Shown in pieces: positions 1 to 64,000 of a stretch of DNA of 64,000 nt. Position 1 is the stretch's first letter, and each line of letters begins with the position of its first letter. This DNA is from Phycisphaerae bacterium (GTDB taxonomy: Bacteria > Planctomycetota > Phycisphaerae > Sedimentisphaerales > Anaerobacaceae), in contig JAUXAB010000001.1 of the NCBI GenBank assembly GCA_030615025.1, positions 62,001 through 126,000 on the forward strand. Reading direction: 5' to 3'. The notes beneath the pieces were generated by a model. That model ran no database searches. It had not been told where the DNA came from and worked only from the letters and a program-made list of their open reading frames with translations. Made by a program: the position numbers and the translations under genes.

Positions 1-453
1 GATACTTACGGAGGTAACGTCTGCTGGAATAGTAATCGCCGGCTCTAAGGTGTATCCGGTGGTAGTAACTAACTCACCGTTGGCATTCCTTTGCAGTGAT
101 CCGTCGCGGGTGTACCTTAGATCGCCATTTGGCAAAGTTACCTGAAGGAAGCCCTCGCCCGTAATAGCAATATCAAGAGCTCGGCCGGTATTCTGAAGCT
201 CACCGGCGGTATGCACTTTTATTGTAGATATAGCGCGGACTCCACTGCCTATTTCCAGACCACCGGGAGAATTTATGCCCGATGCCACTTCCGTGCCGGG
301 TTCTTGCAGCGTGATGTAGAGCAAATCACCAAAATTAATTTGGCTTCGCTTGAAACCCGTGGTGTTAATGTTGGCAAGATTATTGGCTATCACATCCACC
401 ATCATTTGTTGGGCTGTCATACCCGTCGCCGCAGTGGAAAATGCTCTTAACAT
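1..453 (-). CDS. flgG: Flagellar distal rod protein FlgG, 3' part outside window
   Basis: The reverse strand from the ATG at 453 is open to the window edge and gives 151 residues. It begins MLRAFSTAATGMTAQQ and has the rod/hook family signature DVIANNLANINTTGFKRS, followed by the domain with LDIAITGEGFLQV and YTRDGSLQRNANGEL. This is the classical FlgG N-terminal half; the family is about 260 residues, so roughly the C-terminal 110 lie beyond base 1. FlgG forms the distal rod in the periplasm. It is the last visible gene of the leftward operon flgD-flgE-PilZ-flgF-flgG, 56 bases after flgF. The ORF track misses it only because it has no stop in the window. Confidence 0.95.
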   Translation of the reverse strand, partial: MLRAFSTAATGMTAQQMMVDVIANNLANINTTGFKRSQINFGDLLYITLQEPGTEVASGINSPGGLEIGSGVRAISTIKVHTAGELQNTGRALDIAITGEGFLQVTLPNGDLRYTRDGSLQRNANGELVTTTGYTLEPAITIPADVTSVSI

Positions 454-509
454 AATATTGTTCTCCTTATTTTAATGGTTCATATATTCTAAAGCAGGCT
501 TCGGTGCCC

Positions 510-1259
510 CTAACCCATAGCCACACTTAAAATACTACTGGTGGCTTCCTTTTGAGCTGAGACGAACTTCATGTTCGCTTCGTAGAGTCTGGACACCATC
601 AGCATGTCCACTAATTCTTCGACCATCTTAACGTTGGATGCCTCCTGGTAGCCTTGTTTTACAACTATATGTTCGGCTGCTATATGTTCGGCTGCAACCG
701 GCGTTACATCCTGCTTTGGCATCCGGTAGCAATTCTCACCGGCCGGCACAAGTTTGTTTTCATCGTCTTTGAAATCAACAAATTTGAATTTCCCTATAGC
801 TGTGTCACCGGCACTGATGCTGCCGTCGCTTGAGACATACAGTTGCGAGAGTACCACACCGCCCGGTATTGTGATCGGCCCGGCTTCGCCTGCTACAATC
901 CTTCCCACGGAATCCACTATTTGGCCGTTTTGATTCGTAAGGAATACACCGTTGCGGGTATAAAGCGGACCTTCGGGTGTCTCTATCACAAAGAAACCTT
1001 TGCCATACAGTGCAAAGTCCAGGGGCCGATCTGTCTCTACAATACTGCCCTGAGAAAAATCAAATACCGAATTCAAATCAATGCTGCCGGGAGAATAAGT
1101 TTGCAGCCCCGTTCCCTGTGCCTCGAGGGATTTTGAAAAAGCGTTGCATCTACGCTTGTATCCGACCGTGCTTACATTGGCCAGATTGTGCGCGATTATA
1201 TCAAATTCCCGCGTTAACGCATCAATGGTTGTACTAATTTGGGCTGTAATCTCAGACAT
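510..1259 (-). CDS. flgF: Flagellar basal-body rod protein, FlgF-like
   Basis: A 249-residue rod/hook family protein. It has the N-terminal motif FDIIAHNLANVSTVGYKRR, the central part RPLDFALYGKGFFVIETPEG with LYTRNGVFL, and the C-terminal helix SNVKMVEELVDMLMVSRLYEANMKFV typical of FlgF/FlgG. I place the start at the ATG for MSEITAQIS (1259), not the track start at 1325, because it overlaps the upstream gene by only 8 bases and matches family N-termini. Position before flgG suggests FlgF (proximal rod), although FlgF and FlgG paralogues are hard to separate by eye. A 15-base tandem duplication (TATATGTTCGGCTGC on the + strand, about 667-696) gives the doubled AAEHI-AAEHI near the C-terminal third. 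Confidence 0.88.
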   Translation of the reverse strand: MSEITAQISTTIDALTREFDIIAHNLANVSTVGYKRRCNAFSKSLEAQGTGLQTYSPGSIDLNSVFDFSQGSIVETDRPLDFALYGKGFFVIETPEGPLYTRNGVFLTNQNGQIVDSVGRIVAGEAGPITIPGGVVLSQLYVSSDGSISAGDTAIGKFKFVDFKDDENKLVPAGENCYRMPKQDVTPVAAEHIAAEHIVVKQGYQEASNVKMVEELVDMLMVSRLYEANMKFVSAQKEATSSILSVAMG

Positions 1260-2586
1260 CTTGAACCCCTTGCACGGCCGCAGACTCCAAAGCGCCTTCC
1301 GCTGCGTTTTCCGAAACCGGAACATCTTGACTTTCAGCCCCGGTTCTTAGCGAAGCTGCATTGGTAGCGCGAATCAGCTCATTAATGTCTGAGTCGCTTA
1401 AGCCTATCAACTCAACCGCTATTGAAAAACCATTTGGTATGACTTTGGTGTGTCTAACCTCGCCGATATCTTCTACTATTTTTGATGTTTCTGTTTCGTC
1501 CTCCTGACTCGCTGGGGCCGAATCTTGGTCCTCTTCTTCATCATCCAGCTTAAGCACTACCAACACTCTGTCGTCTACTTTTACTTCCAGCGGAGCCTCT
1601 ATACGCAACCCGGGACCGGCCAGCTCAGTAACAACCGCAGGTACAAATTCCGGCGGTCCCCAACCGCTCTCAGAAGCGCTTACCGAACTTCGGTATATTC
1701 TGAAGCTCTTCATACTTTTGCGACCACTTGCGGCAGGTGCTCTGGTGAATGGAAAGTGTGCGATAAAGGCTGGTTTGTCTACCGGAACGCGCAAAAAACG
1801 CCGGCGATTAACGAAACGCAGTTCATCACTGTGATTTAAAACCAATACGTCACCGTTGCAGCTGATCACCGAAGTATCAAATTCCCAAACCGAAGCGCCA
1901 AAATAATAACGCGCACACCAAACCTCTCCGAAAATAATTTTTACCGGCTTTATCAATTTAACCACCAGCTCTATATCATTATTCTCTATTACGGTCGACT
2001 CAATACTGTCTGAAACACGGCCCGTTCGGCGTGCCATATGAATTGTCTTACCTATGGGAATTTGCCTGCTGCTCAGTCTCTTCGCCTTCGTTGACAAGCC
2101 TACTGAGTCGAGAGCGCGTTTCTGGAAGCCAAGCTTTTCACGCAGAAAAGACAGCTCGGCTCTCAACTGTTCGGTTTGCGCGGATGTTTGCTGCCTGGCG
2201 ACGCTTTCTGCTATCATTATAGCGGCTCCGTGGTCAAAGGCGCTCCTCATGGTGAAAATCGCCTCGATTTGCTTGAGTCCTGCTTTAGCTGCTATATCAA
2301 GCAGAAACTGACGCTCGCGCTCGCTCAGGCCGCTCTTCTCAGCATACTCAATAAACAGCTGATTACCCATCTTGCGTTGCTGCACGATATAATTACGGTA
2401 AACCACTAAAAGCAGCACGGCTAATATGATTGCCAGAGCCGCTGCGGTTAGAAGAAACCAATGCTCAACTATAAAGCTGGTGTCGAAGCCACCGGTCGCA
2501 GCTTTCCACCGCTGTTCTGGTGTAAGAGCCAGGGACCCCAAAATAATGGCGTTTAACACTGTTGTCATTATTGGTGCTGTTATCAT
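1252..2586 (-). CDS. Membrane-anchored PilZ-like protein in the flagellar operon
   Basis: 444 residues. A hydrophobic helix lies at about 43-63 (FLLTAAALAIILAVLLLVVY), followed by a helical cytoplasmic region. A beta-rich part contains FVNRRRFLRVPVDKPAF, which matches the RxxxR c-di-GMP-binding signature of PilZ domains. The second PilZ motif (D/NxSxxG) is degenerate here (TELAGPGLRIEAP), so ligand binding is uncertain. An acidic linker (LDDEEEDQDSAPASQEDE) splits the C-terminal domain. Placement between flgE and flgF suggests a motor or secretion regulator comparable to YcgR-type brakes; that role is inferred. It overlaps flgF by 8 bases, suggesting translational coupling. Confidence 0.7.
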   Translation of the reverse strand: MITAPIMTTVLNAIILGSLALTPEQRWKAATGGFDTSFIVEHWFLLTAAALAIILAVLLLVVYRNYIVQQRKMGNQLFIEYAEKSGLSERERQFLLDIAAKAGLKQIEAIFTMRSAFDHGAAIMIAESVARQQTSAQTEQLRAELSFLREKLGFQKRALDSVGLSTKAKRLSSRQIPIGKTIHMARRTGRVSDSIESTVIENNDIELVVKLIKPVKIIFGEVWCARYYFGASVWEFDTSVISCNGDVLVLNHSDELRFVNRRRFLRVPVDKPAFIAHFPFTRAPAASGRKSMKSFRIYRSSVSASESGWGPPEFVPAVVTELAGPGLRIEAPLEVKVDDRVLVVLKLDDEEEDQDSAPASQEDETETSKIVEDIGEVRHTKVIPNGFSIAVELIGLSDSDINELIRATNAASLRTGAESQDVPVSENAAEGALESAAVQGVQDV

Positions 2587-2621
2587 CTTAAACTTACAAA
2601 ATAAGTTCCAGTCAGTAATTA

Positions 2622-4277
2622 CTATCTAATAAGATTGCTCAGTTCTCGTAGTATTTCATTGGCGACTCTGATGGTTCTCGCGTTGGTCTGGAAACCGTTC
2701 TGGGCGCCAAGTATATTAACGAACTCTGTTGCCACATCGGCGTTGGATTTTTCCAGTGCGCCGCCGTGAATGGTGCCGGCACCGCCCGTCATAGCGCCGA
2801 CAGCAGCCGCCTTGCCCGAGTTGGCTGAAGGAATGAAATACCCGCTGCCAATACTTTCCAGCCCCGATGTATTTTGAGGGACCCCGCCGGGCGGGAACCC
2901 AAATAATGCTATCGCCAGGTGCGCGATGTTCTTCTTGATGCCGTTGGAGAAGGCACCGATGATTATACCTTCATTATTAACCGAAACGGTTGAAAGTCTA
3001 CCTGATTCATATCCATCCTGTTCTCTTGCTGCTGCGGTGGAGCTTCCTTTGAATTGTGTCAAGCCATCCAGCTTGCCCGCAGTGCCCATTTGCATCTCGA
3101 TGGTTTGTGGGTGGCGTCTATCATCTGCAAACGTTATTACAAATTGGGGCAAATCCGGGCCGCTTAAACCAGCGTAAGAACCGTCGCTTGCATTAAAACT
3201 TATGTTTTCGATACGCCGATTTGCCATAGTTATCTCACTGACATCGCCGGTGACCGAGCTGAGCACCATATCCCATGTGTTGGGCGAATTGGCTCGAACA
3301 AATGCGCCGGTGAGAACATGTTTACCACCTTGAGAGTCGTAAATCGTGATACTGACGTTTTTGACTTCCTCTCCACCGACGGCCAATATTTCAAAATAGC
3401 CTGGCGTTGTCAGCGAACCGTCACCGGAGTATGACAGCGTGATGTCTGTCCCGCTGTAGCCGCTGGTATCATCTGTTATTCGGATTTTGCCATTGAGCAA
3501 AGAAGCGGCTGCACCGCTCAGAACCTTGGTATTTAGGTGGTTGATAAAATCTCCAAGCGTGGTGGTTGGATTGACGGTAAACGTCAGGCCGCTGCTAAAT
3601 GCAGTACCGTCTGGATTATAACCGCAAATGCCAATTGTTCCTGACTCGCCGGCCGCGAGCTCGCCATCTGTGCCTGAGCCGCCGCTAAATTGGTCAAGCT
3701 GACCAATTTCTGTAGCCGTGGTGGCAAGTGTGCCGCCGTTGGTAGTATAAGCTATATTCGAGGCTATCAGTTGTGTTTGTGGCGCAGAAGGCATCGTTGC
3801 ATCGCCACTTAGATTACCGGATACTTTTATCTCTGTGCTCTTATTTGCCGACATCACAGCATTGTAAGGGACATGAACATTACTATCACCCGGAGTCTGA
3901 AAACCATCACTTTCACCTTCCGAGCCGATACGCTGGACAGTATAGCCCGTGGCAGGGTCAACCAAATTCGAGTTCGCATCAACTGCCAATGCACCTGAGC
4001 GAGTGTAAATGTTTTGTTGCCCGTCACTCAATATGAAATAGCCTTCTCCTTCTATCGCCAGGTCCAGAGGATTGCCCGTATTTATGATATTGCCTTGCGA
4101 CTCATTGGCCGTCGGCTGTGATGCCTTTTTAATCGTCTCGCTCAGCAGCTCCGAGAAGGTTATTCTGCCGGGCTCAGAAGCGCTCGTTTCGACATTGGCC
4201 GGCTTGTTGCCGGCAATATCCGGCGTCTTTTGATGGGCTTGCAACCCGGTAATTCGGGCTGGTAATTCAAAACTCAA
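2622..4277 (-). CDS. flgE: Flagellar hook protein FlgE, with diverged N-terminus
   Basis: 551 residues. Family hallmarks are GNPLDLAIEGEGYFILSDG, IYTRSGALAVDANSNLVD, a FlgE D2-like middle (VKNVSITIYDSQGGKHVLTG), GRLSTVSVNNEGIIIGAFSNG and the C-terminal ATEFVNILGAQNGFQTNARTI helix. The N-terminus is odd. Where FlgE normally has GL.AQ...L....DNIANVNTVGYK, this protein has GLQAHQKTPDIAGNKPANVET, so the conserved N-terminal coiled-coil/ANxxT signature is eroded. flgF and flgG in the same operon keep it. FlgE forms the external hook. It lies 43 bases downstream of flgD. The start ATG at 4277 follows an AAGGAGA ribosome site. Confidence 0.93.
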   Translation of the reverse strand: MSFELPARITGLQAHQKTPDIAGNKPANVETSASEPGRITFSELLSETIKKASQPTANESQGNIINTGNPLDLAIEGEGYFILSDGQQNIYTRSGALAVDANSNLVDPATGYTVQRIGSEGESDGFQTPGDSNVHVPYNAVMSANKSTEIKVSGNLSGDATMPSAPQTQLIASNIAYTTNGGTLATTATEIGQLDQFSGGSGTDGELAAGESGTIGICGYNPDGTAFSSGLTFTVNPTTTLGDFINHLNTKVLSGAAASLLNGKIRITDDTSGYSGTDITLSYSGDGSLTTPGYFEILAVGGEEVKNVSITIYDSQGGKHVLTGAFVRANSPNTWDMVLSSVTGDVSEITMANRRIENISFNASDGSYAGLSGPDLPQFVITFADDRRHPQTIEMQMGTAGKLDGLTQFKGSSTAAAREQDGYESGRLSTVSVNNEGIIIGAFSNGIKKNIAHLAIALFGFPPGGVPQNTSGLESIGSGYFIPSANSGKAAAVGAMTGGAGTIHGGALEKSNADVATEFVNILGAQNGFQTNARTIRVANEILRELSNLIR

Positions 4278-4320
4278 CTTTCTGTCTCCTTATACCTTAT
4301 TCTTGGAATCTCAACTGATT

Positions 4321-4713
4321 TTAGTTTCTTACCAATATTACGGCGTCTAAACTGAGCGTATATTCCTCATCATCTGCAACCATTACCTTCAAAAGACTCT
4401 CTCCTGCATCAAGGTCATTGTAAACTTCATTAACTATGCCTTCTTTCTGAACCAAATCGCCCGTCCCTATATCTCGTGTTAAAAATGTAATCTCCTTACC
4501 TATTAGCGAATTGGCATAGCTGCGGTTGGTAATCGCGAGAACTTCTGCAAAGTTAGAGTTCATTGATTCGAGCTGCTGTAGCTGTGAGAATTGCGCCAGC
4601 TGAGAAGCCATTTCGTTGTTGTTCAACGGTTCCAGTGGGTCCTGGTTTTGCAGTTGCGTTATGAGAAGTTTCATATAATCCATTTGGATGTTAGTTGCTG
4701 ATATCGGATTCAT
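4321..4713 (-). CDS. flgD: Flagellar hook-capping protein FlgD, short form
   Basis: 130 residues covering the conserved FlgD N-terminal domain: MDYMKLLITQLQNQDPLEPLNNNEMASQLAQFSQLQQLESMN, then a short beta-rich segment (LIGKEITFLTRDIGTGDLVQKEGIVNEVYND). It lacks the second Ig/tudor part of the enterobacterial protein (about 230 residues) and resembles the short Gram-positive-type FlgD. FlgD is the cap that allows FlgE polymerisation. It is the first gene of the leftward hook/rod operon, about 100 bases downstream of the sigma-54-type element at 4813-4827. Confidence 0.92.
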   Translation of the reverse strand: MNPISATNIQMDYMKLLITQLQNQDPLEPLNNNEMASQLAQFSQLQQLESMNSNFAEVLAITNRSYANSLIGKEITFLTRDIGTGDLVQKEGIVNEVYNDLDAGESLLKVMVADDEEYTLSLDAVILVRN

Positions 4714-4812
4714 AAGTTTTTAACCTTCCCAAAAGACCAAAAATAATCAAAGTTTCGCAGCACAACACTGCTACTCCGTACAATATTGGCACGGGCAGTA
4801 GAACAAACGCGA

Positions 4813-4827
4813 GCAATTGGTATGCCA
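4813..4827 (-). promoter_or_regulatory. Sigma-54 (RpoN) -24/-12 promoter for flgD operon
   Basis: On the minus strand the sequence reads TGGCATACCAATTGC, matching the consensus TGGCAYR-N4-TTGC with exact -24/-12 spacing. It precedes flgD by about 100 bases. Two NtrC-type sigma-54 activators are encoded nearby, which supports sigma-54 control of the hook/rod operon. Confidence 0.72.
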
Positions 4828-5100
4828 CATTAAAATCAGACCCGGCCTCCTGATATATAACTTCTTGACACAAAAAAGGTTAGAAAAACTAAGAAAGTTG
4901 GGTACATGTCGAGCTTGGGTTCATTGGGAATTCGCTAAGAGGATAAATTTTCCTACGCCCCGGAAAATTTTGCCGGTTCTCGCGGGCGCGATGTGCCAAA
5001 AGTTTTTATTGTTTGCTATATACTGACAGGCGACACTAAGACGTCCTATAAGAAACAACACCGTCTCGCTATAAGTTTGGCTTTCTGTTTTGCCTTTTTG

Positions 5101-5144
5101 TCCCGCACCTATTGAGCATAGGCTCATGCCTAATAGGTGCGGGA
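5101..5144. repeat. 44-base three-armed palindrome, copy 1
   Basis: An outer 13-bp stem TCCCGCACCTATT / AATAGGTGCGGGA closes an inner segment that can form TGAGC-ATAG-GCTCA or AGGC-TCAT-GCCT. A same-length copy at 18554-18597 differs at three outer base pairs, all compensated. A lone left arm (CCCGCACCAATTG) occurs at 6890-6902. The design resembles REP elements mobilised by RAYT transposases, and a RAYT-like pseudogene lies at 58.9 kb. Confidence 0.8.
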
Positions 5145-5267
5145 TGTCCGATAAGAATGTCGCATAACATCGATGCCTCTTTGGCCTTAACAAATCAGTG
5201 ACATTATTGGCCGGTCCCATAAAAAAATTAAAGTTGTTTTTGGTCATCTGTCGATTTAGTTGTCTGT

Positions 5268-5309
5268 CGGTCTATAGGTATGGGGTATCGGTCTATAGGT
5301 ATGGGGTAT
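5268..5309. repeat. 21-bp direct tandem duplication
   Basis: The unit CGGTCTATAGGTATGGGGTAT occurs twice back to back, identical as far as I can read. It lies about 100 bases upstream of the sigma-54 activator gene. No function is evident. Confidence 0.85.
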
Positions 5310-5409
5310 CCAGTATCTGTGAAGCAGAAGTATCCGTATGGCCTAATGGCCTAAAAACAACACAGAGGGGGGATAAAGCTTATGGTTTTGTAAATGGTTT
5401 TGTAACAAG

Positions 5410-6861
5410 ATGAGCCTACGCAGAATTGTTGTTGTAAGCAAGGAAGCGCAAGTCAGACAACTAGCGCAGCAGGTTGGCCAGGAAATATTTGTGGCTGATG
5501 ACCCGGCCGAGGCTCTCGATATCGTCGAAACGGTCGGTCCGAATTTAATTCTTTTTGACCATCGGTTTAGCCCAGCTCATATCCACGAGTTCCACGATGC
5601 GGCCTATAAAAATTCGATAGATGTCCCTCCCATCGTGGCTGTTGGTAACGACGAAAATGACATCGACCTCTCTGTAGAGTTCAAGCGGACGGGGGCCTAC
5701 GACTATCTGCACGGAAGCCAAGATTACAGCCGGCTGGAGCAAATTGTAAGCCGGGTCAAAAACGAAGCCAAGGCTATTGACTTTGAAGGAAATACGAGTG
5801 ATTTTTTTATTGACGACTGTGCTGCCTCGGTCTCTATGGTCGGCCGGAGCAAAGCATTCATCAAAACGCTTGGCATGATTAGACTCGTTGCCGCCAGCCG
5901 GTGCAATCCGGTTTTGATAGTAGGAGAAACCGGCACCGGAAAAGAGCTGGCGGCCAAGGCAATACATATGCTTAGGCATCCAAAAGACCCTTTTGTAGTT
6001 GTCAATTGTGCTGTGCTGACGGCAAATCTGCTCGAAAGCGAGCTTTTTGGCCATGAAAAGGGCTCTTTCACCGGCGCCGAGCGTGAGAAAACAGGCCTTT
6101 TAGAAGTTGCTGGGGCCGGAACAATGTTACTTGACGAAATAAGTGAAATGCCAATCGACCTGCAGAGTAAATTGCTCCGAGTCCTTCAGGAAAAAACTTT
6201 CCGAAAGGTCGGCGGTGTCAAAACTATCACCTGCAACGCCACGATAATGGCGTCAAGCAATCGCAATCTATATAGGGAGACTAAAGCTAATCGCTTCCGA
6301 CGCGACCTTTATTATCGTCTCAACATCTGTCCTGTTATTATTGCCCCTCTAAAATCGCCTGACCGAAAAAAGGACATTCCACTGCTGGTTAAATATTTCC
6401 TCAAGACATCTACTATTTGTCCGGAAAAAAGCGATAAGATAACCTCTCTGACCAAATTAGCTCTCGAAGCTTTGCTGAAACACGATTGGCCCGGCAATGT
6501 CCGTGAGCTGCGTAATGTTATTGAAAGGGCGATACTGCTGGAAACAACAGACAAAATCGGCCTGAGCGGCATTATAATTAACCCGGACGAGTGCGGTGAG
6601 CCATTTGGCCCGGCAACTAATTACACCAGGGATTTTTCACTGGCAAAGGCCGAGCGTGAGCTGATTGCCCGCGCTCTGCAGGAAACAGGCTGGCAAAAGA
6701 CACGCGCTGCTGCGCTTCTCGGCATAACCAGGGCAACACTCTATGCTAAGGTCAAGCAGTACAATATCGAAAAAGGCTCGTTACTTGCAGGCGACCACGC
6801 AAAAGAAGCGCAGGATGAAGTCTCAGCACCATCCTTACCTCAGCGCGTAACTACTTCATAA
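5410..6861 (+). CDS. Sigma-54-dependent activator (FlrC/NtrC-like) with atypical receiver
   Basis: 483 residues. Residues 1-120 are receiver-like: the phosphoacceptor candidate is Asp50 (LILFDHRF), but the usual N-terminal acidic pair is replaced by Ser-Lys (VVVSKEAQ), so Mg2+-dependent phosphorylation may be impaired. The AAA+ domain has Walker A GETGTGKE, the sigma-54 contact loop GSFTGA (GAFTGA-type), Walker B LLDEISEM and the downstream HDWPGNVRELRN motif. The C-terminus is a Fis-type HTH (RAAALLGITRATLYAKVKQY). It faces away from the flgD operon and lies upstream of the 7.15 kb sigma-54 element, so it most likely activates both flagellar operons. Confidence 0.9.
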   Translation: MSLRRIVVVSKEAQVRQLAQQVGQEIFVADDPAEALDIVETVGPNLILFDHRFSPAHIHEFHDAAYKNSIDVPPIVAVGNDENDIDLSVEFKRTGAYDYLHGSQDYSRLEQIVSRVKNEAKAIDFEGNTSDFFIDDCAASVSMVGRSKAFIKTLGMIRLVAASRCNPVLIVGETGTGKELAAKAIHMLRHPKDPFVVVNCAVLTANLLESELFGHEKGSFTGAEREKTGLLEVAGAGTMLLDEISEMPIDLQSKLLRVLQEKTFRKVGGVKTITCNATIMASSNRNLYRETKANRFRRDLYYRLNICPVIIAPLKSPDRKKDIPLLVKYFLKTSTICPEKSDKITSLTKLALEALLKHDWPGNVRELRNVIERAILLETTDKIGLSGIIINPDECGEPFGPATNYTRDFSLAKAERELIARALQETGWQKTRAAALLGITRATLYAKVKQYNIEKGSLLAGDHAKEAQDEVSAPSLPQRVTTS

Positions 6862-7279
6862 TTAAGGACTTGGCCTGCTAATCTTTAATCCCGCACCAAT
6901 TGCCCGGTCCGCCATAGGCGCGTGGCAGCCTCGAGCGCAGCTTGGGGATGGCACCCCTTTGAAAGCACGAGCCAATTTCTGTCAGAAAATCTATCGGCAC
7001 GTCTAAAATCCTGACATCCCTTTGCAATATGGACGCCCTCATTTTGGACGGGATTAACAAGATAAAACAAGAGAAATCCTGTAAATCCTGTCTAAAAAAA
7101 GGCAAAAGGCTCCTAAACGCGCTCGAACTGGCATCGGTAGCCAAGTCTGGCACAATTATTGCTACTCTATGAATAGGTTATGAGGGACCCCGCTGGGCGG
7201 TGCCCCAAATACGCTCTCACATTCTTTCCTGAGCGGGCCCCGATTCATCGGGACCACATTGAGAGCGAAGCTGGAAGCT
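6862..7279. other. Intergenic region with repeat debris and a sigma-54 promoter
   Basis: No supported gene; the short minus-strand ORFs lack family features. It holds a solitary left arm of the 44-base palindrome (6889-6902), a segment of the AATCCTGT-type direct repeat also seen near 38.82 kb, the sigma-54 element at 7148-7163, and small GC-rich hairpins including CCCCGATTCATCGGGA at 7238-7253. Confidence 0.6.
7148..7163 (+). promoter_or_regulatory. Sigma-54 -24/-12 promoter for the rightward flagellar operon
   Basis: TGGCACAATTATTGCT matches TGGCACR-N4-TTGCW essentially perfectly. It lies about 120 bases upstream of the TPR gene that begins the rightward flagellar gene series. Sigma-54 activators are encoded immediately upstream and within that series. 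Confidence 0.8.
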
Positions 7280-9880
7280 ATGGCGACAGAATACCAACAA
7301 GATATTCTCGAAGAGAGTTCCGACAACCCGGGACCGGCGGATGCCGAATTATTTGCAGGCCAGGTCCACGAGAAGCTCTCGGAGCGTGAAACATTTGCTG
7401 GGGATGAAGATTTTTACAAACTTCTGGCCCGCCAGGGACAGGCCCAAACTGCTGCGACCCAATCCCAGCACGCCGAGACTGACCAATCCGCCGAAGGCGG
7501 ACCAGAGGTGTCGATTTGGCACAAGTATTTTTCGACCTTCCAGAAAGTCCTCGCTGTCAGCATTGTTGCGATTGCGGCATTGTTGCTGTACAAGTTGTTG
7601 AAATCTCCTTTAGTGCTTGTCGCTAACTGGCACCAACCACCTGCCGCCCAACAAACACCTCCCCCTACGCCGGTTGAGGATTCTACACAGGCAGTGCCGG
7701 AGCAAATACAAAAACCAGTGTCTCTGAAAGTTGCTCGAGACCTCTATTTGCAGAAAGATTACGACAAGGCTTATGCCGCCTATAACCAGCTTCGCCAAAG
7801 CCTCCCGGCAGGTGCCGAAGAGGAATTGCTGAGGGATTTTCTTCAGCTAAAAATGGCTCTGTGTATGAAAGGGACCGCAAACGGCAAAAATCGCGCTTCG
7901 GAACCCGAAGAAGCAGGCGATTTCGACGAGGCCGACCGTTTATTCAGAACTCTTTTACGAAGTCGTTCACCCGTTGTAAGGATGCTGGCCAATTATTACA
8001 TGGGCTTTATGGAACTGCAGAAAAAGCAATACTTAAAAGCACGAACCAGAGCTTATCAGACAATTGCCTTAATTGACGCAGTGGGTTTCGACGAACCTTG
8101 GGCTTCATCGCTGCAGCCGGATTGTCACTTCTTCGTTGCTGAACTGATGACCAGATATGTCCTTTCACTCTGCGATGCTGACAAAGACCTTCCCGACCGG
8201 TTGTGGAGCAGTCCTGCGGACGTTGACCCTTTTACCGGCCTAAACGAGGCACGACTACGTTTGCTTTTGAACTCCGGCTCAGAGCAGTTAAACAAAGGCC
8301 TGCTGGGCCCCCAAATTCAAAAGGTCGAGCACCAGGGCACCTCATCTCGTTGGTTTGTTGTTTGCAACGGGGCAGCGATTGATGAGCTGCTGGCGAGATT
8401 TGCCGCCAATGCAGGCCTTAATATTGCCTGGGACAGCGGCGCACCGGGCTCGGAAGCGGAAAAAGATACCGTCCGCAAAAGACCGGCAACTTTGTATCTG
8501 CACGAAGCAACCACCCAGCAATTTATCACAGTGGCAGCCGGGCACGTTGGATTGTTGGCCCGCCTGGACAGGGGAGGGGGCGTCAATATTTTCAACCCGG
8601 CTGATTACTCCTCGTTATCAGAGCACATATCTTTGCTTAGCGAGGAAGCTATTTCGCTGTGGCAAAGATTTTTATCTGTATTCCACAACGACCAACGTGT
8701 CCCCAATGCTCATTTTGCTCTGGCGCTTTTGCAAGCCCAGAGAGCCAATGTCACCGAGGCCGTTGCAGAATATAAATTGGTGGCTAATCGCTACGCACAG
8801 TCATCTCTGGCACCCTTCGCTTTGTTACATTCGAGCAAACTAAGAACTAATCTTCGTGACTATTCTGGTGCACGGGACGATTTGAAGCAGCTTGTCGAGC
8901 AATATCCTGACATCAAGCTTTCTGGCCAGGCCTGTCTGTATCTTGCTGATGCCACGATGAAGGCCGGACTTTTGCATGAAGCTGGGCGAATCTACAGCAA
9001 AGTTTACCACCTTGGTCTGTCTCTTCAGTCGCAGACTGCCTCTGCCTTCGGGGCGGGCAGATGCTTCTACGAGGAAAAAGACTATGAAGCCGCAGCCAAA
9101 TGGCTGACTCGATACATCAACAACCTCGACAAAGACAGCAAAAGCAGAAACTTGTATTCGGCCTGCTTTCTCCTCGGTAAAAGCAACCTAAGTTTAGGAA
9201 AGAACCAAGAGGCCTGCGATGCCTTTGAAGCCGCCCTCGGCGGACCGGCAGGGCAGCTGACCATGCAAGAATATGTAGAGGCCGTCTCGGCTTTAGTCGA
9301 AGCCAAAATACAGCAGGAGAATTTCATCGAGGCACTTGAACTATTAGAGAACACACGTCTCTGGCAGTTCTCGGCGAAAGAATCTATCGAGATCTTATGC
9401 CTCAAGAGCAAAATCCTTCGCGCTATGGGGCTCGTTGACGAAGCTGTTGCCGCACTTGGTGACAGATCGCAATATATTCTCGACCCAAAGCTAAAAGCCG
9501 GAATATCTTTCGAATTAGCTAAGTGCTACATTGCTAAAGGAAATCTGGAACTTGCCCGCAGGAACTTGGCCGAAGCCCTTATCATCGTTGAACCAGGGCC
9601 TTTGGCGCACGAAATCGCTCTCGAATTGGCTGAGGTTTGTTTCAAACTGCGCCAAAGTTCGCAAACCATCTCGATTTGCTCGCAGCTCTTAGATTTAGGC
9701 CCGGCAGATGCGATAAAGCAAAAGGCCTTAAAAATCCTGGCAGCAGCCTATAATCGGCAGAAAAATTATGACAGGGCGGCATTGGCTCTTTTGGGCAAGT
9801 GGAATGAGGCAAAAGCACCAAACGAAAAAAGAACGGACAGCCCGGCTACCACAAACCAATCGCTTCCGGAAGCCAAATAG
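7280..9880 (+). CDS. Large membrane-anchored TPR protein of the flagellar locus
   Basis: 866 residues from the ATG at 7280, which has GGAAG five bases upstream; the track starts at a TTG 21 bases earlier. One membrane helix lies at about 90-110 (VSIVAIAALLLYKLL), preceded by a short cytoplasmic tail carrying the SAEGG palindrome insert. A proline-rich stretch (PPAAQQTPPPTPVE) leads into TPR-like helical repeats. A central segment (AIDELLARFAANAGLNIAWD ... LYLHEATTQQF) resembles the small STN/secretin-N fold. More TPR units fill about 420-840. Its position first in the operon suggests a periplasmic scaffold for the flagellum or its export apparatus; the function is inferred. No named family is recognised. 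Confidence 0.8.
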   Translation: MATEYQQDILEESSDNPGPADAELFAGQVHEKLSERETFAGDEDFYKLLARQGQAQTAATQSQHAETDQSAEGGPEVSIWHKYFSTFQKVLAVSIVAIAALLLYKLLKSPLVLVANWHQPPAAQQTPPPTPVEDSTQAVPEQIQKPVSLKVARDLYLQKDYDKAYAAYNQLRQSLPAGAEEELLRDFLQLKMALCMKGTANGKNRASEPEEAGDFDEADRLFRTLLRSRSPVVRMLANYYMGFMELQKKQYLKARTRAYQTIALIDAVGFDEPWASSLQPDCHFFVAELMTRYVLSLCDADKDLPDRLWSSPADVDPFTGLNEARLRLLLNSGSEQLNKGLLGPQIQKVEHQGTSSRWFVVCNGAAIDELLARFAANAGLNIAWDSGAPGSEAEKDTVRKRPATLYLHEATTQQFITVAAGHVGLLARLDRGGGVNIFNPADYSSLSEHISLLSEEAISLWQRFLSVFHNDQRVPNAHFALALLQAQRANVTEAVAEYKLVANRYAQSSLAPFALLHSSKLRTNLRDYSGARDDLKQLVEQYPDIKLSGQACLYLADATMKAGLLHEAGRIYSKVYHLGLSLQSQTASAFGAGRCFYEEKDYEAAAKWLTRYINNLDKDSKSRNLYSACFLLGKSNLSLGKNQEACDAFEAALGGPAGQLTMQEYVEAVSALVEAKIQQENFIEALELLENTRLWQFSAKESIEILCLKSKILRAMGLVDEAVAALGDRSQYILDPKLKAGISFELAKCYIAKGNLELARRNLAEALIIVEPGPLAHEIALELAEVCFKLRQSSQTISICSQLLDLGPADAIKQKALKILAAAYNRQKNYDRAALALLGKWNEAKAPNEKRTDSPATTNQSLPEAK
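7487..7501. repeat. In-frame palindrome TCCGCCGAAGGCGGA (SAEGG), copy 1
   Basis: A perfect 6-bp stem with a 3-base loop, translated as SAEGG in DQSAEGGPE just before the membrane helix of the TPR protein. Further in-frame copies lie at 13049, 14158, 14634 and 17606. Confidence 0.9.
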
Positions 9881-9908
9881 AATCCTATAGAACAGGACAG
9901 TTAACACA

Positions 9909-11012
9909 ATGAAGGTTAAAACTAAAAACGTAAAGCCAAACTCGAGTATCGAGCATCGAGCATCGAGAATCGAGCATCGAGCATCGAATATCGAGCATCG
10001 AGCATCGAGTATCGAGCATCGAGCATCGAGTATTGAGCATCGAGCATCGAGTATCGAGCATCGAGCATCGAGTAACGCCTTTCGCCTCCTTTGCTTTTCG
10101 TTTTTATCTTTTTATTTCTTAACATCCCTTGTCGGTGCTCAAATACGGTCAGAACAACTTGGCCCAACTGATCTTCTAACGCCCTATTTAGCGCAAACTT
10201 TGCAAGATGTGAATACTCCCACCGTTCAGATGAAGGAGGCTAAGATTCGACCAATCCGGCAAGAGAAGCCACAAACCAGTAACGCCGACAAGGTCGGGGC
10301 TGTAAACTTTGTCGCTGAGGTCAATCAAAAATCGCCGCACAGAGGTTCTGCTATTCCAGGAAACCTAAGTAGTCGCCTCGGACGTCAATTGTGGCGGACC
10401 AGGATTAGTGTTCCTGGAGACGAAAAGGATAACAGAAGCAAAAGTGAGCTCAAGCGATTAATCGAGCAAATTCGCTCTATTGAGTTTAAGCCGCCGAAGC
10501 AAGCTGCCGAACCTGTTATTATCCTCGAGCCGGTGGCCCGCCCAGGGCGGGAACCCAATCCCGACTTGTCGGGATCCGACGTAGAGGCGAAAGAAGAACC
10601 CGAGAAAAAGACAATTGAATCCAGACTGCCATACGAGCCTGTAACCGACCAGACATTGCAGATGCTCGGCAGTATTGCACAACATCTTGACCAGCTGGAC
10701 AGTCCTTTTGAGTTAGGGGAGGTTTTGTTTTTCAGCAGCCGTCTAAAAGAAGCGGCGGTGTTTTATCAGGAAGCCCTTAAGCGCAAGAGCCCGGACAAGA
10801 CAGGGTCCGACCAGGATAGGGCTTGGATTTTATTCCAAATAGGCAACTGCCTGCGAGATGATGATCTGCCAACGGCAAAGAAAATGTACAGACAGCTAAT
10901 TGCAGAATATCCCAATTCGCCGTGGGTGGACCTGGCCAAAGCCCGGGAAGAATTAATTGATTGGTACCAGAAAGACAAACCCCGGATCTTGATTGCCGAA
11001 TGTCAATTGTAG
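9909..11012 (+). CDS. Secreted/periplasmic TPR protein with minisatellite before its signal peptide
   Basis: 367 residues. Residues 1-12 are basic (MKVKTKNVKPNS) and residues 14-55 are six near-identical 7-residue units (IEHRASS). The hydrophobic segment LLCFSFLSFYFLTSLVGAQ then looks like an ordinary signal peptide. Removing the repeat would join a normal basic n-region to the h-region, so the array appears inserted within the signal peptide. The C-terminal third has TPR features (LGEVLFFSSRLKEAAVFYQEAL, AKKMYRQLIAEYPNSPW). A TCCCGA..TCGGGA palindrome is in frame at 10559-10574. It follows the large TPR gene by 28 bases. No family name recognised. Confidence 0.7.
   Translation: MKVKTKNVKPNSSIEHRASRIEHRASNIEHRASSIEHRASSIEHRASSIEHRASSNAFRLLCFSFLSFYFLTSLVGAQIRSEQLGPTDLLTPYLAQTLQDVNTPTVQMKEAKIRPIRQEKPQTSNADKVGAVNFVAEVNQKSPHRGSAIPGNLSSRLGRQLWRTRISVPGDEKDNRSKSELKRLIEQIRSIEFKPPKQAAEPVIILEPVARPGREPNPDLSGSDVEAKEEPEKKTIESRLPYEPVTDQTLQMLGSIAQHLDQLDSPFELGEVLFFSSRLKEAAVFYQEALKRKSPDKTGSDQDRAWILFQIGNCLRDDDLPTAKKMYRQLIAEYPNSPWVDLAKAREELIDWYQKDKPRILIAECQL
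9941..10073. repeat. Heptanucleotide minisatellite ATCGAGC/T inside a coding sequence
   Basis: About 19 copies of a 7-base unit (ATCGAGC or ATCGAGT, a few variants). Three units make 21 bases and encode IEHRASS, so only gains or losses of three units preserve the frame. The reverse strand is also open here (MLDARYS repeats). A short block of the same unit occurs inside the next gene at 11411-11443. Confidence 0.92.
10559..10574. repeat. In-frame palindrome TCCCGACTTGTCGGGA
   Basis: Member of the TCCCGAY..RTCGGGA family, translated within PNPDLSGSD of the TPR protein. Related copies lie at 7238, 12376, 12408, 12471 and 12791. Confidence 0.85.
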
Positions 11013-11048
11013 CCCCCTGCTTTCTTGCGAAAGCAAGAACGGGGGCTG
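11011..11048. repeat. GC-rich hairpin across the gene junction
   Basis: AGCCCCC ... GGGGGCT encloses CTTGC-GAAA-GCAAG. It begins at the stop of the upstream TPR gene. A relative with the same layout is at 17124-17164, and the inner CTTGC/GCAAG core recurs inside fliA near 17483. It could act as a terminator or processing site, but there is no T-run. Confidence 0.7.
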
Positions 11049-11085
11049 GGACCACTTTCTCAGTGGAAGGTGGAGTATCTTTGAA

Positions 11086-12750
11086 GTGAGTAACAACGCA
11101 GTTATAAAGCAAAGCCGAGACCAACAGAGCCAAGGCGACCCCGAGGATATTGCGAATGTCCTGATAGTTGATAACGACCCCGAGCTGGCTCGATTTATGC
11201 TTGAGATTTTAGCTCGCAAGGGGATTCGAGGGCGTCTGGCCGGTGATAAAAAAGATGCGATGGACTTCCTCGACATGGGCAGTTGTGACCTCGTGTTTAC
11301 CAGCGACAACATAAGCCGGTCTGCCAAGGATGGTTTCGAACTACTTCAGAAAATCAGGGCAAATTCGCCGGAGATGCCGGTGGTTATGATAGCAAAACTC
11401 GATCCTCTACGAGTATCGAGCATCCAGCATCGAGCATCGAGCACCCAACTGATTGAGACGGCAGTCAGGGCCATTCGCATGGGCTGTTATGATTTCCTCA
11501 TCAAGCCGCTCGACCGTGAAAAAATAGAGAGCTTACTGGATACCTTCTTGCCCAACCACGGCGTCTCAACGATAGCTTCTGGCAGCGATGGCACCAATTG
11601 TCTTTATCAGATCGTGGGCAGAGATGCAAAAATGGTTCAGACCGTCGATTTGGCTAAGAGAGTGGCTCCAACCTCAGCGCCGGTTTTAATAAGTGGCGAA
11701 AGTGGAACAGGCAAAGAGCTGCTCTCTTTCCTTATCCACCACAGAAGCAGAAGAGCCCAGGGACCATACATTAAAGTTAATTGTGCGGCCTTAAGTGAAT
11801 CCCTGCTTGAAAGCGAGTTGTTTGGTCATGAGAAGGGCGCCTTCACAGGTGCATATAATCAGCGCAAAGGACGATTCGAAATGGCTCATGGAGGAACCTT
11901 GCTCTTGGACGAAATTGCCGAAACACCCACAAAATTTCAAGCCAAGCTATTGCGGGTACTCGAACAGCAGGATTTTGAGCGCGTCGGCGGAAACGAAAAC
12001 GTTAGGGTCGATGTTCGAATAATAAGTACTACCAATAAGGATTTATTGCAAGAAGTTCAACAGGGCCGCTTCCGTCAGGACCTTTACTATCGGCTAAACG
12101 GGGTAAGATTAGTCATTTGCCCTCTAAGGAGACGCAGCGAGGATTTGCCTGACCTCGTATGGTATTTTGTCAATCTTTATGCCCGCGAAGTGCAGCGTCG
12201 TATCACTAAACTTGACACGGTGATGATGGGCATTTTCGCCAAATACCACTGGCCGGGCAATGTCCGGCAATTGCGGAATGTTGTGCGGACATCCCTCATT
12301 TTAGGGGTCGGCGAAACCCTGTCGTTGGCCGATGTCTCGTGGCTCTTTGATGAATTACAACCACTCCCACAGGAATCCCGACAAGTCGGGGCTGAAATGA
12401 TTAAGGATCCCGATACATCGGGATTGATTAGTGAAAAGACAGGAACAAATAATCATTTATCAATGATCAATCCCGATATACATCGGGATTGCGAAAGCGG
12501 ACTGGGGGGGGTGCCGCTTGCGCAGGTAGAGCGAAGAGCGATTTTGGATACTTTACGCCAGACTGGAGGCAATCAGACGAAAGCCGCAAAGGTATTAGGC
12601 ATTAGCGACCGAACGTTGCGAGGCAAAATACACCGATATCGGCAGCAAGGCTTCGACGGTGAGCTCAGCCGAACCCCGCCCCTCGGAGGGGCCGGGCGAA
12701 CCGGTTGCTTGCAGTCAGCCTTCGGCGTGAGCGCTCAGTCGAACGCTTAA
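11086..12750 (+). CDS. Second sigma-54-dependent response regulator, invaded by repeats
   Basis: 554 residues from the GTG at 11086 (preceded by AAGGTGGAG). The track start (TTG, 10993) would run through the upstream gene's end and a hairpin. The receiver begins NVLIVDNDPELARFM and ends at YDFLIKPLDR. Between its beta-4 and alpha-4 elements is a VSSIQHRASS insert made of ATCGAGC heptamers. The AAA+ domain has SGESGTGKEL, GAFTGA and LLLDEIAET. The AAA+/HTH linker holds three TCCCGA..TCGGGA palindromes. A Fis-type HTH (KAAKVLGISDRTLRGKIHRY) is followed by a tail also made of palindromic DNA. It sits between the TPR genes and fliL, so it probably regulates flagellar sigma-54 promoters. Confidence 0.88.
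   Translation: MSNNAVIKQSRDQQSQGDPEDIANVLIVDNDPELARFMLEILARKGIRGRLAGDKKDAMDFLDMGSCDLVFTSDNISRSAKDGFELLQKIRANSPEMPVVMIAKLDPLRVSSIQHRASSTQLIETAVRAIRMGCYDFLIKPLDREKIESLLDTFLPNHGVSTIASGSDGTNCLYQIVGRDAKMVQTVDLAKRVAPTSAPVLISGESGTGKELLSFLIHHRSRRAQGPYIKVNCAALSESLLESELFGHEKGAFTGAYNQRKGRFEMAHGGTLLLDEIAETPTKFQAKLLRVLEQQDFERVGGNENVRVDVRIISTTNKDLLQEVQQGRFRQDLYYRLNGVRLVICPLRRRSEDLPDLVWYFVNLYAREVQRRITKLDTVMMGIFAKYHWPGNVRQLRNVVRTSLILGVGETLSLADVSWLFDELQPLPQESRQVGAEMIKDPDTSGLISEKTGTNNHLSMINPDIHRDCESGLGGVPLAQVERRAILDTLRQTGGNQTKAAKVLGISDRTLRGKIHRYRQQGFDGELSRTPPLGGAGRTGCLQSAFGVSAQSNA
11411..11443. repeat. Short ATCGAGC heptamer block within a receiver domain
   Basis: GAGTATCGAGCATCCAGCAT and following bases are the same unit as the array at 9941-10073. 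It translates as VSSIQHRASS between KLDPLR and TQLIETAV, a loop where receivers normally have no such insert. Confidence 0.85.
12376..12488. repeat. Cluster of three in-frame TCCCGA..TCGGGA palindromes
   Basis: Copies at 12376-12390 (TCCCGACAAGTCGGG), 12408-12423 (TCCCGATACATCGGGA) and 12471-12488 (TCCCGATATACATCGGGA). All lie in the linker between the AAA+ and HTH domains and leave the frame open. A fourth copy is at 12791-12806 upstream of fliL. Confidence 0.88.
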
Positions 12751-12806
12751 GACCCCACACTTACGTGTGGGGAAATAGAAGGATACCACATCCCGATAAA
12801 TCGGGA
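12751..12806. terminator. Two hairpins between the regulator gene and fliL
   Basis: CCCCACACTTACGTGTGGGG (12754-12773) and TCCCGATAAATCGGGA (12791-12806) form strong stems. Neither is followed by a T-run, so rho-independent termination is doubtful; mRNA processing or simple repeat insertion are alternatives. Confidence 0.4.
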
Positions 12807-12829
12807 TGTGGAGGAAAGGAAAGACAAAA

Positions 12830-13447
12830 ATGGCAGATGAAGATGATACAAGAAACCAAGGGCAGGAAGGGCAGAAAGAGCAGGAAGATTTAAAGCCGGA
12901 ACCGACCGATAAGAAGGCCGCAGGCACCCCGTCAGGCACCCCGTTCTTGCAGTGGATAATAATGGCTATTGTTGTAATACTTTGTGCCGGCGTAGGGCTT
13001 GTAATTGGTCGAATATTTGCCGGTTCTGGCACAAACGAGACTGCCCAATCCGCCGAAGGCGGACCGAATCAGGCAGAGGACCAAAAAGCGGTTACCCCGG
13101 ATTTGACCGGCGGAAAATCTCAAGAAATCTGGTACTATGATTTAGCCCCTGTTGTAGCAAATCTTGATGTGCCCGGCGTAACACGCTATGTTCGGCTGAC
13201 TCTGACACTCGAAATAGACTCTCAGGTAGATCAAAAGAAAGGCGTCGCTTTTATTAAGGAGAAAAACCCCCTCCTGACAAACTGGCTTACCATCTACCTT
13301 GCAGGTTTAAGCCTTGAAGATATAAGAGGTGATAAGAACCTAAAGCGCATTCAATCGCAAATAGTCGACGCTTTTAACGAAAAGCTTTTCCCTGATGCCA
13401 AGCCCCAGGTCAAGCGCGTTCTTTTTAAGGAGTTCGCTATACAATGA
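12830..13447 (+). CDS. fliL: Flagellar basal-body-associated protein FliL
   Basis: 205 residues from the ATG at 12830, preceded by GGAGGAAAGG. The track start is eight codons upstream in the ribosome site. A charged cytoplasmic tail is followed by a single membrane helix (WIIMAIVVILCAGVGLVIG), then a periplasmic FliL domain beginning WYYDLAPVVANLDVPGVTRYVRL and ending VKRVLFKEFAIQ, as in the family. The linker after the helix carries the SAEGG palindrome (13049-13063). FliL associates with the stators. It overlaps fliM by four bases (ATGA), typical of the fliL-fliM-fliN order. Confidence 0.92.
   Translation: MADEDDTRNQGQEGQKEQEDLKPEPTDKKAAGTPSGTPFLQWIIMAIVVILCAGVGLVIGRIFAGSGTNETAQSAEGGPNQAEDQKAVTPDLTGGKSQEIWYYDLAPVVANLDVPGVTRYVRLTLTLEIDSQVDQKKGVAFIKEKNPLLTNWLTIYLAGLSLEDIRGDKNLKRIQSQIVDAFNEKLFPDAKPQVKRVLFKEFAIQ
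13049..13063. repeat. In-frame palindrome TCCGCCGAAGGCGGA (SAEGG), copy 2
   Basis: Identical to the copy at 7487. Reads AQSAEGGPNQ in the periplasmic linker of FliL. Confidence 0.9.
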
Positions 13448-14433
13448 GTACCGCAGCTGCCGACAACCTTGCCCTCGAGCGCAGCGAAGGGTTAAGCAGA
13501 GAAAAGATACAACAGCTCCTCGCTGCTGTCGGTTCCGAGCCAACAGAGGATACCACACAAATAGAGGCTGCTGAGTATGATTGGCAGCGGCCTCATTACT
13601 TCAGTAGCGAGCAGCTCAAGAGACTCGAAGATTTCACAAAAGAAGTAGCCAGGGAGATGGCTGAAAAATTCGCTAAGTTTTGCAACAACGAGTTCGAAGT
13701 AACAGTTGTTTCAACCACCCAGCACTTCGCTGCTGAGCTTCTTAACGAGGCCTCAGAGGGCAAGCAGGATAATTATTACCTGGCTTTCGGCTCCGACCAG
13801 GAGCATCTATGCGGACTTATTTATATACCTACACAAACTGCATTCATCTGGGCAATACAATTGCTTGGTGATTCCGAATCCGAAGAGGATGCAGGAAGGG
13901 ATTTATCGCAATTAGAAGAATCGCTTTTGTTGGATATCGCCTCTGCACTCGTTGAGGCCTTTTCCAGCCCTTGTGAAAATTGCAATTTCCAGCCGGATAA
14001 GAGCATTGTTAAAAAACGGCTGCCTCTTGAGCTGAAAGGAACGGAAGAACTCTGCAAAATTACTTTTCAAGTCAAGAAAACCGACGCAGAGAGGCGCTCT
14101 GAAGCTTACATTTTTATACTCTGCAACAAACTGGAATCTGGGCTGGACAAAACCGTATCCGCCCAAGGCGGATTGGGCGGATTCTCAGCCGAGGATATTT
14201 CAAAAGCAATCCTTGACCGTATGCAGCAAATGCCGGTTTCTGTTACGGCTCAACTGGCCTCTGCAGTGCTTACTTTTGAAGAAATAGTAAATCTTCGCCC
14301 TGATGACATACTGTTACTTAATAAGAGTATTGATGAGCCGATTGAATTGCTCGTAGATGGCCGAGCCGTTTGTCACGGCTGGCCCGCAAAATCAGCCGGC
14401 CACTACGCCGTCGTAATTACAGAAGTGAACTAA
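13444..14433 (+). CDS. fliM: Flagellar motor switch protein FliM
   Basis: 329 residues. The N-terminal switch-binding motif is LSREKIQQLLAAV (compare LSQEEIDALL). The middle CheC-like domain contains LLLDIASALVEAFS, and the C-terminal SpoA domain contains ASAVLTFEEIVNLRPDDILLLNKSIDEPIELLVDG. FliM is part of the cytoplasmic C-ring that binds CheY-P. A SAQGG-encoding palindrome (14158-14172) sits between the middle and SpoA domains. The start overlaps the fliL stop by four bases. The N-terminus also carries a GC-rich inverted repeat (CCCTCGAGC..GAAGGG), another apparent insert. Confidence 0.92.
   Translation: MSTAAADNLALERSEGLSREKIQQLLAAVGSEPTEDTTQIEAAEYDWQRPHYFSSEQLKRLEDFTKEVAREMAEKFAKFCNNEFEVTVVSTTQHFAAELLNEASEGKQDNYYLAFGSDQEHLCGLIYIPTQTAFIWAIQLLGDSESEEDAGRDLSQLEESLLLDIASALVEAFSSPCENCNFQPDKSIVKKRLPLELKGTEELCKITFQVKKTDAERRSEAYIFILCNKLESGLDKTVSAQGGLGGFSAEDISKAILDRMQQMPVSVTAQLASAVLTFEEIVNLRPDDILLLNKSIDEPIELLVDGRAVCHGWPAKSAGHYAVVITEVN
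14158..14172. repeat. In-frame palindrome TCCGCCCAAGGCGGA (SAQGG), copy 3
   Basis: Same family and same reading frame (TCC GCC CAA GGC GGA), at the inter-domain linker of FliM. It is followed by TTGGGCGGA, a partial repeat. Confidence 0.85.
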
Positions 14434-14522
14434 AGTGAGCTAAAGTGCCTAAAGTTAAAAAAATCAATATCATCTAACTTTAGACACTTTAGGCACTCCG
14501 AAAGTAACGAAAGGAGCATCAT
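14434..14522. repeat. Inverted CTAAAGTG-type repeat between fliM and fliN
   Basis: AGTGCCTAAAGTTA near 14443 and TAACTTTAGACACTTTAGGCACT-type sequence near 14476-14498 face each other around a short AT-rich loop. This forms a long hairpin with a tandem CTAAAGTG flavour. It may stabilise or attenuate the mRNA. The fliN ribosome site AAAGGAG follows. Confidence 0.65.
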
Positions 14523-14930
14523 ATGGCAGAAACAGCTCAAGATGTTAAAGAAAAGCAGGACCAACAAGAAAATACTGAACAGGCAGACTCAAAAAAGCAG
14601 GCACAATCTGTTGAATTTGCCGAGGCTGCTGAGTCCGCCGAGGGCGGAGCTGGTTCTGGAGGAAGTTTAGATATCTTGCTGGATATGAACACACTTGTTA
14701 CGGTCGCTGTTGGTCAAACAGAGATACCGGTTCGGCGGCTTTTACAGCTTGGACCCGGCTCGGTATTGAAGCTCGATAAACCTATTGATGAACCGGCAGA
14801 CCTGTATTTGAAGGACACTAAGTTTGCCACTGGAAGTATAGTGGTCGTAGACGGGCAGTTCGCCATTAGAATAAAACAGATTCTTGGCGCCGGTGTCGCT
14901 GCCGAGGCTGCCCAGGCTGCCCAGGCGTAA
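14523..14930 (+). CDS. fliN: Flagellar motor switch protein FliN
   Basis: 135 residues. A low-complexity, charged N-terminus (about 45 residues, including a SAEGG palindrome insert) precedes a complete SpoA domain: LDILLDMNTLVTVAVGQTEI, LLQLGPGSVLKLDKPIDEPADLYL, IVVVDGQFAIRIKQIL. FliN forms the bottom of the C-ring with FliM. AAAGGAG lies just upstream of the ATG. flhA follows after 16 bases. Confidence 0.93.
   Translation: MAETAQDVKEKQDQQENTEQADSKKQAQSVEFAEAAESAEGGAGSGGSLDILLDMNTLVTVAVGQTEIPVRRLLQLGPGSVLKLDKPIDEPADLYLKDTKFATGSIVVVDGQFAIRIKQILGAGVAAEAAQAAQA
14634..14648. repeat. In-frame palindrome TCCGCCGAGGGCGGA (SAEGG), copy 4
   Basis: Encodes ESAEGGAG in the FliN linker just before the SpoA domain. 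One stem-loop base differs from copy 1. Confidence 0.87.
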
Positions 14931-14946
14931 ATCAGAAGGAATCATA

Positions 14947-17109
14947 ATGGCAGGCTCTGCACAACAAAGTTCATCAGGATTGCTGGGGCCTCATTTGCGC
15001 AAAACAGCGGATGAGGACACCTTCAATACGCCTCTTGCGTCCCACAGCAATATTATTTTGGCTGTTGGCCTGGTGGCGGTTCTTGCCACACTTATAATCC
15101 CTCTGCCAACGCTGGTGTTGGATATGTTTCTGGCTTGTAGTATATCGCTGGCTGTGGCTGTCTTGATAGTTACACTATCGTCAAAAGAGGCACTCGAATT
15201 ATCTACCTTTCCTTCACTGCTGCTTTTTGTAACGCTGTTTCGCCTTTCTCTTAATGTCGCCTCAACCAGATTGATACTTCTACATGCCGACGCCGGCAAG
15301 ATTATCCAGACATTCGGTGATTTCGTTGCCGGAGGCAGTTTCGTCGTCGGGCTGGTAATATTCTTAATCCTCGTTGTCATCCAGTTTGTAGTAATCACAA
15401 GAGGTGCCGAGCGCATAAGCGAAGTTTCTGCACGTTTCACCCTTGATGCTATGCCAGGCAAGCAAATGGCAATTGACGCAGACCTTAACGCAGGAACTAT
15501 CACCGAGGAGCAGGCCAACGAGCGCAGGGCAAAAATTGTCAAGGAAAGTGAGTTCTATGGCGCAATGGACGGTGCCAGTAAATTCATTCGGGGCGATGCC
15601 AAGGCAGGCCTGGTAATCACCGCGGTCAACATAATTGGCGGCATAGCCATGGGGTATTCACGCGCTATGCCGATTGCTGATGCCGTAAGGACTTATTCTA
15701 TCCTCTCCATCGGCGATGGACTCGTTACCCAGATACCATCGGTAATAATCGCCGTAAGTTCAGGCTTTTTGGTAACTAAAATCTCGTCGCGCTACAGCGT
15801 TGGACAGGACCTGTCCAGGCAGTTTCTAAAGGCCAGCCAGCCGCTGATTATAGCGGCTGTTATCATTGGTTCGTTGGCGCTTGTGCCAGGCCTGCCAAAA
15901 ACACCTTTTCTACTCTTGGCTGCCGGCGCCTTTCTGTTCGGACGAGCAGCGGCTCAATCTGAAAAGGGCCGCGTAGCGCGCGCTGCACCTCCACCAAAGG
16001 CTGAGAAGCAGCCGGTTGAAGAGCTGCTGGACGTCGATAGAGTTTCTGTGCAGGTCGGTGTCCGATTGATTAGTATGGTTGACCCTCGTAAAGACAGCGC
16101 TATCTTTGAGCGTATCGGAGCATTGCGGAGAAAATTCGCACAGGAGCTCGGTATCGTTATGCCCCTGGTTCGCCTGCGGGACAATATCAGTATCGAGCCA
16201 ACTGCCTACGAGATTCGACTATTCGACCATGTGGTAACAAAGGGGCGATTGGAGCCCGACATGTTCCTTGCTATGGATTCCGGTGCTGTCCAAAGCAAAG
16301 TCGACGGTATAGAAACTACCGAACCTGTGTATGGCTTGCCCGCCCTCTGGATTACACCGGCCAACAAGGAAAAGGCCGAATTAAACGGATATACCGTCAT
16401 TGACCCTGAATCCGTCTTTATTACACATCTATCCGAAACACTGCGAAAACACGCTGACGAGTTGTTGACGCGTGAAGACGTACAGCTTCTTGTTGATCGC
16501 CTTCGCAAGACTCAACCATCATTGGTGGGAGAAGTCGTTGGCGCTGACAAAGAAGCATCTATTGGACTGCTGCAACGTGTGCTTAAAAACCTCCTGAAGG
16601 ATGGAATACCCATTCGTGATTTAACAGCCATACTTGAATCGCTTGGAGAGCACGCCCCAAAGACCAAAAACCCTGTCGTTTTAACAGAGATGGTTCGAAA
16701 GTCGTTAAGTAGAACCATTACCGACCAGTTACAGGACGAGACCGGTAAAATCTCGGCCATAACGCTTGACCCCGCACTCGAACATCAGATGACCTCAACT
16801 TTGCGACAGGAAGCGGATGGAATAACTCTGGCCCTACCGACCGAGATGGTAATGGATATAAGCCGAAAAATCGCACAAGCCTGGAAGCAAGCGATGGACA
16901 AAGGCAAGGACAAGTTAGTTTTGCTGTGCGATTCGAGACTGCGTGCGCCTTTGTCAGCAATGTTATCCCGAACGGTGCCGCTACTGTCGGTCGTGGCCTA
17001 TGATGAAATCGTGCTCGGAACCGAAGTAGAACCAATAGAAACTATATCCCTCCAGCAGGATGAATCGACACAGCCAAAGGAGCAAGAACTTGCTGCAGTT
17101 TCAAATTGA
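14947..17109 (+). CDS. flhA: Flagellar export gate protein FlhA
   Basis: 720 residues from the ATG at 14947 (AGAAGGA upstream). The track start at 14884 lies inside fliN. The N-terminal half has about eight membrane helices and the FHIPEP signature region (VARFTLDAMPGKQMAIDADL, GAMDGASKFIRGDAKAGL). After the linker, the cytoplasmic domain (from about 390) has VGVRLISMVDP, PLVRLRDNISI and the terminal LSAMLSRTVPLLSVVAYDEI. FlhA is the core of the type III export gate and binds substrate-chaperone complexes. flhB, fliP, fliQ and fliR are not in this window. Confidence 0.96.
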   Translation: MAGSAQQSSSGLLGPHLRKTADEDTFNTPLASHSNIILAVGLVAVLATLIIPLPTLVLDMFLACSISLAVAVLIVTLSSKEALELSTFPSLLLFVTLFRLSLNVASTRLILLHADAGKIIQTFGDFVAGGSFVVGLVIFLILVVIQFVVITRGAERISEVSARFTLDAMPGKQMAIDADLNAGTITEEQANERRAKIVKESEFYGAMDGASKFIRGDAKAGLVITAVNIIGGIAMGYSRAMPIADAVRTYSILSIGDGLVTQIPSVIIAVSSGFLVTKISSRYSVGQDLSRQFLKASQPLIIAAVIIGSLALVPGLPKTPFLLLAAGAFLFGRAAAQSEKGRVARAAPPPKAEKQPVEELLDVDRVSVQVGVRLISMVDPRKDSAIFERIGALRRKFAQELGIVMPLVRLRDNISIEPTAYEIRLFDHVVTKGRLEPDMFLAMDSGAVQSKVDGIETTEPVYGLPALWITPANKEKAELNGYTVIDPESVFITHLSETLRKHADELLTREDVQLLVDRLRKTQPSLVGEVVGADKEASIGLLQRVLKNLLKDGIPIRDLTAILESLGEHAPKTKNPVVLTEMVRKSLSRTITDQLQDETGKISAITLDPALEHQMTSTLRQEADGITLALPTEMVMDISRKIAQAWKQAMDKGKDKLVLLCDSRLRAPLSAMLSRTVPLLSVVAYDEIVLGTEVEPIETISLQQDESTQPKEQELAAVSN

Positions 17110-17123
17110 TAATCTGATTCGTC

Positions 17124-17164
17124 GCCCCCGCCGTTTTGCTTCGCAAAAGCGAAGCTGCAGGGGC
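17124..17164. repeat. GC-rich double hairpin after flhA
   Basis: An outer GCCCCC .. GGGGCC stem encloses GCTTCGC-AAAA-GCGAAGC. It is related in layout to 11011-11048. No T-run follows, so it is more likely a repeat element or processing site than a terminator. Confidence 0.65.
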
Positions 17165-17187
17165 CACAAAATACGAGGCGCAAAATT

Positions 17188-17433
17188 ATGCCGTTACACG
17201 TTCGGTCAATTGCGGTAAGCATTGCGGTGATATGTTTTTTCAGCATAGCCATTATCGGCTGGACCAGCGGTCTTTCGCCGTTTACCTGCTGTAAGAGGGC
17301 TCTGGCGGGGGCAGCGGCTGCGTATATAGCAGGAGCTTGGGCCGTAAAAGCAATAAACGCTATTTTGATAAACGCGATGATTACAAACCAGATGAAGCAA
17401 CAAGAGGAAAAAGACAATGTCGGTAAAGACTGA
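17188..17433 (+). CDS. Small membrane protein between flhA and fliA
   Basis: 81 residues with two hydrophobic stretches (SIAVSIAVICFFSIAIIGW and AGAAAAYIAGAWAVKAINAILI) and a charged C-terminal tail (QMKQQEEKDNVGKD). It overlaps fliA by 17 bases, indicating coupled translation. No family recognised. Its position and operon coupling suggest an accessory flagellar or export protein, but nothing in the sequence proves that. Confidence 0.6.
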   Translation: MPLHVRSIAVSIAVICFFSIAIIGWTSGLSPFTCCKRALAGAAAAYIAGAWAVKAINAILINAMITNQMKQQEEKDNVGKD

Positions 17434-18316
17434 AAATATTCCTGAACGTCGGTCTATTGGAGAGCACAAGGCTGACTCCGCTTCTTGCTTTCGCAAGCCG
17501 CAGGATGCCTCTCGGCAGAAAGCAGCGGGGGCTTTGGGAACCCTTAAAGATAGCCGCAAGCTCCTAAATACCGCCGCATTACGCGCATACTCCGACCAAA
17601 AAAAATCCGCTCAAGGCGGAGTCGAGAATGACCGGATAGCTGAATTTTTGCCTATGGTTCGTAAGATAGTTCACCGGGTGGTAGTGTATCTGAAACCTCC
17701 GTTATCATTTGAAGATTTGGTCTCCGCCGGAACTGTTGGGCTGGTCAAGGCCGCCCGCAATTTCGACCCGTCTCACAATGCCGAGTTCGAAACATATGCC
17801 TATACTAAGGTCAAAGGAGCTGTTCTCGATGAGCTCAGAGGCTCATCTTTGCTGCCTGCAAACCTCAGCAAGCAGATTCGTAATGCCCTGCAGCTGGCCC
17901 AGAAAATCACCGAGCAGACAGGCTCCGCACCTGCTGACGCCCAGTTAGCTGAAAAACTTGGAATAACGGTTGATAAACTTTATGAGACATTGCAAAGTGC
18001 ACGTGCCCAGCATTTCGTCTCGATCGACGGCTTTGGGGAGGACACGCCTGCACTGTGCGATCTTTTGACGGCAGCCAACACGACTACTCCTGCGCAGCAG
18101 ATCGAGCGGGCCGAGCTTATAGATAAGTTAGCCGAGGCGATACAACAGTTGACCGAGAGGCAGCGACAAATTGTTCTGCTTTATTATCAGCAGCACCTAA
18201 CGATGAAACAGATTGCCGAGGTTTTTGAAATTACCGAGCCGCGCGTCAGTCAACTGCACGCAAGTGCTCTATTTAACCTGTCCGTAGAATTGAGGCAGTG
18301 GAAAGATGGCAGATAA
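17417..18316 (+). CDS. fliA: Flagellar sigma factor FliA (sigma-28)
   Basis: 299 residues. Sigma region 2 is visible (LPMVRKIVHRVVVYLKPPLSFEDLVSAGTVGL, FETYAYTKVKGAVLDELRG). Region 3 (PADAQLAEKLGITVDKLYETL) and region 4 (LTERQRQIVLLYYQQHLTMKQIAEVFEITEPRVSQLHA) follow. It is longer than usual because about 70 extra N-terminal residues include two repeat-derived pieces, a CTTGC/GCAAG hairpin near 17483 and the SAQGG palindrome at 17606. The partner anti-sigma FlgM is encoded at 20.6 kb behind a sigma-28-type promoter. Confidence 0.92.
   Translation: MSVKTENIPERRSIGEHKADSASCFRKPQDASRQKAAGALGTLKDSRKLLNTAALRAYSDQKKSAQGGVENDRIAEFLPMVRKIVHRVVVYLKPPLSFEDLVSAGTVGLVKAARNFDPSHNAEFETYAYTKVKGAVLDELRGSSLLPANLSKQIRNALQLAQKITEQTGSAPADAQLAEKLGITVDKLYETLQSARAQHFVSIDGFGEDTPALCDLLTAANTTTPAQQIERAELIDKLAEAIQQLTERQRQIVLLYYQQHLTMKQIAEVFEITEPRVSQLHASALFNLSVELRQWKDGR
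17606..17620. repeat. In-frame palindrome TCCGCTCAAGGCGGA (SAQGG), copy 5
   Basis: Encodes KKSAQGGVEN in the N-terminal extension of FliA, before sigma region 2. Same frame as the other copies. Confidence 0.82.
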
Positions 18317-18539
18317 TGATTCTAATATAATAAAGCCGGTGGAAAATTTGCAAAATATTTTAGCTTTAACTCCCACCAGACGCCGTGAGCACAAAAAGCA
18401 CCGTCAGCAGCTACACAAGGAAGAAAAAGGGCGTTCCGAACAGGAGCAAAACAGCTTGGCCGACGAGCCGCCGGAAAAGCGGACTCCAAAACCGGAAAAT
18501 GACCAGTCCGCCACAGACGCGATCGATTATTGCGCGTGA
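18306..18539 (+). CDS. Small charged protein coupled to fliA, unknown
   Basis: 77 residues, very polar, with a basic stretch TRRREHKKHRQQLHKEEK and an acidic/proline C-terminus. The ATG overlaps the last 11 bases of fliA, with GGAAAG upstream, so it is probably translated by coupling. No domain recognised. Conservation next to fliA in relatives would be the test. Confidence 0.55.
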   Translation: MADNDSNIIKPVENLQNILALTPTRRREHKKHRQQLHKEEKGRSEQEQNSLADEPPEKRTPKPENDQSATDAIDYCA

Positions 18540-18553
18540 TTCAATAACTCTTA

Positions 18554-18597
18554 CCCCGCACTAATTGAGCTCAGGCTCACGCCTAATTAGTGCGGGG
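18554..18597. repeat. 44-base three-armed palindrome, copy 2
   Basis: CCCCGCACTAATT / AATTAGTGCGGGG with the inner GAGCTCAGGCTCACGCCT. Against copy 1 (5101-5144) the outer stem differs at pairs 1/44, 9/36 and 10/35, each changed on both sides so pairing is kept. The lower loop differs at three unpaired or weakly paired positions. Confidence 0.82.
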
Positions 18598-18621
18598 AGG
18601 AATGAAAGGTTGGGATAGTAA

Positions 18622-18927
18622 ATGCCAAAAGCAGCGGGACACATTCTAAAGGGAGACGACGTTAAACTCGAAGGGCAATTCCATCTCGATGTGGCGCAAG
18701 CGCAGTCCCCCACAGGCGGACCAAAAGAGAAAAGTGCGGCCCTGGCCACGCCCCAGGTGCGTATTGTGGAAAACCATCCTGAATCTGCCGTTATAGAAAT
18801 AACGTGCTGCTGCGGTGAAAGAACGTACTTAAAATGTGAATATGCTGGTGCCCAGGCCCCCGAGGGCTCCAAAACGCAAAACGGTCAGGGGGGTGTCCCT
18901 GACCAGGTGCCTGACAAAACAGAATAA
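18622..18927 (+). CDS. Small unknown protein with CCCG motif, flagellar operon
   Basis: 101 residues. The centre is beta-like (LKGDDVKLEGQFHLDVAQAQ ... RIVENHPESAVIEITCCCGERTYLKCEY), with a CxCG-type cysteine cluster that could bind metal. The stretch AQSPTGGPKEK derives from a degenerate copy of the GGCGGA palindrome (18705-18720), and the C-terminus (EGSKTQNGQGGVPDQVPDK) from another repeat. It lies after palindrome copy 2 and 13 bases before the lipoprotein gene. Function unknown. Confidence 0.55.
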   Translation: MPKAAGHILKGDDVKLEGQFHLDVAQAQSPTGGPKEKSAALATPQVRIVENHPESAVIEITCCCGERTYLKCEYAGAQAPEGSKTQNGQGGVPDQVPDKTE

Positions 18928-18940
18928 ATGGAGAAAAAAA

Positions 18941-19531
18941 ATGCAAGCTAACCAAAAAATTATGTTTTCACTAATCTCATCACTGCTAATTTCTCTGCCG
19001 TCGGGCTGCACGGTTACTAAAGAACCGGGAAGGTTCTCTGTTCAGCCCGGCTCTATTCAACCACCGCAGCGAAACGTCAAACAGTTGCCGAGCGCCTCTG
19101 TTGCGAAGAGATTCCAGGAATCCACCGCGCAAACCCCAACCGCAGTGGAGTCCGCGATAGAATTGTCGGGGAAATATGCCAAACTCTCCGAAGAGGCGGC
19201 TGTCCTGCGACAAGAAAAACAAGACCTTATCACCAAGAGCCGGCAGCTTAAAGACCAGGTCACCGCTCTTGACGTTCAATTGCAGCAGACGCAAAAGGAA
19301 TTAACTGAGGCAAATGACCTTATGATTGAAATGCGTATTGAGCTGAATAATTGGAAGACCAACATCCTGGGCTTTCGTGGAGAGATGCGGGACGCCGATA
19401 CAGCTCAACTGCAAGCACTGCTCAGGATACTTAATATTCTCGGCGGAGAAATCAAGGTAGAATCGGCCCAGGATGAGAATGCAAGCTCAGCCGCCGTATC
19501 GCAAGGTGAACCCGGTCAGTCTAAACTGTAG
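18941..19531 (+). CDS. Coiled-coil lipoprotein in flagellar locus
   Basis: 196 residues from the ATG at 18941 (TGGAG upstream); the track start runs through the preceding gene. A lipoprotein signal (MFSLISSLLISLPSGC) gives a predicted lipidated Cys. A long heptad-like region follows from about 75 (LSEEAAVLRQEKQDLITKSRQLKDQ onward). It is likely an envelope lipoprotein with an extended coiled coil. No specific family recognised. The C-terminus borders directly on the GGTAACT minisatellite. Confidence 0.68.
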   Translation: MQANQKIMFSLISSLLISLPSGCTVTKEPGRFSVQPGSIQPPQRNVKQLPSASVAKRFQESTAQTPTAVESAIELSGKYAKLSEEAAVLRQEKQDLITKSRQLKDQVTALDVQLQQTQKELTEANDLMIEMRIELNNWKTNILGFRGEMRDADTAQLQALLRILNILGGEIKVESAQDENASSAAVSQGEPGQSKL

Positions 19532-19533
19532 TT

Positions 19534-19712
19534 GACTGGTAACTGGTAAATGGTAACTGGTAAATGGTAACTGGTAACTGGTAAATGGTAACTGGTAACT
19601 GGTAACTGGTAACTGGTAACTGGTAACTGGTAACTGGTAACTGGTAACTGGTAAATGGTAAATTCGGCCTAATAACCAATTACCAATAACCAATTACCAA
19701 TAACCAATCACC
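19534..19712. repeat. GGTAACT/GGTAAAT heptanucleotide minisatellite
   Basis: About 130 bases of tandem TGGTAACTGGTAACTGGTAA-type units (7-base period, some GGTAAAT variants) are followed by inverse-sense TAACCAATTACCAA units. The two halves could pair into a long imperfect hairpin. It starts two bases after the stop of the upstream lipoprotein gene. Confidence 0.93.
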
Positions 19713-19733
19713 AACTTTCTTTAGGTGAAGCAA

Positions 19734-20423
19734 ATGAATAGCTTGAAAACGGTATTATCGATGATTTACAATTTACGATTCACAACATTGTTGTTGCTGC
19801 CGGTTCTTTTATCAGCCTGCCAGTACTATAGAGTTGCTGCACCGATGCCGGAGTACTATTATCTAAATCCGGATAAGGATTTGTCCACCGTTGGCAGGAC
19901 TGCTTTAGTCGAGCTGGGCAACAAATCGAGCTATCCACAAATCTCCACTGATGTAACCGAAGCGCTTTTCCAGGCATTGCAGAAGAAACAGCTTTTCGGA
20001 TTAACTATTGTCCGCCAGAGTGACCCTGCGTGGCGCAGTTTGCAGCTGGACTCGAACTCGGGTTCCCAAACGCAAAATAGTGCGTTTAGGGTCCCGTCAC
20101 CATACACCCTTGACCAATTGACCGCAATCCGCAAGACACTAAAGTGCAATGCGGTATTGATTGGAACTATTACCCAATTCAAGCCTTATCCTCATATGGC
20201 CATTGGTCTTCGTCTGAAGCTTGTGGACCTGGAGGATGGGCAATTACTGTGGGCTCTTGAGCAAATTTGGGACAGCTCCGATAAAACAACTGAGTATCGG
20301 ATAAAAAGCTATTTTCAATATCAGATGCGATCGGGGTTTGCGCCTTTGCGTGAACAGTTAGTAGCTGTTAGTCCGCTTGAGTTTATCAAGTTTGTAACTT
20401 ATGAGGTGGCCGCAACGCTATAG
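19734..20423 (+). CDS. Lipoprotein, GNA1162/FlgO-like context, unknown
   Basis: 229 residues from the ATG at 19734 with TTTAGGTG upstream. The signal LLLLPVLLSAC gives a lipobox Cys. The mature part shows a pattern seen in outer-membrane lipoproteins of the LPP20/CsgG-like group: GRTALVELGNKSSYPQISTDVTEAL, then LDQLTAIRKTLKCNAVLIGTITQFK, then RLKLVDLEDGQLLWALEQIWD. Family assignment is tentative. A 35-base palindrome (20061-20095) is translated in frame as GSQTQNSAFRVP. Likely an envelope component of the flagellum, inferred from position only. Confidence 0.62.
   Translation: MNSLKTVLSMIYNLRFTTLLLLPVLLSACQYYRVAAPMPEYYYLNPDKDLSTVGRTALVELGNKSSYPQISTDVTEALFQALQKKQLFGLTIVRQSDPAWRSLQLDSNSGSQTQNSAFRVPSPYTLDQLTAIRKTLKCNAVLIGTITQFKPYPHMAIGLRLKLVDLEDGQLLWALEQIWDSSDKTTEYRIKSYFQYQMRSGFAPLREQLVAVSPLEFIKFVTYEVAATL
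20061..20095. repeat. In-frame CCCAAACGC..GCGTTTAGGG palindrome, copy 1
   Basis: GGTTCCCAAACGC-aaaatagt-GCGTTTAGGGTCCC. Relatives occur at 20673-20709 (inside flgM), 21990-22021 (intergenic) and 29608-29644 (intergenic), with a half copy in the NusG-like gene near 49834. Confidence 0.82.
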
Positions 20424-20508
20424 CCCAAAAGGAAAGTTCACAAACATATATTCTCGTCTAAAAAGAGCGTTGACTTTAGAAAAAAAATGAATATCCGGCA
20501 AAAAATCC

Positions 20509-20535
20509 TAAAGTTTTATCGAAAATGTGCGAAAA
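20509..20535 (+). promoter_or_regulatory. Sigma-28 (FliA) promoter of flgM
   Basis: TAAAGTTT at 20509-20516, then 11 bases, then TGCGAAAA at 20528-20535. The consensus is TAAAGTTT-N11-GCCGATAA, so the -35 is exact, the spacing is exact, and the -10 keeps the CGA core with 5 of 8 matches. It lies 36 bases before the flgM start. FliA-driven flgM expression is a known feedback in other bacteria. Confidence 0.65.
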
Positions 20536-20571
20536 GGATAGTGGGTTAAAAATCCGCAAAGAAGTAATGCA

Positions 20572-20883
20572 ATGATAGAGAAAATAAATAACAATCAAAT
20601 TCGCGATCTTTTGGAAGAATTATCTCCCAGGCAGCCCAACTCCGGCAGTGCTGTTCCAGATAATGATACGGCGGTTCCCCGAACGCGAAAAGATGCGTTG
20701 GGGGGCCCCACGGATGTATCCGTGCAGGTTAATTATGCTTCTCTCATTGACCGGGCAATGCAGGCCTCGCAAACAGACGCCGATGTCGTAGGCGCGGCAC
20801 GGAAGCTTTTACTGTCCGGCCAACTTGAAAGTCCGGAAAACAATCGAGCAGCCGCAGAAAACATCATAAAATTTAGTATATAA
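20572..20883 (+). CDS. flgM: Anti-sigma-28 factor FlgM
   Basis: 103 residues. The C-terminal sigma-28-binding region is recognisable: YASLIDRAMQASQTDADVVGAARKLLLSGQ, then ENNRAAAENIIKFSI. The N-terminal half is disordered as usual and contains an in-frame 37-base palindrome (20673-20709) translated AVPRTRKDALGGPT. FlgM holds FliA inactive until it is exported through the completed hook. It stands alone behind a sigma-28-type promoter. Confidence 0.85.
   Translation: MIEKINNNQIRDLLEELSPRQPNSGSAVPDNDTAVPRTRKDALGGPTDVSVQVNYASLIDRAMQASQTDADVVGAARKLLLSGQLESPENNRAAAENIIKFSI
20673..20709. repeat. In-frame CCCCGAACGCG..GCGTTGGGGG palindrome, copy 2
   Basis: GGTTCCCCGAACGCG-aaaagat-GCGTTGGGGGGCCCC lies in the disordered half of FlgM. 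Same family as 20061, 21990 and 29608. Confidence 0.82.
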
Positions 20884-20910
20884 AAGCTTTAACAGAGAAA
20901 GGATTAAATC

Positions 20911-21063
20911 GCAAGGCCGACCACGGAGGGTCGTTACCACAGCCTGAACGGATTTTGGAAACTCGGCGAGGAAATGTGTAAACTTGGCACCCCAACGGTT
21001 ACTCATCCCTCGCCGTTCTTTTTGGTTACAACCCAGGCTATGAAAGGGATGGGAACCAAAAAA
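20911..21063 (+). promoter_or_regulatory. Structured leader upstream of the HPP gene (candidate cis-RNA)
   Basis: Several nested stems can be read. CGACC-acggag-GGTCG is near 20918. CGGCGAGG (20964-20971) pairs with CCTCGCCG (21008-21015) across 36 bases that include AACTTGGCACCCCAACGGTT. A long hairpin TTTTTGGTT..CCCA / TGGG..AACCAAAAA spans about 21018-21063. The last could be an attenuator just before the gene. I do not recognise a known riboswitch class. Confidence 0.45.
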
Positions 21064-21083
21064 TTGCACTGGCTCCCTCAAAT

Positions 21084-21554
21084 ATGGCATTGAATGTCAC
21101 AATTACGGGGAAATTCAAAAAGCTTTGGAAATATTACCTCTTGCAAAGCTTATTGGCTGCCGGTGCCCTCTTTATCCTCATCCTCATCCTGGACAAGGAC
21201 AAAATGGTCGTAATCAGCGCAATGGGCGCCACCAGTTTTATCGTATTCGCGATGCCCACCGCTGTCTCCGCACAAACAAAAAATGTCATTGGCGGTCATC
21301 TGGTTGGCTTAGCTTCTGGAGCTATATTCTACTTCACCGCCCTGCCTTATTTACTTGAGTATCCCTGCGCAGTCGGAATCGCTATCTTTCTTATGGTAGC
21401 TCTGGACGTCGAACACCCCCCAGCCGCAGGCACGGCCTTGGCCGTCGTGATAAATGAGGTCTCACCTGCCGTCTTTGTCACCATAATGACAAGCGCGCTG
21501 ATACTGTCCCAATGCCGCTATTATCTAAGACACCATTTGAAAGATTTGGTATAG
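21084..21554 (+). CDS. HPP-family integral membrane protein
   Basis: 156 residues, about four membrane helices. The family signature is visible as ALDVEHPPAAGTALAVVI (HPP motif) together with MVVISAMGATSFIVFAMP near the start. HPP proteins are small polytopic proteins; some have been linked to nitrite transport in plastids and cyanobacteria, but the substrate here is unknown. It stands alone downstream of an unusually structured leader. Confidence 0.8.
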   Translation: MALNVTITGKFKKLWKYYLLQSLLAAGALFILILILDKDKMVVISAMGATSFIVFAMPTAVSAQTKNVIGGHLVGLASGAIFYFTALPYLLEYPCAVGIAIFLMVALDVEHPPAAGTALAVVINEVSPAVFVTIMTSALILSQCRYYLRHHLKDLV

Positions 21555-22126
21555 GCCATCTATTGGGCTCCAGGCCCTTACCCCTAAATTACAAAGCCGG
21601 GCCTCAAACGTAACAATCGAGAATTTGCCCAATCGGACTATCGTCGATAGATACTCCTGCTATGTCCAACCGGCCTGTATAGGTAACCGGAGTGCTATTG
21701 TGCCTGGCATGAATATTCACAGCAGCAGCGTCGCTAATCTTGTGGTGCTCATTACCTGGCTGTCTTACGTGCCGCAATGCGTCACTGCTTTTGCCGAGAG
21801 GCTTAGAACTAACAACTCTACATGAAATTCTCTTTACCATTTCATCACACCCTAACAAAAGCTATGTTAGCACACTCAAACAGCTAAATCAAGGAAAATC
21901 GCATCAGCCTGGGCCGCAGGCCTGAGACTTTTTATACTCACGATGAAACTGCTTGTGATAAAGCGATATTATAGGACAAGGAGAAGGAAGTTCCCCAAAC
22001 GCGAAAAGATGTATTTGGGGGGCAGGAAAATTTATGATGGATGCACATCGGGCCTGCGGCTAAAATACTTTGTGTCTAAGTTGGCCTCGAATTTCAGTAT
22101 CTGGCCCCTGAAAAAGGTCTCTGCCG
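21555..22126. other. Gene-poor intergenic region
   Basis: No gene that I can support. A minus-strand ORF at 21604-21858 and overlapping plus-strand ORFs lack family features and ribosome sites. A CCCCAAACGCG..-type palindrome lies at about 21990-22021. Confidence 0.5.
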
Positions 22127-22327
22127 ATGCAGATTATTGCCCAATGCCCGGGATGTGGCAGCGCCTCGTTACTCGACGGCAGCGCCGCCGACCGTCGGAT
22201 AAGATGCCGCAAGTGCCGCAGGCTATTCAAAGTCCCCAAGCTGGACGAGGTGCCGAAAGCGGTTAAGGTGATAAAGCACGCAAAGAGCACTATTTACGTG
22301 GATGAAGCCGGCAAAACCTATGGCTAA
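22127..22327 (+). CDS. Small zinc-ribbon (MJ0042-type) protein
   Basis: 66 residues beginning MQIIAQCPGCGSASLLDGSA, with the second pair RCRKCRRLFKVP. The CPxC...CRKC spacing is that of the MJ0042/zinc-ribbon domain that opens many planctomycete and myxobacterial regulatory proteins. Here it occurs almost alone, with a 30-residue tail. It may bind Zn and nucleic acid or protein; the function is not known. Confidence 0.65.
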   Translation: MQIIAQCPGCGSASLLDGSAADRRIRCRKCRRLFKVPKLDEVPKAVKVIKHAKSTIYVDEAGKTYG

Positions 22328-22400
22328 AGCCGGCCGATACGCGCCGAACCTTCTTGTTACTCATTTATTCGCTCCGCACTCTTCCCTCACTTCATTCTTT

Positions 22401-22429
22401 TTGACTTTTCTACCAACTTACCGTAGATA
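22401..22429 (+). promoter_or_regulatory. Sigma-70-type promoter of the four-gene defence-like operon
   Basis: TTGACT (22401-22406), 17 bases, then TAGATA (22424-22429). It lies about 74 bases before the methyltransferase ATG in an AT-rich stretch. Confidence 0.55.
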
Positions 22430-22502
22430 TCTCGATACTTATATATATGTAATCTTCACAAATCTCTTGCCTAAGCCACACAGGCAAATTAAACTGTCTG
22501 CC

Positions 22503-23819
22503 ATGGCAACGAGCCAGAAAGAACCGTTCGAGTTGTATGTGCGTGAGGTCGAGACCCTTGTTCAACGGCTAATTAACGACCCGAATTCGCACAGCAAGCG
22601 GTCTTCCATCAAAGCAATTCTCGATGGTCAGCCGGCTGCACGACTTCGCGATGCAATCCCGTTGGCGGCCAGACGCGATGGAGGTACCTTTTTCACCGGA
22701 AGCAGATTAGCCCGGCGACTTGTCAATCAGGGCCTTGGAGAGATTTCTTCAGATACACTGATCGCCGACATCGGATGTGGTGCAGGTGACCTTCTTCTCG
22801 CATCAGCTCGAAAGTTGCCTTTGGCTGCCGATCTCCCTGAGACATTACGTCTCTGGAGTTCGAGACTCATGGGTTTCGACATCCGCCCCGAGTTTGTCCG
22901 CGCGGCCAAGGCCAGGTTAACACTACTGGCCATTGACCGGGGCCATCGGTTCTGGAAGAAGAATGTCACCGCCGCATCCGACTGCTTCAATATGGTGCGC
23001 CAGCATGATTTCCTCTCCTGTCCGGATGCGATCGCAGACGCTTCTCACATAGTAATCAATCCCCCGTATACTCAAATGATGGCACCCGCCAACTGCGCTT
23101 GGGCAAATAGTGGGGTTTCCGCGGCAGCAGTTTTTACAGATGCTTGCGTCTCTCATGCCTCTCCCGGCACACAAGTTGCCGCAATCCTTCCCGATGTCCT
23201 TCGCTCAGGATCCAACTACGAAAAGTGGCGAAACCACATCGAATCCCAATCACAGGACCTGCGAATAACAACATTCGGCCAATTCGACAAGTGGACGGAC
23301 ATCCACGTATTTCTGCTCACATTGTCTAAGTCTAAGACTCCGAATAGCCACAAGACTCACTGGTGGAAATCGATCAAACACCCCAAAGATGGCAAAGTGT
23401 GCGACTATTTCGACGTTCACGTAGGTGCGGTTGTGCCTCATCGGCACGCTCACAAAGGACCGTCTACGGCCTATCTCCGTGCCAAGCCCCTTCCTCGCTG
23501 GACAATGGTCAAACGAATTACCGAACGCCGCAGGTTCGATGGCACTCTGTTTCAGCCACCTTTCGTCGCCGTCCGCAGAACCTCTCGGCCAGGAGACAAG
23601 CGTGCAGTCGCCACAATCATACTTGGAAAACGCCAAGTGGCTGTCGAGAATCATCTTATAGTGCTCTTGTCAAAAAATAATAAGCTTTCGGAATGTAAAA
23701 ACTTGCTCGGAGTCCTCAAATCCCGTAAAACAGACCAGTGGCTCAATAATAGAATAAGGTGCAGACACTTGACCGTCCGCTCATTGAACGAATTACCTTG
23801 GTGGAGTTTCAACAAGTGA
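22503..23819 (+). CDS. N6-adenine DNA methyltransferase of candidate defence operon
   Basis: 438 residues from the ATG at 22503; the track start (22302) would overlap the zinc-ribbon gene and add 67 residues without family features. The Rossmann motif I is IADIGCGAGDLLLASA and the catalytic motif IV is VINPPYTQM, as in gamma/beta-class N6-adenine methyltransferases. An N-terminal helical part carries RRDGGTFFTGSRLARRLV. The C-terminal part (FQPPFVAVRRTSRPGDKRAVA, then AVENHLIVLL) resembles the target-recognition region of HsdM/type IIG-like enzymes. It opens a tightly coupled operon and overlaps the next gene by four bases (GTGA). A modification role that protects self DNA from the downstream HNH nuclease is inferred. 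Confidence 0.85.
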   Translation: MATSQKEPFELYVREVETLVQRLINDPNSHSKRSSIKAILDGQPAARLRDAIPLAARRDGGTFFTGSRLARRLVNQGLGEISSDTLIADIGCGAGDLLLASARKLPLAADLPETLRLWSSRLMGFDIRPEFVRAAKARLTLLAIDRGHRFWKKNVTAASDCFNMVRQHDFLSCPDAIADASHIVINPPYTQMMAPANCAWANSGVSAAAVFTDACVSHASPGTQVAAILPDVLRSGSNYEKWRNHIESQSQDLRITTFGQFDKWTDIHVFLLTLSKSKTPNSHKTHWWKSIKHPKDGKVCDYFDVHVGAVVPHRHAHKGPSTAYLRAKPLPRWTMVKRITERRRFDGTLFQPPFVAVRRTSRPGDKRAVATIILGKRQVAVENHLIVLLSKNNKLSECKNLLGVLKSRKTDQWLNNRIRCRHLTVRSLNELPWWSFNK

Positions 23820-26161
23820 AGCAACCAACCACCGAACATGAAGTATCCGTTCCCACAGAGTTGGATTCTGTTTCCTTTTCTGTGGCTGCTCGTGTAGCAA
23901 TGCAACTTGGACGCGAGAGCATTTCCAATTCGATAGTTGCAATAACAGAGTTGGTTAAGAATGCTTATGATGCGGACGCCGAGACCGTAAGAATACTTTT
24001 CTCTGGCCTGCAGAGTAATGATCCCTTTCTTGTCATCGAAGATGATGGCAATGGAATGACTGAAAAGCAGCTGCGCGAACATTGGATGGTCCTCGGAACT
24101 GCAAACAAGCAGAAGATGGGGAAATCGCCCGTCAAACATAGGGTCCTCACAGGCGAAAAAGGTCTGGGCAGATTGGGTTTGGATCGCCTCTGCAAGAAGA
24201 CTATCGCCAGATTCTTCTCAAAGAACAAGACTGATGGAGTTGAACTCGTCATTGACTGGCGAAAATATGAAAGAACAGCCCGGCGTCTTGAAGAAATTGA
24301 ACATAAATGCTACCGCATCTCAAAAACCATTAAAGACCCTATAAACGGTGTCCAAAGACACGTTGCTAAAGGAGCGCAACTGATTCTTCACGGGCTCAAA
24401 GATGCATGGACACCCGAATACTTGATGGACTTGCGAAAAGAACTCATGCTTTTGGTTTCGCCTTTCAAAAAGGTCAAGGATTTCCACATCGAAATTGACT
24501 CCGGCATGAATTGGGAGAGCGTTGACGGCCTCGTTACCTCACCAGAGATGCTCAGCGCGGCAGAGTGGAAGTTGTCCGCTAAGATTGACAGCCGCGATAA
24601 CATCACCTATGTAATGTCATCGCCAAGACATGATAGAACGTTTAAGTCTGGACGAACTCGCTGGAGTGACAAATTCCACAAGATGTGTGAAACACCACGC
24701 TGTGGCCCACTGAAATTTGAGCTCTATTTCTTCTCCAGGGACCCAGTAAATCTGCGAAATTTGGGCCTAAGAAGGCCTCAGTTGATCAAATTCCTGAAAT
24801 TCAACCAGGGCGTTCGAATCTATCGAGACCGTTTCCGGGTGAAGCCTTACGGCGAGCCAAATGGCGAAGGCGACTGGTTGAGGCTCAGCTACAGACGCCA
24901 ACAGAGCCCTGCTGGTGTTACACAAGGTGCAAAAGCAGGAGTTTGGCGGGTTGGCTACAACCAAGTCGTCGGCGCTGTTTTTCTCGAACGAGACAAGAAT
25001 ATTAACTTGATCGACCAGACGAATCGCGAAAGCATTGTTGAGGGGCCGGCTTTTTCCGATCTTAAGGCCTTTGCCGAAGACGCCGTTAGGTTCTTTGAGA
25101 TTAACCGCGAGAAATTCGAGCGTGACAAGAAGGAGACCACGGAATACGAAGAACTCCAAACGCAAGCGGAGGGATCGACTCAAGACTTGGATCATGCGAT
25201 AGATAGGCTTGAAGATGCAGCAGGCCGAATTAAGGGAATGATCGATCATGCCCAGAAGAGCAATGTTCCTCTAAAGGCGGAGGCAGTGAACTCCTTGCTC
25301 ACTGAGGCCGTGGCCAACGTCAAAAGTACGGCCGACAGCGTTAAGGAGACGCAAGAAAAGCTGGCAAAAGCGTCCAACGAAAGGGAAAAGGACTTTGAGA
25401 GACAAAAGGACACGCTTGCAAACCTAGCCTCGTTGGGCATTCTTACCGCCTCGTTCGGTCACGAAACTCTCGCAGCCTCAAATCTCGTGGCAACCAACGC
25501 GAAACAGCTTGATGAGTGCATCAAGGAGGGCCAGTTCATGCTCTTGCCTGATGTTAGTCAGAGGGTCAATGACAACCTCCTTTTCATTATGGAGGGTTCC
25601 CGGAAAATCGAAAGTTTTGCGAAGTTCGCTCTGAAGAATGTCAATCGTGACAAACGCCGACGAAAGCGTCTTTTCCTCAACAAAATAGCAAGAGATGTTT
25701 TTCGTTCATTTGAAAGCTCTCTCAAAGAAAGAAACATCAAGTCGGATCTCCACAGAGTTCCAGAGGAAGTTGCCCCGATTCAGGGTTTTCGTATCGACTG
25801 GGAAAGCATCTTTGTGAATTTCATCACTAATTCGGTCTGGGCGTTAAGAGACACACAGGCCCAAGAAAGGAAAATCAGGGTCGTTATCAAAGAGTCTGGC
25901 AAAAATCTCGTCGTTCGGTTTGCAGACAGCGGATATGGTTTGGAAGAAGGAACGTCCGACAAGATCTTCCTTCCCACGTTTTCCACAAAGAGAAACGATA
26001 AAGGTGAGATTATTGGTACTGGCATGGGCTTGGCGATTGTAAAGAGCTTTGTGGAGGACTATGATGGGGGCTCCGTTAACGTCAGTTCCCCTTGCGATTT
26101 GGGCGGAGCAGAGTTCGAAATTGCCATACCCATCCCTAACCTTTCACGGCGCAATAGATAA
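23816..26161 (+). CDS. Hsp90/MORC-like ATPase fused to a histidine kinase
   Basis: About 781 residues from the GTG at 23816 (GGTGGAG upstream, GTGA overlap); the track start at 23759 lies further into the previous gene. The N-terminal GHKL ATPase shows ITELVKNAYDADA (N box), VIEDDGNGM (G1) and GEKGLGRLGLDRL (G2-like lid), as in Hsp90/MORC/MutL proteins. A middle region is followed by a coiled coil at about 430-540. A second, classical kinase module has a HisKA-like SFGHE with His549, N box FVNFITNSVWAL, G1 FADSGYGL and G2 GTGMGLAIVKSF. Two GHKL modules in one chain next to a receiver gene suggest that target sensing by the first is passed to the receiver as phosphate by the second. This is inference. 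Confidence 0.85.
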   Translation: MKQPTTEHEVSVPTELDSVSFSVAARVAMQLGRESISNSIVAITELVKNAYDADAETVRILFSGLQSNDPFLVIEDDGNGMTEKQLREHWMVLGTANKQKMGKSPVKHRVLTGEKGLGRLGLDRLCKKTIARFFSKNKTDGVELVIDWRKYERTARRLEEIEHKCYRISKTIKDPINGVQRHVAKGAQLILHGLKDAWTPEYLMDLRKELMLLVSPFKKVKDFHIEIDSGMNWESVDGLVTSPEMLSAAEWKLSAKIDSRDNITYVMSSPRHDRTFKSGRTRWSDKFHKMCETPRCGPLKFELYFFSRDPVNLRNLGLRRPQLIKFLKFNQGVRIYRDRFRVKPYGEPNGEGDWLRLSYRRQQSPAGVTQGAKAGVWRVGYNQVVGAVFLERDKNINLIDQTNRESIVEGPAFSDLKAFAEDAVRFFEINREKFERDKKETTEYEELQTQAEGSTQDLDHAIDRLEDAAGRIKGMIDHAQKSNVPLKAEAVNSLLTEAVANVKSTADSVKETQEKLAKASNEREKDFERQKDTLANLASLGILTASFGHETLAASNLVATNAKQLDECIKEGQFMLLPDVSQRVNDNLLFIMEGSRKIESFAKFALKNVNRDKRRRKRLFLNKIARDVFRSFESSLKERNIKSDLHRVPEEVAPIQGFRIDWESIFVNFITNSVWALRDTQAQERKIRVVIKESGKNLVVRFADSGYGLEEGTSDKIFLPTFSTKRNDKGEIIGTGMGLAIVKSFVEDYDGGSVNVSSPCDLGGAEFEIAIPIPNLSRRNR

Positions 26162-26175
26162 GGTAAGCACTTGAC

Positions 26176-26817
26176 ATGGACAAACGGATCCTCTGGTTTA
26201 TTGATGACGACGAGAGCGAATTGAAAACATATCGTCGCGAACTCCAAAGTCTCATGCCCGATGATGTCCATATCAAGGCAATCCTGCCACTTCCTAACAT
26301 GACTGATTGCTCCAGCAAAATCCTTTCCGAAAAAAACACTGCATCCATAATCATCGACGAGAAGCTCAAGAAAAAGGGGCATGCTGCATACTGGGGTATA
26401 GACCTTGCAAAGTTTCTGCGCAGCATTGATTCCAAGGTTCCTATTTACATTCTAACAAATTATGTTGATGACGAAGAATTTGAGGGTAATAAGTGGAGTG
26501 TTGAGTACATAATCGACAAAAAGGATCTCCTAGATACGAAAAAAGCTTGTGTCATCCAAGCTCGCCTTATTAGACACATGAACGTCTATAAGGACATCCT
26601 CGGAGAACGGGAGCAACGGTTCAGCGAGCTCCTCAGAAAAAGCCTCAATGACACTCTCACTTCGGATGAAATGAATGAACTCGACGAACTCGACTTCAAA
26701 CGCCAATCACCCATTCTGGCAAGCGAGCTTGAACAACTCAAGGAATTGGAGGATTTAGTGGAAAAACACAAAGATGTGATGGATCAATTTAATCAGACAT
26801 CGCCAAAGGATGAGTAA
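26176..26817 (+). CDS. Stand-alone receiver protein with helical tail
   Basis: 213 residues. A complete receiver domain occupies about 1-125: the acidic cluster FIDDDESE (Asp10-12), the phosphoacceptor Asp61 in SIIIDEKL, the Thr in YILTNYV, and the Lys in YIIDKKD. All residues needed for phosphotransfer are present. No DNA-binding domain follows; the tail is charged and helical (LSDEMNELDELDF-type, then LEQLKELEDLVEKHKD). It starts 14 bases after the kinase gene and overlaps the HNH gene by 8 bases, so the most natural partner of its output is the nuclease or methyltransferase. Detocs is a known defence system that uses two-component parts, but its effectors differ. Confidence 0.8.
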   Translation: MDKRILWFIDDDESELKTYRRELQSLMPDDVHIKAILPLPNMTDCSSKILSEKNTASIIIDEKLKKKGHAAYWGIDLAKFLRSIDSKVPIYILTNYVDDEEFEGNKWSVEYIIDKKDLLDTKKACVIQARLIRHMNVYKDILGEREQRFSELLRKSLNDTLTSDEMNELDELDFKRQSPILASELEQLKELEDLVEKHKDVMDQFNQTSPKDE

Positions 26818-27481
26818 GATGGCCCATGACCCCTTGTCCTTCCCGCCGATTGCTCGCAGACAGAACTACCTTACAACGCAAAGGGGTACATACTACGCCG
26901 ACTACCAGACGTACAGGCAGGAAATTAGGGAAGACTGTTTAGGCCGCTGTGTGTATTGCGACAGCCATGAAAATGAAACCGGTGGGCAAGAGTCGATGCA
27001 ACTCGATCATTTCCGGCCGAAGAAATACCCTGAGTTCGACCACCTCAAAAACGATCCCAACAATCTTGTCTGGGCTTGCTGTGGGTGCAACCGTCTGAAG
27101 TCTTCACATTGGCCAGCCCTCGGCACGCCCGATACTGTCAGCGGGGTTGAAGGATTCATAGACCCGTTTCAAGACAACCGCCGCGCATATTTCGACATAC
27201 TACCCAACGGCGAGCTACAATCTCTCAAACCTCCCGCTGGATACAAAATCAGGCTTCTTGCTCTCAATCGCCCGTTCAAGAGACGAATCCGCGAATTTCG
27301 CCAAATCCAGCAATCATGGCTAAAGCAGCTTGCCTCCGAGGCCCAGAAGATAGAGAACCTCGTAGAACACGATAAGACCCTGTCCTCCGACACCGAGCGT
27401 TCTCTTGAAGATATCGCCCTCCGGTTAAGAAGAATGCACGACAAATTAGCCGCCACTTTCCTCGACTTCAGTTTGCATTAA
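26810..27481 (+). CDS. HNH endonuclease, effector of candidate defence operon
   Basis: 223 residues. The zinc-bound HNH core is clear: GRCVYCDSH with CxxC, MQLDHFRPKKYPEFDHL (HNH beta-beta-alpha start, catalytic His), then NLVWACCGCNRLKSSHWP with the second CxxC. This subtype (LDHFRPK...NL.WAC..CN..K) is the one found in Septu PtuB and retron-associated HNH proteins. The C-terminal 100 residues are helical. The start is ATG 26810 (8-base overlap with the receiver gene) or ATG 26819. It is the last gene of the operon. Confidence 0.87.
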   Translation: MSKMAHDPLSFPPIARRQNYLTTQRGTYYADYQTYRQEIREDCLGRCVYCDSHENETGGQESMQLDHFRPKKYPEFDHLKNDPNNLVWACCGCNRLKSSHWPALGTPDTVSGVEGFIDPFQDNRRAYFDILPNGELQSLKPPAGYKIRLLALNRPFKRRIREFRQIQQSWLKQLASEAQKIENLVEHDKTLSSDTERSLEDIALRLRRMHDKLAATFLDFSLH

Positions 27482-28391
27482 ACTATCCCCGCCCTCTGCC
27501 TTCCGCCGCCTGCCCGAATCCTAATCCCTGCATGTCGTAGGCAGGGATCCAGCAGGGATCCAGTTATTTATGACCCAAAAAAAGCACTTTTTTGGTCATT
27601 TTTTGTTGTCTTTTGTGCATTTTGTGCTTTTTCGTGGCTATCTTCTTCGTGATTCTTCGTGCCTTCGTGGTGAATATTTTTATTAAAAAAGTTCGATTTT
27701 TATTGAACATTCCGGGTGAGTTTGGTATAATACAAACAGCCATAGAAATGGCAGGTATTTCGCGGAGAACCGCAAGTCGTAAGCCACAGCGTGGCAAGGA
27801 CATAGAGCCAGCAGGCCAAGTCAAATATCAATAATCAGTAAGAAAGGGTTCTATTCATGCACAAGCTTTTTGAGATTCCCTCTATTACTCTGTTTCTTTG
27901 TGAATTTTGTGCATTTTTGTGGCTAAAAAATCCGCGAAATCTGCGTAATCCGCGATTAATAAACGATTTACGTGCCTATAAGGTGCTCTACAATTGTAGA
28001 GAAACATTTACAGATGTCATGAGTCCTCTACAAATCAACCTTTTTATGCAAAACAAAGCCAAATTCCGAAAAAGTCAAATGAACGTAAATAACGTATTAA
28101 CAATGGATTATGAAAAAAAAGACACTTGGTCAACGCGGGAAAAAACAAAGCCAAACAAACCCAATCAAAGCCAATTTCAAAAAGGCTAAAATGAACGTAA
28201 CGTCTTACATAACAAAGGGATATGAAAATAAACCGCCCATTCGGGCCCCGAAAAAACAAACCCAATTTCCGAAACGACAAAAACCAATGCAAACCTCTTT
28301 ACCAAAAGGGATTATGAAAAAAACCGCGCTTTCGGCCCCCGACAAAACAAACCCAAACAAACCCAATTCAAAGCCAAAACAAACTGTTTTC
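27482..28391. other. Intergenic repeat field
   Basis: No supported protein gene. It contains TTCGTG-rich non-coding sequence (27600-27670), one arm of the long inverted repeat (27773-28157) and an NKPN-type tandem array (28039-28395). The ORFs at 27592, 27857 and 28110 merely translate these repeats. Confidence 0.7.
27773..28157 (+). repeat. Long inverted repeat, arm 1 (inverted copy at 32185-32540)
   Basis: Starts AAGTCGTAAGCCACAGCG and continues through ATTCATGCACAAGC to AAAAAACAAAGCC. The same order of blocks appears on the minus strand at 32185-32540, with an estimated 80-90% identity judged by eye. Both arms can be read as a pseudo-ORF starting MHKLFEIPS, but with frame-disturbing differences. 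Confidence 0.85.
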
Positions 28392-28395
28392 TCAG
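28039..28395 (+). repeat. Imperfect ~105-bp tandem repeat (NKPN family)
   Basis: Three degenerate units, each with AAACAAACCCAATTTCCGAAA, then AAATGAACGTAA, a TTAACAAAGGATTATGAAAA-like segment and a CGGGCCCC-type segment. One or more units also end the inverted arm near 32.05-32.28 kb. The translation is rich in NKPN, KMNVN and KDYEN but drifts across frames. Confidence 0.75.
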
Positions 28396-28799
28396 CCGGC
28401 ACGGACCGTTTCTTCACGCCTTATCTGAAGAATATGCGCAATGACATCCGGCCTGCTGAGAATGCCAACTACTTTTCCTTCTTTGGATGTGACCGGGATT
28501 CTTCTGAAATAATTAATCATCATAAAATCACAAATAGTTTTCAAGCTGTCATTTTCGTTATAGTGAACTGCAGGTTGAGTCATAAAATACTGAACTGTTT
28601 TATCTTTTTCCTCTTCATCAGCGTAGAACAACCTCAGACAATCCTTCTCCGAAATAACACCCACCAAAGTCATATCATCATCAACGACAGGCATACCCGT
28701 AATTTCGTTTTTTAGCAGAAGCTCCATGGCCTCGTATATCGGGGCCTCTTTTGTTACGCTGATTACATCTTTTGTCATAACGTCTTTTGCTTTGAGCAT
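28392..28799 (-). CDS. CBS-domain pair protein
   Basis: 135 residues from the ATG at 28799 (GGGGAAAA upstream); the track start is 17 codons earlier in repeat-like sequence. It consists of two CBS motifs: AKDVMTKDVISVTKEAPIYEAMELL with GMPVVDDDMTLVGVISEKD, and YFMTQPAVHYNENDSLKTICDFM with RRIPVTSKEGKVVGILSRPDVIAHI. Stand-alone CBS pairs bind adenosine nucleotides and regulate partners. The larger protein at 29.7-31.8 kb has a related CBS pair. Its 3' end abuts the NKPN array. Confidence 0.9.
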   Translation of the reverse strand: MLKAKDVMTKDVISVTKEAPIYEAMELLLKNEITGMPVVDDDMTLVGVISEKDCLRLFYADEEEKDKTVQYFMTQPAVHYNENDSLKTICDFMMINYFRRIPVTSKEGKVVGILSRPDVIAHILQIRREETVRAG

Positions 28800-28856
28800 C
28801 GTGTTTTCCCCTTTTTTAGCCCGCCGGCAGGCGGGTTTTGTGGATATCAAAATATT

Positions 28857-29264
28857 CTACGAAGACGGTGAAGGTTTCTTATGGGCTTTTTTGTCAAGAG
28901 CTTTGGGCTGGGGTTTTTTCTTGACCGGCGGTTTGGGCTCCCCCGTCCCAAGTGCCTTTTCGATTCTTGCCATTCTTGCGGAAAGCTCGGTTAATTTACG
29001 GTCAATGGAATCTAATTTTCTAACAACACTCCCCAGGTTCGTTTGAATCCTGACTAAATTCCTTTCGGTCAGGTCCATATACCGTTCCATCAGACGCTCA
29101 TAGGCATCTATGGCACGCGCAGCATCGGTCCTGTATTCTGGTATGGTAATTTGGGGGTGGACTTCATAAGTTTTTTGGCCGCCTTGAATTGATTTGGAAA
29201 ACCAAACCACCATTATGCAGGCAGCGAGGCCTGCGGCAACGGCCAATAAATTCTTGCTTCTCAT
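28857..29264 (-). CDS. Membrane-anchored coiled-coil protein, unknown
   Basis: 135 residues from the ATG at 29264. An N-terminal hydrophobic helix (LLAVAAGLAACIMVVWF) is followed by a heptad region (YERLMERYMDLTERNLVRIQTN ... LTELSARMARIEKALG) and a basic lysine/proline tail (PPVKKKPQPKALDKKAHKK). It shares strand and a 57-base gap with the CBS gene, so the two may be co-transcribed. No family recognised. Confidence 0.65.
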   Translation of the reverse strand: MRSKNLLAVAAGLAACIMVVWFSKSIQGGQKTYEVHPQITIPEYRTDAARAIDAYERLMERYMDLTERNLVRIQTNLGSVVRKLDSIDRKLTELSARMARIEKALGTGEPKPPVKKKPQPKALDKKAHKKPSPSS

Positions 29265-29672
29265 CGGATTATCTCCTTTTTGCCTTTTTGCCCGCCCCGT
29301 TAGAGGCCCCACGGCAAAAAGCTCTAACGGGGCCCACCTTGGACGCCAGGCTATCTCTCTTTATCGGCAGAAGGCAGGCCGAATATCAAAGATTCAAAAA
29401 AAAGCCGAATTTGGAGAAAAAAAGCGTTCGAGATTCAATTAACCGGTCTTTTCACGCATTTGGCACCAAAAGAAATCTAAGTATATGGAAAAAATTCTTA
29501 AAGTACCGCGAAAAGCTATCGAAAATAATAGGGGAGAGTAAGATCGAAGACGATATGTATTGCAGAGGTATCGTTGTTATATATGGAAAATACCAAATAG
29601 TCTTCAGGGACCCCAAACGCGATAAGATGCGTTTGGGAACCCCCAAAGAGGCTAAACAATTAGGCTTGGTAA
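29265..29672. other. Intergenic region between divergent genes
   Basis: Holds the fourth CCCCAAACGCG..GCGTTTGGG palindrome (29608-29644). A plus-strand ORF passing through it (SKIIGESKIEDDMYCRGIVV) could be a decayed or unrecognised small gene; I cannot support it. Confidence 0.45.
29608..29644. repeat. CCCCAAACGCG..GCGTTTGGG palindrome, copy 4
   Basis: GGGACCCCAAACGCG-ataagat-GCGTTTGGGAACCCC. It ends 28 bases before the ATG of the CheX-like/CBS gene. Same family as 20061, 20673 and 21990. Confidence 0.82.
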
Positions 29673-31781
29673 ATGGTGTCTACCCAAACAGAAATCGAAT
29701 CACAAGTTATAGAATTAGCAGGGAAATCATTTAAGACCTTTTGTGACGACATTTCCGGCATGTTCGGCACGGATATGGAGTGTAGCCCGCAGGCAGTGGG
29801 CACCGAAACTCTCAAAGGTCTTCAGGCACATTTTAAGGACTTGGTAGTTGTCTACTCTGTCAAGGCTGAACCCGCCAATCCGCAGGATGCCTTACGGCAA
29901 GGCGGGCTGAACGGCACTTTCCAATTAGTGTTCGACCAGAAGGGACTATTTATTCTGGCCGGTGTCGTTGCTATGCATCCCGAGCAAATGGTTCTGGAAG
30001 ACGCAAAATTCGGCTCACTCGAAAAGGCCGAGAGAGTGAGTGGCGTATTAAAAGAAGTAGGCACTGCACTCGCCGGGGCCTGGGATAGGGTCTTCCGCAA
30101 AGAATTAGATGGCCATGGCCGATTCGAACAGACTAATATTTTTATCGGAAATCCATGGGACAAATCTGAGGAAAAGATAGGCCTGGCCGGTGATGAAGAA
30201 TTGGTGTTTGTTCCATACGAGATGACAATCGGAACCTATCCGACTTTCAAGTGCGGCGTCATTCTCCCAAAAGCAATCTTTGCCGGCACATCTGAGTCGG
30301 GTGCTGAACAGGTCGCCTCTGCTGAGGAAAAAGCGCAAGTAGAAGTCGAGGAGAAAGCTCAAGAAAAAACTGAGGAAAAAGCCCAGGAAGAAACTGAAAG
30401 CAGAGCCCCGAACGTCAGTGAGGGGGTGGAAGCAACTGAACCCGAGGAAGGTGCTGCTACTGCTGAGAAAGCAAAGCCAGCAGATGAGGAAACCGTCGCT
30501 GCAGATAAAGCTGCCGTGGAGGGAGAGCCCGAAGTTGCCGCAGACCAGGAGCAGCCCACAGCTGCCAGAGAGGAGGAACCCGAAGTTGCCGCAGACCAGG
30601 AGCCCGAAGCAGCCGCAGAGCAGGTGCCCGAAGCTGCCGCGGAGGAGAAGCCAGAGGCTGCCGCGGAGGAGAAGCCAGAGGCTGCCGCGGAGCAAAAGCC
30701 CGAAGCTGCCGTAGAGCAAGAACCCAAAGCAGCCGCGGAGGGAGAGCCCGAAGCAGCCGCAGAGCAAAAGCCCGAAGCTGCCGCAGAGCAAGAGCCCAAA
30801 GCAGCCGCAGAGCAGGAGCCCGAAGCAGCCGCAGAGCAGGTGCCCGAAGCAGCCGCAGAGCAGGTGCCCGAAGCTGCCGCAGAGCAAGTGCCCGAAGCTA
30901 CCAAAGAGGAGGAGCCCGAAGCTACCGTAGAGCAAGAGCCCGAAGCAGCCGCAGAGCAGGAGCCCGAAGCTGCCGCGGAGGAGAAGCCAGAGGCTGCCGC
31001 GGAGCAAAAGCCCGAAGCTGCCAAAGAGGAGGAGCCCGGAGCAGCCGCAGAGCAGGTGCCCGAAGCTGCCGTAGAGCAAGAGCCCGAAGCTACCGTAGAG
31101 CAAGAGCCCAAAGCAGCCGCAGAGCAGGAGCCCGAAGTTGCCGCAGACCAGGAGCCCGAAGCAGCCGCAGAGCAAAAGCCCAATGATGTCGAAGAAGAAG
31201 CAACTACGATGGCTGAGACGGACAAGAGTGAAGAGCATCCGGTTTCCGAAACCATTCAAAAAATGGCCCAGTCCCCTGCTGCCCTTCCGGGTGAGCCCGC
31301 TCCATCCACAATGGCGGAAAAACCGGCGATTAGTAGTAAAGACGCATCTTCAACCGTATGCGCAAAAGACATTATGCAAAAAGATGTCATCTGGGGAAAT
31401 CCGGATGATAGCGTACAGCAGGCCCTTACAAAGATTCAGCAGCACGATGCCGGCTATATAATGATAGGCCAGGGACAGGTGCCTGAAGGTGTTGTATCAA
31501 AGTCTGATCTAACAGGAGCGCTTAGTCCCTACTTACGATCCACATTTGCTAAATGGCGTCGACCACTGGATGATGCTACGCTTCAAATCAGGATCAAATG
31601 GATAATGAGCAAACCCTCTTGCGCCATAGGGCCGGAGACGTCACTTACGGCAATAATGGAGAATATGTGCCAGGCCGGCATACGATGTTTACCCGTGGTG
31701 GACGAGCACGGCAGAGTGCAGGGCTTAGTAACGGCACTTGACATCTTTAAGGTCTTACTAAAACATTCCTATCGCAAGTAA
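29673..31781 (+). CDS. CheX/CheC-like domain, EPEAAAEQ repeat tract and CBS pair
   Basis: 702 residues. About 1-205 form a CheC/CheX-like fold (LNGTFQLVFDQKGLFILAGVV, AERVSGVLKEVGTALAGAW). The phosphatase signature SxxxExxN survives only as GVLKEVGT, so Asn is Thr and activity is doubtful. About 206-510 are low complexity: first EEKAQEKTEEKAQ, then more than 25 degenerate 8-residue units such as EPEAAAEQ. A CCCCGAACGTCAGTGAGGGG repeat is in frame near 30405 (SRAPNVSEG). The C-terminal 130 residues are a CBS pair (CAKDIMQKDVIWGNPDDS; CLPVVDEHGRVQGLVTALDIF). It may link a chemosensory-like domain to nucleotide sensing. It lies between the arms of a long inverted repeat. Confidence 0.72.
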   Translation: MVSTQTEIESQVIELAGKSFKTFCDDISGMFGTDMECSPQAVGTETLKGLQAHFKDLVVVYSVKAEPANPQDALRQGGLNGTFQLVFDQKGLFILAGVVAMHPEQMVLEDAKFGSLEKAERVSGVLKEVGTALAGAWDRVFRKELDGHGRFEQTNIFIGNPWDKSEEKIGLAGDEELVFVPYEMTIGTYPTFKCGVILPKAIFAGTSESGAEQVASAEEKAQVEVEEKAQEKTEEKAQEETESRAPNVSEGVEATEPEEGAATAEKAKPADEETVAADKAAVEGEPEVAADQEQPTAAREEEPEVAADQEPEAAAEQVPEAAAEEKPEAAAEEKPEAAAEQKPEAAVEQEPKAAAEGEPEAAAEQKPEAAAEQEPKAAAEQEPEAAAEQVPEAAAEQVPEAAAEQVPEATKEEEPEATVEQEPEAAAEQEPEAAAEEKPEAAAEQKPEAAKEEEPGAAAEQVPEAAVEQEPEATVEQEPKAAAEQEPEVAADQEPEAAAEQKPNDVEEEATTMAETDKSEEHPVSETIQKMAQSPAALPGEPAPSTMAEKPAISSKDASSTVCAKDIMQKDVIWGNPDDSVQQALTKIQQHDAGYIMIGQGQVPEGVVSKSDLTGALSPYLRSTFAKWRRPLDDATLQIRIKWIMSKPSCAIGPETSLTAIMENMCQAGIRCLPVVDEHGRVQGLVTALDIFKVLLKHSYRK
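30402..30427. repeat. CCCCGAACGTCAGTGAGGGG repeat, copy 1 (in frame)
   Basis: Shared with 47271-47304 (minus strand) and 59395-59420. It reads SRAPNVSEGVE here. With flanks the match to the 47 kb copy is longer than 30 bases. Confidence 0.9.
30526..31185. repeat. 24-bp coding minisatellite (EPEAAAEQ units)
   Basis: Tandem GAGCCCGAAGCAGCCGCAGA-type units with 24-base period and third-base variants. All three forward frames and the reverse strand stay largely open, which explains the large antisense ORFs at 30105-31259 and 30359-31255. Confidence 0.93.
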
Positions 31782-31931
31782 AGCGTCCTTTCGTGGCTCG
31801 CCGCTTCTCGCTCGTGTTCGGGTCACGAGGCACGGTCCCATAATCGTTGCGACAATAATGAATTATTTGTCTATACTCAGCTTATTTGGTAGACTTCCGC
31901 TTGAAATATCGAAACCTATAAGGAAAATATC

Positions 31932-32027
31932 ATGTTTATAGTTCATGTTTTCGTCCATGTTAAGCCCGACCATGTCGAAGCTTTTCGGGCCGCCACGCTT
32001 GAAAACGCCCGCAGCAGCGTCCGGTAA
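31932..32027 (+). pseudogene. 5' remnant of an ABM-domain (YgiN/LsrG-type) monooxygenase gene
   Basis: The ATG at 31932 has AAGGAAAA upstream and opens [20 protein letters not shown] followed by [11 protein letters not shown] and a stop. This matches the first third of the roughly 95-100 residue antibiotic-biosynthesis-monooxygenase family (…V.VKP..VEAF..AT..NA..S). The frame stops exactly where the sequence passes into repeat DNA. The gene was therefore probably cut by insertion of arm 2. Too short for the ORF track. Confidence 0.6.
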
Positions 32028-32184
32028 CCAAACGACTTACGCCGGGTGTTAATCGTCATACGCAGCAGCATATTTTTGCCTCTGAAATTGGCTTTGATTG
32101 GGTTCGTTTTGGGTTCGTTTTGGCTTTGTTTTGGCATTTTATTGGCTTTAATTGGGTTTGTTTGGGTTCGTATTGGGTTCGTTT

Positions 32185-32540
32185 TGGCTTTGTTTTTCCC
32201 GCGTTCGCTAAGTGTCTCATTTTCATAATCCTTTGTTAAAACCTTATTTACGTTCATTTGACTTTTTCGGAAATTGGGTTTGTTTTGCATAAAAAGGTTG
32301 ATTTGTAGAGACTTCTCTACAAGTGTAAAGATGCCGAAGGCACGTAAGTCGTTTATTAATCGCGGATTGCGCTGATTAAACGGATTTTTTAGCCACAAAA
32401 ATGCACAAAATGCACAAAGAAACAGAGTAAAAGAGGGAATCTCAAAAAGCTTGTGCATGAATAGGGCCCTTTCTTACTGATTATTGATATTTGACTTGGC
32501 CGGCTGGCCCTAAGACCTTGCCACGCTGTGGCTTACGACA
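32185..32540 (-). repeat. Long inverted repeat, arm 2
   Basis: The reverse complement runs CGTAAGCCACAGCGTGGCAA ... ATTCATGCACAAGCTTTTTG ... GGGAAAAACAAAGCC, matching arm 1 block by block. Arms 1 and 2 point towards each other across about 4 kb holding the CBS and CheX-like genes. Further NKPN-like sequence continues to about 32046. Confidence 0.85.
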
Positions 32541-32812
32541 TGCAAACTGAAATGTCATCTTTGCCTGCTGGCGGTTTACGTTTGCCTGCTGGCCCCTAAG
32601 GGACAGGCAAACATGAGGGTATTTTAACAGATTATCAAACAATAGTCAACAAAAAAATAAAAAAATTTGCCACAGAGACACAAAGGCACGAAGAAATATT
32701 TAATCGCGGATTGCGCGAATTTACGCGGATTTTGTATCTACGAACAACCAACTGTGAAAAATTAACTGATTTTGAGGGGAAAATCAGGATGTAATGCCAT
32801 ATCTATCTTTTC

Positions 32813-33283
32813 CTAAAATGTCCAGTTTTCTTTTTCCATAAAACCTTCAAGGTTAATGCAGGGTATCCTAAAATGATCGCAGACATTGGGGATTCTTGCT
32901 GCGTTTTTTATATTTTTTTCTTGAGTTATCACACAGGCACCAGAAATTTTTGCTCTGGCAATAACAAATGGATCAGCAACCGGTTTACCTTTGAGTCTTT
33001 CTTTTTTGTGAATCATCGCCTGAAAATGTCGTACTTGGAAAATCTTGCCTACAAATTTAAGTTCTTCAGTTGTTGACTCCAAGAATAATATTTTTTTCTG
33101 TTCTTTTGCCCAAATCGCTAGCGAATCTTCACTTGATCCAATTTCATTATAAACTTCCCTCACCGAAATAAGCTTTCCTCCAGAGACCAGAGCATCAAAC
33201 TTTTCCCACAGTGTAGGAAACCTTTCTGGGTAATAATGCCTGAATAGGTTAATAAGAGAATCGCTGTCAAAAACATATTTCAT
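32813..33283 (-). CDS. PIN-like (DUF4411-type) toxin of TA-like pair
   Basis: 156 residues. The N-terminus MKYVFDSDSLINLFRHYYPE supplies the first PIN-type acidic residue. EVYNEIGSSEDSLAIWAKEQ and KPVADPFVIARAKISGACVITQE supply the later acidic positions typical of DUF4411/PIN nucleases. Its start overlaps the stop of the XRE-ImmA gene by four bases, as in known DUF4411/ImmA-type pairs. Likely an RNase toxin; this is inferred from family. Confidence 0.78.
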   Translation of the reverse strand: MKYVFDSDSLINLFRHYYPERFPTLWEKFDALVSGGKLISVREVYNEIGSSEDSLAIWAKEQKKILFLESTTEELKFVGKIFQVRHFQAMIHKKERLKGKPVADPFVIARAKISGACVITQEKNIKNAARIPNVCDHFRIPCINLEGFMEKENWTF

Positions 33284-34464
33284 GCCGTCGACCCCCCATG
33301 AAGTACATAGCCCTCGAATGTGCTCACATGTGCTTCTTTCATGCCAAGGTAATCGGCAAGCTGTGTTTTCGATATAGCGCCTTGGTAATATTTTCCAAAA
33401 GCGGTCTCAATGTAGTAAGGCCCCAAGTATGCCCCTTTAGTATAATATGGGTTACCGCCCGGACCAGGCTTACCACGCGTAAACCTCTCCTCGTTCCACT
33501 CCTTCACTTTTGCCTCATAAAATGCCTTTGTGATCTTTGTGATGTGGTTAAGATCAAGACACTTTCTTAAGATAACTTCCCGGCTAACGCTATACTTCCT
33601 GGCAAGTCGTGTCAGGAGATTGTCGTCTATGGTGTGATTGCGTATTCGAGGTTTAATATCTTCGGTAGGCACAAGAAATTCACCCGCGAATTTATTGCAG
33701 AATACTTCTACACGCTTGTTGGGGCCTCTCATTCTCTGGACAAAATCATCATGTCTTAAATCGATACCGCCGGTTTTGAAAAGAAGATGCGCCAGTTCAT
33801 GAAAGAGTGTGAATATCTGACGTATTTTTGCCTGGCTGTTATTGATATAGATTACGGGAAACACATCATCATATAGACAGAACCCGGAACATTCATCATC
33901 CTTGAAAGCATCCTTAAAGACAAAAACTCCGTGTTTTTCCAGCACATTGCGCCAATATTTCAATGCCTTATCATTTGTCGTTAGTGCATACTGTTGATTC
34001 AGCCCAACGCCTAAGTATTCCCGAACCGCTTTAGCTACATCGGAAATGGTATCTGAGCTATGTATCGTAATGTCAGAACATACTTGTTTTTTTGCAGGAT
34101 TGACCCCGTCAAATAATTCTCTGAGATTCTCTCGCATTACCTTTGCCTGACGCACCAGATAGAGTAATCTTGGCTCTAAAAGATTAATTTCTTCTTGAGG
34201 CAATGTCCGAAAAGACTCTGCAGGAGTTTCTTCTTCAGGCGGCTCAGGAAAAAAGAACAGTGCCAAAGGCCGCTTATAAATTTCATAAGCAAGCCGTTCC
34301 AGTTGAACATATGTTGGGCTGGCCGCGCCTTTTTCCCAGGATGCAACGGTTTCGGAAGTTATCCTTTTCCGTTTAAGTTTGACAACAACATCATCTATAC
34401 CAAAACCGCCGGTCTCTCTGGCCCAGCGAAGCATATCAGGATTGACGGGTAACTGTTCACTCAT
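33280..34464 (-). CDS. XRE regulator with ImmA/IrrE-type metallopeptidase domain
   Basis: 394 residues. An N-terminal helix-turn-helix (LKRKRITSETVASWEKGAASPTYVQLERLA) is followed by a spacer and a zinc protease domain with TLFHELAHLLFKTGG (HExxH) and EVFCNKFAGEFLVP (third ligand Glu region). The combination is typical of antitoxin/repressor proteins of the COG2856 group. It precedes and overlaps the PIN-like gene, so it is the likely antitoxin and autorepressor. Confidence 0.85.
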   Translation of the reverse strand: MSEQLPVNPDMLRWARETGGFGIDDVVVKLKRKRITSETVASWEKGAASPTYVQLERLAYEIYKRPLALFFFPEPPEEETPAESFRTLPQEEINLLEPRLLYLVRQAKVMRENLRELFDGVNPAKKQVCSDITIHSSDTISDVAKAVREYLGVGLNQQYALTTNDKALKYWRNVLEKHGVFVFKDAFKDDECSGFCLYDDVFPVIYINNSQAKIRQIFTLFHELAHLLFKTGGIDLRHDDFVQRMRGPNKRVEVFCNKFAGEFLVPTEDIKPRIRNHTIDDNLLTRLARKYSVSREVILRKCLDLNHITKITKAFYEAKVKEWNEERFTRGKPGPGGNPYYTKGAYLGPYYIETAFGKYYQGAISKTQLADYLGMKEAHVSTFEGYVLHGGSTA

Positions 34465-34775
34465 ATCGTCACCTTGATAATCTTCATCCTTTCGTTACCG
34501 AAGATACCCAGCACCACCATAACAGCATTGCTGGGTTGGCCTTCGGCGGAATACCAACATTTGTCCTGAGTGCAGTCGAAGGAATCAATTATCCTGCCGC
34601 CTTAGTTGAAGGTCTCCGCTGCTGGTCTGTAATTATACTCTTTTGGCCCACAAAAAATCAAGCCCTTTTTCCGCACTAATCGAAATCAGTGTAAATCCGC
34701 GTCTAATAAAAAATCTGCGTTACCCGTGGTTAAAAACATCTGTCCTGGCTTTTGCAACGCGGTATCCTACGTCGA
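34465..34775. other. Intergenic region, no gene seen
   Basis: 311 bases between two leftward genes. It contains a GGCCTTCGGCGGA half-copy related to the SAEGG palindrome (about 34538-34550) and AATCCGCGT-type repeat scraps near 34.69 kb. Confidence 0.5.
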
Positions 34776-36221
34776 TTAGGACTTTGGCTTTGGCAGGGGG
34801 AACACGTCGGATTCGGTCCTGCCGGTCATCATAATCTCAGCCAATCTTCCTGTGATTTTGGGATTCGCGTCAGCTATGTCGTTCTTTTCACCGATATCTT
34901 TATCCAGGTTATAGAGTTGAATCTTTCTATTCGGCCTTGGGCGAACAGCCTTCCACCGCCCCATTCGCACCCCCTGCCGGCCGCGTAATTCCCAGTACAG
35001 ATATTTATGTTTTTTCTGCTTTTCCCGTTGTGCCAAAAAGGTCGGCAGCATCGAAATACCATCTATATCATCCGGAGCATCAACACCTATAAGCTCACAA
35101 CAGGTCGGCAAAAAGTCCCAGAAAGCGCAAATATGGTCGCTTGTGCTGCCCGCCTTGATTTTGCCCGGCCAACGGACGATAAACGGCACACGTATACCAC
35201 CTTCGTAGACTGAACCTTTAAGGCCGCGAAGAGGACGGGCGCTTTCAAAAAATACTGAGTCCGCTCCCCCGTTGAAGGTCGGGCCGTTGTCGCTTGTAAA
35301 CATAACAACGCTATTTCTTTCAAGATTCAGTTCTTTTAGCAAAGACATAATTCGTCCGACGTCTCTGTCCATCCGTGTCACCATCGCTGCATAGCACGCT
35401 CTCGGATTTGGGTGTGGAAAATATCCTTTGTCCCCTGTATATGGCGGGTCCGGCCATTTACCTTTATATTCGGCCAGCGAGTCTTCAGGCACCTGCAGTG
35501 CAACGTGGGGGATAGTGAAGGGAACATACAGAAAGAAGGATCTATCCTTGTTGGCTTTGATAAACTTGAGGGCTTCGTCCGCTATAAGGTCATGTGAATA
35601 GACCCCTTGTTTGCCGTCCTTGTTGGCTTCGAGCCATTGTACCTTGCCGTCCCGCCAAAGGTGGTTGGGATAATACGTATGGGCCTGACGTTGACAGATA
35701 TAGCCGAAGAAATGGTCAAAACCCTGTTTGTTCGGGTCACCTGTGGTGCCGACGCGCCCGAGCCCCCATTTACCAAATGCACCGGTCCTGTAGCCTGCGT
35801 TTTTTAGAATATTCGCCACCGTGACAGTGTCGGCCTTTAGAGGCCATTGTCCTCCTATCGTTGAGCCTAACTTCCATCCTTCAGCACCGCCGACCTGTTT
35901 ATTACCACGGACCTGTGAATGGCCGCTGTGTTTGCCTGTCATCAGCACGCAGCGAGACGGCGCGCACACCGGATTGCCCGAGTAGTGCTGGGTAAACTTC
36001 ATACCTTGAGCTGCCAGCTTATCGATATTGGGCGTCTTAATCTTCTTCTGCCCATAACAGCCCACTTCCGCATAACCGAGGTCGTCTGCTATGATATAAA
36101 CAATATTCGGTTTTTTCCTGTTGGCTCCAAATCCAGTCCGTTGAGTTGCGTTTGCGCATCCTTGCAAAGCCATACTCACAGCCCCAGAACCAACTGCTTT
36201 TAGAAAATCACGCCTTTCCAT
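34776..36221 (-). CDS. Tat-exported arylsulfatase-family enzyme
   Basis: 481 residues. The N-terminus MERRDFLKAVGSGAVSMALQGC is a Tat signal that may also be lipidated. The metal site IVYIIADDLGYAEVGCYG and the formylglycine motif PVCAPSRCVLMTGKH (CxPSR) identify a type I sulfatase with Cys as the residue to be converted. MFTSDNGPTFNGGAD carries the second metal site. It acts on sulfated substrates, in planctomycetes often polysaccharides, outside the cytoplasm. It is divergent from a Tat-exported molybdopterin enzyme. Confidence 0.92.
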   Translation of the reverse strand: MERRDFLKAVGSGAVSMALQGCANATQRTGFGANRKKPNIVYIIADDLGYAEVGCYGQKKIKTPNIDKLAAQGMKFTQHYSGNPVCAPSRCVLMTGKHSGHSQVRGNKQVGGAEGWKLGSTIGGQWPLKADTVTVANILKNAGYRTGAFGKWGLGRVGTTGDPNKQGFDHFFGYICQRQAHTYYPNHLWRDGKVQWLEANKDGKQGVYSHDLIADEALKFIKANKDRSFFLYVPFTIPHVALQVPEDSLAEYKGKWPDPPYTGDKGYFPHPNPRACYAAMVTRMDRDVGRIMSLLKELNLERNSVVMFTSDNGPTFNGGADSVFFESARPLRGLKGSVYEGGIRVPFIVRWPGKIKAGSTSDHICAFWDFLPTCCELIGVDAPDDIDGISMLPTFLAQREKQKKHKYLYWELRGRQGVRMGRWKAVRPRPNRKIQLYNLDKDIGEKNDIADANPKITGRLAEIMMTGRTESDVFPLPKPKS

Positions 36222-36472
36222 TTATACACCTCCATTACAAATTCTCTGTGCTTAAACAAGTGCATATATAAAAAACTATACAGCAATTTACGACATATTG
36301 TATGGGATATTTTACCTTTAGCTGATAATATACTCAAGCTCTGTTTGAGTATTGCGTTGTTTTTCCAGGACAGATTTGGTATAGTAATATTGCCAAAGCT
36401 CATTATTGTAGCTGGGCAGATTGAATATGGATTCCACACATAGGAAAGCCGTAATTCAGGATACTTTCCATC

Positions 36473-37732
36473 ATGGGCCGGATAGAACGACTCGCAAAAG
36501 AGCATACTGATTTCACGCGCCGTTATTTTCTCAAACTCGGCGCAGCGGGAGCCGCCGCTATAACAACCTCACGGCTGTGGGCCCAGGAGGACAAAGCCAA
36601 TAGACTTCTTACCGAAGCTGTTTCAAAACTGGAATATCTGACTCGCGAAGAGAATTTCATCACTTACGGTCGAGGTGATCCACCTCCACACAAGCTGCCG
36701 CTTGAAAAACTTCGTGAAGTCGGACTGGTTCGTGAGAGCTGGCAGCTTGAGGTCCTGCCGGATCCGGATAGTAATGCCAAGGTTGAACGGCCGCTTTCTA
36801 AAGCGCAGGGCACTGCCTTGAACTGGGACGCGTTTATGAAGCTGGCTGAGAAGCACGCCGTACGCTTCATGAGCGTGACGACGTGCACAAACGGCCGGGC
36901 CCCATGTGGGATGGGCCTATGGGAAGGCGTGCCACTGAGAGAAGTCGTTTGGTTAACTCGTCCTGCTGCCAACGTCCGGCGTCTCTTTTATTATGGCTAT
37001 CATAACGAGGACCCAAAACAGAGATTCCAAAGTTCCCTGCCGATAGGCCGCGTGCTTGAAGACCCGCCTGGAGAACATCCTGTTATCCTTTGCTACAAGC
37101 TCAACGGTCAATGGCTTACAATTGACCGGGGCGGGCCCGTTCGTATGCTCGTCCCTGATGCTTATGCCAACAAGTCGGTGAAGTGGCTTCAGCATATCAT
37201 ATTAACTAACAATTATCAGGCAAACGATACTTATGCACTTTGGAATAACGACACTGTCAGTCATCTAAAGACCTGCGCACGTTTTATCCATGTTCCAAAG
37301 AAAATCAAGGCTGGACAGCCGGCGCCGGTTACGGGAGTAGCGCAAGTGGGCATGTCCGGCTTGAGCAGGGTTCAATACTGGCTGCACCCACAGGACGGAC
37401 CCTTACCGAAGAACGACCCCTACTTTACTAAGGCCGAATGGAAAGATGCAGATATGCTCCCGCCTCCGAAGCATTGGGGAGGCGGACTGCCAGATGGGAA
37501 ACTGCCCCCAATCCCGCGCCAGATTGACGCAGATACCGGCAAACCATATAGCTGGCCGATTCGGAACGCGATTGTTCACTGGGCAGCGCTGATTACAGCC
37601 CATCGTCCCGGACAATACGCTCTTCGCTGTCGCACAATCGATGCTAATGGCATTGCCCAGCCTATGCCGCGTCCGTTCGCTAAATCAGGCAATAACAGCA
37701 TTCAAAGTAAGCGGGTTATCATTGAGAAATAA
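36473..37732 (+). CDS. Tat-exported molybdopterin oxidoreductase, sulfite-oxidase-like
   Basis: 419 residues. The Tat signal is RRYFLKLGAAGAAAITTSRLWA. The molybdopterin-binding domain contains FMSVTTCTNGRAPCGMGLWEGVPLREV, where the Cys of TTCTNG is the probable Mo ligand. The C-terminal dimerisation-type domain (PVTGVAQVGMSGLSRVQYWL) is that of the sulfite oxidase superfamily. No haem motif (CxxCH) is seen, so an external electron acceptor is needed. The substrate may be sulfite or another oxyanion; the pairing with a sulfatase is suggestive only. Start ATG at 36473. Confidence 0.85.
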   Translation: MGRIERLAKEHTDFTRRYFLKLGAAGAAAITTSRLWAQEDKANRLLTEAVSKLEYLTREENFITYGRGDPPPHKLPLEKLREVGLVRESWQLEVLPDPDSNAKVERPLSKAQGTALNWDAFMKLAEKHAVRFMSVTTCTNGRAPCGMGLWEGVPLREVVWLTRPAANVRRLFYYGYHNEDPKQRFQSSLPIGRVLEDPPGEHPVILCYKLNGQWLTIDRGGPVRMLVPDAYANKSVKWLQHIILTNNYQANDTYALWNNDTVSHLKTCARFIHVPKKIKAGQPAPVTGVAQVGMSGLSRVQYWLHPQDGPLPKNDPYFTKAEWKDADMLPPPKHWGGGLPDGKLPPIPRQIDADTGKPYSWPIRNAIVHWAALITAHRPGQYALRCRTIDANGIAQPMPRPFAKSGNNSIQSKRVIIEK

Positions 37733-37778
37733 GCTCAGGGTCTGTCTCGCTCTTTATCCACTGCATCGCTCGCACTAA

Positions 37779-38585
37779 TTAAGGTGTCGGTGATGGAGTA
37801 TAGCCTAATTCGCCCCACAAGGCCCTCTGGCATCTGTGTATGTCCACATTGCCAACTTGTATTTCATAACGCCAGCCTTGCGGCCCAAGTTGTTCCGCAA
37901 GCTCTATCGTACGAGGGTCCTGCCACTTCCAGTACTCACCATGCGCATCCGCAAAGGACAGGGTTGTACCGTTACCGTGTACTATCGGAGGTGCGTCCCA
38001 CCATGCCGGCTCATCATAAGGAAGAACCCAACTATCAATTGATCTGGTACCTGTATCTATAAAAACGAACCGTTCAACCGGCTTGCGAATCTCTGTACTG
38101 TTTTTGGCCACCGGGCCCGTCGATTCATGACCGCCATTCATAGCACTACTCGTAGCGTATGTCAGCATTTCTTCCGGCCAAAAGGCGGCCGGGCACCTGT
38201 AGATTTTTACGGTCTTGGTATACGGGTACAGCAACCCCTCTTTGAGGGCTTCTATTTGCTGCTGAATGTCCTGATTTTCATCGACCGGGCCTGCCCATGA
38301 ATCCGCGTGACCTGTCCACCCATCAACAAGCGCGCCATCGTTATTATCTGCATACAAAATCCAGGCAAGCGTCAGCTCCCGCAGATGATTAAGGCACAGC
38401 GCACGTATGCCCGCTTCTCTGGCCCGATTCAGTACCGGCATCAATAACGCCATCAGCAGCGCAATAATAGCAATCACCACCAAGAGCTCTACCAACGTAA
38501 ACCCCGTGAGAATTGAACCCGGCAATTCAGGTTTGTCCTCTTTCTTGCGAATTTCTAACGGTGTAAATGCTTTTCGTTCACACAT
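37779..38585 (-). CDS. Prepilin-like protein with N-methylation motif
   Basis: 268 residues. After a 29-residue leader comes the type IV prepilin signature [23 protein letters not shown] (cleavage after Gly, Phe+1, Glu+5), then a soluble domain with Cys residues and the terminal [19 protein letters not shown]. This is a variant of the H-X9-DG processing-associated domain abundant in planctomycetes. It is likely a surface or pseudopilin protein; the function is unknown. A paralogue is at 61926-62738. Confidence 0.85.
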
Positions 38586-38968
38586 GACCGTTATCCTTTT
38601 CTCTTTGGGAAAATGCTTCTAAACAGACATTTACCCTTATAGATATGTTCACTATAGATATGTTCACTTCCACTGCTGTGTTTGTCTGAATTATTATAAC
38701 CGAATTGCCTGCGCTGATGCAAGGAATTTGCAAAAATTCTTGTATTCCCAACTAATCAAGATGATCCGTGCAACGAGCATACCTGTTTTTAGGATACTTT
38801 TGATTAAGGCAGGGGAAAATCCTGTTAATCCTGTCCACATACTCGCAAACCGGCAGGTATGATAGCATACTTGTATCGCAATTGCGCACAGCCCGGAATC
38901 TGCCAAATGGCAAAAAGAAGCTGCATCGCAACTTCGCGAGCCATTGATACGGCTGTGCTTACGGAAAT
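38586..38968. other. Intergenic region upstream of the prepilin-like gene
   Basis: No gene supported. It holds a copy of the AAATCCTGTTAATCCTGTCC direct-repeat motif (about 38817-38836) related to 7069-7090, and a doubled ATAGATATGTTCACT block near 38640-38667. Confidence 0.5.
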
Positions 38969-39041
38969 CGGGGCGACTGGACTTGAACCAGCGACCTCGT
39001 GACCCCCAGTCACGCGCGCTACCAAACTGCGCCACGCCCCG
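38969..39041 (-). tRNA. tRNA-Pro (anticodon GGG)
   Basis: The reverse strand reads CGGGGCGTGGCGCAGTTTGG at the 5' end and folds as a cloverleaf. The acceptor stem is CGGGGCG/CGCCCCG and the D-arm is GCGCAGTTTGGTAGCGC. The anticodon stem CGTGA/TCACG has the loop CTGGGGG, giving anticodon GGG. The T-arm is CTGG-TTCAAGT-CCAG. CCA is not encoded. ORFs in this span are spurious. Confidence 0.95.
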
Positions 39042-39178
39042 TATAGAAAGCGTTATTGTAATATAAAATGGATTCTAAAGCAAAACTTTTATGAGCCGGG
39101 AATTTTGTGAATTTTACACCAACTGCCCTTCTGAAAGATGCTGCGGAGCTTTGACGGCCAGGTTCAGCGCTGTGTTGG

Positions 39179-40195
39179 CTAAGGTAGTGTCCGCTGTGAA
39201 GCGCTTTCTTGTTCAGCAGGACGTACAAAGTATCTTCTCGTGTACAGCAAATACCCCAGGAAGCAAACAAGCGAGAGCCCACAAAACAAGACCATAGTAT
39301 AATCCTGCGATATACTATACTGTTTGATTATATCGAGCTGCTGCTCGGGGAAATTCATCTTTTCATAGAAATCCAGGATGCTTACACGCGAGAACGTAAT
39401 GCCCGTGGATAGAGCCCAGCCAATAATCAGTAAAACGGCACCCCACCACGCCTTAATACTCAATCTGTATGCGCCCCAGGCCACGTAACCAAGCAGCAAC
39501 ATGACAGCGAGTATTACCGCTGCACCTTTCATTCCGCTCAGGATGAATCCAAAAAACGGAATTGTCCATCCGTAAAACCCCATAGACAACATCGAAACGG
39601 CCGAGAATCCAAACATCAAGCTCAAAGCAAGAACAGGCAGAGGACATTTGTCGGTCCAGCGAACCTTGGTGTCCCTGAACTCGCATGTCGCCTTTACATT
39701 CTTATTTCCATAGAAGAGAACAAGCACTGCGGGAATAATCACGTAAAAGACTGTCATAAACCCGGTCATGGCATACCTCATGAAGATGGCCGCCCCTGGT
39801 GGCATCTGCTCGCTCTCCTCCATCTTCTCGTATATATCAGGCATGAGCAGCAGCATAAAAATAAGTCCACTTATCCCGCAGATAAGCCAGAGCCATGAAG
39901 TAACCAATAAAAGTGCTCTTGCCCACCGTCGGGCTTTAATGGAACCGATACCCATCCAGATGAACCAGGCAGCCAGTAGAACATAGAAAAAAACGCCGGG
40001 AATCATCATAGTAGGGCTCATGGGTGGGGCAGAACTATCATCAAGAACGCTCGATGTAATCATACCAAGTATCATGAAAGGCACCATGAGCGCACAAAAC
40101 CCGCCAAAAATAATCTGGAGGATTCCGAACACGATAAGTCCTGTCTTGCGGTCTTTGAAACCTGAACTTTGCAGCGTTTCTTCATAATCGGTCAT
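39179..40195 (-). CDS. Polytopic membrane protein, unknown
   Basis: 338 residues with about eight hydrophobic segments, beginning MTDYEETLQSSGFKDRKTGL. Examples are IVFGILQIIFGGFCALMVPF, VFFYVLLAAWFIWMGIGSI and LFCGLSLVCFLGYLL. It has charged loops and no catalytic motif that I recognise. It stands alone, downstream of nothing on its strand except the tRNA. Function unknown. Confidence 0.75.
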   Translation of the reverse strand: MTDYEETLQSSGFKDRKTGLIVFGILQIIFGGFCALMVPFMILGMITSSVLDDSSAPPMSPTMMIPGVFFYVLLAAWFIWMGIGSIKARRWARALLLVTSWLWLICGISGLIFMLLLMPDIYEKMEESEQMPPGAAIFMRYAMTGFMTVFYVIIPAVLVLFYGNKNVKATCEFRDTKVRWTDKCPLPVLALSLMFGFSAVSMLSMGFYGWTIPFFGFILSGMKGAAVILAVMLLLGYVAWGAYRLSIKAWWGAVLLIIGWALSTGITFSRVSILDFYEKMNFPEQQLDIIKQYSISQDYTMVLFCGLSLVCFLGYLLYTRRYFVRPAEQESASQRTLP

Positions 40196-40785
40196 ATTTC
40201 ATTTCTCCTATTCTTACTGTTGCCAACTACTACCATATCCGATTACATAATTTCAAACGACTTTAGGTTAATTATACAGAAAAGTCAATATTGAAGCCCT
40301 GATTGAGGCGAAGAAGGGTGCTGTCGAGTTTGTAGGTAGATTTTTTTGGCCTTTAGCAACACTTTCTCAGCTAATAATGCTCGCTACCCCACTGTCATTC
40401 CCGCGAAAGCGGGAATCCACGCTTTTGAGCAACCACCGGCGTAACCTTACGAGCAAAACAAGCTCGTTTTTACCTACAAAGATGACATACACCCGGCGAA
40501 GAACTTAGACCCTTCAACTCCGCTCGCGAGAAGTTTTTCTTTGACGGACTGGAAAATTCCGGCTAATGTATGGCCGGAAACATTGTGGAATGATGCAAAT
40601 CAACTGTGGAGATAATCAACTGACTTGGTTCACAGCTTAGCGCGAATAAAATTTGACGGGAATTACGGGTTTTGGTCGGGTGTGGCAGAAAATAAAAATA
40701 GTTTGGTGCAAGGCCAACTGTACAGGTGTCGGCAGGCACAATAAGAACCCAGTATTTAATAAAATCAAAAAGAAAGGGGGTAATT
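40196..40785. other. Intergenic region, repeats only
   Basis: 590 bases without a supported gene. A CATTCCCGCGAAAGCGGGAATC hairpin (about 40397-40418) is a widely dispersed type of repeat. The minus ORF 40563-41024 lies mostly antisense to the next gene. Confidence 0.55.
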
Positions 40786-41706
40786 ATGCCTGAGTCTGAT
40801 GTAACCATCGCGAAAGAACGACAAGCATTAATGAAACTGATGGATGAGGAGCCGTTTGGCATTTCCAAACGCAAGGTAGATGAGAACATCCTCATTGCTA
40901 CGTGGAACATTCGACATTTCTCGAATAAGAAAAGCCAGCGGGCCATCCAGTACATCGCTGATATCTGCGAACGCTTCGACATCATTGCGCTACAGGAGGT
41001 GAAAACGGACCTGCGAGGGCTCACGAGGCTCCAAAAACTCCTGCCGGGTAACTACAAGATTCTCGTGTCGGACCCAACGGGAAATTATGAGCGGTTTGCT
41101 TTTATTTACGATAAGAGAACCGTCATAAGTACAGGCTTAGTCTGCGAAATCGGGTTTAATGTTCCTGCTGAATCCCACCAGGGGTATCAACTACACAGGA
41201 TGCCTTATTGTGCTTCATTCCGGGCCGGTCGTTTCGATTTCGTCATTGCCAATGCTCACATTTTTTGCGGAAGCTCGGCGAAGGAAAAGCTGCAAAGAGA
41301 AGAAGAGATCAAAATGTTGGTGGAGTTCATAGACAAACGAGCAAGGACGGCCAGAACAAAGGTATTTGACAGAGACTTCTTCGTTGTAGGAGATTTTAAT
41401 ATTGAGGAAGCAGAAGACAAATTTTTTGAGGCTTTAGTGTCTAAGGGATTCCAGATGCCTCCGACAATGAACAGCTTGAAGACGAATTTTGGCAGGGATG
41501 GGACTTTTGATAAGATTGCATGGGTAAACCGTAGGTCATTTTCATTCTCCGGAAACGTCAATGTGGTTCCTTTTGGTGAGGTTCTGTTTCAAGACTGCAC
41601 AATTAAGGGCGGCGAGAAACAAATTAGCGACCACCTTCCACTTTGGGCTGAGTTTGAAATCAATAAGTTGACCCAGGAACTCGACCAGATCATCAATAGG
41701 CCTTAG
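40786..41706 (+). CDS. Endonuclease/exonuclease/phosphatase (EEP) family protein
   Basis: 306 residues from the ATG at 40786 (AAAGGGGG upstream). EEP motifs in order are ILIATWNIRHF (Asn), IIALQEVK (metal Glu), FVIANAHIF (His), FVVGDFNIEE (Asp/Asn) and KQISDHLPLWAEF (catalytic SDHxP His). This metal-dependent phosphodiesterase/phosphatase fold covers DNases and sphingomyelinase-like enzymes. There is no signal peptide, so it probably acts in the cytoplasm. The substrate is not evident. Confidence 0.85.
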   Translation: MPESDVTIAKERQALMKLMDEEPFGISKRKVDENILIATWNIRHFSNKKSQRAIQYIADICERFDIIALQEVKTDLRGLTRLQKLLPGNYKILVSDPTGNYERFAFIYDKRTVISTGLVCEIGFNVPAESHQGYQLHRMPYCASFRAGRFDFVIANAHIFCGSSAKEKLQREEEIKMLVEFIDKRARTARTKVFDRDFFVVGDFNIEEAEDKFFEALVSKGFQMPPTMNSLKTNFGRDGTFDKIAWVNRRSFSFSGNVNVVPFGEVLFQDCTIKGGEKQISDHLPLWAEFEINKLTQELDQIINRP

Positions 41707-41875
41707 AAGATGATTTGATGGATAATATTGTTAATACAACCATAGACTTTAGTTGACGGCAATCGCGCTTTCTGAACAGATTATCATCGATATTTGATAT
41801 CAGTGTCAACAACTTTGTAGACTCGGAATTGCGGATTTCAGTTATACTAAAGAGTTTCTTTGAATTTGTCGCGGC

Positions 41876-41903
41876 GCATAAAAAACCCCGGCTCCGCCGG
41901 GGC
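41876..41903 (-). terminator. Rho-independent terminator of asnA
   Basis: On the minus strand CCCCGGC-GGA-GCCGGGG is followed by TTTTTT, 37 bases after the asnA stop. The + strand lacks a T-run after the stem, so it mainly serves the leftward gene. Confidence 0.85.
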
Positions 41904-41939
41904 CTAATATAAATTCCGTCTCAGGCACGGAATTCCAAT

Positions 41940-43070
41940 TTATTCGATTACGAAGATGTTCTTCTTTTTGCACATGTCCTTGAGGATTTTTGGCCAGACG
42001 GTGGCGCTGACCTCGCCGATGTGGGCCTTTTTCAAAAGCAGCATAAATGTGCGGGACTGGCCGATGCCGCCGCCAATGCTGAGCGGAATCTCGTTGTTTA
42101 TGATGGCCTGATGGTATGGAAACTTCAGGAAATCAAGCTGGCCGGTAAGCTCCAATTGCACTTTCAGCGTTTCGGCGTTAACGCGGATACCCATTGATGT
42201 CAGCTCGTGGCGGCGCTTTGTTACCGGGTTCCAGACAAGGATATCGCCGTTCAGGCCGTGCATCGGTCTTCCGTCCTCGGAAGTTATTTCGGTCACCCAG
42301 TCATCATAATCAGCGGCCCTCATTTCGTGTGGGTAGCCGTCCTTTAACACCCAGCCGATGCCATAGATGAACATCGCGCCGAGTTCCTTCGCAATCTCTG
42401 TCTCGCGCTGCATGCGCGGCAGGCCGGGGAATCTATCGAGGATATCTTCGGCGTGGATAAAAGTGAGCTTGTCGGGCAGGTCTGGGTATTTATCTGTTTT
42501 TAGCTGGGGGAACAGCTTCTGAACGTGGGCCTCGGCGCCCTTGAGGACGTCCCAGAGCTTCTCTACGACTTCTCTGAGGAATTTGAGGTTTCGCTGCTGC
42601 TCGGTTATTGCCAGCTCCCAGTCCCACTGGTCGACGTAGGCGCTGTGGTCGTGGTCGAGGAAGTAGTCCTTGCGTACGGCCCGCATGTCGGTGAGCAGGC
42701 CTTCGCCTATGTTCATTCCGAACTGTTTTAAGGCCATGCGTTTCCACTTGGTAGCGGCCTGGACGACCTGGACGTCTATTGGGTTTTTGTCATTGTCATT
42801 TGAGATGTGGAACTGGATTGGTGTCCGCGAACCGTCGCGGTCGAGCATGTCGTTGACGCCGCTCTCAACGTCCACGATAAGAGGAACGGTAACGCGAATC
42901 AGATTGAGCTGCTTACACATATTTTCCTCGATGTAGTCTTTGGCGGCGTAGGTGGCGAGCTGGGTTTGTTTTGGGGACAGCAGCGAGCTGTAATCCTTCG
43001 GCAGGATTTTCTCTAACTCCGCATAGTCACCGATGCCCGGCCCAGCCAGGTCTGCTTTCTTATCTGCCAT
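41940..43070 (-). CDS. asnA: Aspartate-ammonia ligase AsnA
   Basis: 376 residues, class II aaRS-like asparagine synthetase. Family segments are LTQ-type AATYAAKDYIEENMCKQLNLIRV, PLIVDVESGVNDMLDRDG, VVQAATKWKRMALKQFG, GEGLLTDMRAVRKDY and YVDQWDWE, and near the end SIGGGIGQSRTFMLLL. It converts Asp + NH4+ + ATP to Asn in the cytoplasm. It is slightly longer than the usual 330 residues. It is monocistronic with a clear terminator. Confidence 0.95.
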   Translation of the reverse strand: MADKKADLAGPGIGDYAELEKILPKDYSSLLSPKQTQLATYAAKDYIEENMCKQLNLIRVTVPLIVDVESGVNDMLDRDGSRTPIQFHISNDNDKNPIDVQVVQAATKWKRMALKQFGMNIGEGLLTDMRAVRKDYFLDHDHSAYVDQWDWELAITEQQRNLKFLREVVEKLWDVLKGAEAHVQKLFPQLKTDKYPDLPDKLTFIHAEDILDRFPGLPRMQRETEIAKELGAMFIYGIGWVLKDGYPHEMRAADYDDWVTEITSEDGRPMHGLNGDILVWNPVTKRRHELTSMGIRVNAETLKVQLELTGQLDFLKFPYHQAIINNEIPLSIGGGIGQSRTFMLLLKKAHIGEVSATVWPKILKDMCKKKNIFVIE

Positions 43071-43233
43071 AATGGTTGTCTCCTAAATCTCTTGTAAATA
43101 GCACCTTATAAACACGATAGTTCTTTGTTCCTATTAGGGAACGCCGAATAATAACAGAAACCCTACCCCTTTTTCAAGTTTATTTTTAGATGAAGCCCAA
43201 AGACCGGTATCCGGATCGCAGCCCGGTTTTTAT

Positions 43234-45054
43234 TTACTGTAACTTCCGGAAGGGATTAAAGCCCGGAATTTCGACACTCTGGCCTACGGCAGGGGGGCTG
43301 AAAGATACAAAGCGACCGTTTTTGTATTGCAGCCAGTACAAAGAAGGGTCTTCAAGGCCGACTGAGAAAGTAAATGCTGCCTCAGCAGGCCGGCCGTCAC
43401 TTCTCAATTCTGTAACCTCAACGGTCATACCCGTCAGCTCAATCCTGTCCCCAACGGATAATGCGTGCTGTTCGTTGCGAAACAGCTTGTCAAATACTAA
43501 TACAAGATAGCCGCCTCGCGGACGAACTTTGATAGTCTTGTCGTTGATGCGTCGTACTTCCACGGGTCCAAATTGGCTCGACGCCAGGATTCTCAGATGA
43601 CGAGGAAGCGGCTGGCCTTCGGATGCCCACGCCGGAAGACACGTCAAAGCAACGAAGGCCGATGGTGGATTGACAACCACGAGGTCTTGTTTCTCGATTG
43701 ACCGGTCAAAAGACGTAAGATTCTGAAGACTGTCAAAAAATTCTTTGGGCCCCATAGGAAAAGCTGCTTTGAAGGGCAGGACCAGTGGTGCGATGACAAG
43801 ATGAATTAATATAAATAAGACGGCAAGCAGCATAGCTGGAACCCGCCATAAAAGTAGTTTCGGTCGCCCTTGAATTTTTGTGAAAACAAATGCAACGAAT
43901 TCAGCGATAAGTCCCATTGCCCCAATGCCCACAAATAGCAAAAGACGGTCGGTAGGAAATGTCGCACAAATGGGCAGCACTGATAACAGCATTCCCACCG
44001 CCCAAAACCGGGCAGTCCGGTTTCGCTTTAGTAAAGGAAAAAACAGCAACGCTGTTAACACAAGAAAAACACAAGCGCCGCGCCACACCACAATCCACGC
44101 CTGCGAAGAGAGCAAAATGCAAATATCCGCCGGCGGGACCGCCAGCGAACCCTGCAGCAGAAATGGCCCGTGGTCTATAACCATAGATATATAACGCAAA
44201 GGCTCACCAAGCGGGTCGACATAACACCCAATGTTTGCAAAACCATAGCCGAGGTATGTCCAGAGACAACGCCAGATAAACACGACGGCAACATATGGAA
44301 TCAAAGCTGTAAATCGCCGAACAAATCGGTCTCTATCAATACAGAGAGCATAAGCCGCCAGATACGCGCACGTGGCAATCCCGGCTTCCGCTGATAATAA
44401 ACTCGCAGCAAGAAGCAGGGGTCCAAGAGCTATTCCCAGGCGCCAGCCGTTCCGCCGCCATTGGTCGTGAACCATAAGCACAAGAACGCCAAATAGTGCG
44501 GCCAAAACAGCATTTCGATTTGAAAGCCAGCCAACCGTGGTGCCATGAGCATCATCGATGGCATATAGAATTGCAGCTAAGCCGGCTGCCCAACCGATAG
44601 TTGCGAACCGTCGGTAAAGAAAAGCAACGACCGTCGCAAGAACACCGTACAAAACAATGCTGTGAGCGTGCATTAAAGGAGGAATGTCAGGCCAGAGGAT
44701 GTAGTCGAGCCAGTGGGTGAGGGAGGCCAAAGGTCTCCAGAACGCTCCTTTTATGTGCTCGTAGGTCCACCAGGGAAGGATACCATAGTCTCTCAGCTTG
44801 GCCGTGTGTTCGGGGTCACCATCTAAGAAGTTGAACATGTCCAAAGGCGAATCTAAGAGTTTGACTATACCCTCGTAGTCGGACATCAGGAGCTTGTGGT
44901 GGTAGTCGTCCACAAGCCACCCGGCTTTCAGTGATGGAAGTGTAAGCAGAATGGCCAATACTGCCGCTAAAAATGGAAAACGGCGATGACTTAATAGTGT
45001 GTGTAGGAAATTCCTGAAGCCCTTACCGGTATCCGTCGTTTGCCCTGTTTCCAT
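43234..45054 (-). CDS. GT-C-type polytopic glycosyltransferase-like protein
   Basis: 606 residues with about 10-12 membrane helices up to residue 420, then a soluble C-terminal beta domain. The first periplasmic loop begins AGWLVDDYHHKLL, with the Asp-Asp often catalytic in GT-C enzymes. HAHSIVLYGVLATVVAFLYRR follows. No closer family recognised. It lies downstream of the epimerase gene on the same strand (21-base gap), which suggests a role in surface glycan assembly or protein glycosylation. Confidence 0.65.
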   Translation of the reverse strand: METGQTTDTGKGFRNFLHTLLSHRRFPFLAAVLAILLTLPSLKAGWLVDDYHHKLLMSDYEGIVKLLDSPLDMFNFLDGDPEHTAKLRDYGILPWWTYEHIKGAFWRPLASLTHWLDYILWPDIPPLMHAHSIVLYGVLATVVAFLYRRFATIGWAAGLAAILYAIDDAHGTTVGWLSNRNAVLAALFGVLVLMVHDQWRRNGWRLGIALGPLLLAASLLSAEAGIATCAYLAAYALCIDRDRFVRRFTALIPYVAVVFIWRCLWTYLGYGFANIGCYVDPLGEPLRYISMVIDHGPFLLQGSLAVPPADICILLSSQAWIVVWRGACVFLVLTALLFFPLLKRNRTARFWAVGMLLSVLPICATFPTDRLLLFVGIGAMGLIAEFVAFVFTKIQGRPKLLLWRVPAMLLAVLFILIHLVIAPLVLPFKAAFPMGPKEFFDSLQNLTSFDRSIEKQDLVVVNPPSAFVALTCLPAWASEGQPLPRHLRILASSQFGPVEVRRINDKTIKVRPRGGYLVLVFDKLFRNEQHALSVGDRIELTGMTVEVTELRSDGRPAEAAFTFSVGLEDPSLYWLQYKNGRFVSFSPPAVGQSVEIPGFNPFRKLQ

Positions 45055-45075
45055 TGTGTCAAGTTTCTTCCGGGC

Positions 45076-46014
45076 TTACTCCCTTAGCCAGGTAACAAAT
45101 TTTATGAGACCTTCTTCGATAGTCGTAGAGGGATTATAGCCGAGTTCTCTGACAGCTTTGGTTACATCGGCGTAGGTGCGCTCGACGTCACCGGGCTGAG
45201 GCGGCACGTATTCTTTGATTGCCTTTTTGTCGAGCGCCTTTTCGATTTCAACAATTAAATCATTGACCGTTATTGGGCGTGATTCGCCGAGATTGTAGGT
45301 ATTAAAGCCGTTGCAGTTTTGCATTGCTGCGACTGTGCCGTTGATTATATCGTCAATGTATGTGAAGTCGCGCATCATAGTACCGTCACCATAGACCGAT
45401 ATTGGTTTTCTCTGCTCGATAAGTCTGGCGAATTTGTGGATGGCCAGATCCGGCCTCTGCCGGGGGCCGTAAACCGTGAAAAAACGCAGGCACGTTACCG
45501 AAATTCCGTAAAGGTGGTGATACGCGTGGCAGATAAGCTCGCCCGCCTTTTTAGTTGCCGCATACGGCGAGATGGGAAAATCAACGTTATCGTCCTCAGA
45601 GAACGGGACTTTCTCATTGTTCCCATAGACGCTCGAACTTGAGCCGAAGATAAACTTTCCTATTTTATGCTTTTTTGCAGCTTCGAGTAAGACCACTGTT
45701 CCATTTACATTGACATCGGCATAGAGGAGCGGCCGGGCGATTGACGGCCGCACGCCGGCCCTGGCGGCTAAATGCACAATTATTTCGACACCATCGCCGA
45801 GGGCTTTCTCGCAAGCCGCTCTGTTACGGATATCAGCTTTGATGAGCCGGAAATTTTTGTTTTTAAGGCAGTCGGCGATGTTGCGGCGTTTGATTTGGGG
45901 GTCGTAAAAGTCATCGAAATTGTCAACTCCGAGGACCTGCCAGCCGTCGCCGAGAAGGCGTTCGCTGAGGTGTGAGCCAATGAAACCAGCCGCACCGGTT
46001 ATCAATACTTTCAT
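45076..46014 (-). CDS. NAD-dependent nucleotide-sugar epimerase (UDP-glucuronate 4-epimerase-like)
   Basis: 312 residues, extended SDR fold. The NAD motif is MKVLITGAAGFIGSHL, the catalytic Tyr-Lys is SPYAATKKAGELI, and there is an FTVYGPRQRPDLAI substrate loop and TMMRDFTYIDDII. DNFDDFYDPQIKRRNI after the first motif is characteristic of UDP-glucuronate 4-epimerases. With ugd, galU and a glucuronokinase-like gene in the same cluster, the predicted reaction is UDP-GlcA to UDP-GalA. Confidence 0.88.
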   Translation of the reverse strand: MKVLITGAAGFIGSHLSERLLGDGWQVLGVDNFDDFYDPQIKRRNIADCLKNKNFRLIKADIRNRAACEKALGDGVEIIVHLAARAGVRPSIARPLLYADVNVNGTVVLLEAAKKHKIGKFIFGSSSSVYGNNEKVPFSEDDNVDFPISPYAATKKAGELICHAYHHLYGISVTCLRFFTVYGPRQRPDLAIHKFARLIEQRKPISVYGDGTMMRDFTYIDDIINGTVAAMQNCNGFNTYNLGESRPITVNDLIVEIEKALDKKAIKEYVPPQPGDVERTYADVTKAVRELGYNPSTTIEEGLIKFVTWLRE

Positions 46015-46024
46015 AAAGCAATCC

Positions 46025-46390
46025 TTACGCAGAAATAATAATGACCACTCCGATGGCCAGGACGATTAGAGCCATAGCTCGAAGAAACACAGCCGATTGT
46101 CTTTGCCACCACTCAATTACAGGCCTGAGCTTATTCGGCCCGAGGACGAGAATTAAAATGGCAGATATTAAAAGAAGAATGCCAAAGGCAAATATCACCC
46201 AGAACTGTTTGCATTCGCGGGCACCTAATAGAAATACAACTGCCAGTGCCAGTCGTATGGGGACTGCAAGGTACAGGCGTTTGCCTTTTTTGAAAAATTC
46301 AAACAGTCGATTCATCACGCCGGGCTTTAGTATGTATACGATTGCGATGGCAACGATAACTACGCCGAAAATTTGAATGACGGTGCTCAT
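46025..46390 (-). CDS. Small membrane protein, unknown
   Basis: 121 residues from the ATG at 46390; the track start adds 46 residues antisense to nothing and overlaps galU. Four hydrophobic segments are present (FGVVIVAIAIVYIL, LALAVVFLLGA, FAFGILLLISAILILVLG, ALIVLAIGVVIII). It lies 10 bases after galU and 10 before the epimerase gene, so it is part of that operon. Function unknown. Confidence 0.65.
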   Translation of the reverse strand: MSTVIQIFGVVIVAIAIVYILKPGVMNRLFEFFKKGKRLYLAVPIRLALAVVFLLGARECKQFWVIFAFGILLLISAILILVLGPNKLRPVIEWWQRQSAVFLRAMALIVLAIGVVIIISA

Positions 46391-46400
46391 AATTTTTCTC

Positions 46401-47267
46401 CTAAATTCTTTTTGCCAGCTCCTTAATAAACTGGCGCAAATTTTTGGCCATATCCTCTCGCTTGAGTGCAAACTCGATATTGGTTTTAATGAATCCCTCC
46501 TTATTACCGATATCGCAGCGTTTTCCATCCAGCAGTAACGCGTACATCGCCCGTTCTTTTACCATCATGCGCATTGGTTCAGTGAGTTGAATCTCGCCGT
46601 CTTTGTCGGGCTTTGTCCGGCTGATATACTCAAAAATATCAGGTGTCAGCAAATACCGGCCGGCAATCGCGAGGTTGGAAGGCGCCTCCTGTTCGGTTGG
46701 CTTTTCAATAAAATCCTTCACCAGGTAAACCCGTGGTTCGGTTTGCTCAGCATCAATCACACCATATCGGCTGACTTGGCTCCGGTCGACCTGCTCCACA
46801 AGGACGACAGGTCCCTGGTGTTGTTGGAATAGATGCTGTAGTTGCCGGGCAGCGGGCTCGGTGGCGTCTATCAAAGTATCACCCAGCAGGACAACAAACG
46901 GCTCGTCCTGCACATGATGCCGAGCACAGTATATTGCGTCGCCAAGCCCCTTCATTTCTTTCTGCCACACGAAATGAATATTCGCTAATTCTGAAATCCG
47001 GCGGATCGCTGCCAGCTCGGTCTTTTTGCCATTCTGGAGCAGCTGGGTCTCTAACTGAAAGCTGCGGTCGAAATGCTCCTCGATGGCGCGTTTGCCCTTG
47101 CCGATAATCATCAGGATATCGGTAATCCCTGCGTCCACCGCCTCCTCGACGACGTACTGGATTACGGGGGTATCCACAATTGGCAGCATTTCCTTGGGCT
47201 GTGACTTGGTTGCAGGTAGAAAACGGGTCCCGAAACCTGCTGCGGGAATAACGGCCTTGCGAATCAT
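46401..47267 (-). CDS. galU: UTP-glucose-1-phosphate uridylyltransferase GalU
   Basis: 288 residues from the ATG at 47267. Motifs: VIPAAGFGTRFLPATKSQPKEMLPI (nucleotide-binding and Lys), FVVLLGDTLID (metal Asp) and VYLVKDFIEKPTEQEA. It makes UDP-glucose from UTP and Glc-1-P, feeding ugd in this cluster. The ribosome site GAGGGGGTGG is supplied by a CCCCGAACGTCAGTGAGGGG repeat, and the start codon lies inside the end of the GHMP-kinase gene. Confidence 0.93.
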   Translation of the reverse strand: MIRKAVIPAAGFGTRFLPATKSQPKEMLPIVDTPVIQYVVEEAVDAGITDILMIIGKGKRAIEEHFDRSFQLETQLLQNGKKTELAAIRRISELANIHFVWQKEMKGLGDAIYCARHHVQDEPFVVLLGDTLIDATEPAARQLQHLFQQHQGPVVLVEQVDRSQVSRYGVIDAEQTEPRVYLVKDFIEKPTEQEAPSNLAIAGRYLLTPDIFEYISRTKPDKDGEIQLTEPMRMMVKERAMYALLLDGKRCDIGNKEGFIKTNIEFALKREDMAKNLRQFIKELAKRI

Positions 47268-48304
47268 GTCTTCCACCCCCTCACTGACGTTCGGGGCTCT
47301 GCTTTAGTTCCGGCTATTTTTGGCTTGAGCACCTTGATATTCAACTTACGAAGTTTCTTCTTGAGCTGGTTGAACATCTGCTCGTTCCGGTATGTCCCCA
47401 CGATTGCTCCGCCCGAGCCCGTGAACTTGGCGCTGGCACCAAGCCGGCGGGCTGTTTCCACCATCTGAATATTCTCTTCACTCATCCGGTATATCTTTCG
47501 CCTTCGGTCGAAATTCGCATTGAGCAGGCCGGCGATTTTCTCTAATTGTCTATTCAAGAGACAGCGTTTGACTTTGTCGGTTAGTCCGGCCCAATAACTC
47601 ATCGCGCCGGTCACCTCTTTATCACCGCGCTCGAAACGGTCGCGAATGTTGTTGTGAAATACCTCTGTCGGCTCGCTCAGGTCAGCACGATAGGCAATGT
47701 ACAGCTTGGGGAGCAGCTCCGGCTCAAGCGCTTCGTAGGTCCCATATCCCTGTTTGGCCATAATCTCTTTGCTGAAATCCATGTAAACCAGGCCTTCATA
47801 CACCTGAATCACCCGGTCCTGCAAGCCTGCTGCAATATGCAATTCGTCCACTTCTGCCGAAAGAATCAAATTCGCTTGTATGTACTTGGCGATGCTAACG
47901 CCGTAAAAATCCATAAGTGCCCGTAAGCACGCTGTGATGATTGCGCTGGAACCGGCCAAACCTACGCCGTGCGGTATGTTCGAGCTGTAGCGGATCGTGA
48001 AATGCTTTTTGTGCAGGTCAATATGGTTTTCTTTGCAGTAGTCGTAGAACCTTTTTAGCGTTGCCTTCAGTAGTCGGATGCCGCCGTAATATCCGTGCAG
48101 TCTTACATCCTTGACCAGGTCTTCAATACTGGCGAACCGCGAATGGTCCTTATAGTTAGGTAAAATCTCCAGCTCCGGCGTCTCGTATAGTATGACCTCT
48201 GCGGAGAAATTGCTGAACGCAAACGATATCGTTTTGCCGAAGTACCCATCTGATGGATTTCCAATCAGTCCCACTCGCGGATAGGCCTTAGTATGGATAA
48301 TCAT
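47264..48304 (-). CDS. GHMP kinase, glucuronokinase-like
   Basis: 346 residues. KAYPRVGLIGNPSDGYFGKTIS resembles the N-terminus of plant-type glucuronokinases (RVGL.GNPSD.Y.GRTIS). The ATP loop is IPHGVGLAGSSAIITACLRAL. The C-terminal motif is KFTGSGGAIVGTYRN. It would phosphorylate glucuronate (or another sugar) at C1 so that a pyrophosphorylase can make the UDP-sugar. The last residues KAEPRTSVRGWKT are encoded by the inserted repeat shared with 30.4 and 59.4 kb, so the original C-terminus was probably replaced. Confidence 0.8.
   Translation of the reverse strand: MIIHTKAYPRVGLIGNPSDGYFGKTISFAFSNFSAEVILYETPELEILPNYKDHSRFASIEDLVKDVRLHGYYGGIRLLKATLKRFYDYCKENHIDLHKKHFTIRYSSNIPHGVGLAGSSAIITACLRALMDFYGVSIAKYIQANLILSAEVDELHIAAGLQDRVIQVYEGLVYMDFSKEIMAKQGYGTYEALEPELLPKLYIAYRADLSEPTEVFHNNIRDRFERGDKEVTGAMSYWAGLTDKVKRCLLNRQLEKIAGLLNANFDRRRKIYRMSEENIQMVETARRLGASAKFTGSGGAIVGTYRNEQMFNQLKKKLRKLNIKVLKPKIAGTKAEPRTSVRGWKT
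47271..47304. repeat. CCCCGAACGTCAGTGAGGGG repeat, copy 2 (minus strand)
   Basis: Lies at the GHMP-kinase 3' end and galU 5' end. It supplies the kinase's last codons and galU's ribosome site. The flanks GCAG...GTGGAAG are shared with copy 1. Confidence 0.9.
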
Positions 48305-48329
48305 TATATATATCCTCTATACAACGGCA

Positions 48330-49631
48330 TTACGCTCGGCCGACACTGTGATATTCGATCCCCTGTTTCCTGACGTATGAAGGGTCATAGAGGTTTCTGC
48401 CATCGAAGATGACAGGTTTTTTCAGTTTGCTTGCAATGACATCGAAGTCGGGGTTCCGGAATTCCTGCCAGTCGGTGAAGATAACAAGGGCATCAGCGTT
48501 ATCGAGCGCGTCGTATCCGTTTTGAAAGGTCTCGATTTTGCCATCCAGGGCCTCCTGCGCCGATGAGGCTGCTTCAGGGTCGTAGGCTTTTATCTTCATC
48601 CTGGAATCGAGCAGCTTTTTTATGCAGTAAATTGCCGGCGATTCCCTGACATCATCGGTCTTTGCCTTAAATGCCAACCCCCAAACAGCTAATACAGTTT
48701 TGTTCTCTCGGCCGGCAAAATAATCCTTAATACGCTTTGTAAATCGCTCTTGTGCATTTATGTTTACCTGCTGTACCGACTTGGCTATGGCCATTTCAAC
48801 ACCGTGCTCAGAGCCGGTATGAATCAGCGCCCGAACATCCTTCGGGAAGCAGCTTCCGCCGAAGCCGACGCCGGGGAACAGAAAGGCCGGCCCAATCCGC
48901 GAGTCACTGCCAATGCCTCCTCTGACCTGTTCGACGTCTACACCGAGCTTTTCACACAGCGCCGAGACTTCATTCATAAACGAGATTCTCGTTGCCAGCA
49001 TCGTATTCGCCGCGTACTTTGTCATTTCAGCAGAACCGGGGTCCATAAATAATATCCGATTGCGCTTTCGCATAAACGGGCTGTACAACTGTTTCATAAT
49101 CTGTTTAACAGATGGATTAATTGTCCCGATGATTATCCTGTCGGGATACATAAAATCCTCGACGGCGGCACCTTCTTTCAAAAACTCCGGATTGCTGACA
49201 TAATCAAAGGGTATTTCCGTTTTGGATTTTATAATATCCGTTACCTTTTTATATGTACCTACCGGCACGGTGCTTTTTGTTGCAATAATTCGATAGTCGC
49301 TGAGGTTTTCGGCGATATCGGCGGCAACTGCAAGGACGGCTGATATATCGGCTGAGCCGTCGGCGTGAGAAGGTGTGCCGACTGCGAGAAAGATAATGAG
49401 CGAATTGTCCACCCCGAATTTCAATTCAGTTGTGAAGTGCAATCGGCCGAGCTTTTCGTTGTGTTTTATTATTTCGGTCAGACCCGGCTCATGGAAGGGG
49501 ATTACCCCATCTTTTAGACCGGCGATTTTCTCGCTATCATTATCCACGCATACAACATCGTTACCAGCCTCTGCCAAACACCCGGCCGTTACCAATCCGA
49601 CGTAACCAACCCCAACCACACAAATCTTCAT
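48330..49631 (-). CDS. ugd: UDP-glucose 6-dehydrogenase
   Basis: 433 residues. The NAD motif is CVVGVGYVGLVTAGCLAEAG, with central NPEFLKEGAAVEDFMYPDRI and the catalytic Cys in GVGFGGSCFPKDVRAL. The C-terminal domain contains VLAVWGLAFKAKTDDVRESPA. It oxidises UDP-glucose to UDP-glucuronate. It lies 25 bases upstream of the GHMP-kinase gene in the leftward sugar-nucleotide operon. Confidence 0.95.
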   Translation of the reverse strand: MKICVVGVGYVGLVTAGCLAEAGNDVVCVDNDSEKIAGLKDGVIPFHEPGLTEIIKHNEKLGRLHFTTELKFGVDNSLIIFLAVGTPSHADGSADISAVLAVAADIAENLSDYRIIATKSTVPVGTYKKVTDIIKSKTEIPFDYVSNPEFLKEGAAVEDFMYPDRIIIGTINPSVKQIMKQLYSPFMRKRNRILFMDPGSAEMTKYAANTMLATRISFMNEVSALCEKLGVDVEQVRGGIGSDSRIGPAFLFPGVGFGGSCFPKDVRALIHTGSEHGVEMAIAKSVQQVNINAQERFTKRIKDYFAGRENKTVLAVWGLAFKAKTDDVRESPAIYCIKKLLDSRMKIKAYDPEAASSAQEALDGKIETFQNGYDALDNADALVIFTDWQEFRNPDFDVIASKLKKPVIFDGRNLYDPSYVRKQGIEYHSVGRA

Positions 49632-49705
49632 CTACTATCTCCTGTTTTTCAGGTTCCCGTTACAAATGTGTCCTTTTTGTATTCTATTGCCCTGCGCAAG
49701 AGTTT

Positions 49706-50305
49706 CTAAGGGGATTCATCAAGCATCTCTATCATATCAACGTCTATCTCGACGCTTGCTGCCTGTCCAAGCATATCTATCTGTAAGACCAAACGTGTAA
49801 TGTTTTTTGTTTTAACGGGTTCTCCCGGACGCTCTTTTTTGCGTTTGGGGGCCCCGACGACAATGCCCTGTAAATCAGCTAACGGTCCTGCTATAACCCG
49901 GCATCGTTGGCCTACCTTGATGTACTTGTGCGGTGCGAGAGGAGCACCGGCTCGAAGAGCTTGCTCAATTTGCAATAGTTCATCAAGTAATCTCTGCTGG
50001 TCTTTTACTTCGATTATGTTCGCTATGCGATTGGTTCGCCACAGTTCAATCCGCTGGCTCTCGTCGCCACAAAAGAACAAATACCCGCCGAATAAGGGCA
50101 GCAGCGACCGTATCGTTCTGCGGTTTCGGCGCCGGACCCGCCAGCTCATTGGAAGAAAGTAACTAATATGTTTGCGAATCAAATCCTGGGCCAAGGCCTT
50201 TTCGTTTCTGCTTTTGGTGTGAGCAACCCCCCATAGACCGGCAAAATCACGGACCGATTCTACCTCCGGCCAAATGACAGGTGGATTTTCACTTGCTTTC
50301 AGCAA
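49706..50305 (-). CDS. NusG/RfaH-family specialised transcription factor
   Basis: 199 residues. The NGN domain shows WGVAHTKSRNEKALAQDLI and LLPLFGGYLFFCGDESQR. The C-terminal KOW domain contains KVGQRCRVIAGPLADLQGIVVG. NusG paralogues of this size at the head of polysaccharide clusters act as operon-specific antiterminators (RfaH, UpxY). Position directly upstream of ugd fits that role. Part of the region after the KOW motif (GAPKRKKERPG) carries a half palindrome of the GCGTTTGGGG family. Confidence 0.85.
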   Translation of the reverse strand: MLKASENPPVIWPEVESVRDFAGLWGVAHTKSRNEKALAQDLIRKHISYFLPMSWRVRRRNRRTIRSLLPLFGGYLFFCGDESQRIELWRTNRIANIIEVKDQQRLLDELLQIEQALRAGAPLAPHKYIKVGQRCRVIAGPLADLQGIVVGAPKRKKERPGEPVKTKNITRLVLQIDMLGQAASVEIDVDMIEMLDESP

Positions 50306-50476
50306 CTCTGTTCTCCTAATCTAATGGCCATCTTTAATCACGGTAATTAGTTTATCCCCTTAGAAATTCTTGTCAAGTGCGAGACAGATACCTTTGGCGT
50401 TTTATTTCTAACGGGGTTTAGATGTATATTGCCAAAAGGCAGAAGAATTGACTAATTTAGCATCGACTATTTTCGA

Positions 50477-50505
50477 TTGACGAGCGACAATTAATCGGAT
50501 ATTGT
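50477..50505 (+). promoter_or_regulatory. Sigma-70-type promoter of ATP-grasp/WecA-like pair
   Basis: TTGACG (50477-50482), 17 bases, TATTGT (50500-50505), about 54 bases before the ATG at 50559. The -10 matches 4 of 6. Confidence 0.45.
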
Positions 50506-50558
50506 ATTGTGTGCAAGATATGCTTCACGATTCACGAGATACAAATTAGGAACCAATA

Positions 50559-51545
50559 ATGACTAAATCACAATCTGTAGCGGCTAATTTGGCTGTTTTG
50601 TTCACCTGCATTGGCAGACGGGTCTCCTTGCTCAATAGCTTTCGCCGGGCAGCAAGACAACTGAAAGTAAACGCTTCGTTCTTCGGCACGGACACCACTG
50701 AGCTAAGTCCTGCCCTGCAATTATGTGATAAAGGCTTTTTGGTTAAGCCGGTAGCACATGCTGACTATACAAGTGAGCTGCTGTCTATTGTCAAACGTAA
50801 CCAGATAAAATTGCTTGTCCCCACTGTCGATCTGGACCTGAAAGTTCTGGCCCAGAACAAGCCAAAATTTGCCGCGATGGGCTGTTGTGTTCTCATCTCA
50901 GCTCCGGACGTAGTCGATATTTGTCAGGACAAGAGGAAAACGTATCGTTTTTTACTCAAAAATGGCTTTGATACCCCGGTTACTTTAAGTGTTCGCTCTG
51001 CGCTCTCGCAAAAGAAACTCAATTGGCCTTGCTTTCTAAAACCCTGGGATGGCTATGCCAGCAGAGGAAACGCTGTCGTGAACAATCGCAAAGAGCTGTT
51101 GTTCTTTGCCAAGAGGATACCAAACCCCATCTGTCAGGAATTTATCAAAGGTACCGAGCATACCTGCGATGTATACGTTGACTTTAGTATGAAAGTCCGT
51201 TGTGTCGTGCCGAGAAAGCGCATTGAAGTAAGGGCCGGCGAGGTGAGCAAAGGGCAGGTGGTAAAACACCCGGACATTATGAGCAAAGCTGCAAGATTGG
51301 TTGAAACACTCGGGGCCGGGCCAGGCGTTATAACTTTGCAATTGTTCCTGACACGCGATAATAGGGTCAAATTCATCGAGATAAATCCGCGATTCGGAGG
51401 CGGTGTCCCACTGGCAATAAAAGCAGGTGCCAACTTCCCAAAATGGATATTGCAAGGGGTGCTGGCTTCAAAAACAAACATCCGTTTCGACGGCTTCAAG
51501 GATAATCTAATTATGCTTCGCTACGATGACGAAGTCTGGCTGTAG
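50559..51545 (+). CDS. ATP-grasp (CarB-like) ligase
   Basis: 328 residues. The N-terminal part FTCIGRRVSLLNSFRRAARQL leads to the ATP-grasp fold: CFLKPWDGYASRGNAVV (ATP Lys), CQEFIKGTEHTCDVYVD, and VKFIEINPRFGGGVPLAI with metal-binding Glu/Asn. Similar proteins flank polysaccharide or cell-wall genes and ligate a carboxylate to an amine or thiol; the substrate is unknown. It precedes the WecA-like gene by 27 bases and is probably co-transcribed. Confidence 0.82.
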   Translation: MTKSQSVAANLAVLFTCIGRRVSLLNSFRRAARQLKVNASFFGTDTTELSPALQLCDKGFLVKPVAHADYTSELLSIVKRNQIKLLVPTVDLDLKVLAQNKPKFAAMGCCVLISAPDVVDICQDKRKTYRFLLKNGFDTPVTLSVRSALSQKKLNWPCFLKPWDGYASRGNAVVNNRKELLFFAKRIPNPICQEFIKGTEHTCDVYVDFSMKVRCVVPRKRIEVRAGEVSKGQVVKHPDIMSKAARLVETLGAGPGVITLQLFLTRDNRVKFIEINPRFGGGVPLAIKAGANFPKWILQGVLASKTNIRFDGFKDNLIMLRYDDEVWL

Positions 51546-51572
51546 AATCCTGTAAAAAGTTAGAGTTGAGAA

Positions 51573-52724
51573 ATGGCTTTAAGTCACTTAATTGGGCCGA
51601 ACCGGGACATCACCTGGGTAATTCAGTTTTGGCCGGTGCTGGTCTCGTCGTTTGTGTTCGCACTGGCAGCTACCTGGTTGTGCAAAAAGGTGGCCGTAAA
51701 ATTCAGAATCGTTGACAGGCCGGATGACCTGGTCAAGACACACAAGGAACCTATAGCATATCTCGGCGGAATCGGTATGCTCATCGGCCTGACAGTAGGC
51801 ATTGTGGCGGGCATCTACTGTTTGAGAAACGAAGAGTTTTTCAGCACAATGTTGAAATGGCTGCTCGGAATACTGGCCGGCGGTGCGATAGCATGTTTTG
51901 TGGGACTGACAGACGATATATTCGAGATAACGCCGGCCAAAAAAATCCTTGGCCAGGTTACCGCCGCCGTTATTCTGCTGTTGGTAGGTATCATGCCGGG
52001 ACTGCACTACGTTGCCGGCCCATTGCATTTGCCGATGCCACATAATCTCGAGGTGATTCTGGGCGCTGGGGTTGTGATATTCTTTGTACTTGGTGCAACA
52101 AATTCGTTAAATCTGCTCGACGGGCTTGATGGGCTTTGTGCCGGTGTAACGGCGGTTATAACTGTCGCTATGCTGCTGTTGGCAATTCACCTGGCAACCT
52201 GGGGTTACAGCGACGTAGGTGACCCTGTACGGATTATAATTTGTCTTGGGCTTGTAGGCGGCGTCTGTGGCTTCTTACCTTTCAACCGGCATCCGGCAAA
52301 GATATTTATGGGCGATGCCGGCAGTATGCTCCTGGGTTTTATGGTAGCTGCGCTGATGCTTTTATTTGCCGAGAAAGTCCCGCGATGGTGGATGGCTTCC
52401 ATAGTCGTCTTTGGCTTGCCTATTCTCGATACGGCCGTCGCACTTGTAAGGAGATTGCTCAATCACAGACCTTTGTTCGTTTCCGATCGCGGCCATATTT
52501 ACGACCAGATGATTGACAGAGGAATACCCCTGAAAAGGACCGTTGCTATTTGTTACGTGCTCGCCGGCGCCTATGCTGTGATTGGCCTGGTGATGAGCCA
52601 GATAAGAACATGGTATGCGGCTGGTGTGTATGTTTTTGTCTTTGTGGTCTCGGCTTTTGTTGTGTGGCGGAAAGGCTACTTGAAGATGGAAGGCCTGCGA
52701 GGGGCTATCCGCAGAAAGATTTGA
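51573..52724 (+). CDS. WecA/MraY-type undecaprenyl-phosphate sugar-1-phosphate transferase
   Basis: 383 residues with about 10-11 helices. Family motifs are DRPDDLVKTHKEPIAYLGG (loop), VGLTDDIFEITPAKK (catalytic Asp-Asp), NSLNLLDGLDGLCAGV, IFMGDAGSMLLGF and NHRPLFVSDRGHIYDQMI (His loop). It transfers a HexNAc-1-P or similar sugar phosphate to the lipid carrier, initiating a surface glycan. The exact sugar cannot be read from sequence. Confidence 0.92.
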   Translation: MALSHLIGPNRDITWVIQFWPVLVSSFVFALAATWLCKKVAVKFRIVDRPDDLVKTHKEPIAYLGGIGMLIGLTVGIVAGIYCLRNEEFFSTMLKWLLGILAGGAIACFVGLTDDIFEITPAKKILGQVTAAVILLLVGIMPGLHYVAGPLHLPMPHNLEVILGAGVVIFFVLGATNSLNLLDGLDGLCAGVTAVITVAMLLLAIHLATWGYSDVGDPVRIIICLGLVGGVCGFLPFNRHPAKIFMGDAGSMLLGFMVAALMLLFAEKVPRWWMASIVVFGLPILDTAVALVRRLLNHRPLFVSDRGHIYDQMIDRGIPLKRTVAICYVLAGAYAVIGLVMSQIRTWYAAGVYVFVFVVSAFVVWRKGYLKMEGLRGAIRRKI

Positions 52725-52744
52725 CAAATTTCACATCAATGAAC

Positions 52745-53521
52745 TTATGTCATCTGTCGTTTCTCAGCCGCGCAAAACAGGTTTGTTGATTCGAATAGCC
52801 TGCTATCAAGACTCTGAAGCTTGGCCAAAGCTCTATGTGCCGGTTTGAGCCATTTAAGAAAGTAACTTATATTTCCAGTCACTCGGCTGAAAAACCCCGT
52901 ACCATCAAAGTCAATTACGCTAAAACCCGTTTCTGTCAGCAACTTTTGCAGCTTGGGCCGACTGAAGTGCTCGTGCCAGCGTCTCCTTGTTGAAATATCT
53001 CCGATTAGGCCGTTCGGATTCGACACATACCGGTATTCATATTCTTCTGGCGAGTGTTTAAGACAGTAATACCACCGATGCAATCTCGGAAATCGAAACT
53101 TGAAATTCCCCATGTCTAAAAACGAGAACAGATGCCGGCCCGGTACCGTGACTATGAGTTTGCCTCCATGCTTAAGTACTCTGTTTAGCTCCGCCAGAAG
53201 CTCGGCCTGCTCATAAACGTGCTCAAGTACGTCCAAAATAGTTATTGAGTCGAACGCAGCATCATCGAATGGTAAGCTGCTCGCCTCGTGTATTTTTATA
53301 ATCTCCAGCTCCGGGAAAAGCTGCTGACCCTGCTTAACAGCTTCCTCAGATACATCAACGCCGACTAATCGTCCGCTCGTTTTGTCCTTTAGCTTATTTA
53401 GAAATACTCCTTTATTACAACCAAAGTCCAGATGTGCAGATGTCTGTGCAGGTACATATTCCCACGCAAAACACCAGCGATTATACCGATAAGGATTGTC
53501 CGGACTTATTTTGGTGTGCAT
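52745..53521 (-). CDS. Class I SAM-dependent methyltransferase
   Basis: 258 residues. Motif I is HLDFGCNKGVFLNKLKDK, the acidic residue is GRLVGVDVSEEAV, and post-motifs are FDSITILDVLEHVYEQAELL and LKHGGKLIVTVPG. It is a Methyltransf_11-like protein of the kind found in glycan clusters. It converges with the WecA-like gene (20-base gap). The substrate is not known. Confidence 0.85.
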   Translation of the reverse strand: MHTKISPDNPYRYNRWCFAWEYVPAQTSAHLDFGCNKGVFLNKLKDKTSGRLVGVDVSEEAVKQGQQLFPELEIIKIHEASSLPFDDAAFDSITILDVLEHVYEQAELLAELNRVLKHGGKLIVTVPGRHLFSFLDMGNFKFRFPRLHRWYYCLKHSPEEYEYRYVSNPNGLIGDISTRRRWHEHFSRPKLQKLLTETGFSVIDFDGTGFFSRVTGNISYFLKWLKPAHRALAKLQSLDSRLFESTNLFCAAEKRQMT

Positions 53522-53636
53522 ATTGGTTTTTTAACCATGGATTTCACGGAGAAATACGAGGGACGAGGGTCGTCCATCCTCCATCGTCTATCCTTTTCTG
53601 CGTAATCCGTGTAATCCTCGGTTTCTTTTATTTTAA

Positions 53637-55151
53637 CTATTCTGTCTGTTTTTCAACTACACGCCAGATGATGCCTGACGGTACAAAGCTGTATCGCTCG
53701 ATTAAAAAGTCCGGGCAATATCCATCAATTGGTGAGACCACATAAACAGCCCTCTCACCCAACAATTTCTCTATAGTCCGCTCATTGAATTCCGGCGAAC
53801 CTTCGCTGCTAATAAGGCCGGATATAATCTTGATGTCCCCGCGTCTTCCCCTAACCTCCTGAAAGTACAACAGTGGAGGCACTGTCGTGGTGTCGGCCCA
53901 GATTACTGCATTATCATCCACTGCGCTGAAGACTTCATTAGCAAATCGTTCCGGACTGCAGCTGCCTGTTCGCCACGGCCGCAAAAACCATATATACTCA
54001 TTGCGGTAGGCAATCTTCCTCTTTGTCGCAAGCCCAAACTGCATTTTTTCCGCTATAACAGGAGCGATGATATAAGTTGGAATCGGCAGCAGAGCAAGAA
54101 TAAAAACCAAGTAAGCCGCAATCTGCTGATTGGGCAGGCTAATAAGCAAATTAAAACCAACACCAATCAGGATAGCAGCCAGGCAATAAAAGGGTATGAA
54201 AAATGCGTATCTGTCCGGCACCGTATATCTAAAAGCAAATATAAAGAAAAGAACTAACAATGCCAGAAGGATATTTTTAAAACCGCGGCCCGGCGATACT
54301 TTCTTCAGCCCGTAGAGACCTGCAAAGAAGAATATGACGTTGGGCGTAGGGAAATTGTATGCCATAAGTATCAGATTCTCTTTGATAAGCTTAGCTGACA
54401 GACCTATGTTAAGAACACTACTTTGCCACCTGTTACCGAAAAGTGCTGAAGCTAAGGTAGCTGTAAAATCACCGGTTTGAACGATATTCTTTATAATGAG
54501 GTATTCGTAGGGGGCTGCACCGATGACCCATAGCCCGGCAATGACCCCGAGGTGCCTTAATCTAATTTGTTTTTGAACTAATAAAGCTGCCAGAAATGCT
54601 AAGTAGCAGACAAAGCCGATAGCAGCCCACATATGGGTGGCGATTGCCAGGCCGTTGAAAAGCCCCAGCAGATATAGCAAGACCACTCGTTTCGTTTTAA
54701 CGTATTGCAGCAGCATTAGCAATTCAGCTAATAGCAGTGCCGTATACAAAGTATAGTCTTCTGCAATTACAGCGTGCCGCCAGAATGTGTGTGAAAGCGC
54801 CAATGTAATAGCGGCGATTATCGCAGGCAAATTCTTCTTCAGCCACAATCGCAGCAGCAAAAATAGATTTGCAATAGTAAATGCTGCCGCAATCGCTGAA
54901 ATCAGATTTATCCTGTATGCAAATTCACCGACTGGTATATATTTTACGCCGATGCCGATGATATGATAGAGCGGATGTGAAAGGGCCAGGCCGAGTTTGC
55001 CCTCAATATCGTTGTGCCAGATTCGATATTGATACACTCCGCTGTCCTGCCAGAGCGGCCCCGGCGCGCAGGTCGCTACATAAAGCACAGCCGCCGCTAA
55101 AAGCACCGTAGTGTAACCGACTTTGATATTGCCAAAAATTGACGATTGCAT
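53637..55151 (-). CDS. DUF2723-type (GT-C) integral membrane protein
   Basis: 504 residues, about 11 membrane helices, then a short soluble tail. The N-terminal loop APGPLWQDSGVYQYRIWHND and GLALSHPLYHIIGIGVKYIP with TLALSHTFWRHAVIAEDYTL are typical of DUF2723/TMEM260-like proteins, which are O-mannosyltransferase relatives. It probably glycosylates lipids or proteins at the membrane. It lies 18 bases downstream of manA on the same strand. Confidence 0.78.
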   Translation of the reverse strand: MQSSIFGNIKVGYTTVLLAAAVLYVATCAPGPLWQDSGVYQYRIWHNDIEGKLGLALSHPLYHIIGIGVKYIPVGEFAYRINLISAIAAAFTIANLFLLLRLWLKKNLPAIIAAITLALSHTFWRHAVIAEDYTLYTALLLAELLMLLQYVKTKRVVLLYLLGLFNGLAIATHMWAAIGFVCYLAFLAALLVQKQIRLRHLGVIAGLWVIGAAPYEYLIIKNIVQTGDFTATLASALFGNRWQSSVLNIGLSAKLIKENLILMAYNFPTPNVIFFFAGLYGLKKVSPGRGFKNILLALLVLFFIFAFRYTVPDRYAFFIPFYCLAAILIGVGFNLLISLPNQQIAAYLVFILALLPIPTYIIAPVIAEKMQFGLATKRKIAYRNEYIWFLRPWRTGSCSPERFANEVFSAVDDNAVIWADTTTVPPLLYFQEVRGRRGDIKIISGLISSEGSPEFNERTIEKLLGERAVYVVSPIDGYCPDFLIERYSFVPSGIIWRVVEKQTE

Positions 55152-55169
55152 ATTTGATTTTACGATTGA

Positions 55170-56114
55170 TTAAATGGTTACTGTCAGGTACTGGGCATCA
55201 GCAGCGAACCGTATCGCTCCTTCGTAAGCAGCAGGGACAAGTAAAGTATCACCCGCCTTGAATTCGACGGGATTTCCTTGGGCTGACAGAATTGTTCCAA
55301 AACCGGTGAGAACAATCAGCGTTTTCATTTTGCCCGGCCAAAGTTGCAGCTCGCAGCCTTTCTGCTGCGTGCCTTTATCTACCTTGAAGTATTCACAATC
55401 TACCAGCCGGCCTGCCGTTGTTACCGAAAGCTCATCGCCGGACGCATCGAAGTGAATGCTTTCCAGTGCTTCTTCGATGTGCAGCTCTCTTGGTTTGCCG
55501 TTATCGTCAACTCTATTGAAGTCAAAGACCCGGTAGGTGGTATCTGATGGTGTTTGAATCTCAGCTATCAACAAACCTGCTCCGATACTGTGGGCGGTGC
55601 CGGCTGGAAGAAAATGGCACTGGCCGGCCTCAACAGCTACTTTTGCTAACAGCTCCGCAACGTCGCCTTTTTTTATAGCTTCGGCAAATTTATCTTTGCT
55701 TACGCCTTTTCTTAGCCCTTTATAAATTACCGCTCCCGGCGCAGCAGAAATAATATACCAGCACTCGGTTTTTGGTTCTCCTTTTCCTAATCGCTCGCAG
55801 GTCTGCTCATCGGGGTGGACCTGCACGCTCAGGATGTCCTCGGCGTCGAGGAGCTTAATTAGCAGCGGAAAAGGGCGCCAGACTTTTTCATCACCTGTTA
55901 TTTCTTTCGGGTGATTTTGAATTACCGAGCCAAGAGTTTGCCCGGCCAATTCGCCGTTTGAGATTACGGATTTGTCATCCGGCAAATCGGCCAACTCCCA
56001 GCTTTCGCCGATTTTCTTGCCGGCGGGTATGTCCTTACCGAATTCTCGCAGCTTCTGCCCGCCCCATATTCGCTGCTTGAATATCGGGCGAAATTTTAGC
56101 GGGTATGGTTTCAT
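55170..56114 (-). CDS. manA: Mannose-6-phosphate isomerase, class I
   Basis: 314 residues. FRPIFKQRIWGGQKLREFG opens the protein, the zinc site has LSVQVHPDEQTCERLGKGE and CWYIISAAPGA, and HFLPAGTAHSIGAGLLIAEIQ with FDFNRVDDNGKPRELHI closes the catalytic cupin. It interconverts Fru-6-P and Man-6-P for mannosylation precursors. It is followed by the DUF2723 protein, consistent with mannose use. Confidence 0.92.
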   Translation of the reverse strand: MKPYPLKFRPIFKQRIWGGQKLREFGKDIPAGKKIGESWELADLPDDKSVISNGELAGQTLGSVIQNHPKEITGDEKVWRPFPLLIKLLDAEDILSVQVHPDEQTCERLGKGEPKTECWYIISAAPGAVIYKGLRKGVSKDKFAEAIKKGDVAELLAKVAVEAGQCHFLPAGTAHSIGAGLLIAEIQTPSDTTYRVFDFNRVDDNGKPRELHIEEALESIHFDASGDELSVTTAGRLVDCEYFKVDKGTQQKGCELQLWPGKMKTLIVLTGFGTILSAQGNPVEFKAGDTLLVPAAYEGAIRFAADAQYLTVTI

Positions 56115-56189
56115 TGCGGATATCTTATCTTACCGCCGAGTGCTTGTCCACAAGCTGACTCGTGTTTTTGATGTGGGCTAAAATTTTGG

Positions 56190-56816
56190 TCAATGGTGCG
56201 AGTGCAACACATGCTCGCCCCTGACGAACAGAAGCGGAAATACTATGTCACTAACGCAGCAGGGCAGCCAGACGGCGATGAACAAAAAGATAAAAATCAC
56301 AATGCCCATAAGAACGGATATGCTGCTGTCCAAAGCCATAAGGATATGGAATGACGAAGCCCAGGTGCTCAGTAAAACGTGGCCTGCGTGGGGAAATTTT
56401 GTTTTCGGCCAGAACCAGGCAATCAAAACACCTAATATTGCAGCAGGATTGACTACGTACCAGCCCTCAATGAAACCTATATGAGAGTGGGCCTCAAGAC
56501 CCAACAAAATCTCGCCAACGTATGGAATCAGTGAATCGCTAACAGTGGCGATGCCGATTGAGCCGATATAACCGATTACCAAAACTACAAGGAAATTGGT
56601 CTTTCCGGCGTACAACTTGAACATTGAAGCGGTTACCATCGCACTTAATATCACGTGAGCGGGGTGAAATACGTAGAATAGCCCTTCGCTTGTCTGGTGC
56701 TCGATATTCCTAAACAGCACCATCAAAATGATGCCTGTCAAGGCGCCGAACAATGTAAACGGTGCATGGCTTTTCAGCTCCGCTGCTATATCTTTAATCT
56801 TTTCTCTCGATGACAT
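56190..56816 (-). CDS. Polytopic membrane protein with His-rich end, unknown
   Basis: 208 residues and about five to six hydrophobic segments (FTLFGALTGIILMVLF, HPAHVILSAMVTASMF, FLVVLVIGYIGSIGIATV, IVIFIFLFIAVWLPCCV). Scattered histidines (HPAH, EAHSHIG) and a terminal HVLHSHH could bind metal. No family recognised. Confidence 0.65.
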   Translation of the reverse strand: MSSREKIKDIAAELKSHAPFTLFGALTGIILMVLFRNIEHQTSEGLFYVFHPAHVILSAMVTASMFKLYAGKTNFLVVLVIGYIGSIGIATVSDSLIPYVGEILLGLEAHSHIGFIEGWYVVNPAAILGVLIAWFWPKTKFPHAGHVLLSTWASSFHILMALDSSISVLMGIVIFIFLFIAVWLPCCVSDIVFPLLFVRGEHVLHSHH

Positions 56817-57054
56817 TGTCAGCTTTACTTCTAAAAATTTATTACTAAGCCAGGGCTGTATCGATTGACCACTATATAATTTATAGGATTCGCGGGCGCA
56901 ATTATATATAAAGCTCCGCGCCTTGCAAAGGTTTTCTCTGCGGCGTATGCAAAAGCCGTTGCAGATTTTAGCTCAAGTGGGTAAATTAGGGCCTTTATTG
57001 AAGACAGCAGGCTTTTTGTCGGGAACGAACATTATGACTATAAAGGAGCAGACA

Positions 57055-57849
57055 ATGAAGAAGATAGTTGTGTTACTGTGCTTGGTGATTCTCACGGCTT
57101 GTGTGGGTTGCCAGAGCACTTCTGGTCCAAGTCGGCCGCTCATCGGAATTACGAGTGTTTATAAGGTAGATAAGGAAAACGATTCGGCTTCGACTTTGGT
57201 AAATTTCGCTTATGTAAAAGCAGTGGCCGAGAATGGCGGTGTCCCGGTGGTTCTGCCAAGCATCTCCGGCGAAAAGATTTTGCACCGATATGTGGAGGAG
57301 CTGGACGGTTTGGTGCTGGTGGGCGGTGCGGATATTCCGCCTTTGGCCTACGGCCGGCAGCCCCATGAAACAGTTAAAGTAATGCCCATGCAGCGGTACA
57401 ATTTTGAAAGAAGGTTGATCTCGTTATGGCTGGCCAGCGGCAAACCACTGTTGGGAGTCTGTCTGGGGATGCAGTTTACAAATGTGGTTGCAGGCGGCAC
57501 GCTCATCCAGGACATTCCTTCGCAAGTAGGTACGAAAGTAGTGCATCGCGGGAATAATGTATACCATTGGGTGGAGATTGAGCAGGACAGCTCCTTAGCA
57601 AAAATCCTGGGTGCCGGCGAGGCGTTTGTTTACTCGAATCATCACCAGGCGGTTAAGGACGTAGGTAAGGGTTTGAAAATTGTCGCCCGCAGCGACGACG
57701 GTGTTGTTGAGGCCCTGGAACGGGTCGATGGGAAGTTCGGCTTGTTTGTCCAGTGGCATCCGGAGGCGGGCAGCGACGTCCGGCAGCGAAATGCAATCTA
57801 CGGCGCCTTGGTTCGAGCGTGCGCTGTGCGAAATGAGAATTCTCCATAA
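57055..57849 (+). CDS. Lipoprotein glutamine amidotransferase (peptidase C26, PuuD-like)
   Basis: 264 residues from the ATG at 57055 (AAAGGAG upstream); the track start adds 44 residues without features. A lipoprotein signal is visible (VVLLCLVILTACVGC). The class I glutaminase fold has LDGLVLVGGADIPP, the nucleophile Cys in LLGVCLGMQFTNVVAG, and FVQWHPEAG for His/Glu. PuuD enzymes hydrolyse gamma-glutamyl-GABA in the cytoplasm, so an exported, lipid-anchored version is unusual and its substrate is uncertain. Confidence 0.82.
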   Translation: MKKIVVLLCLVILTACVGCQSTSGPSRPLIGITSVYKVDKENDSASTLVNFAYVKAVAENGGVPVVLPSISGEKILHRYVEELDGLVLVGGADIPPLAYGRQPHETVKVMPMQRYNFERRLISLWLASGKPLLGVCLGMQFTNVVAGGTLIQDIPSQVGTKVVHRGNNVYHWVEIEQDSSLAKILGAGEAFVYSNHHQAVKDVGKGLKIVARSDDGVVEALERVDGKFGLFVQWHPEAGSDVRQRNAIYGALVRACAVRNENSP

Positions 57850-57869
57850 TAAGGATGTGTAAAACGGAA

Positions 57870-58880
57870 ATGAAGATTGTGGAAGCAACGTCAGGTCTTG
57901 CCGAATTGGCGAGAGTGGAAAAAGGCTGTGTGCTGACTATTGGAAATTTCGACGGCGTCCACATCGGCCATCAGGAAATTTTAACCGCCGCCAGACAAAC
58001 CGCAGCGAAGAGGGCAGCGCAACTTATGGTGATGACTTTCGAGCCGCATCCGCTTGTTATCTTACATCCGCAGGAAAAGCCCGGCATTCTAACATCCCTG
58101 GCGCTGAAAAAGCATCTTCTTGCTGAAGCCGGGGTGGATTGCCTTGTCGTTGTAAAAAGCACTCGCCGGCTTCTACGCCTTTCGCCGCAGGATTTTGTGG
58201 AGCAATTTATTGTTAAAAATATTCAGCCTAACGTAGTCGTTGAGGGTGAGAGCTTTAACTTCGGAGCTGGCCGAGGCGGAACTGTCCATACGCTGCAGGA
58301 GCTGGGGCCCGAGAAGGGCTTTGAGGTTATTGTAATCGAAGCCAAAGAGGTTAAACTCTCGACCGGCCAAACTGTCAAAGTCTCAAGTACGCTCATTCGC
58401 AATATGCTCAAAAACGGCAGAGTGGCCGACGCCGCCGTTGGATTAGGCAGAGCTTACCGGCTGCTCGGTCAGGTCGTTCCGGGCCGGGGCAAAGGAAAAC
58501 AGCTTGGTTTTCCGACAGCGAATATGGAACCGGCCGAGCAGCTTGTCCCCGCCGAGGGTGTATATGCCGGCTTTGTCCAAATCGCCGACAGCGAAGAAGA
58601 AGTCTGTGCGGCAAAAGAGAAAATCCCCGCCGCCTTGAGTATCGGCAGGTCGGAGACTCTTGGCAGTGACAATCCCCTGGCGATAGAGGCCCACATACTA
58701 ACTGATAACATCAGCGACTTACACGGCAAATGGCTCGCTATGGATTTCATCCAGCGAATCCGCAGCCAGATAAAATTTGACAATGAAACAGCCTTGGCCA
58801 CCCAAATCGCAAAGGACTGCGAAAAGGCAAAGGAAATTTTAGCCAGAGAGGTCACAGAGAAAGGCAAGTTAGAGTTATAA
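57870..58880 (+). CDS. ribF: Bifunctional riboflavin kinase/FAD synthetase RibF
   Basis: 336 residues if started at ATG 57870; ATG 57855 adds five residues and cannot be excluded. The FAD synthetase half contains VLTIGNFDGVHIGHQEIL (HxGH) and NVVVEGESFNFGAGRGG and VSSTLIRNML. The riboflavin kinase half contains GRGKGKQLGFPTANMEP and AIEAHILTDNISDLHG. It makes FMN and FAD. It follows the amidotransferase by about 20 bases. Confidence 0.93.
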   Translation: MKIVEATSGLAELARVEKGCVLTIGNFDGVHIGHQEILTAARQTAAKRAAQLMVMTFEPHPLVILHPQEKPGILTSLALKKHLLAEAGVDCLVVVKSTRRLLRLSPQDFVEQFIVKNIQPNVVVEGESFNFGAGRGGTVHTLQELGPEKGFEVIVIEAKEVKLSTGQTVKVSSTLIRNMLKNGRVADAAVGLGRAYRLLGQVVPGRGKGKQLGFPTANMEPAEQLVPAEGVYAGFVQIADSEEEVCAAKEKIPAALSIGRSETLGSDNPLAIEAHILTDNISDLHGKWLAMDFIQRIRSQIKFDNETALATQIAKDCEKAKEILAREVTEKGKLEL

Positions 58881-58888
58881 AAAACGGA

Positions 58889-59431
58889 ATGGAATATCCT
58901 ATTGCTTATCTTATCACTTTCTCGACTTAGGGAACATGGCTGCACGGAGATAAAAGAGGCAGTGTTAACAAGGAACATAATCAGTACGGCAGTGCTTTTG
59001 CAGCTCCAGGCCCGGTTCTGCATAGAAAGGAACAAAGCGCCCTTAAAAATCCGCCGTTCATATTAGGGCAGAGCCAGCGACAGGCGGTCGTGGAGGCGAT
59101 TCTGCAGGTGTGCAGATTTCGTGGCTGGTTTGCACATGTGGTTCACGTTAGAAGCAACCATGTTCATATTGTAGTGAGTGGTAAGGAAAAGCCGGAAAAG
59201 ATGATGATGGATTTTAAGGCTTATGCTACGAGGGCGATTAAGAGAGACCATAGCAGGCGAACGATAATCAAGAAATACTGGACGAGGCACGGCAGCACAA
59301 AATACCTCTGGACGAAAGAAAGCCTTGTCTCTGCGATAGGATATGTTAAAAATGAACAGGGGCAAATGATGGAATTTGGTTCAACAAATATTAACAGAGC
59401 CCCGAACGTCAGTGAGGGGTTAAAAAAGTAA
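58889..59431 (+). pseudogene. RAYT-type Y1 (IS200-like) transposase with amber mutation
   Basis: From the ATG at 58889 the frame reads MEYPIAYLITFST, then TAG at 58928, then GTWLHGDKRGSVNKEHNQYG and continues without a stop to 59431. RAYTs normally have TF.TYGTWL.GD, so the stop replaces the Tyr codon. The track ORF (59090) is only the rest. The HUH motif is SNHVHIVV and the catalytic Tyr candidate is in AIGYVKNEQG. The last codons (NRAPNVSEGLKK) come from repeat copy 3. TAG is an ordinary stop elsewhere here, so this is a single nonsense lesion, not recoding. Confidence 0.82.
59395..59420. repeat. CCCCGAACGTCAGTGAGGGG repeat, copy 3
   Basis: Forms the 3' end of the RAYT-like pseudogene. Copies 1 and 2 are at 30402 and 47271. 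Confidence 0.9.
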
Positions 59432-59501
59432 AAGTATAAATATTACCCGGCGCTTACGCTTAGGGCTCGGTAGTGGTTGTTTGTTTGATATAAGGAGACA
59501 A

Positions 59502-59537
59502 ATGGTAAGCAGCGACGATTTTCAAAAAGCGATTGAG
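59502..59537. repeat. 36-bp duplicate of the nrnA 5' end
   Basis: ATGGTAAGCAGCGACGATTT and 16 further bases match 60225-60260 at 34 of 36 positions, including the start codon, and have their own TAAGGAG. After it the sequence diverges. It marks an ancestral nrnA start separated from the present gene by the BrnT/BrnA module. Confidence 0.88.
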
Positions 59538-59581
59538 CCAAAAATCAATTTGACGAGTGTATATAACTATTATATACTTAT

Positions 59582-59890
59582 ATGGGCATGGATGATATAG
59601 AGAAATTATCGAATTGTACAGGATTTGACTGGGACAAGGACAACATTGAAAAGAACTGGCTAAAGCATAAGGTCAGTCCCGTTGAATGCGAACAGGTATT
59701 TTTTAATCAGGCTCTGGTCGCTGAGGACTTGAAACATTCTCAACGCGAGAAAAGATACTACGCTCTTGGGCTGACAGATGACAAAAGGTTCCTTTTTGTG
59801 GCTTTTACAATTCGAAAGAACCTGATACGCGTTATCTCAGCACGGGATATGAGTAAAAAAGAAAGGAAAATCTATGAAGACCAAACTTAA
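59582..59890 (+). CDS. brnT: BrnT-family toxin
   Basis: 102 residues. The RelE-like BrnT pattern is GFDWDKDNIEKNWLKHKVSPVECEQVFFN, then REKRYYALGLTDDKRFLFVAFTIRKNLIRVISARDMSKKERKIYE. BrnT is an RNase toxin. It overlaps the antitoxin gene by 17 bases. Start ATG 59582 or 59588. The pair lies between a duplicated nrnA 5' end and intact nrnA. Confidence 0.9.
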   Translation: MGMDDIEKLSNCTGFDWDKDNIEKNWLKHKVSPVECEQVFFNQALVAEDLKHSQREKRYYALGLTDDKRFLFVAFTIRKNLIRVISARDMSKKERKIYEDQT

Positions 59891-60161
59891 GCGGATACCT
59901 AAATTTAAGAATGAAGACGAGGAGCGTGAATTCTGGAGCAAACACGATTCGACAGATTATTTAGACTTCAAAAGAGCTAAAAAAGTCACGCTGCCAAACC
60001 TAAAGCCATCGGTCAAGACAATTTCAATTAGACTGCCGGAGATGATGTTGGAAGAGCTCAAACTTCTTGCCAACAAAAGGGACGTACCCTATCAGTCCCT
60101 CTTGAAGATGTTTTTAGCTGAGAGAATAGAAGCGGAGCTGGAGCATTCAACAAGGGCCTGA
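59874..60161 (+). CDS. brnA: BrnA/CopG-type antitoxin
   Basis: 95 residues. IPKFKNEDEEREFWSKHDS is typical of BrnA/CopG antitoxins, followed by the ribbon-helix-helix KTISIRLPEMMLEELKLLANKRDVPYQSLLKMFLAERI. It binds BrnT and autorepresses the operon in known systems. It overlaps brnT by 17 bases. Confidence 0.88.
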   Translation: MKTKLKRIPKFKNEDEEREFWSKHDSTDYLDFKRAKKVTLPNLKPSVKTISIRLPEMMLEELKLLANKRDVPYQSLLKMFLAERIEAELEHSTRA

Positions 60162-60224
60162 GAACTGCGTATCTATGATACGTCGAGCCTGCAAATCAGA
60201 AACCCATGATTGAAAAGGATTAGG

Positions 60225-61241
60225 ATGGTAAACAGCGACGATTTTCAAAAAGCGGTTGAGTTGATTGATAAATCGAAGAATGTTTTGGTAACGACCCATA
60301 CTCGTCCGGATGGCGATGCGTGCGGCTGCATGGCGGCGATGGATGATGTGCTTACAGCTCTCGGCAAAAAGGTAAAGCTGATATTGCTGTCGCCGCTGCC
60401 CGAATGGTATGAATTTCTCTTTGCCGAAAAGGTCCCTGTCCTCGGCAAGGACGTCAGCCTCGAACAGCTAAAGCAAGGCCAATTCGCTGAGCCTGATTTG
60501 ATTATGATTATCGACACCAACAGCTACAGCCAGCTGCCTCAATTTGACAAGTATCTAAAGCAGGTGGACAAGCCCGTCCTGGTAATCGACCACCACGTAA
60601 CCGCCGATGGCCTCGGCGATGTCGAGCTTGTTGAACGAGATGCAGCGGCCACGGGCCTGATTATTTTTGATTTCCTCAAACACGCCAACTGGCCGGTGAC
60701 CCGAAAAATCGCCCGGTCGCTCTTTGTCGCGGCGGCAACTGATACGGGCTGGTTTCAGTTCAACAATACGGACAGCAGGGTTTATCGCTGCTGCGCCGAG
60801 CTGGTTGATGCCGGTGCAAATCCTTCGGAAATATATCACAATTTGTACCAGAATTTCTCACATCAGCGGTTCAAATTGATGGCGGCGATGTTCAACACGC
60901 TCGAACTGCATCTTGGCGGACGTTTCGCAACGCAGCACCTTTTGCTGCGGGATTTCGAGCAATCCGGTGCTGCACACAAGGACACGGAAAATCTAATCGA
61001 CGAATGTCGGCGGATAAGCACGGTCGAGGCGGCAGCCTTATTCGTGGAATTGAAGGATGGCCGGCTCAGATGCTCCTTGCGAAGCAGAGGTGCTGTCGAT
61101 GTCGGAAAAATCGCACAAAAGTTCGGCGGCGGAGGCCACAAAATGGCCGCCGGTCTTTATCTATCTCCGCCTTTGGAAAACGCAAAAGAGCTTATTCTAA
61201 CCGAAATAACGCAACAATTCGAGCAGTCCGACAGTAAATGA
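60225..61241 (+). CDS. nrnA: DHH/DHHA1 phosphoesterase (NrnA, oligoribonuclease/pAp phosphatase)
   Basis: 338 residues from the ATG at 60225; the track start is a TTG five codons earlier. The DHH motif set is TTHTRPDGDACGC, LIMIIDTN, VLVIDHHVTADG and ATDTGWFQF. The DHHA1 end is GKIAQKFGGGGHKMAAGLYL. It degrades nanoRNA and pAp. The first 36 bases are duplicated upstream at 59502. It is convergent with the next gene (3-base gap). Confidence 0.92.
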   Translation: MVNSDDFQKAVELIDKSKNVLVTTHTRPDGDACGCMAAMDDVLTALGKKVKLILLSPLPEWYEFLFAEKVPVLGKDVSLEQLKQGQFAEPDLIMIIDTNSYSQLPQFDKYLKQVDKPVLVIDHHVTADGLGDVELVERDAAATGLIIFDFLKHANWPVTRKIARSLFVAAATDTGWFQFNNTDSRVYRCCAELVDAGANPSEIYHNLYQNFSHQRFKLMAAMFNTLELHLGGRFATQHLLLRDFEQSGAAHKDTENLIDECRRISTVEAAALFVELKDGRLRCSLRSRGAVDVGKIAQKFGGGGHKMAAGLYLSPPLENAKELILTEITQQFEQSDSK

Positions 61242-61244
61242 TTC

Positions 61245-61856
61245 CTATTGGGGTGGACAATAACGGGCATGCTCGCCGTTTTCATTTGGAAGGAAGGCCT
61301 CTTCTATAATAGTCCGTCCCTCATCGCTGTTTGCTGCAAACCACTGCTCATCTTCAACCCTGCGAACAAGTCTGCCCTCTCCCCACTGTTTGATTAATTC
61401 TGCAGCGCTATCGTCTTTGGACTTCGCAGACTTCGATTTGTTCTTTTTTGCCTCAGGGGTAAACGTTTCTAAAAAGCCGATGAAGCGTTCGGATTCGTTT
61501 GGTTCATACGTGTAACTGAATACATATGCTTTAACGCCGGCCGGCTTCCCGTTGCCAAGCGGCCCCGAAGGCGCCTCGATAGGTGGAATCAGCTTACTTT
61601 TTGCGACGAATAGCTTGCTGGTATTAAGGTCATAGAACCACGCCTTTTTGTACTCTTTAATCTCAGGAGCTTTGGGCCCGGAAAGCAGTCCTATGACAAT
61701 CGTCAGCAGTACAAGTACGGTAACGACGGTTATCCCGATGATTATCCTGGGATTTTGCCGGTTAAGCCATCTCCTTACATCCAACAGCTTTGCAGCCAGC
61801 CGTTCCCATTTCTCTCGGATTTCATAGCGTAGCCAGTCAGGAATCCTAAAAGGCAT
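61245..61856 (-). CDS. Single-pass membrane protein, unknown
   Basis: 203 residues. A basic cytoplasmic N-terminus (LRYEIREKWERLAAKLLDVRR) and one helix (IIIGITVVTVLVLLTIVIGLL) precede an outer domain with KAWFYDLNTSKLFVAKSKLIPPIEAPSG and VKAYVFSYT. The pattern is recurrent next to prepilin-like genes in planctomycetes, as I recall, but I cannot name a family. It lies on the same strand as the prepilin-like gene (69-base gap). Confidence 0.65.
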   Translation of the reverse strand: MPFRIPDWLRYEIREKWERLAAKLLDVRRWLNRQNPRIIIGITVVTVLVLLTIVIGLLSGPKAPEIKEYKKAWFYDLNTSKLFVAKSKLIPPIEAPSGPLGNGKPAGVKAYVFSYTYEPNESERFIGFLETFTPEAKKNKSKSAKSKDDSAAELIKQWGEGRLVRRVEDEQWFAANSDEGRTIIEEAFLPNENGEHARYCPPQ

Positions 61857-61925
61857 CTTAGTGCTCTCCAGCAGTTCTGCGCCAATACGAATCCGCTCTA
61901 CACAGAGATAGTTTTAAGTCACCCC

Positions 61926-62738
61926 CTATTGACCGAGCCCTCTAAGCAATCCGACCATGCGCTCCAGATCAACGTTACCAGGCGAAGCTTCAGCCGGGTC
62001 TATTTCCCAGTTAGCCAGCTTGACTGTCCGCCGGTCTCTCCATTTCCAGTATTCACAGTGAAGATCTGCAAGAGATATATTGCACCCCTCACCATGCCTT
62101 GCTGTTATATTGTGAGAGGCTTTAGTTAAAGGCCACTCTGGCACTTCTGCTTCTATATCTCTTATAGGGCTAAAGGATCCATCTATCCATCTGTCCTGGC
62201 TGCTTGCATCGATAATAACCAGCTTTTCAGCAGGTCTCGAAATCTGGCCCAGCGTCTTGAAGGGATTTATATTGTCATGTTCGCAATTACAGGTCTTTCC
62301 ATTCATCGTTCGCGATATAGAATAGCTGCGAAGAAGTTCGCTGCCGTCGGTCTTGCACTTGTAAAGCTCTGTACTGCGCCCGGTATAAGACCGCCACAAC
62401 ACACCACTTTTGATAGCTTCTTTTGTACCACCTATAGGATTGCCTGGCGGTAACAGGGTCCCATCGCCAACCCAATGGTTGGCCCCCTTATCATTCCATT
62501 TCGTGTCCGCTGAACAGAGATTGTCTTCATTATCAGTAGCATACATATACCACGCTATGGTTAGCTGCCTCATGTTGGATCTGCAGACCACACGCTGGCC
62601 CGCTTCTCGGGCACGATTCAGAGACGGAAGAAGCATAGACATGAGAGTGGCCATGATGGATATCGTCACAAGCAGCTCAATTAACGTAAAACCGGTTTGT
62701 CCAATCTGCCGACCTGTATTTTGTTGCTGTTTGCTCAT
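61926..62738 (-). CDS. Prepilin-like protein, paralogue of 37779-38585
   Basis: 270 residues from the ATG at 62738 (AAGGGGAG upstream). The methylation motif is TGFTLIELLVTISIMATLMSMLLPSL, followed by NRAREAGQRVVCRSNMRQLTIAWYMYATDNEDN, as in the paralogue. The C-terminus has ARHGEGCNISLADLHCEYWKW. Likely surface pseudopilin; function unknown. Confidence 0.85.
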   Translation of the reverse strand: MSKQQQNTGRQIGQTGFTLIELLVTISIMATLMSMLLPSLNRAREAGQRVVCRSNMRQLTIAWYMYATDNEDNLCSADTKWNDKGANHWVGDGTLLPPGNPIGGTKEAIKSGVLWRSYTGRSTELYKCKTDGSELLRSYSISRTMNGKTCNCEHDNINPFKTLGQISRPAEKLVIIDASSQDRWIDGSFSPIRDIEAEVPEWPLTKASHNITARHGEGCNISLADLHCEYWKWRDRRTVKLANWEIDPAEASPGNVDLERMVGLLRGLGQ

Positions 62739-62901
62739 CTGGCTCCCCTTGTTTTTCAAAGAATGAAATGGCTGCGAAAAAGCTATTTTATCACATCTTT
62801 TATTATACCCTTAATCTCATATTTCTGCAACACAAATTCCCACGACTTGGGCGTTTTACCAATAAAATCCAAAATCTCCGCCAACGCTGGGCTCGCCGGC
62901 G

Positions 62902-63951
62902 TCAATCCTTTGCGCCCCGTGCAGCAGCCTCTTGGACAGCAGATTTCCCGGGCCAATCCCAGTCCTTCAAATCATCACTCCATGCAATCCCCAAAGAGCA
63001 ATTGGCGTCCACGTTCTCCTGCGTCTTGTTCTTGCCCGGCCCCCCGCCATGAAAAAACATCACGTACCTTCCAATGCGTCTCTCTTCTCGCAAATCCAGC
63101 ACAACACCCGCAGTGATCCTGTTCTCCGCCCACCGCCACTGCTTCTGACCGAGCGTAATCAGACCGTCAACATCGCGCCATTTTCTCAAATCCTTCGAAC
63201 GCTTCACTCCGATCCCGTTGCCCGGAGAATGAAAGAGCACATATTCATCACCGTCAACGAGAACGCACACATTTTCACCACTGTCGGCCCGCCCGAAATA
63301 GATCCAGTTCTTAAGATCATAAGACCATGATAAACTCACCCCGCTCTGCTTATAAAAGCACCACCACTTACCGGGCTTGTCCTTGTCTTCAATAAGGTAC
63401 GGGTCAATCATTCGCCCCATCTTCTCCACCGCTACCCCAGGCCCTTTGACACGCAGCACTTCCGGCTTGCTCCAGCGCGCCAAATCCTTACTCCGCATGA
63501 TAAACAAACGGGCGCTCCCGTCCGCCCACCGCAGCCGCTCACCCCGTCTATATTTCAACCGTGGGTACGTCTGCAAACACAAAATCCACTCCTCTCCGAA
63601 ACGCACCACATTCCCCGGACTTGAGAAGTTCAGATGCTGTCCCTTCGGCGTGATAATGCTCGGCGCCGACCAATGCTGCAAATCGCGTGATGTGCTGACC
63701 GCCGTGTACGAATAAATCAGGCCATCGGCCTCCGTTCGCACAAGAGTAAAAAACAGATAAAACTTCCCGGCATGATAAAGCGCCGCCGGATCACGATACG
63801 CAACTTTCGAATCCCCCCGCAGAACGATAGCAGACTTCAGCCTGGAAAACTCAATCGCCGAACCGACCTCCTCATTTGAACCCAACACCGCATGAGTAAC
63901 AAACAGCCCAAGAAATAACACTATAAAGAATACTTTGTTACCAAGCGTCAT
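62902..63951 (-). CDS. Secreted GH43/GH32-like five-bladed propeller protein
   Basis: 349 residues. The signal peptide is VFFIVLFLGLFVTHAVLGS. Blade repeats include YRDPAALYHAGKFYLFFTLV, HLNFSSPGNVVRFGEEWILCLQTYP, RMIDPYLIEDKDKPGKWWCFYKQ and GRYVMFFHGGGPGKN, with SWSYDLKNW-type SxDLxxW motifs. The fold fits family 43/32-like glycosidases acting on plant or algal polysaccharides. YRDPA and MIDPYL are candidate acidic positions. Substrate unknown. Confidence 0.75.
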   Translation of the reverse strand: MTLGNKVFFIVLFLGLFVTHAVLGSNEEVGSAIEFSRLKSAIVLRGDSKVAYRDPAALYHAGKFYLFFTLVRTEADGLIYSYTAVSTSRDLQHWSAPSIITPKGQHLNFSSPGNVVRFGEEWILCLQTYPRLKYRRGERLRWADGSARLFIMRSKDLARWSKPEVLRVKGPGVAVEKMGRMIDPYLIEDKDKPGKWWCFYKQSGVSLSWSYDLKNWIYFGRADSGENVCVLVDGDEYVLFHSPGNGIGVKRSKDLRKWRDVDGLITLGQKQWRWAENRITAGVVLDLREERRIGRYVMFFHGGGPGKNKTQENVDANCSLGIAWSDDLKDWDWPGKSAVQEAAARGAKD

Positions 63952-64000
63952 TCTCTCAAACTCATATCTTCTCCCCGGTTTGCTTAATCGACTAATCAGC

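What the first reader, a model, noticed from the sequence alone, without database searches (positions are those of the whole stretch)
23816..26161. One protein with two distinct GHKL modules separated by a coiled coil
The N-terminal ATPase is of the Hsp90/MORC/MutL type and the C-terminal module is a classical HisKA-HATPase. Both have their N, G1 and G2 boxes. Kinases usually have non-ATPase sensors; here an ATP-driven clamp appears to be the sensor. If MORC-like clamping on DNA is coupled to phospho-signalling, this is a new sensory mechanism.
Basis: partly seen in the sequence, partly recalled or inferred. Interest (0 to 1): 0.7.

Follow-up and report, generated by a model that had tools for sequence, protein, structure and literature searches.

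The report
Kinase-wired restriction-modification defence cassette
A bacterial protein that joins a DNA-clamp-type ATPase to a signalling kinase is real, but this design was already described in 2021; here it is the control part of a mobile four-gene unit (DNA methylase, kinase, receiver, nuclease) that looks like a phage-defence system switched on by phosphorylation.

Summary
Window 23816-26161 encodes one 781-aa protein with two complete GHKL modules. Residues 31-435 have the MORC/Hsp90 ATPase-plus-transducer fold (MORC3, Z 23); residues 541-775 have the histidine-kinase core fold (HK853, ZraS). Helices join them. It is no joining artefact: 74 relatives from many phyla carry both modules in one frame, with both sets of catalytic residues and phospho-acceptor H549 invariant.

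The architecture is not new. Bellieny-Rabelo et al. 2021 (PMC8011034) described HATPase_c_3+HEF_HK+HATPase_c proteins beside restriction genes and already suggested the N-terminal ATPase as sensor. Our protein fails their HEF_HK domain and its neighbour fails Response_reg_2, so it is a sister branch.

What I could not find described is the unit: N6-type methylase, GHKL-kinase, receiver with a helical hairpin and no DNA-binding domain, PtuB-like HNH nuclease (a ComEC-like metallohydrolase in a sister clade). In two prophage contigs the whole unit lies between integrase and CI-like repressor. Best reading: a restriction/phage-defence system in which a paraMORC clamp gates phosphotransfer that licenses a nuclease. 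Composition is shown; DNA sensing, phosphotransfer and nuclease control are inferred.

The parts
22503..23819 (+). N6-type DNA methyltransferase; ORF open from 22302, but relatives' starts point to the ATG at 22503
   Evidence: N6_Mtase at gathering score, PADLOC MTase_II and mad2 models; NPPY motif and motif I in the alignment of 9 relatives; start position
23816..26161 (+). Double-GHKL protein: paraMORC-type ATPase joined to a histidine kinase; overlaps the methylase stop (GTGA)
23906..24460 (+). N-terminal GHKL ATPase domain (about residues 31-215): ELVKNAYDADA, DDGNGM, GEKGLGR
   Evidence: HATPase_c_3; MORC3 fold; invariant residues
24461..25039 (+). Transducer (S5-like) domain, about residues 216-408, with invariant R404
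   Evidence: model and MORC3/Hsp90 alignment to residue 435-438; conservation
25046..25420 (+). Helical connector, about residues 411-535
   Evidence: helices 411-440, 443-482, 488-570 in the model
25421..25651 (+). DHp region (about 536-612); phospho-acceptor H549 codon at 25460-25462
   Evidence: H549 145/145, acidic next residue 143/145; alignment to HK853
25652..26140 (+). C-terminal CA (HATPase_c) domain, about residues 613-775
   Evidence: N668, N672, G734, G736, G738 75/75
26176..26817 (+). Receiver-domain protein (213 aa): full receiver active site (D10, D11, D61, T94, K115; D61 codon 26356-26358) plus a C-terminal helical hairpin, no DNA-binding domain
   Evidence: NCBIfam LM5578_1851 receiver family 3.9e-11, below cut-off; Response_reg hits 25 of 49 aligned proteins; model pLDDT 94 and receiver folds in the PDB
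26810..27481 (+). HNH nuclease related to PtuB / retron HNH proteins; overlaps the receiver gene by 8 bases
   Evidence: HNH 9.4e-7; PtuB models; family profile hits PtuB structures

Best explanation
The gene is the control protein of a four-gene restriction/phage-defence cassette. The methylase marks the host's DNA (inferred). The N-terminal paraMORC module is an ATP-gated dimer clamp that recognises a state of DNA, most likely unmarked or foreign DNA (inferred). ATP binding and clamp closure are passed through the long helices to the DHp helices (inferred from the fold), so the C-terminal kinase phosphorylates H549 and passes the phosphoryl group to D61 of the receiver protein (chemistry supported by near-complete conservation of both active sites; not assayed). 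The receiver has no DNA-binding domain; its C-terminal hairpin is taken to be an adaptor that unleashes or positions the HNH nuclease (inferred).
For: Both GHKL modules intact and invariant. H549 145/145; receiver acidic pair 143/145 and 137/145, phospho-Asp 143/145, T/S 134/145. Receiver at +1 in 66 of 80 loci by a model built on other loci; methylase signature within four genes in 60 of 80 and HNH in 41 of 80; second downstream gene HNH in 39 of 56 and metallohydrolase in 8. Kinase, receiver, nuclease and methylase distances correlate (Spearman 0.42-0.65, permuted maximum 0.14-0.20). Same order on plasmids of Deinococcus, Hymenobacter, Burkholderia and Klebsiella. Whole cassette between integrase and CI-like repressor in prophage contigs L156 and L157. 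HNH related to PtuB, a known anti-phage effector. The N-terminal module matches the BbrUII/HgiDII restriction enzyme family locally (7e-20).
Against: No assay of any step. No match to a named complete defence system. The kinase-receiver covariation test gave no interface signal. The match of receiver-tail type to nuclease type can be plain co-inheritance, since the effector changes only 3 times on the kinase tree. The usual HisKA phosphatase residue four after the His is not conserved, so how the signal is reset is unknown.
Confidence: 0.5

Rival explanations
1. The kinase and receiver regulate expression or timing of the restriction genes (an R-M control circuit), not nuclease activity directly, as Bellieny-Rabelo et al. 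suggested for the HEF_HK branch.
For: R-M systems often need timing control (general knowledge); PMC8011034 proposes signalling that controls R-M directly or indirectly.
Against: The receiver model has no DNA-binding domain, only a helical hairpin, and no regulator is conserved in the unit.
Confidence: 0.15
2. It is an ATP-driven DNA-clamp restriction complex in which the kinase-like half and the receiver serve mainly as assembly modules and phosphotransfer is dispensable.
For: paraMORCs already act in R-M systems without kinases; the phosphatase position is not conserved.
Against: Phospho-acceptor His and Asp, the acidic pair and T/S are kept in almost all of 145 pairs, which structure alone would not need.
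Confidence: 0.2
3. It is a DNA-repair system, with the GHKL module working like MutL and the nuclease like MutH or Vsr.
For: Vsr-like genes lie beside C5-methylase relatives (my reading of L042 and L045); MutL is among the N-terminal profile hits.
Against: This branch has a PtuB-like HNH or a ComEC-like hydrolase instead, patchy distribution (18 of 294 genomes of the phylum at E 1e-20) and prophage cargo sites.
Confidence: 0.1

Closest known systems
HEF_HK / Response_reg_2 two-component-like pair (PF19191/PF19192; Bellieny-Rabelo et al. 2021, PMC8011034)
   Same: Same order HATPase_c_3, DHp, HATPase_c in one soluble protein; receiver-like gene next door; R-M genes around; the sensor idea already stated. 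Two of 38 relatives scanned do hit HEF_HK and two of 24 long receivers hit Response_reg_2.
   Different: The window protein does not hit PF19191 and its receiver does not hit PF19192 at E up to 1. Its unit has an N6-type methylase and a PtuB-like HNH; the paper stresses C5 methylases, HNH_2 and Vsr.
paraMORC / MORC ATPases (Iyer, Abhiman and Aravind 2008, PMC2292703)
   Same: N-terminal GHKL plus transducer with MORC3 fold; R-M neighbourhood.
   Different: The paraMORC families described there carry nuclease, TIR or other C-terminal domains; a histidine kinase C-terminus is not in the section I read.
BbrUII/HgiDII family restriction enzymes (NF050001)
   Same: N-terminal GHKL module matches residues 21-228 (7.1e-20).
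   Different: Score 71 against a cut-off of 550; the rest of the protein does not match.
HisKA-type histidine kinases such as HK853, ZraS, CpxA
   Same: DHp plus CA fold with H, N, G1 and G2 motifs.
   Different: Soluble, with an ATPase clamp module in place of a ligand sensor; HisKA Pfam model not reached; the HisKA phosphatase position is not conserved.
Detocs (defensive two-component system)
   Same: Works-like precedent: a two-component relay used for phage defence.
   Different: Three genes with an ATP-degrading PNP effector in the best-described case; here a methylase and a PtuB-like nuclease.
Septu / retron Ec78 PtuB
   Same: HNH protein of the cassette is related to PtuB.
   Different: No PtuA ATPase or reverse transcriptase in the unit; below family cut-offs.

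Membership tests
HEF_HK / Response_reg_2 system | HATPase_c_3 N-terminal and HATPase_c C-terminal in one protein | tested here: met
   Both above cut-off
HEF_HK / Response_reg_2 system | HEF_HK domain PF19191 | tested here: not met
   No hit at E up to 1; model present in the library, since it hits 2 of 38 relatives
HEF_HK / Response_reg_2 system | Adjacent Response_reg_2 gene PF19192 | tested here: not met
   Receiver gene has no PF19192 hit; model present in the library
HEF_HK / Response_reg_2 system | R-M genes in the neighbourhood | tested here: met
   Methylase and HNH genes
paraMORC / MORC-type ATPase | GHKL ATPase with catalytic Glu, Mg-binding Asn, G1 and G2 followed by a transducer domain | tested here: met
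   Invariant E45, N49, D76, G78, G80, G113-G118; MORC3 alignment 31-435, Z 23.0
[quoted passage not shown]
   The text read names it as absent from paraMORCs but the motif was not looked up
Histidine kinase | DHp His with following acidic residue, N box, G1, G2 and CA fold | tested here: met
   H549 145/145, E/D next 143/145; N668, N672, G734-G738 invariant; fold
Histidine kinase | Autophosphorylation and phosphotransfer | not testable with these tools
   Needs protein chemistry
Response regulator (receiver domain) | Receiver fold with acidic pair, phospho-Asp, T/S and Lys | tested here: met
   pLDDT 94 model, PDB receiver matches; D10, D11, D61, T94, K115. Pfam Response_reg itself below cut-off for the window protein
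Type II-like restriction-modification system | DNA methyltransferase with intact motifs plus a nuclease in one operon | tested here: met
   Methylase NPPY and HNH residues conserved; overlapping genes
Type II-like restriction-modification system | Cleavage of unmodified target, protection by the methylase | not testable with these tools
   Needs methylome and cleavage tests
Detocs | Homology to Detocs kinase, receiver and effector proteins | tested here: inconclusive
   No Detocs model among PADLOC hits, but whether that library holds one was not checked

The most novel reading that the evidence does not exclude
A widespread, phage-borne class of restriction systems in which cleavage is licensed by a phosphorelay: a MORC-type DNA clamp acts directly as the sensor of a histidine kinase, and a receiver without DNA-binding domain turns on an exchangeable nuclease (HNH or ComEC-like).
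Probability: 0.4. Interest if true: 0.82.

Novelty: new variant of a known kind. Interest (0 to 1): 0.52.

Why it matters
If the relay works as inferred, a two-component system would control a restriction nuclease at protein level. It would also give a direct readout (kinase activity) for what a bacterial MORC-type clamp senses, open since prokaryotic MORCs were described in 2008. The cassette is compact and occurs from the window's uncultured genome to Pseudomonas and Pantoea, so it can be tested in laboratory strains.

Tried and rejected
The first genome-contig scan with the single protein found no relatives; the alignment scan found at least 576. Covariation between kinase and receiver over 145 pairs (Neff about 103) gave no enrichment at the expected DHp/alpha-1 interface; background signal dominates, so this is inconclusive. 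Receiver-tail type goes with nuclease type without exception (11 MBL with the MBL-type tail, 21 HNH with the HNH-type tail, 27 HNH with neither, no crossing), but the effector changes only 3 times on the kinase tree, so this is not independent evidence of contact. Direct receiver-nuclease fusions: none recognised among the ten proteins checked one by one; the 1086-aa next gene of L132 has an AAA domain but no receiver hit. Frameshift artefact: rejected, although two relatives (Klebsiella plasmid L028, Pseudomonas L061) do have the kinase gene broken. No near-identical copy of the two prophage cassettes in E. coli genomes. No paper on the LM5578_1851 receiver family was found. Subscription journals and preprints are not in the library, so an unseen description of the cassette is possible. 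The 73-of-80 receiver count is partly circular (models built on the same loci), so the 66-of-80 count is used instead.

Full report
What is there. Window 23816-26161 (+) is one open reading frame of 781 codons with a GTG start. Pfam finds HATPase_c_3 at residues 40-163 and HATPase_c at 663-774, both with E near 1e-18. The AlphaFold2 model from a 75-sequence alignment has mean pLDDT 87.5: an N-terminal GHKL domain and transducer up to about residue 408, helices 411-440, 443-482 and 488-570, a second DHp helix 578-608, and a CA domain. The structural alignment gives MORC3 for 31-435 (Z 23.0, 298 residues, rmsd 3.2), with Hsp90, MORC4 and SMCHD1 close behind, and HK853, ZraS, CpxA and ThkA for the C-terminal part (Foldseek). 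Profile searches of PDB sequences agree: MORC3 is best for the N-terminal alignment (7.9e-8), histidine kinases for the whole alignment over DHp and CA.

Is it an artefact? No. The second genome-contig scan found at least 576 loci that encode relatives. Seventy-four, from many phyla and also archaea, were aligned with the window protein as single frames; the catalytic residues of both modules are invariant. Two relatives have a broken gene, which is decay and not the source of the architecture.

The operon. Upstream, overlapping by GTGA, is an N6-type methyltransferase; downstream are a 213-aa receiver-type protein and, overlapping it by 8 bases, an HNH nuclease. The receiver's model has pLDDT 94: a receiver fold whose last helix runs into a long helical hairpin, with no DNA-binding domain. 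The HNH protein is related to PtuB, the nuclease of Septu and retron Ec78.

Conservation of the unit. Of the 80 best loci, 66 have a receiver directly after the kinase by a model built on other loci; 41 have an HNH nuclease and 60 a methylase signature within four genes. Pfam on the second gene downstream: HNH in 39 of 56, metallo-beta-lactamase fold in 8; three of the latter fold checked against NCBIfam resemble ComEC, below its cut-off. I see three branches: methylase-kinase-receiver-HNH (the window's), methylase-kinase-receiver-metallohydrolase, and relatives with a longer receiver protein, often with C5 methylase or Vsr-like genes. Annotated plasmid copies in Deinococcus, Klebsiella, Hymenobacter and Burkholderia show the first two orders; in Salipiger and Bacteroides the methylase follows the HNH gene. 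Distances between the four proteins correlate, as expected for a unit inherited together.

Mobility. A scan of viral contigs found 66 loci with relatives. In L156 and L157 the whole four-gene unit lies between an integrase and a CI-like repressor; in L158 it follows a P-like helicase loader. Cargo genes at such prophage sites are often defence genes (general knowledge). In the window's phylum the N-terminal module occurs at E 1e-20 or better in 18 of 294 sampled genomes, the patchy pattern of defence genes.

How it may work. Shown: two intact GHKL modules, a complete histidine kinase core, a complete receiver site in the next gene, an HNH nuclease and a methylase with conserved motifs, kept as a unit and carried by prophages. 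In 145 kinase-receiver pairs the His is 145/145 and the receiver Asp 143/145, which makes a working phosphorelay likely. Inferred: the N-terminal module senses DNA as MORC-type clamps do, the helices transmit closure to the DHp, and the receiver's tail controls the nuclease. The tail type always goes with the nuclease type, but shared ancestry explains this as well. The HisKA phosphatase position is not conserved, so the reset step is unknown.

Comparison with the known. Bellieny-Rabelo et al. 2021 described HATPase_c_3+HEF_HK+HATPase_c proteins (174 of 222 sequences) beside receiver-like genes in R-M regions and suggested that HATPase_c_3 is a sensor. The window's protein and receiver do not match their two Pfam domains, so it is a sister branch, not a member. 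Iyer et al. 2008 placed paraMORC ATPases in R-M systems. Detocs is a works-like precedent for a defensive two-component relay. I found no description of the methylase-kinase-receiver-HNH/metallohydrolase unit or its prophage sites in the open library; subscription papers could hold one.

Verdict. Observation confirmed; interpretation partly supported and not new in outline; the surrounding cassette is the more interesting result.

Noticed in passing
L156:1270-6143, L157:2694-7510: Complete four-gene cassettes as cargo between integrase and CI-like repressor of prophage contigs.
   Followed up: yes
L094, L104, L114, L115, L117, L119, L123, L163, L166, L167: Sister cassettes in which the HNH gene is replaced by a gene of about 335 aa, a ComEC-like metallohydrolase where checked, with a different receiver tail.
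   Followed up: partly
relatives with long receivers, e.g. L067:7163-8365, L098:7124-8248: Receivers of 350-450 aa carry a conserved C-terminal domain (PPxxxxxxGD ... TPxCD) with no Pfam match; could be the output domain.
   Followed up: no
L028:6971-9241 (Klebsiella variicola plasmid) and L061 (Pseudomonas): Kinase gene broken into pieces in otherwise intact cassettes; the Klebsiella one lies near the anti-phage gene ppl.
   Followed up: no
own genome G000:C56:67963-68442: A second MORC/Hsp90-like N-terminal module in a 569-aa frame of the same genome.
   Followed up: no
L119, gene before the methylase (712 aa): A second, weaker double-GHKL-profile match next to a metallohydrolase-type cassette in a Phycisphaerae MAG, perhaps two systems side by side.
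   Followed up: no
window 29673-31781: Protein with a long EPEAAAEQ-type repeat between an N-terminal domain and what look like CBS domains; antisense frames over the repeat are artefacts.
   Followed up: no
window 27857-28715: Frames rich in QTNPNKAN-like peptides just downstream of the cassette, probably a dispersed intergenic repeat rather than genes.
   Followed up: no
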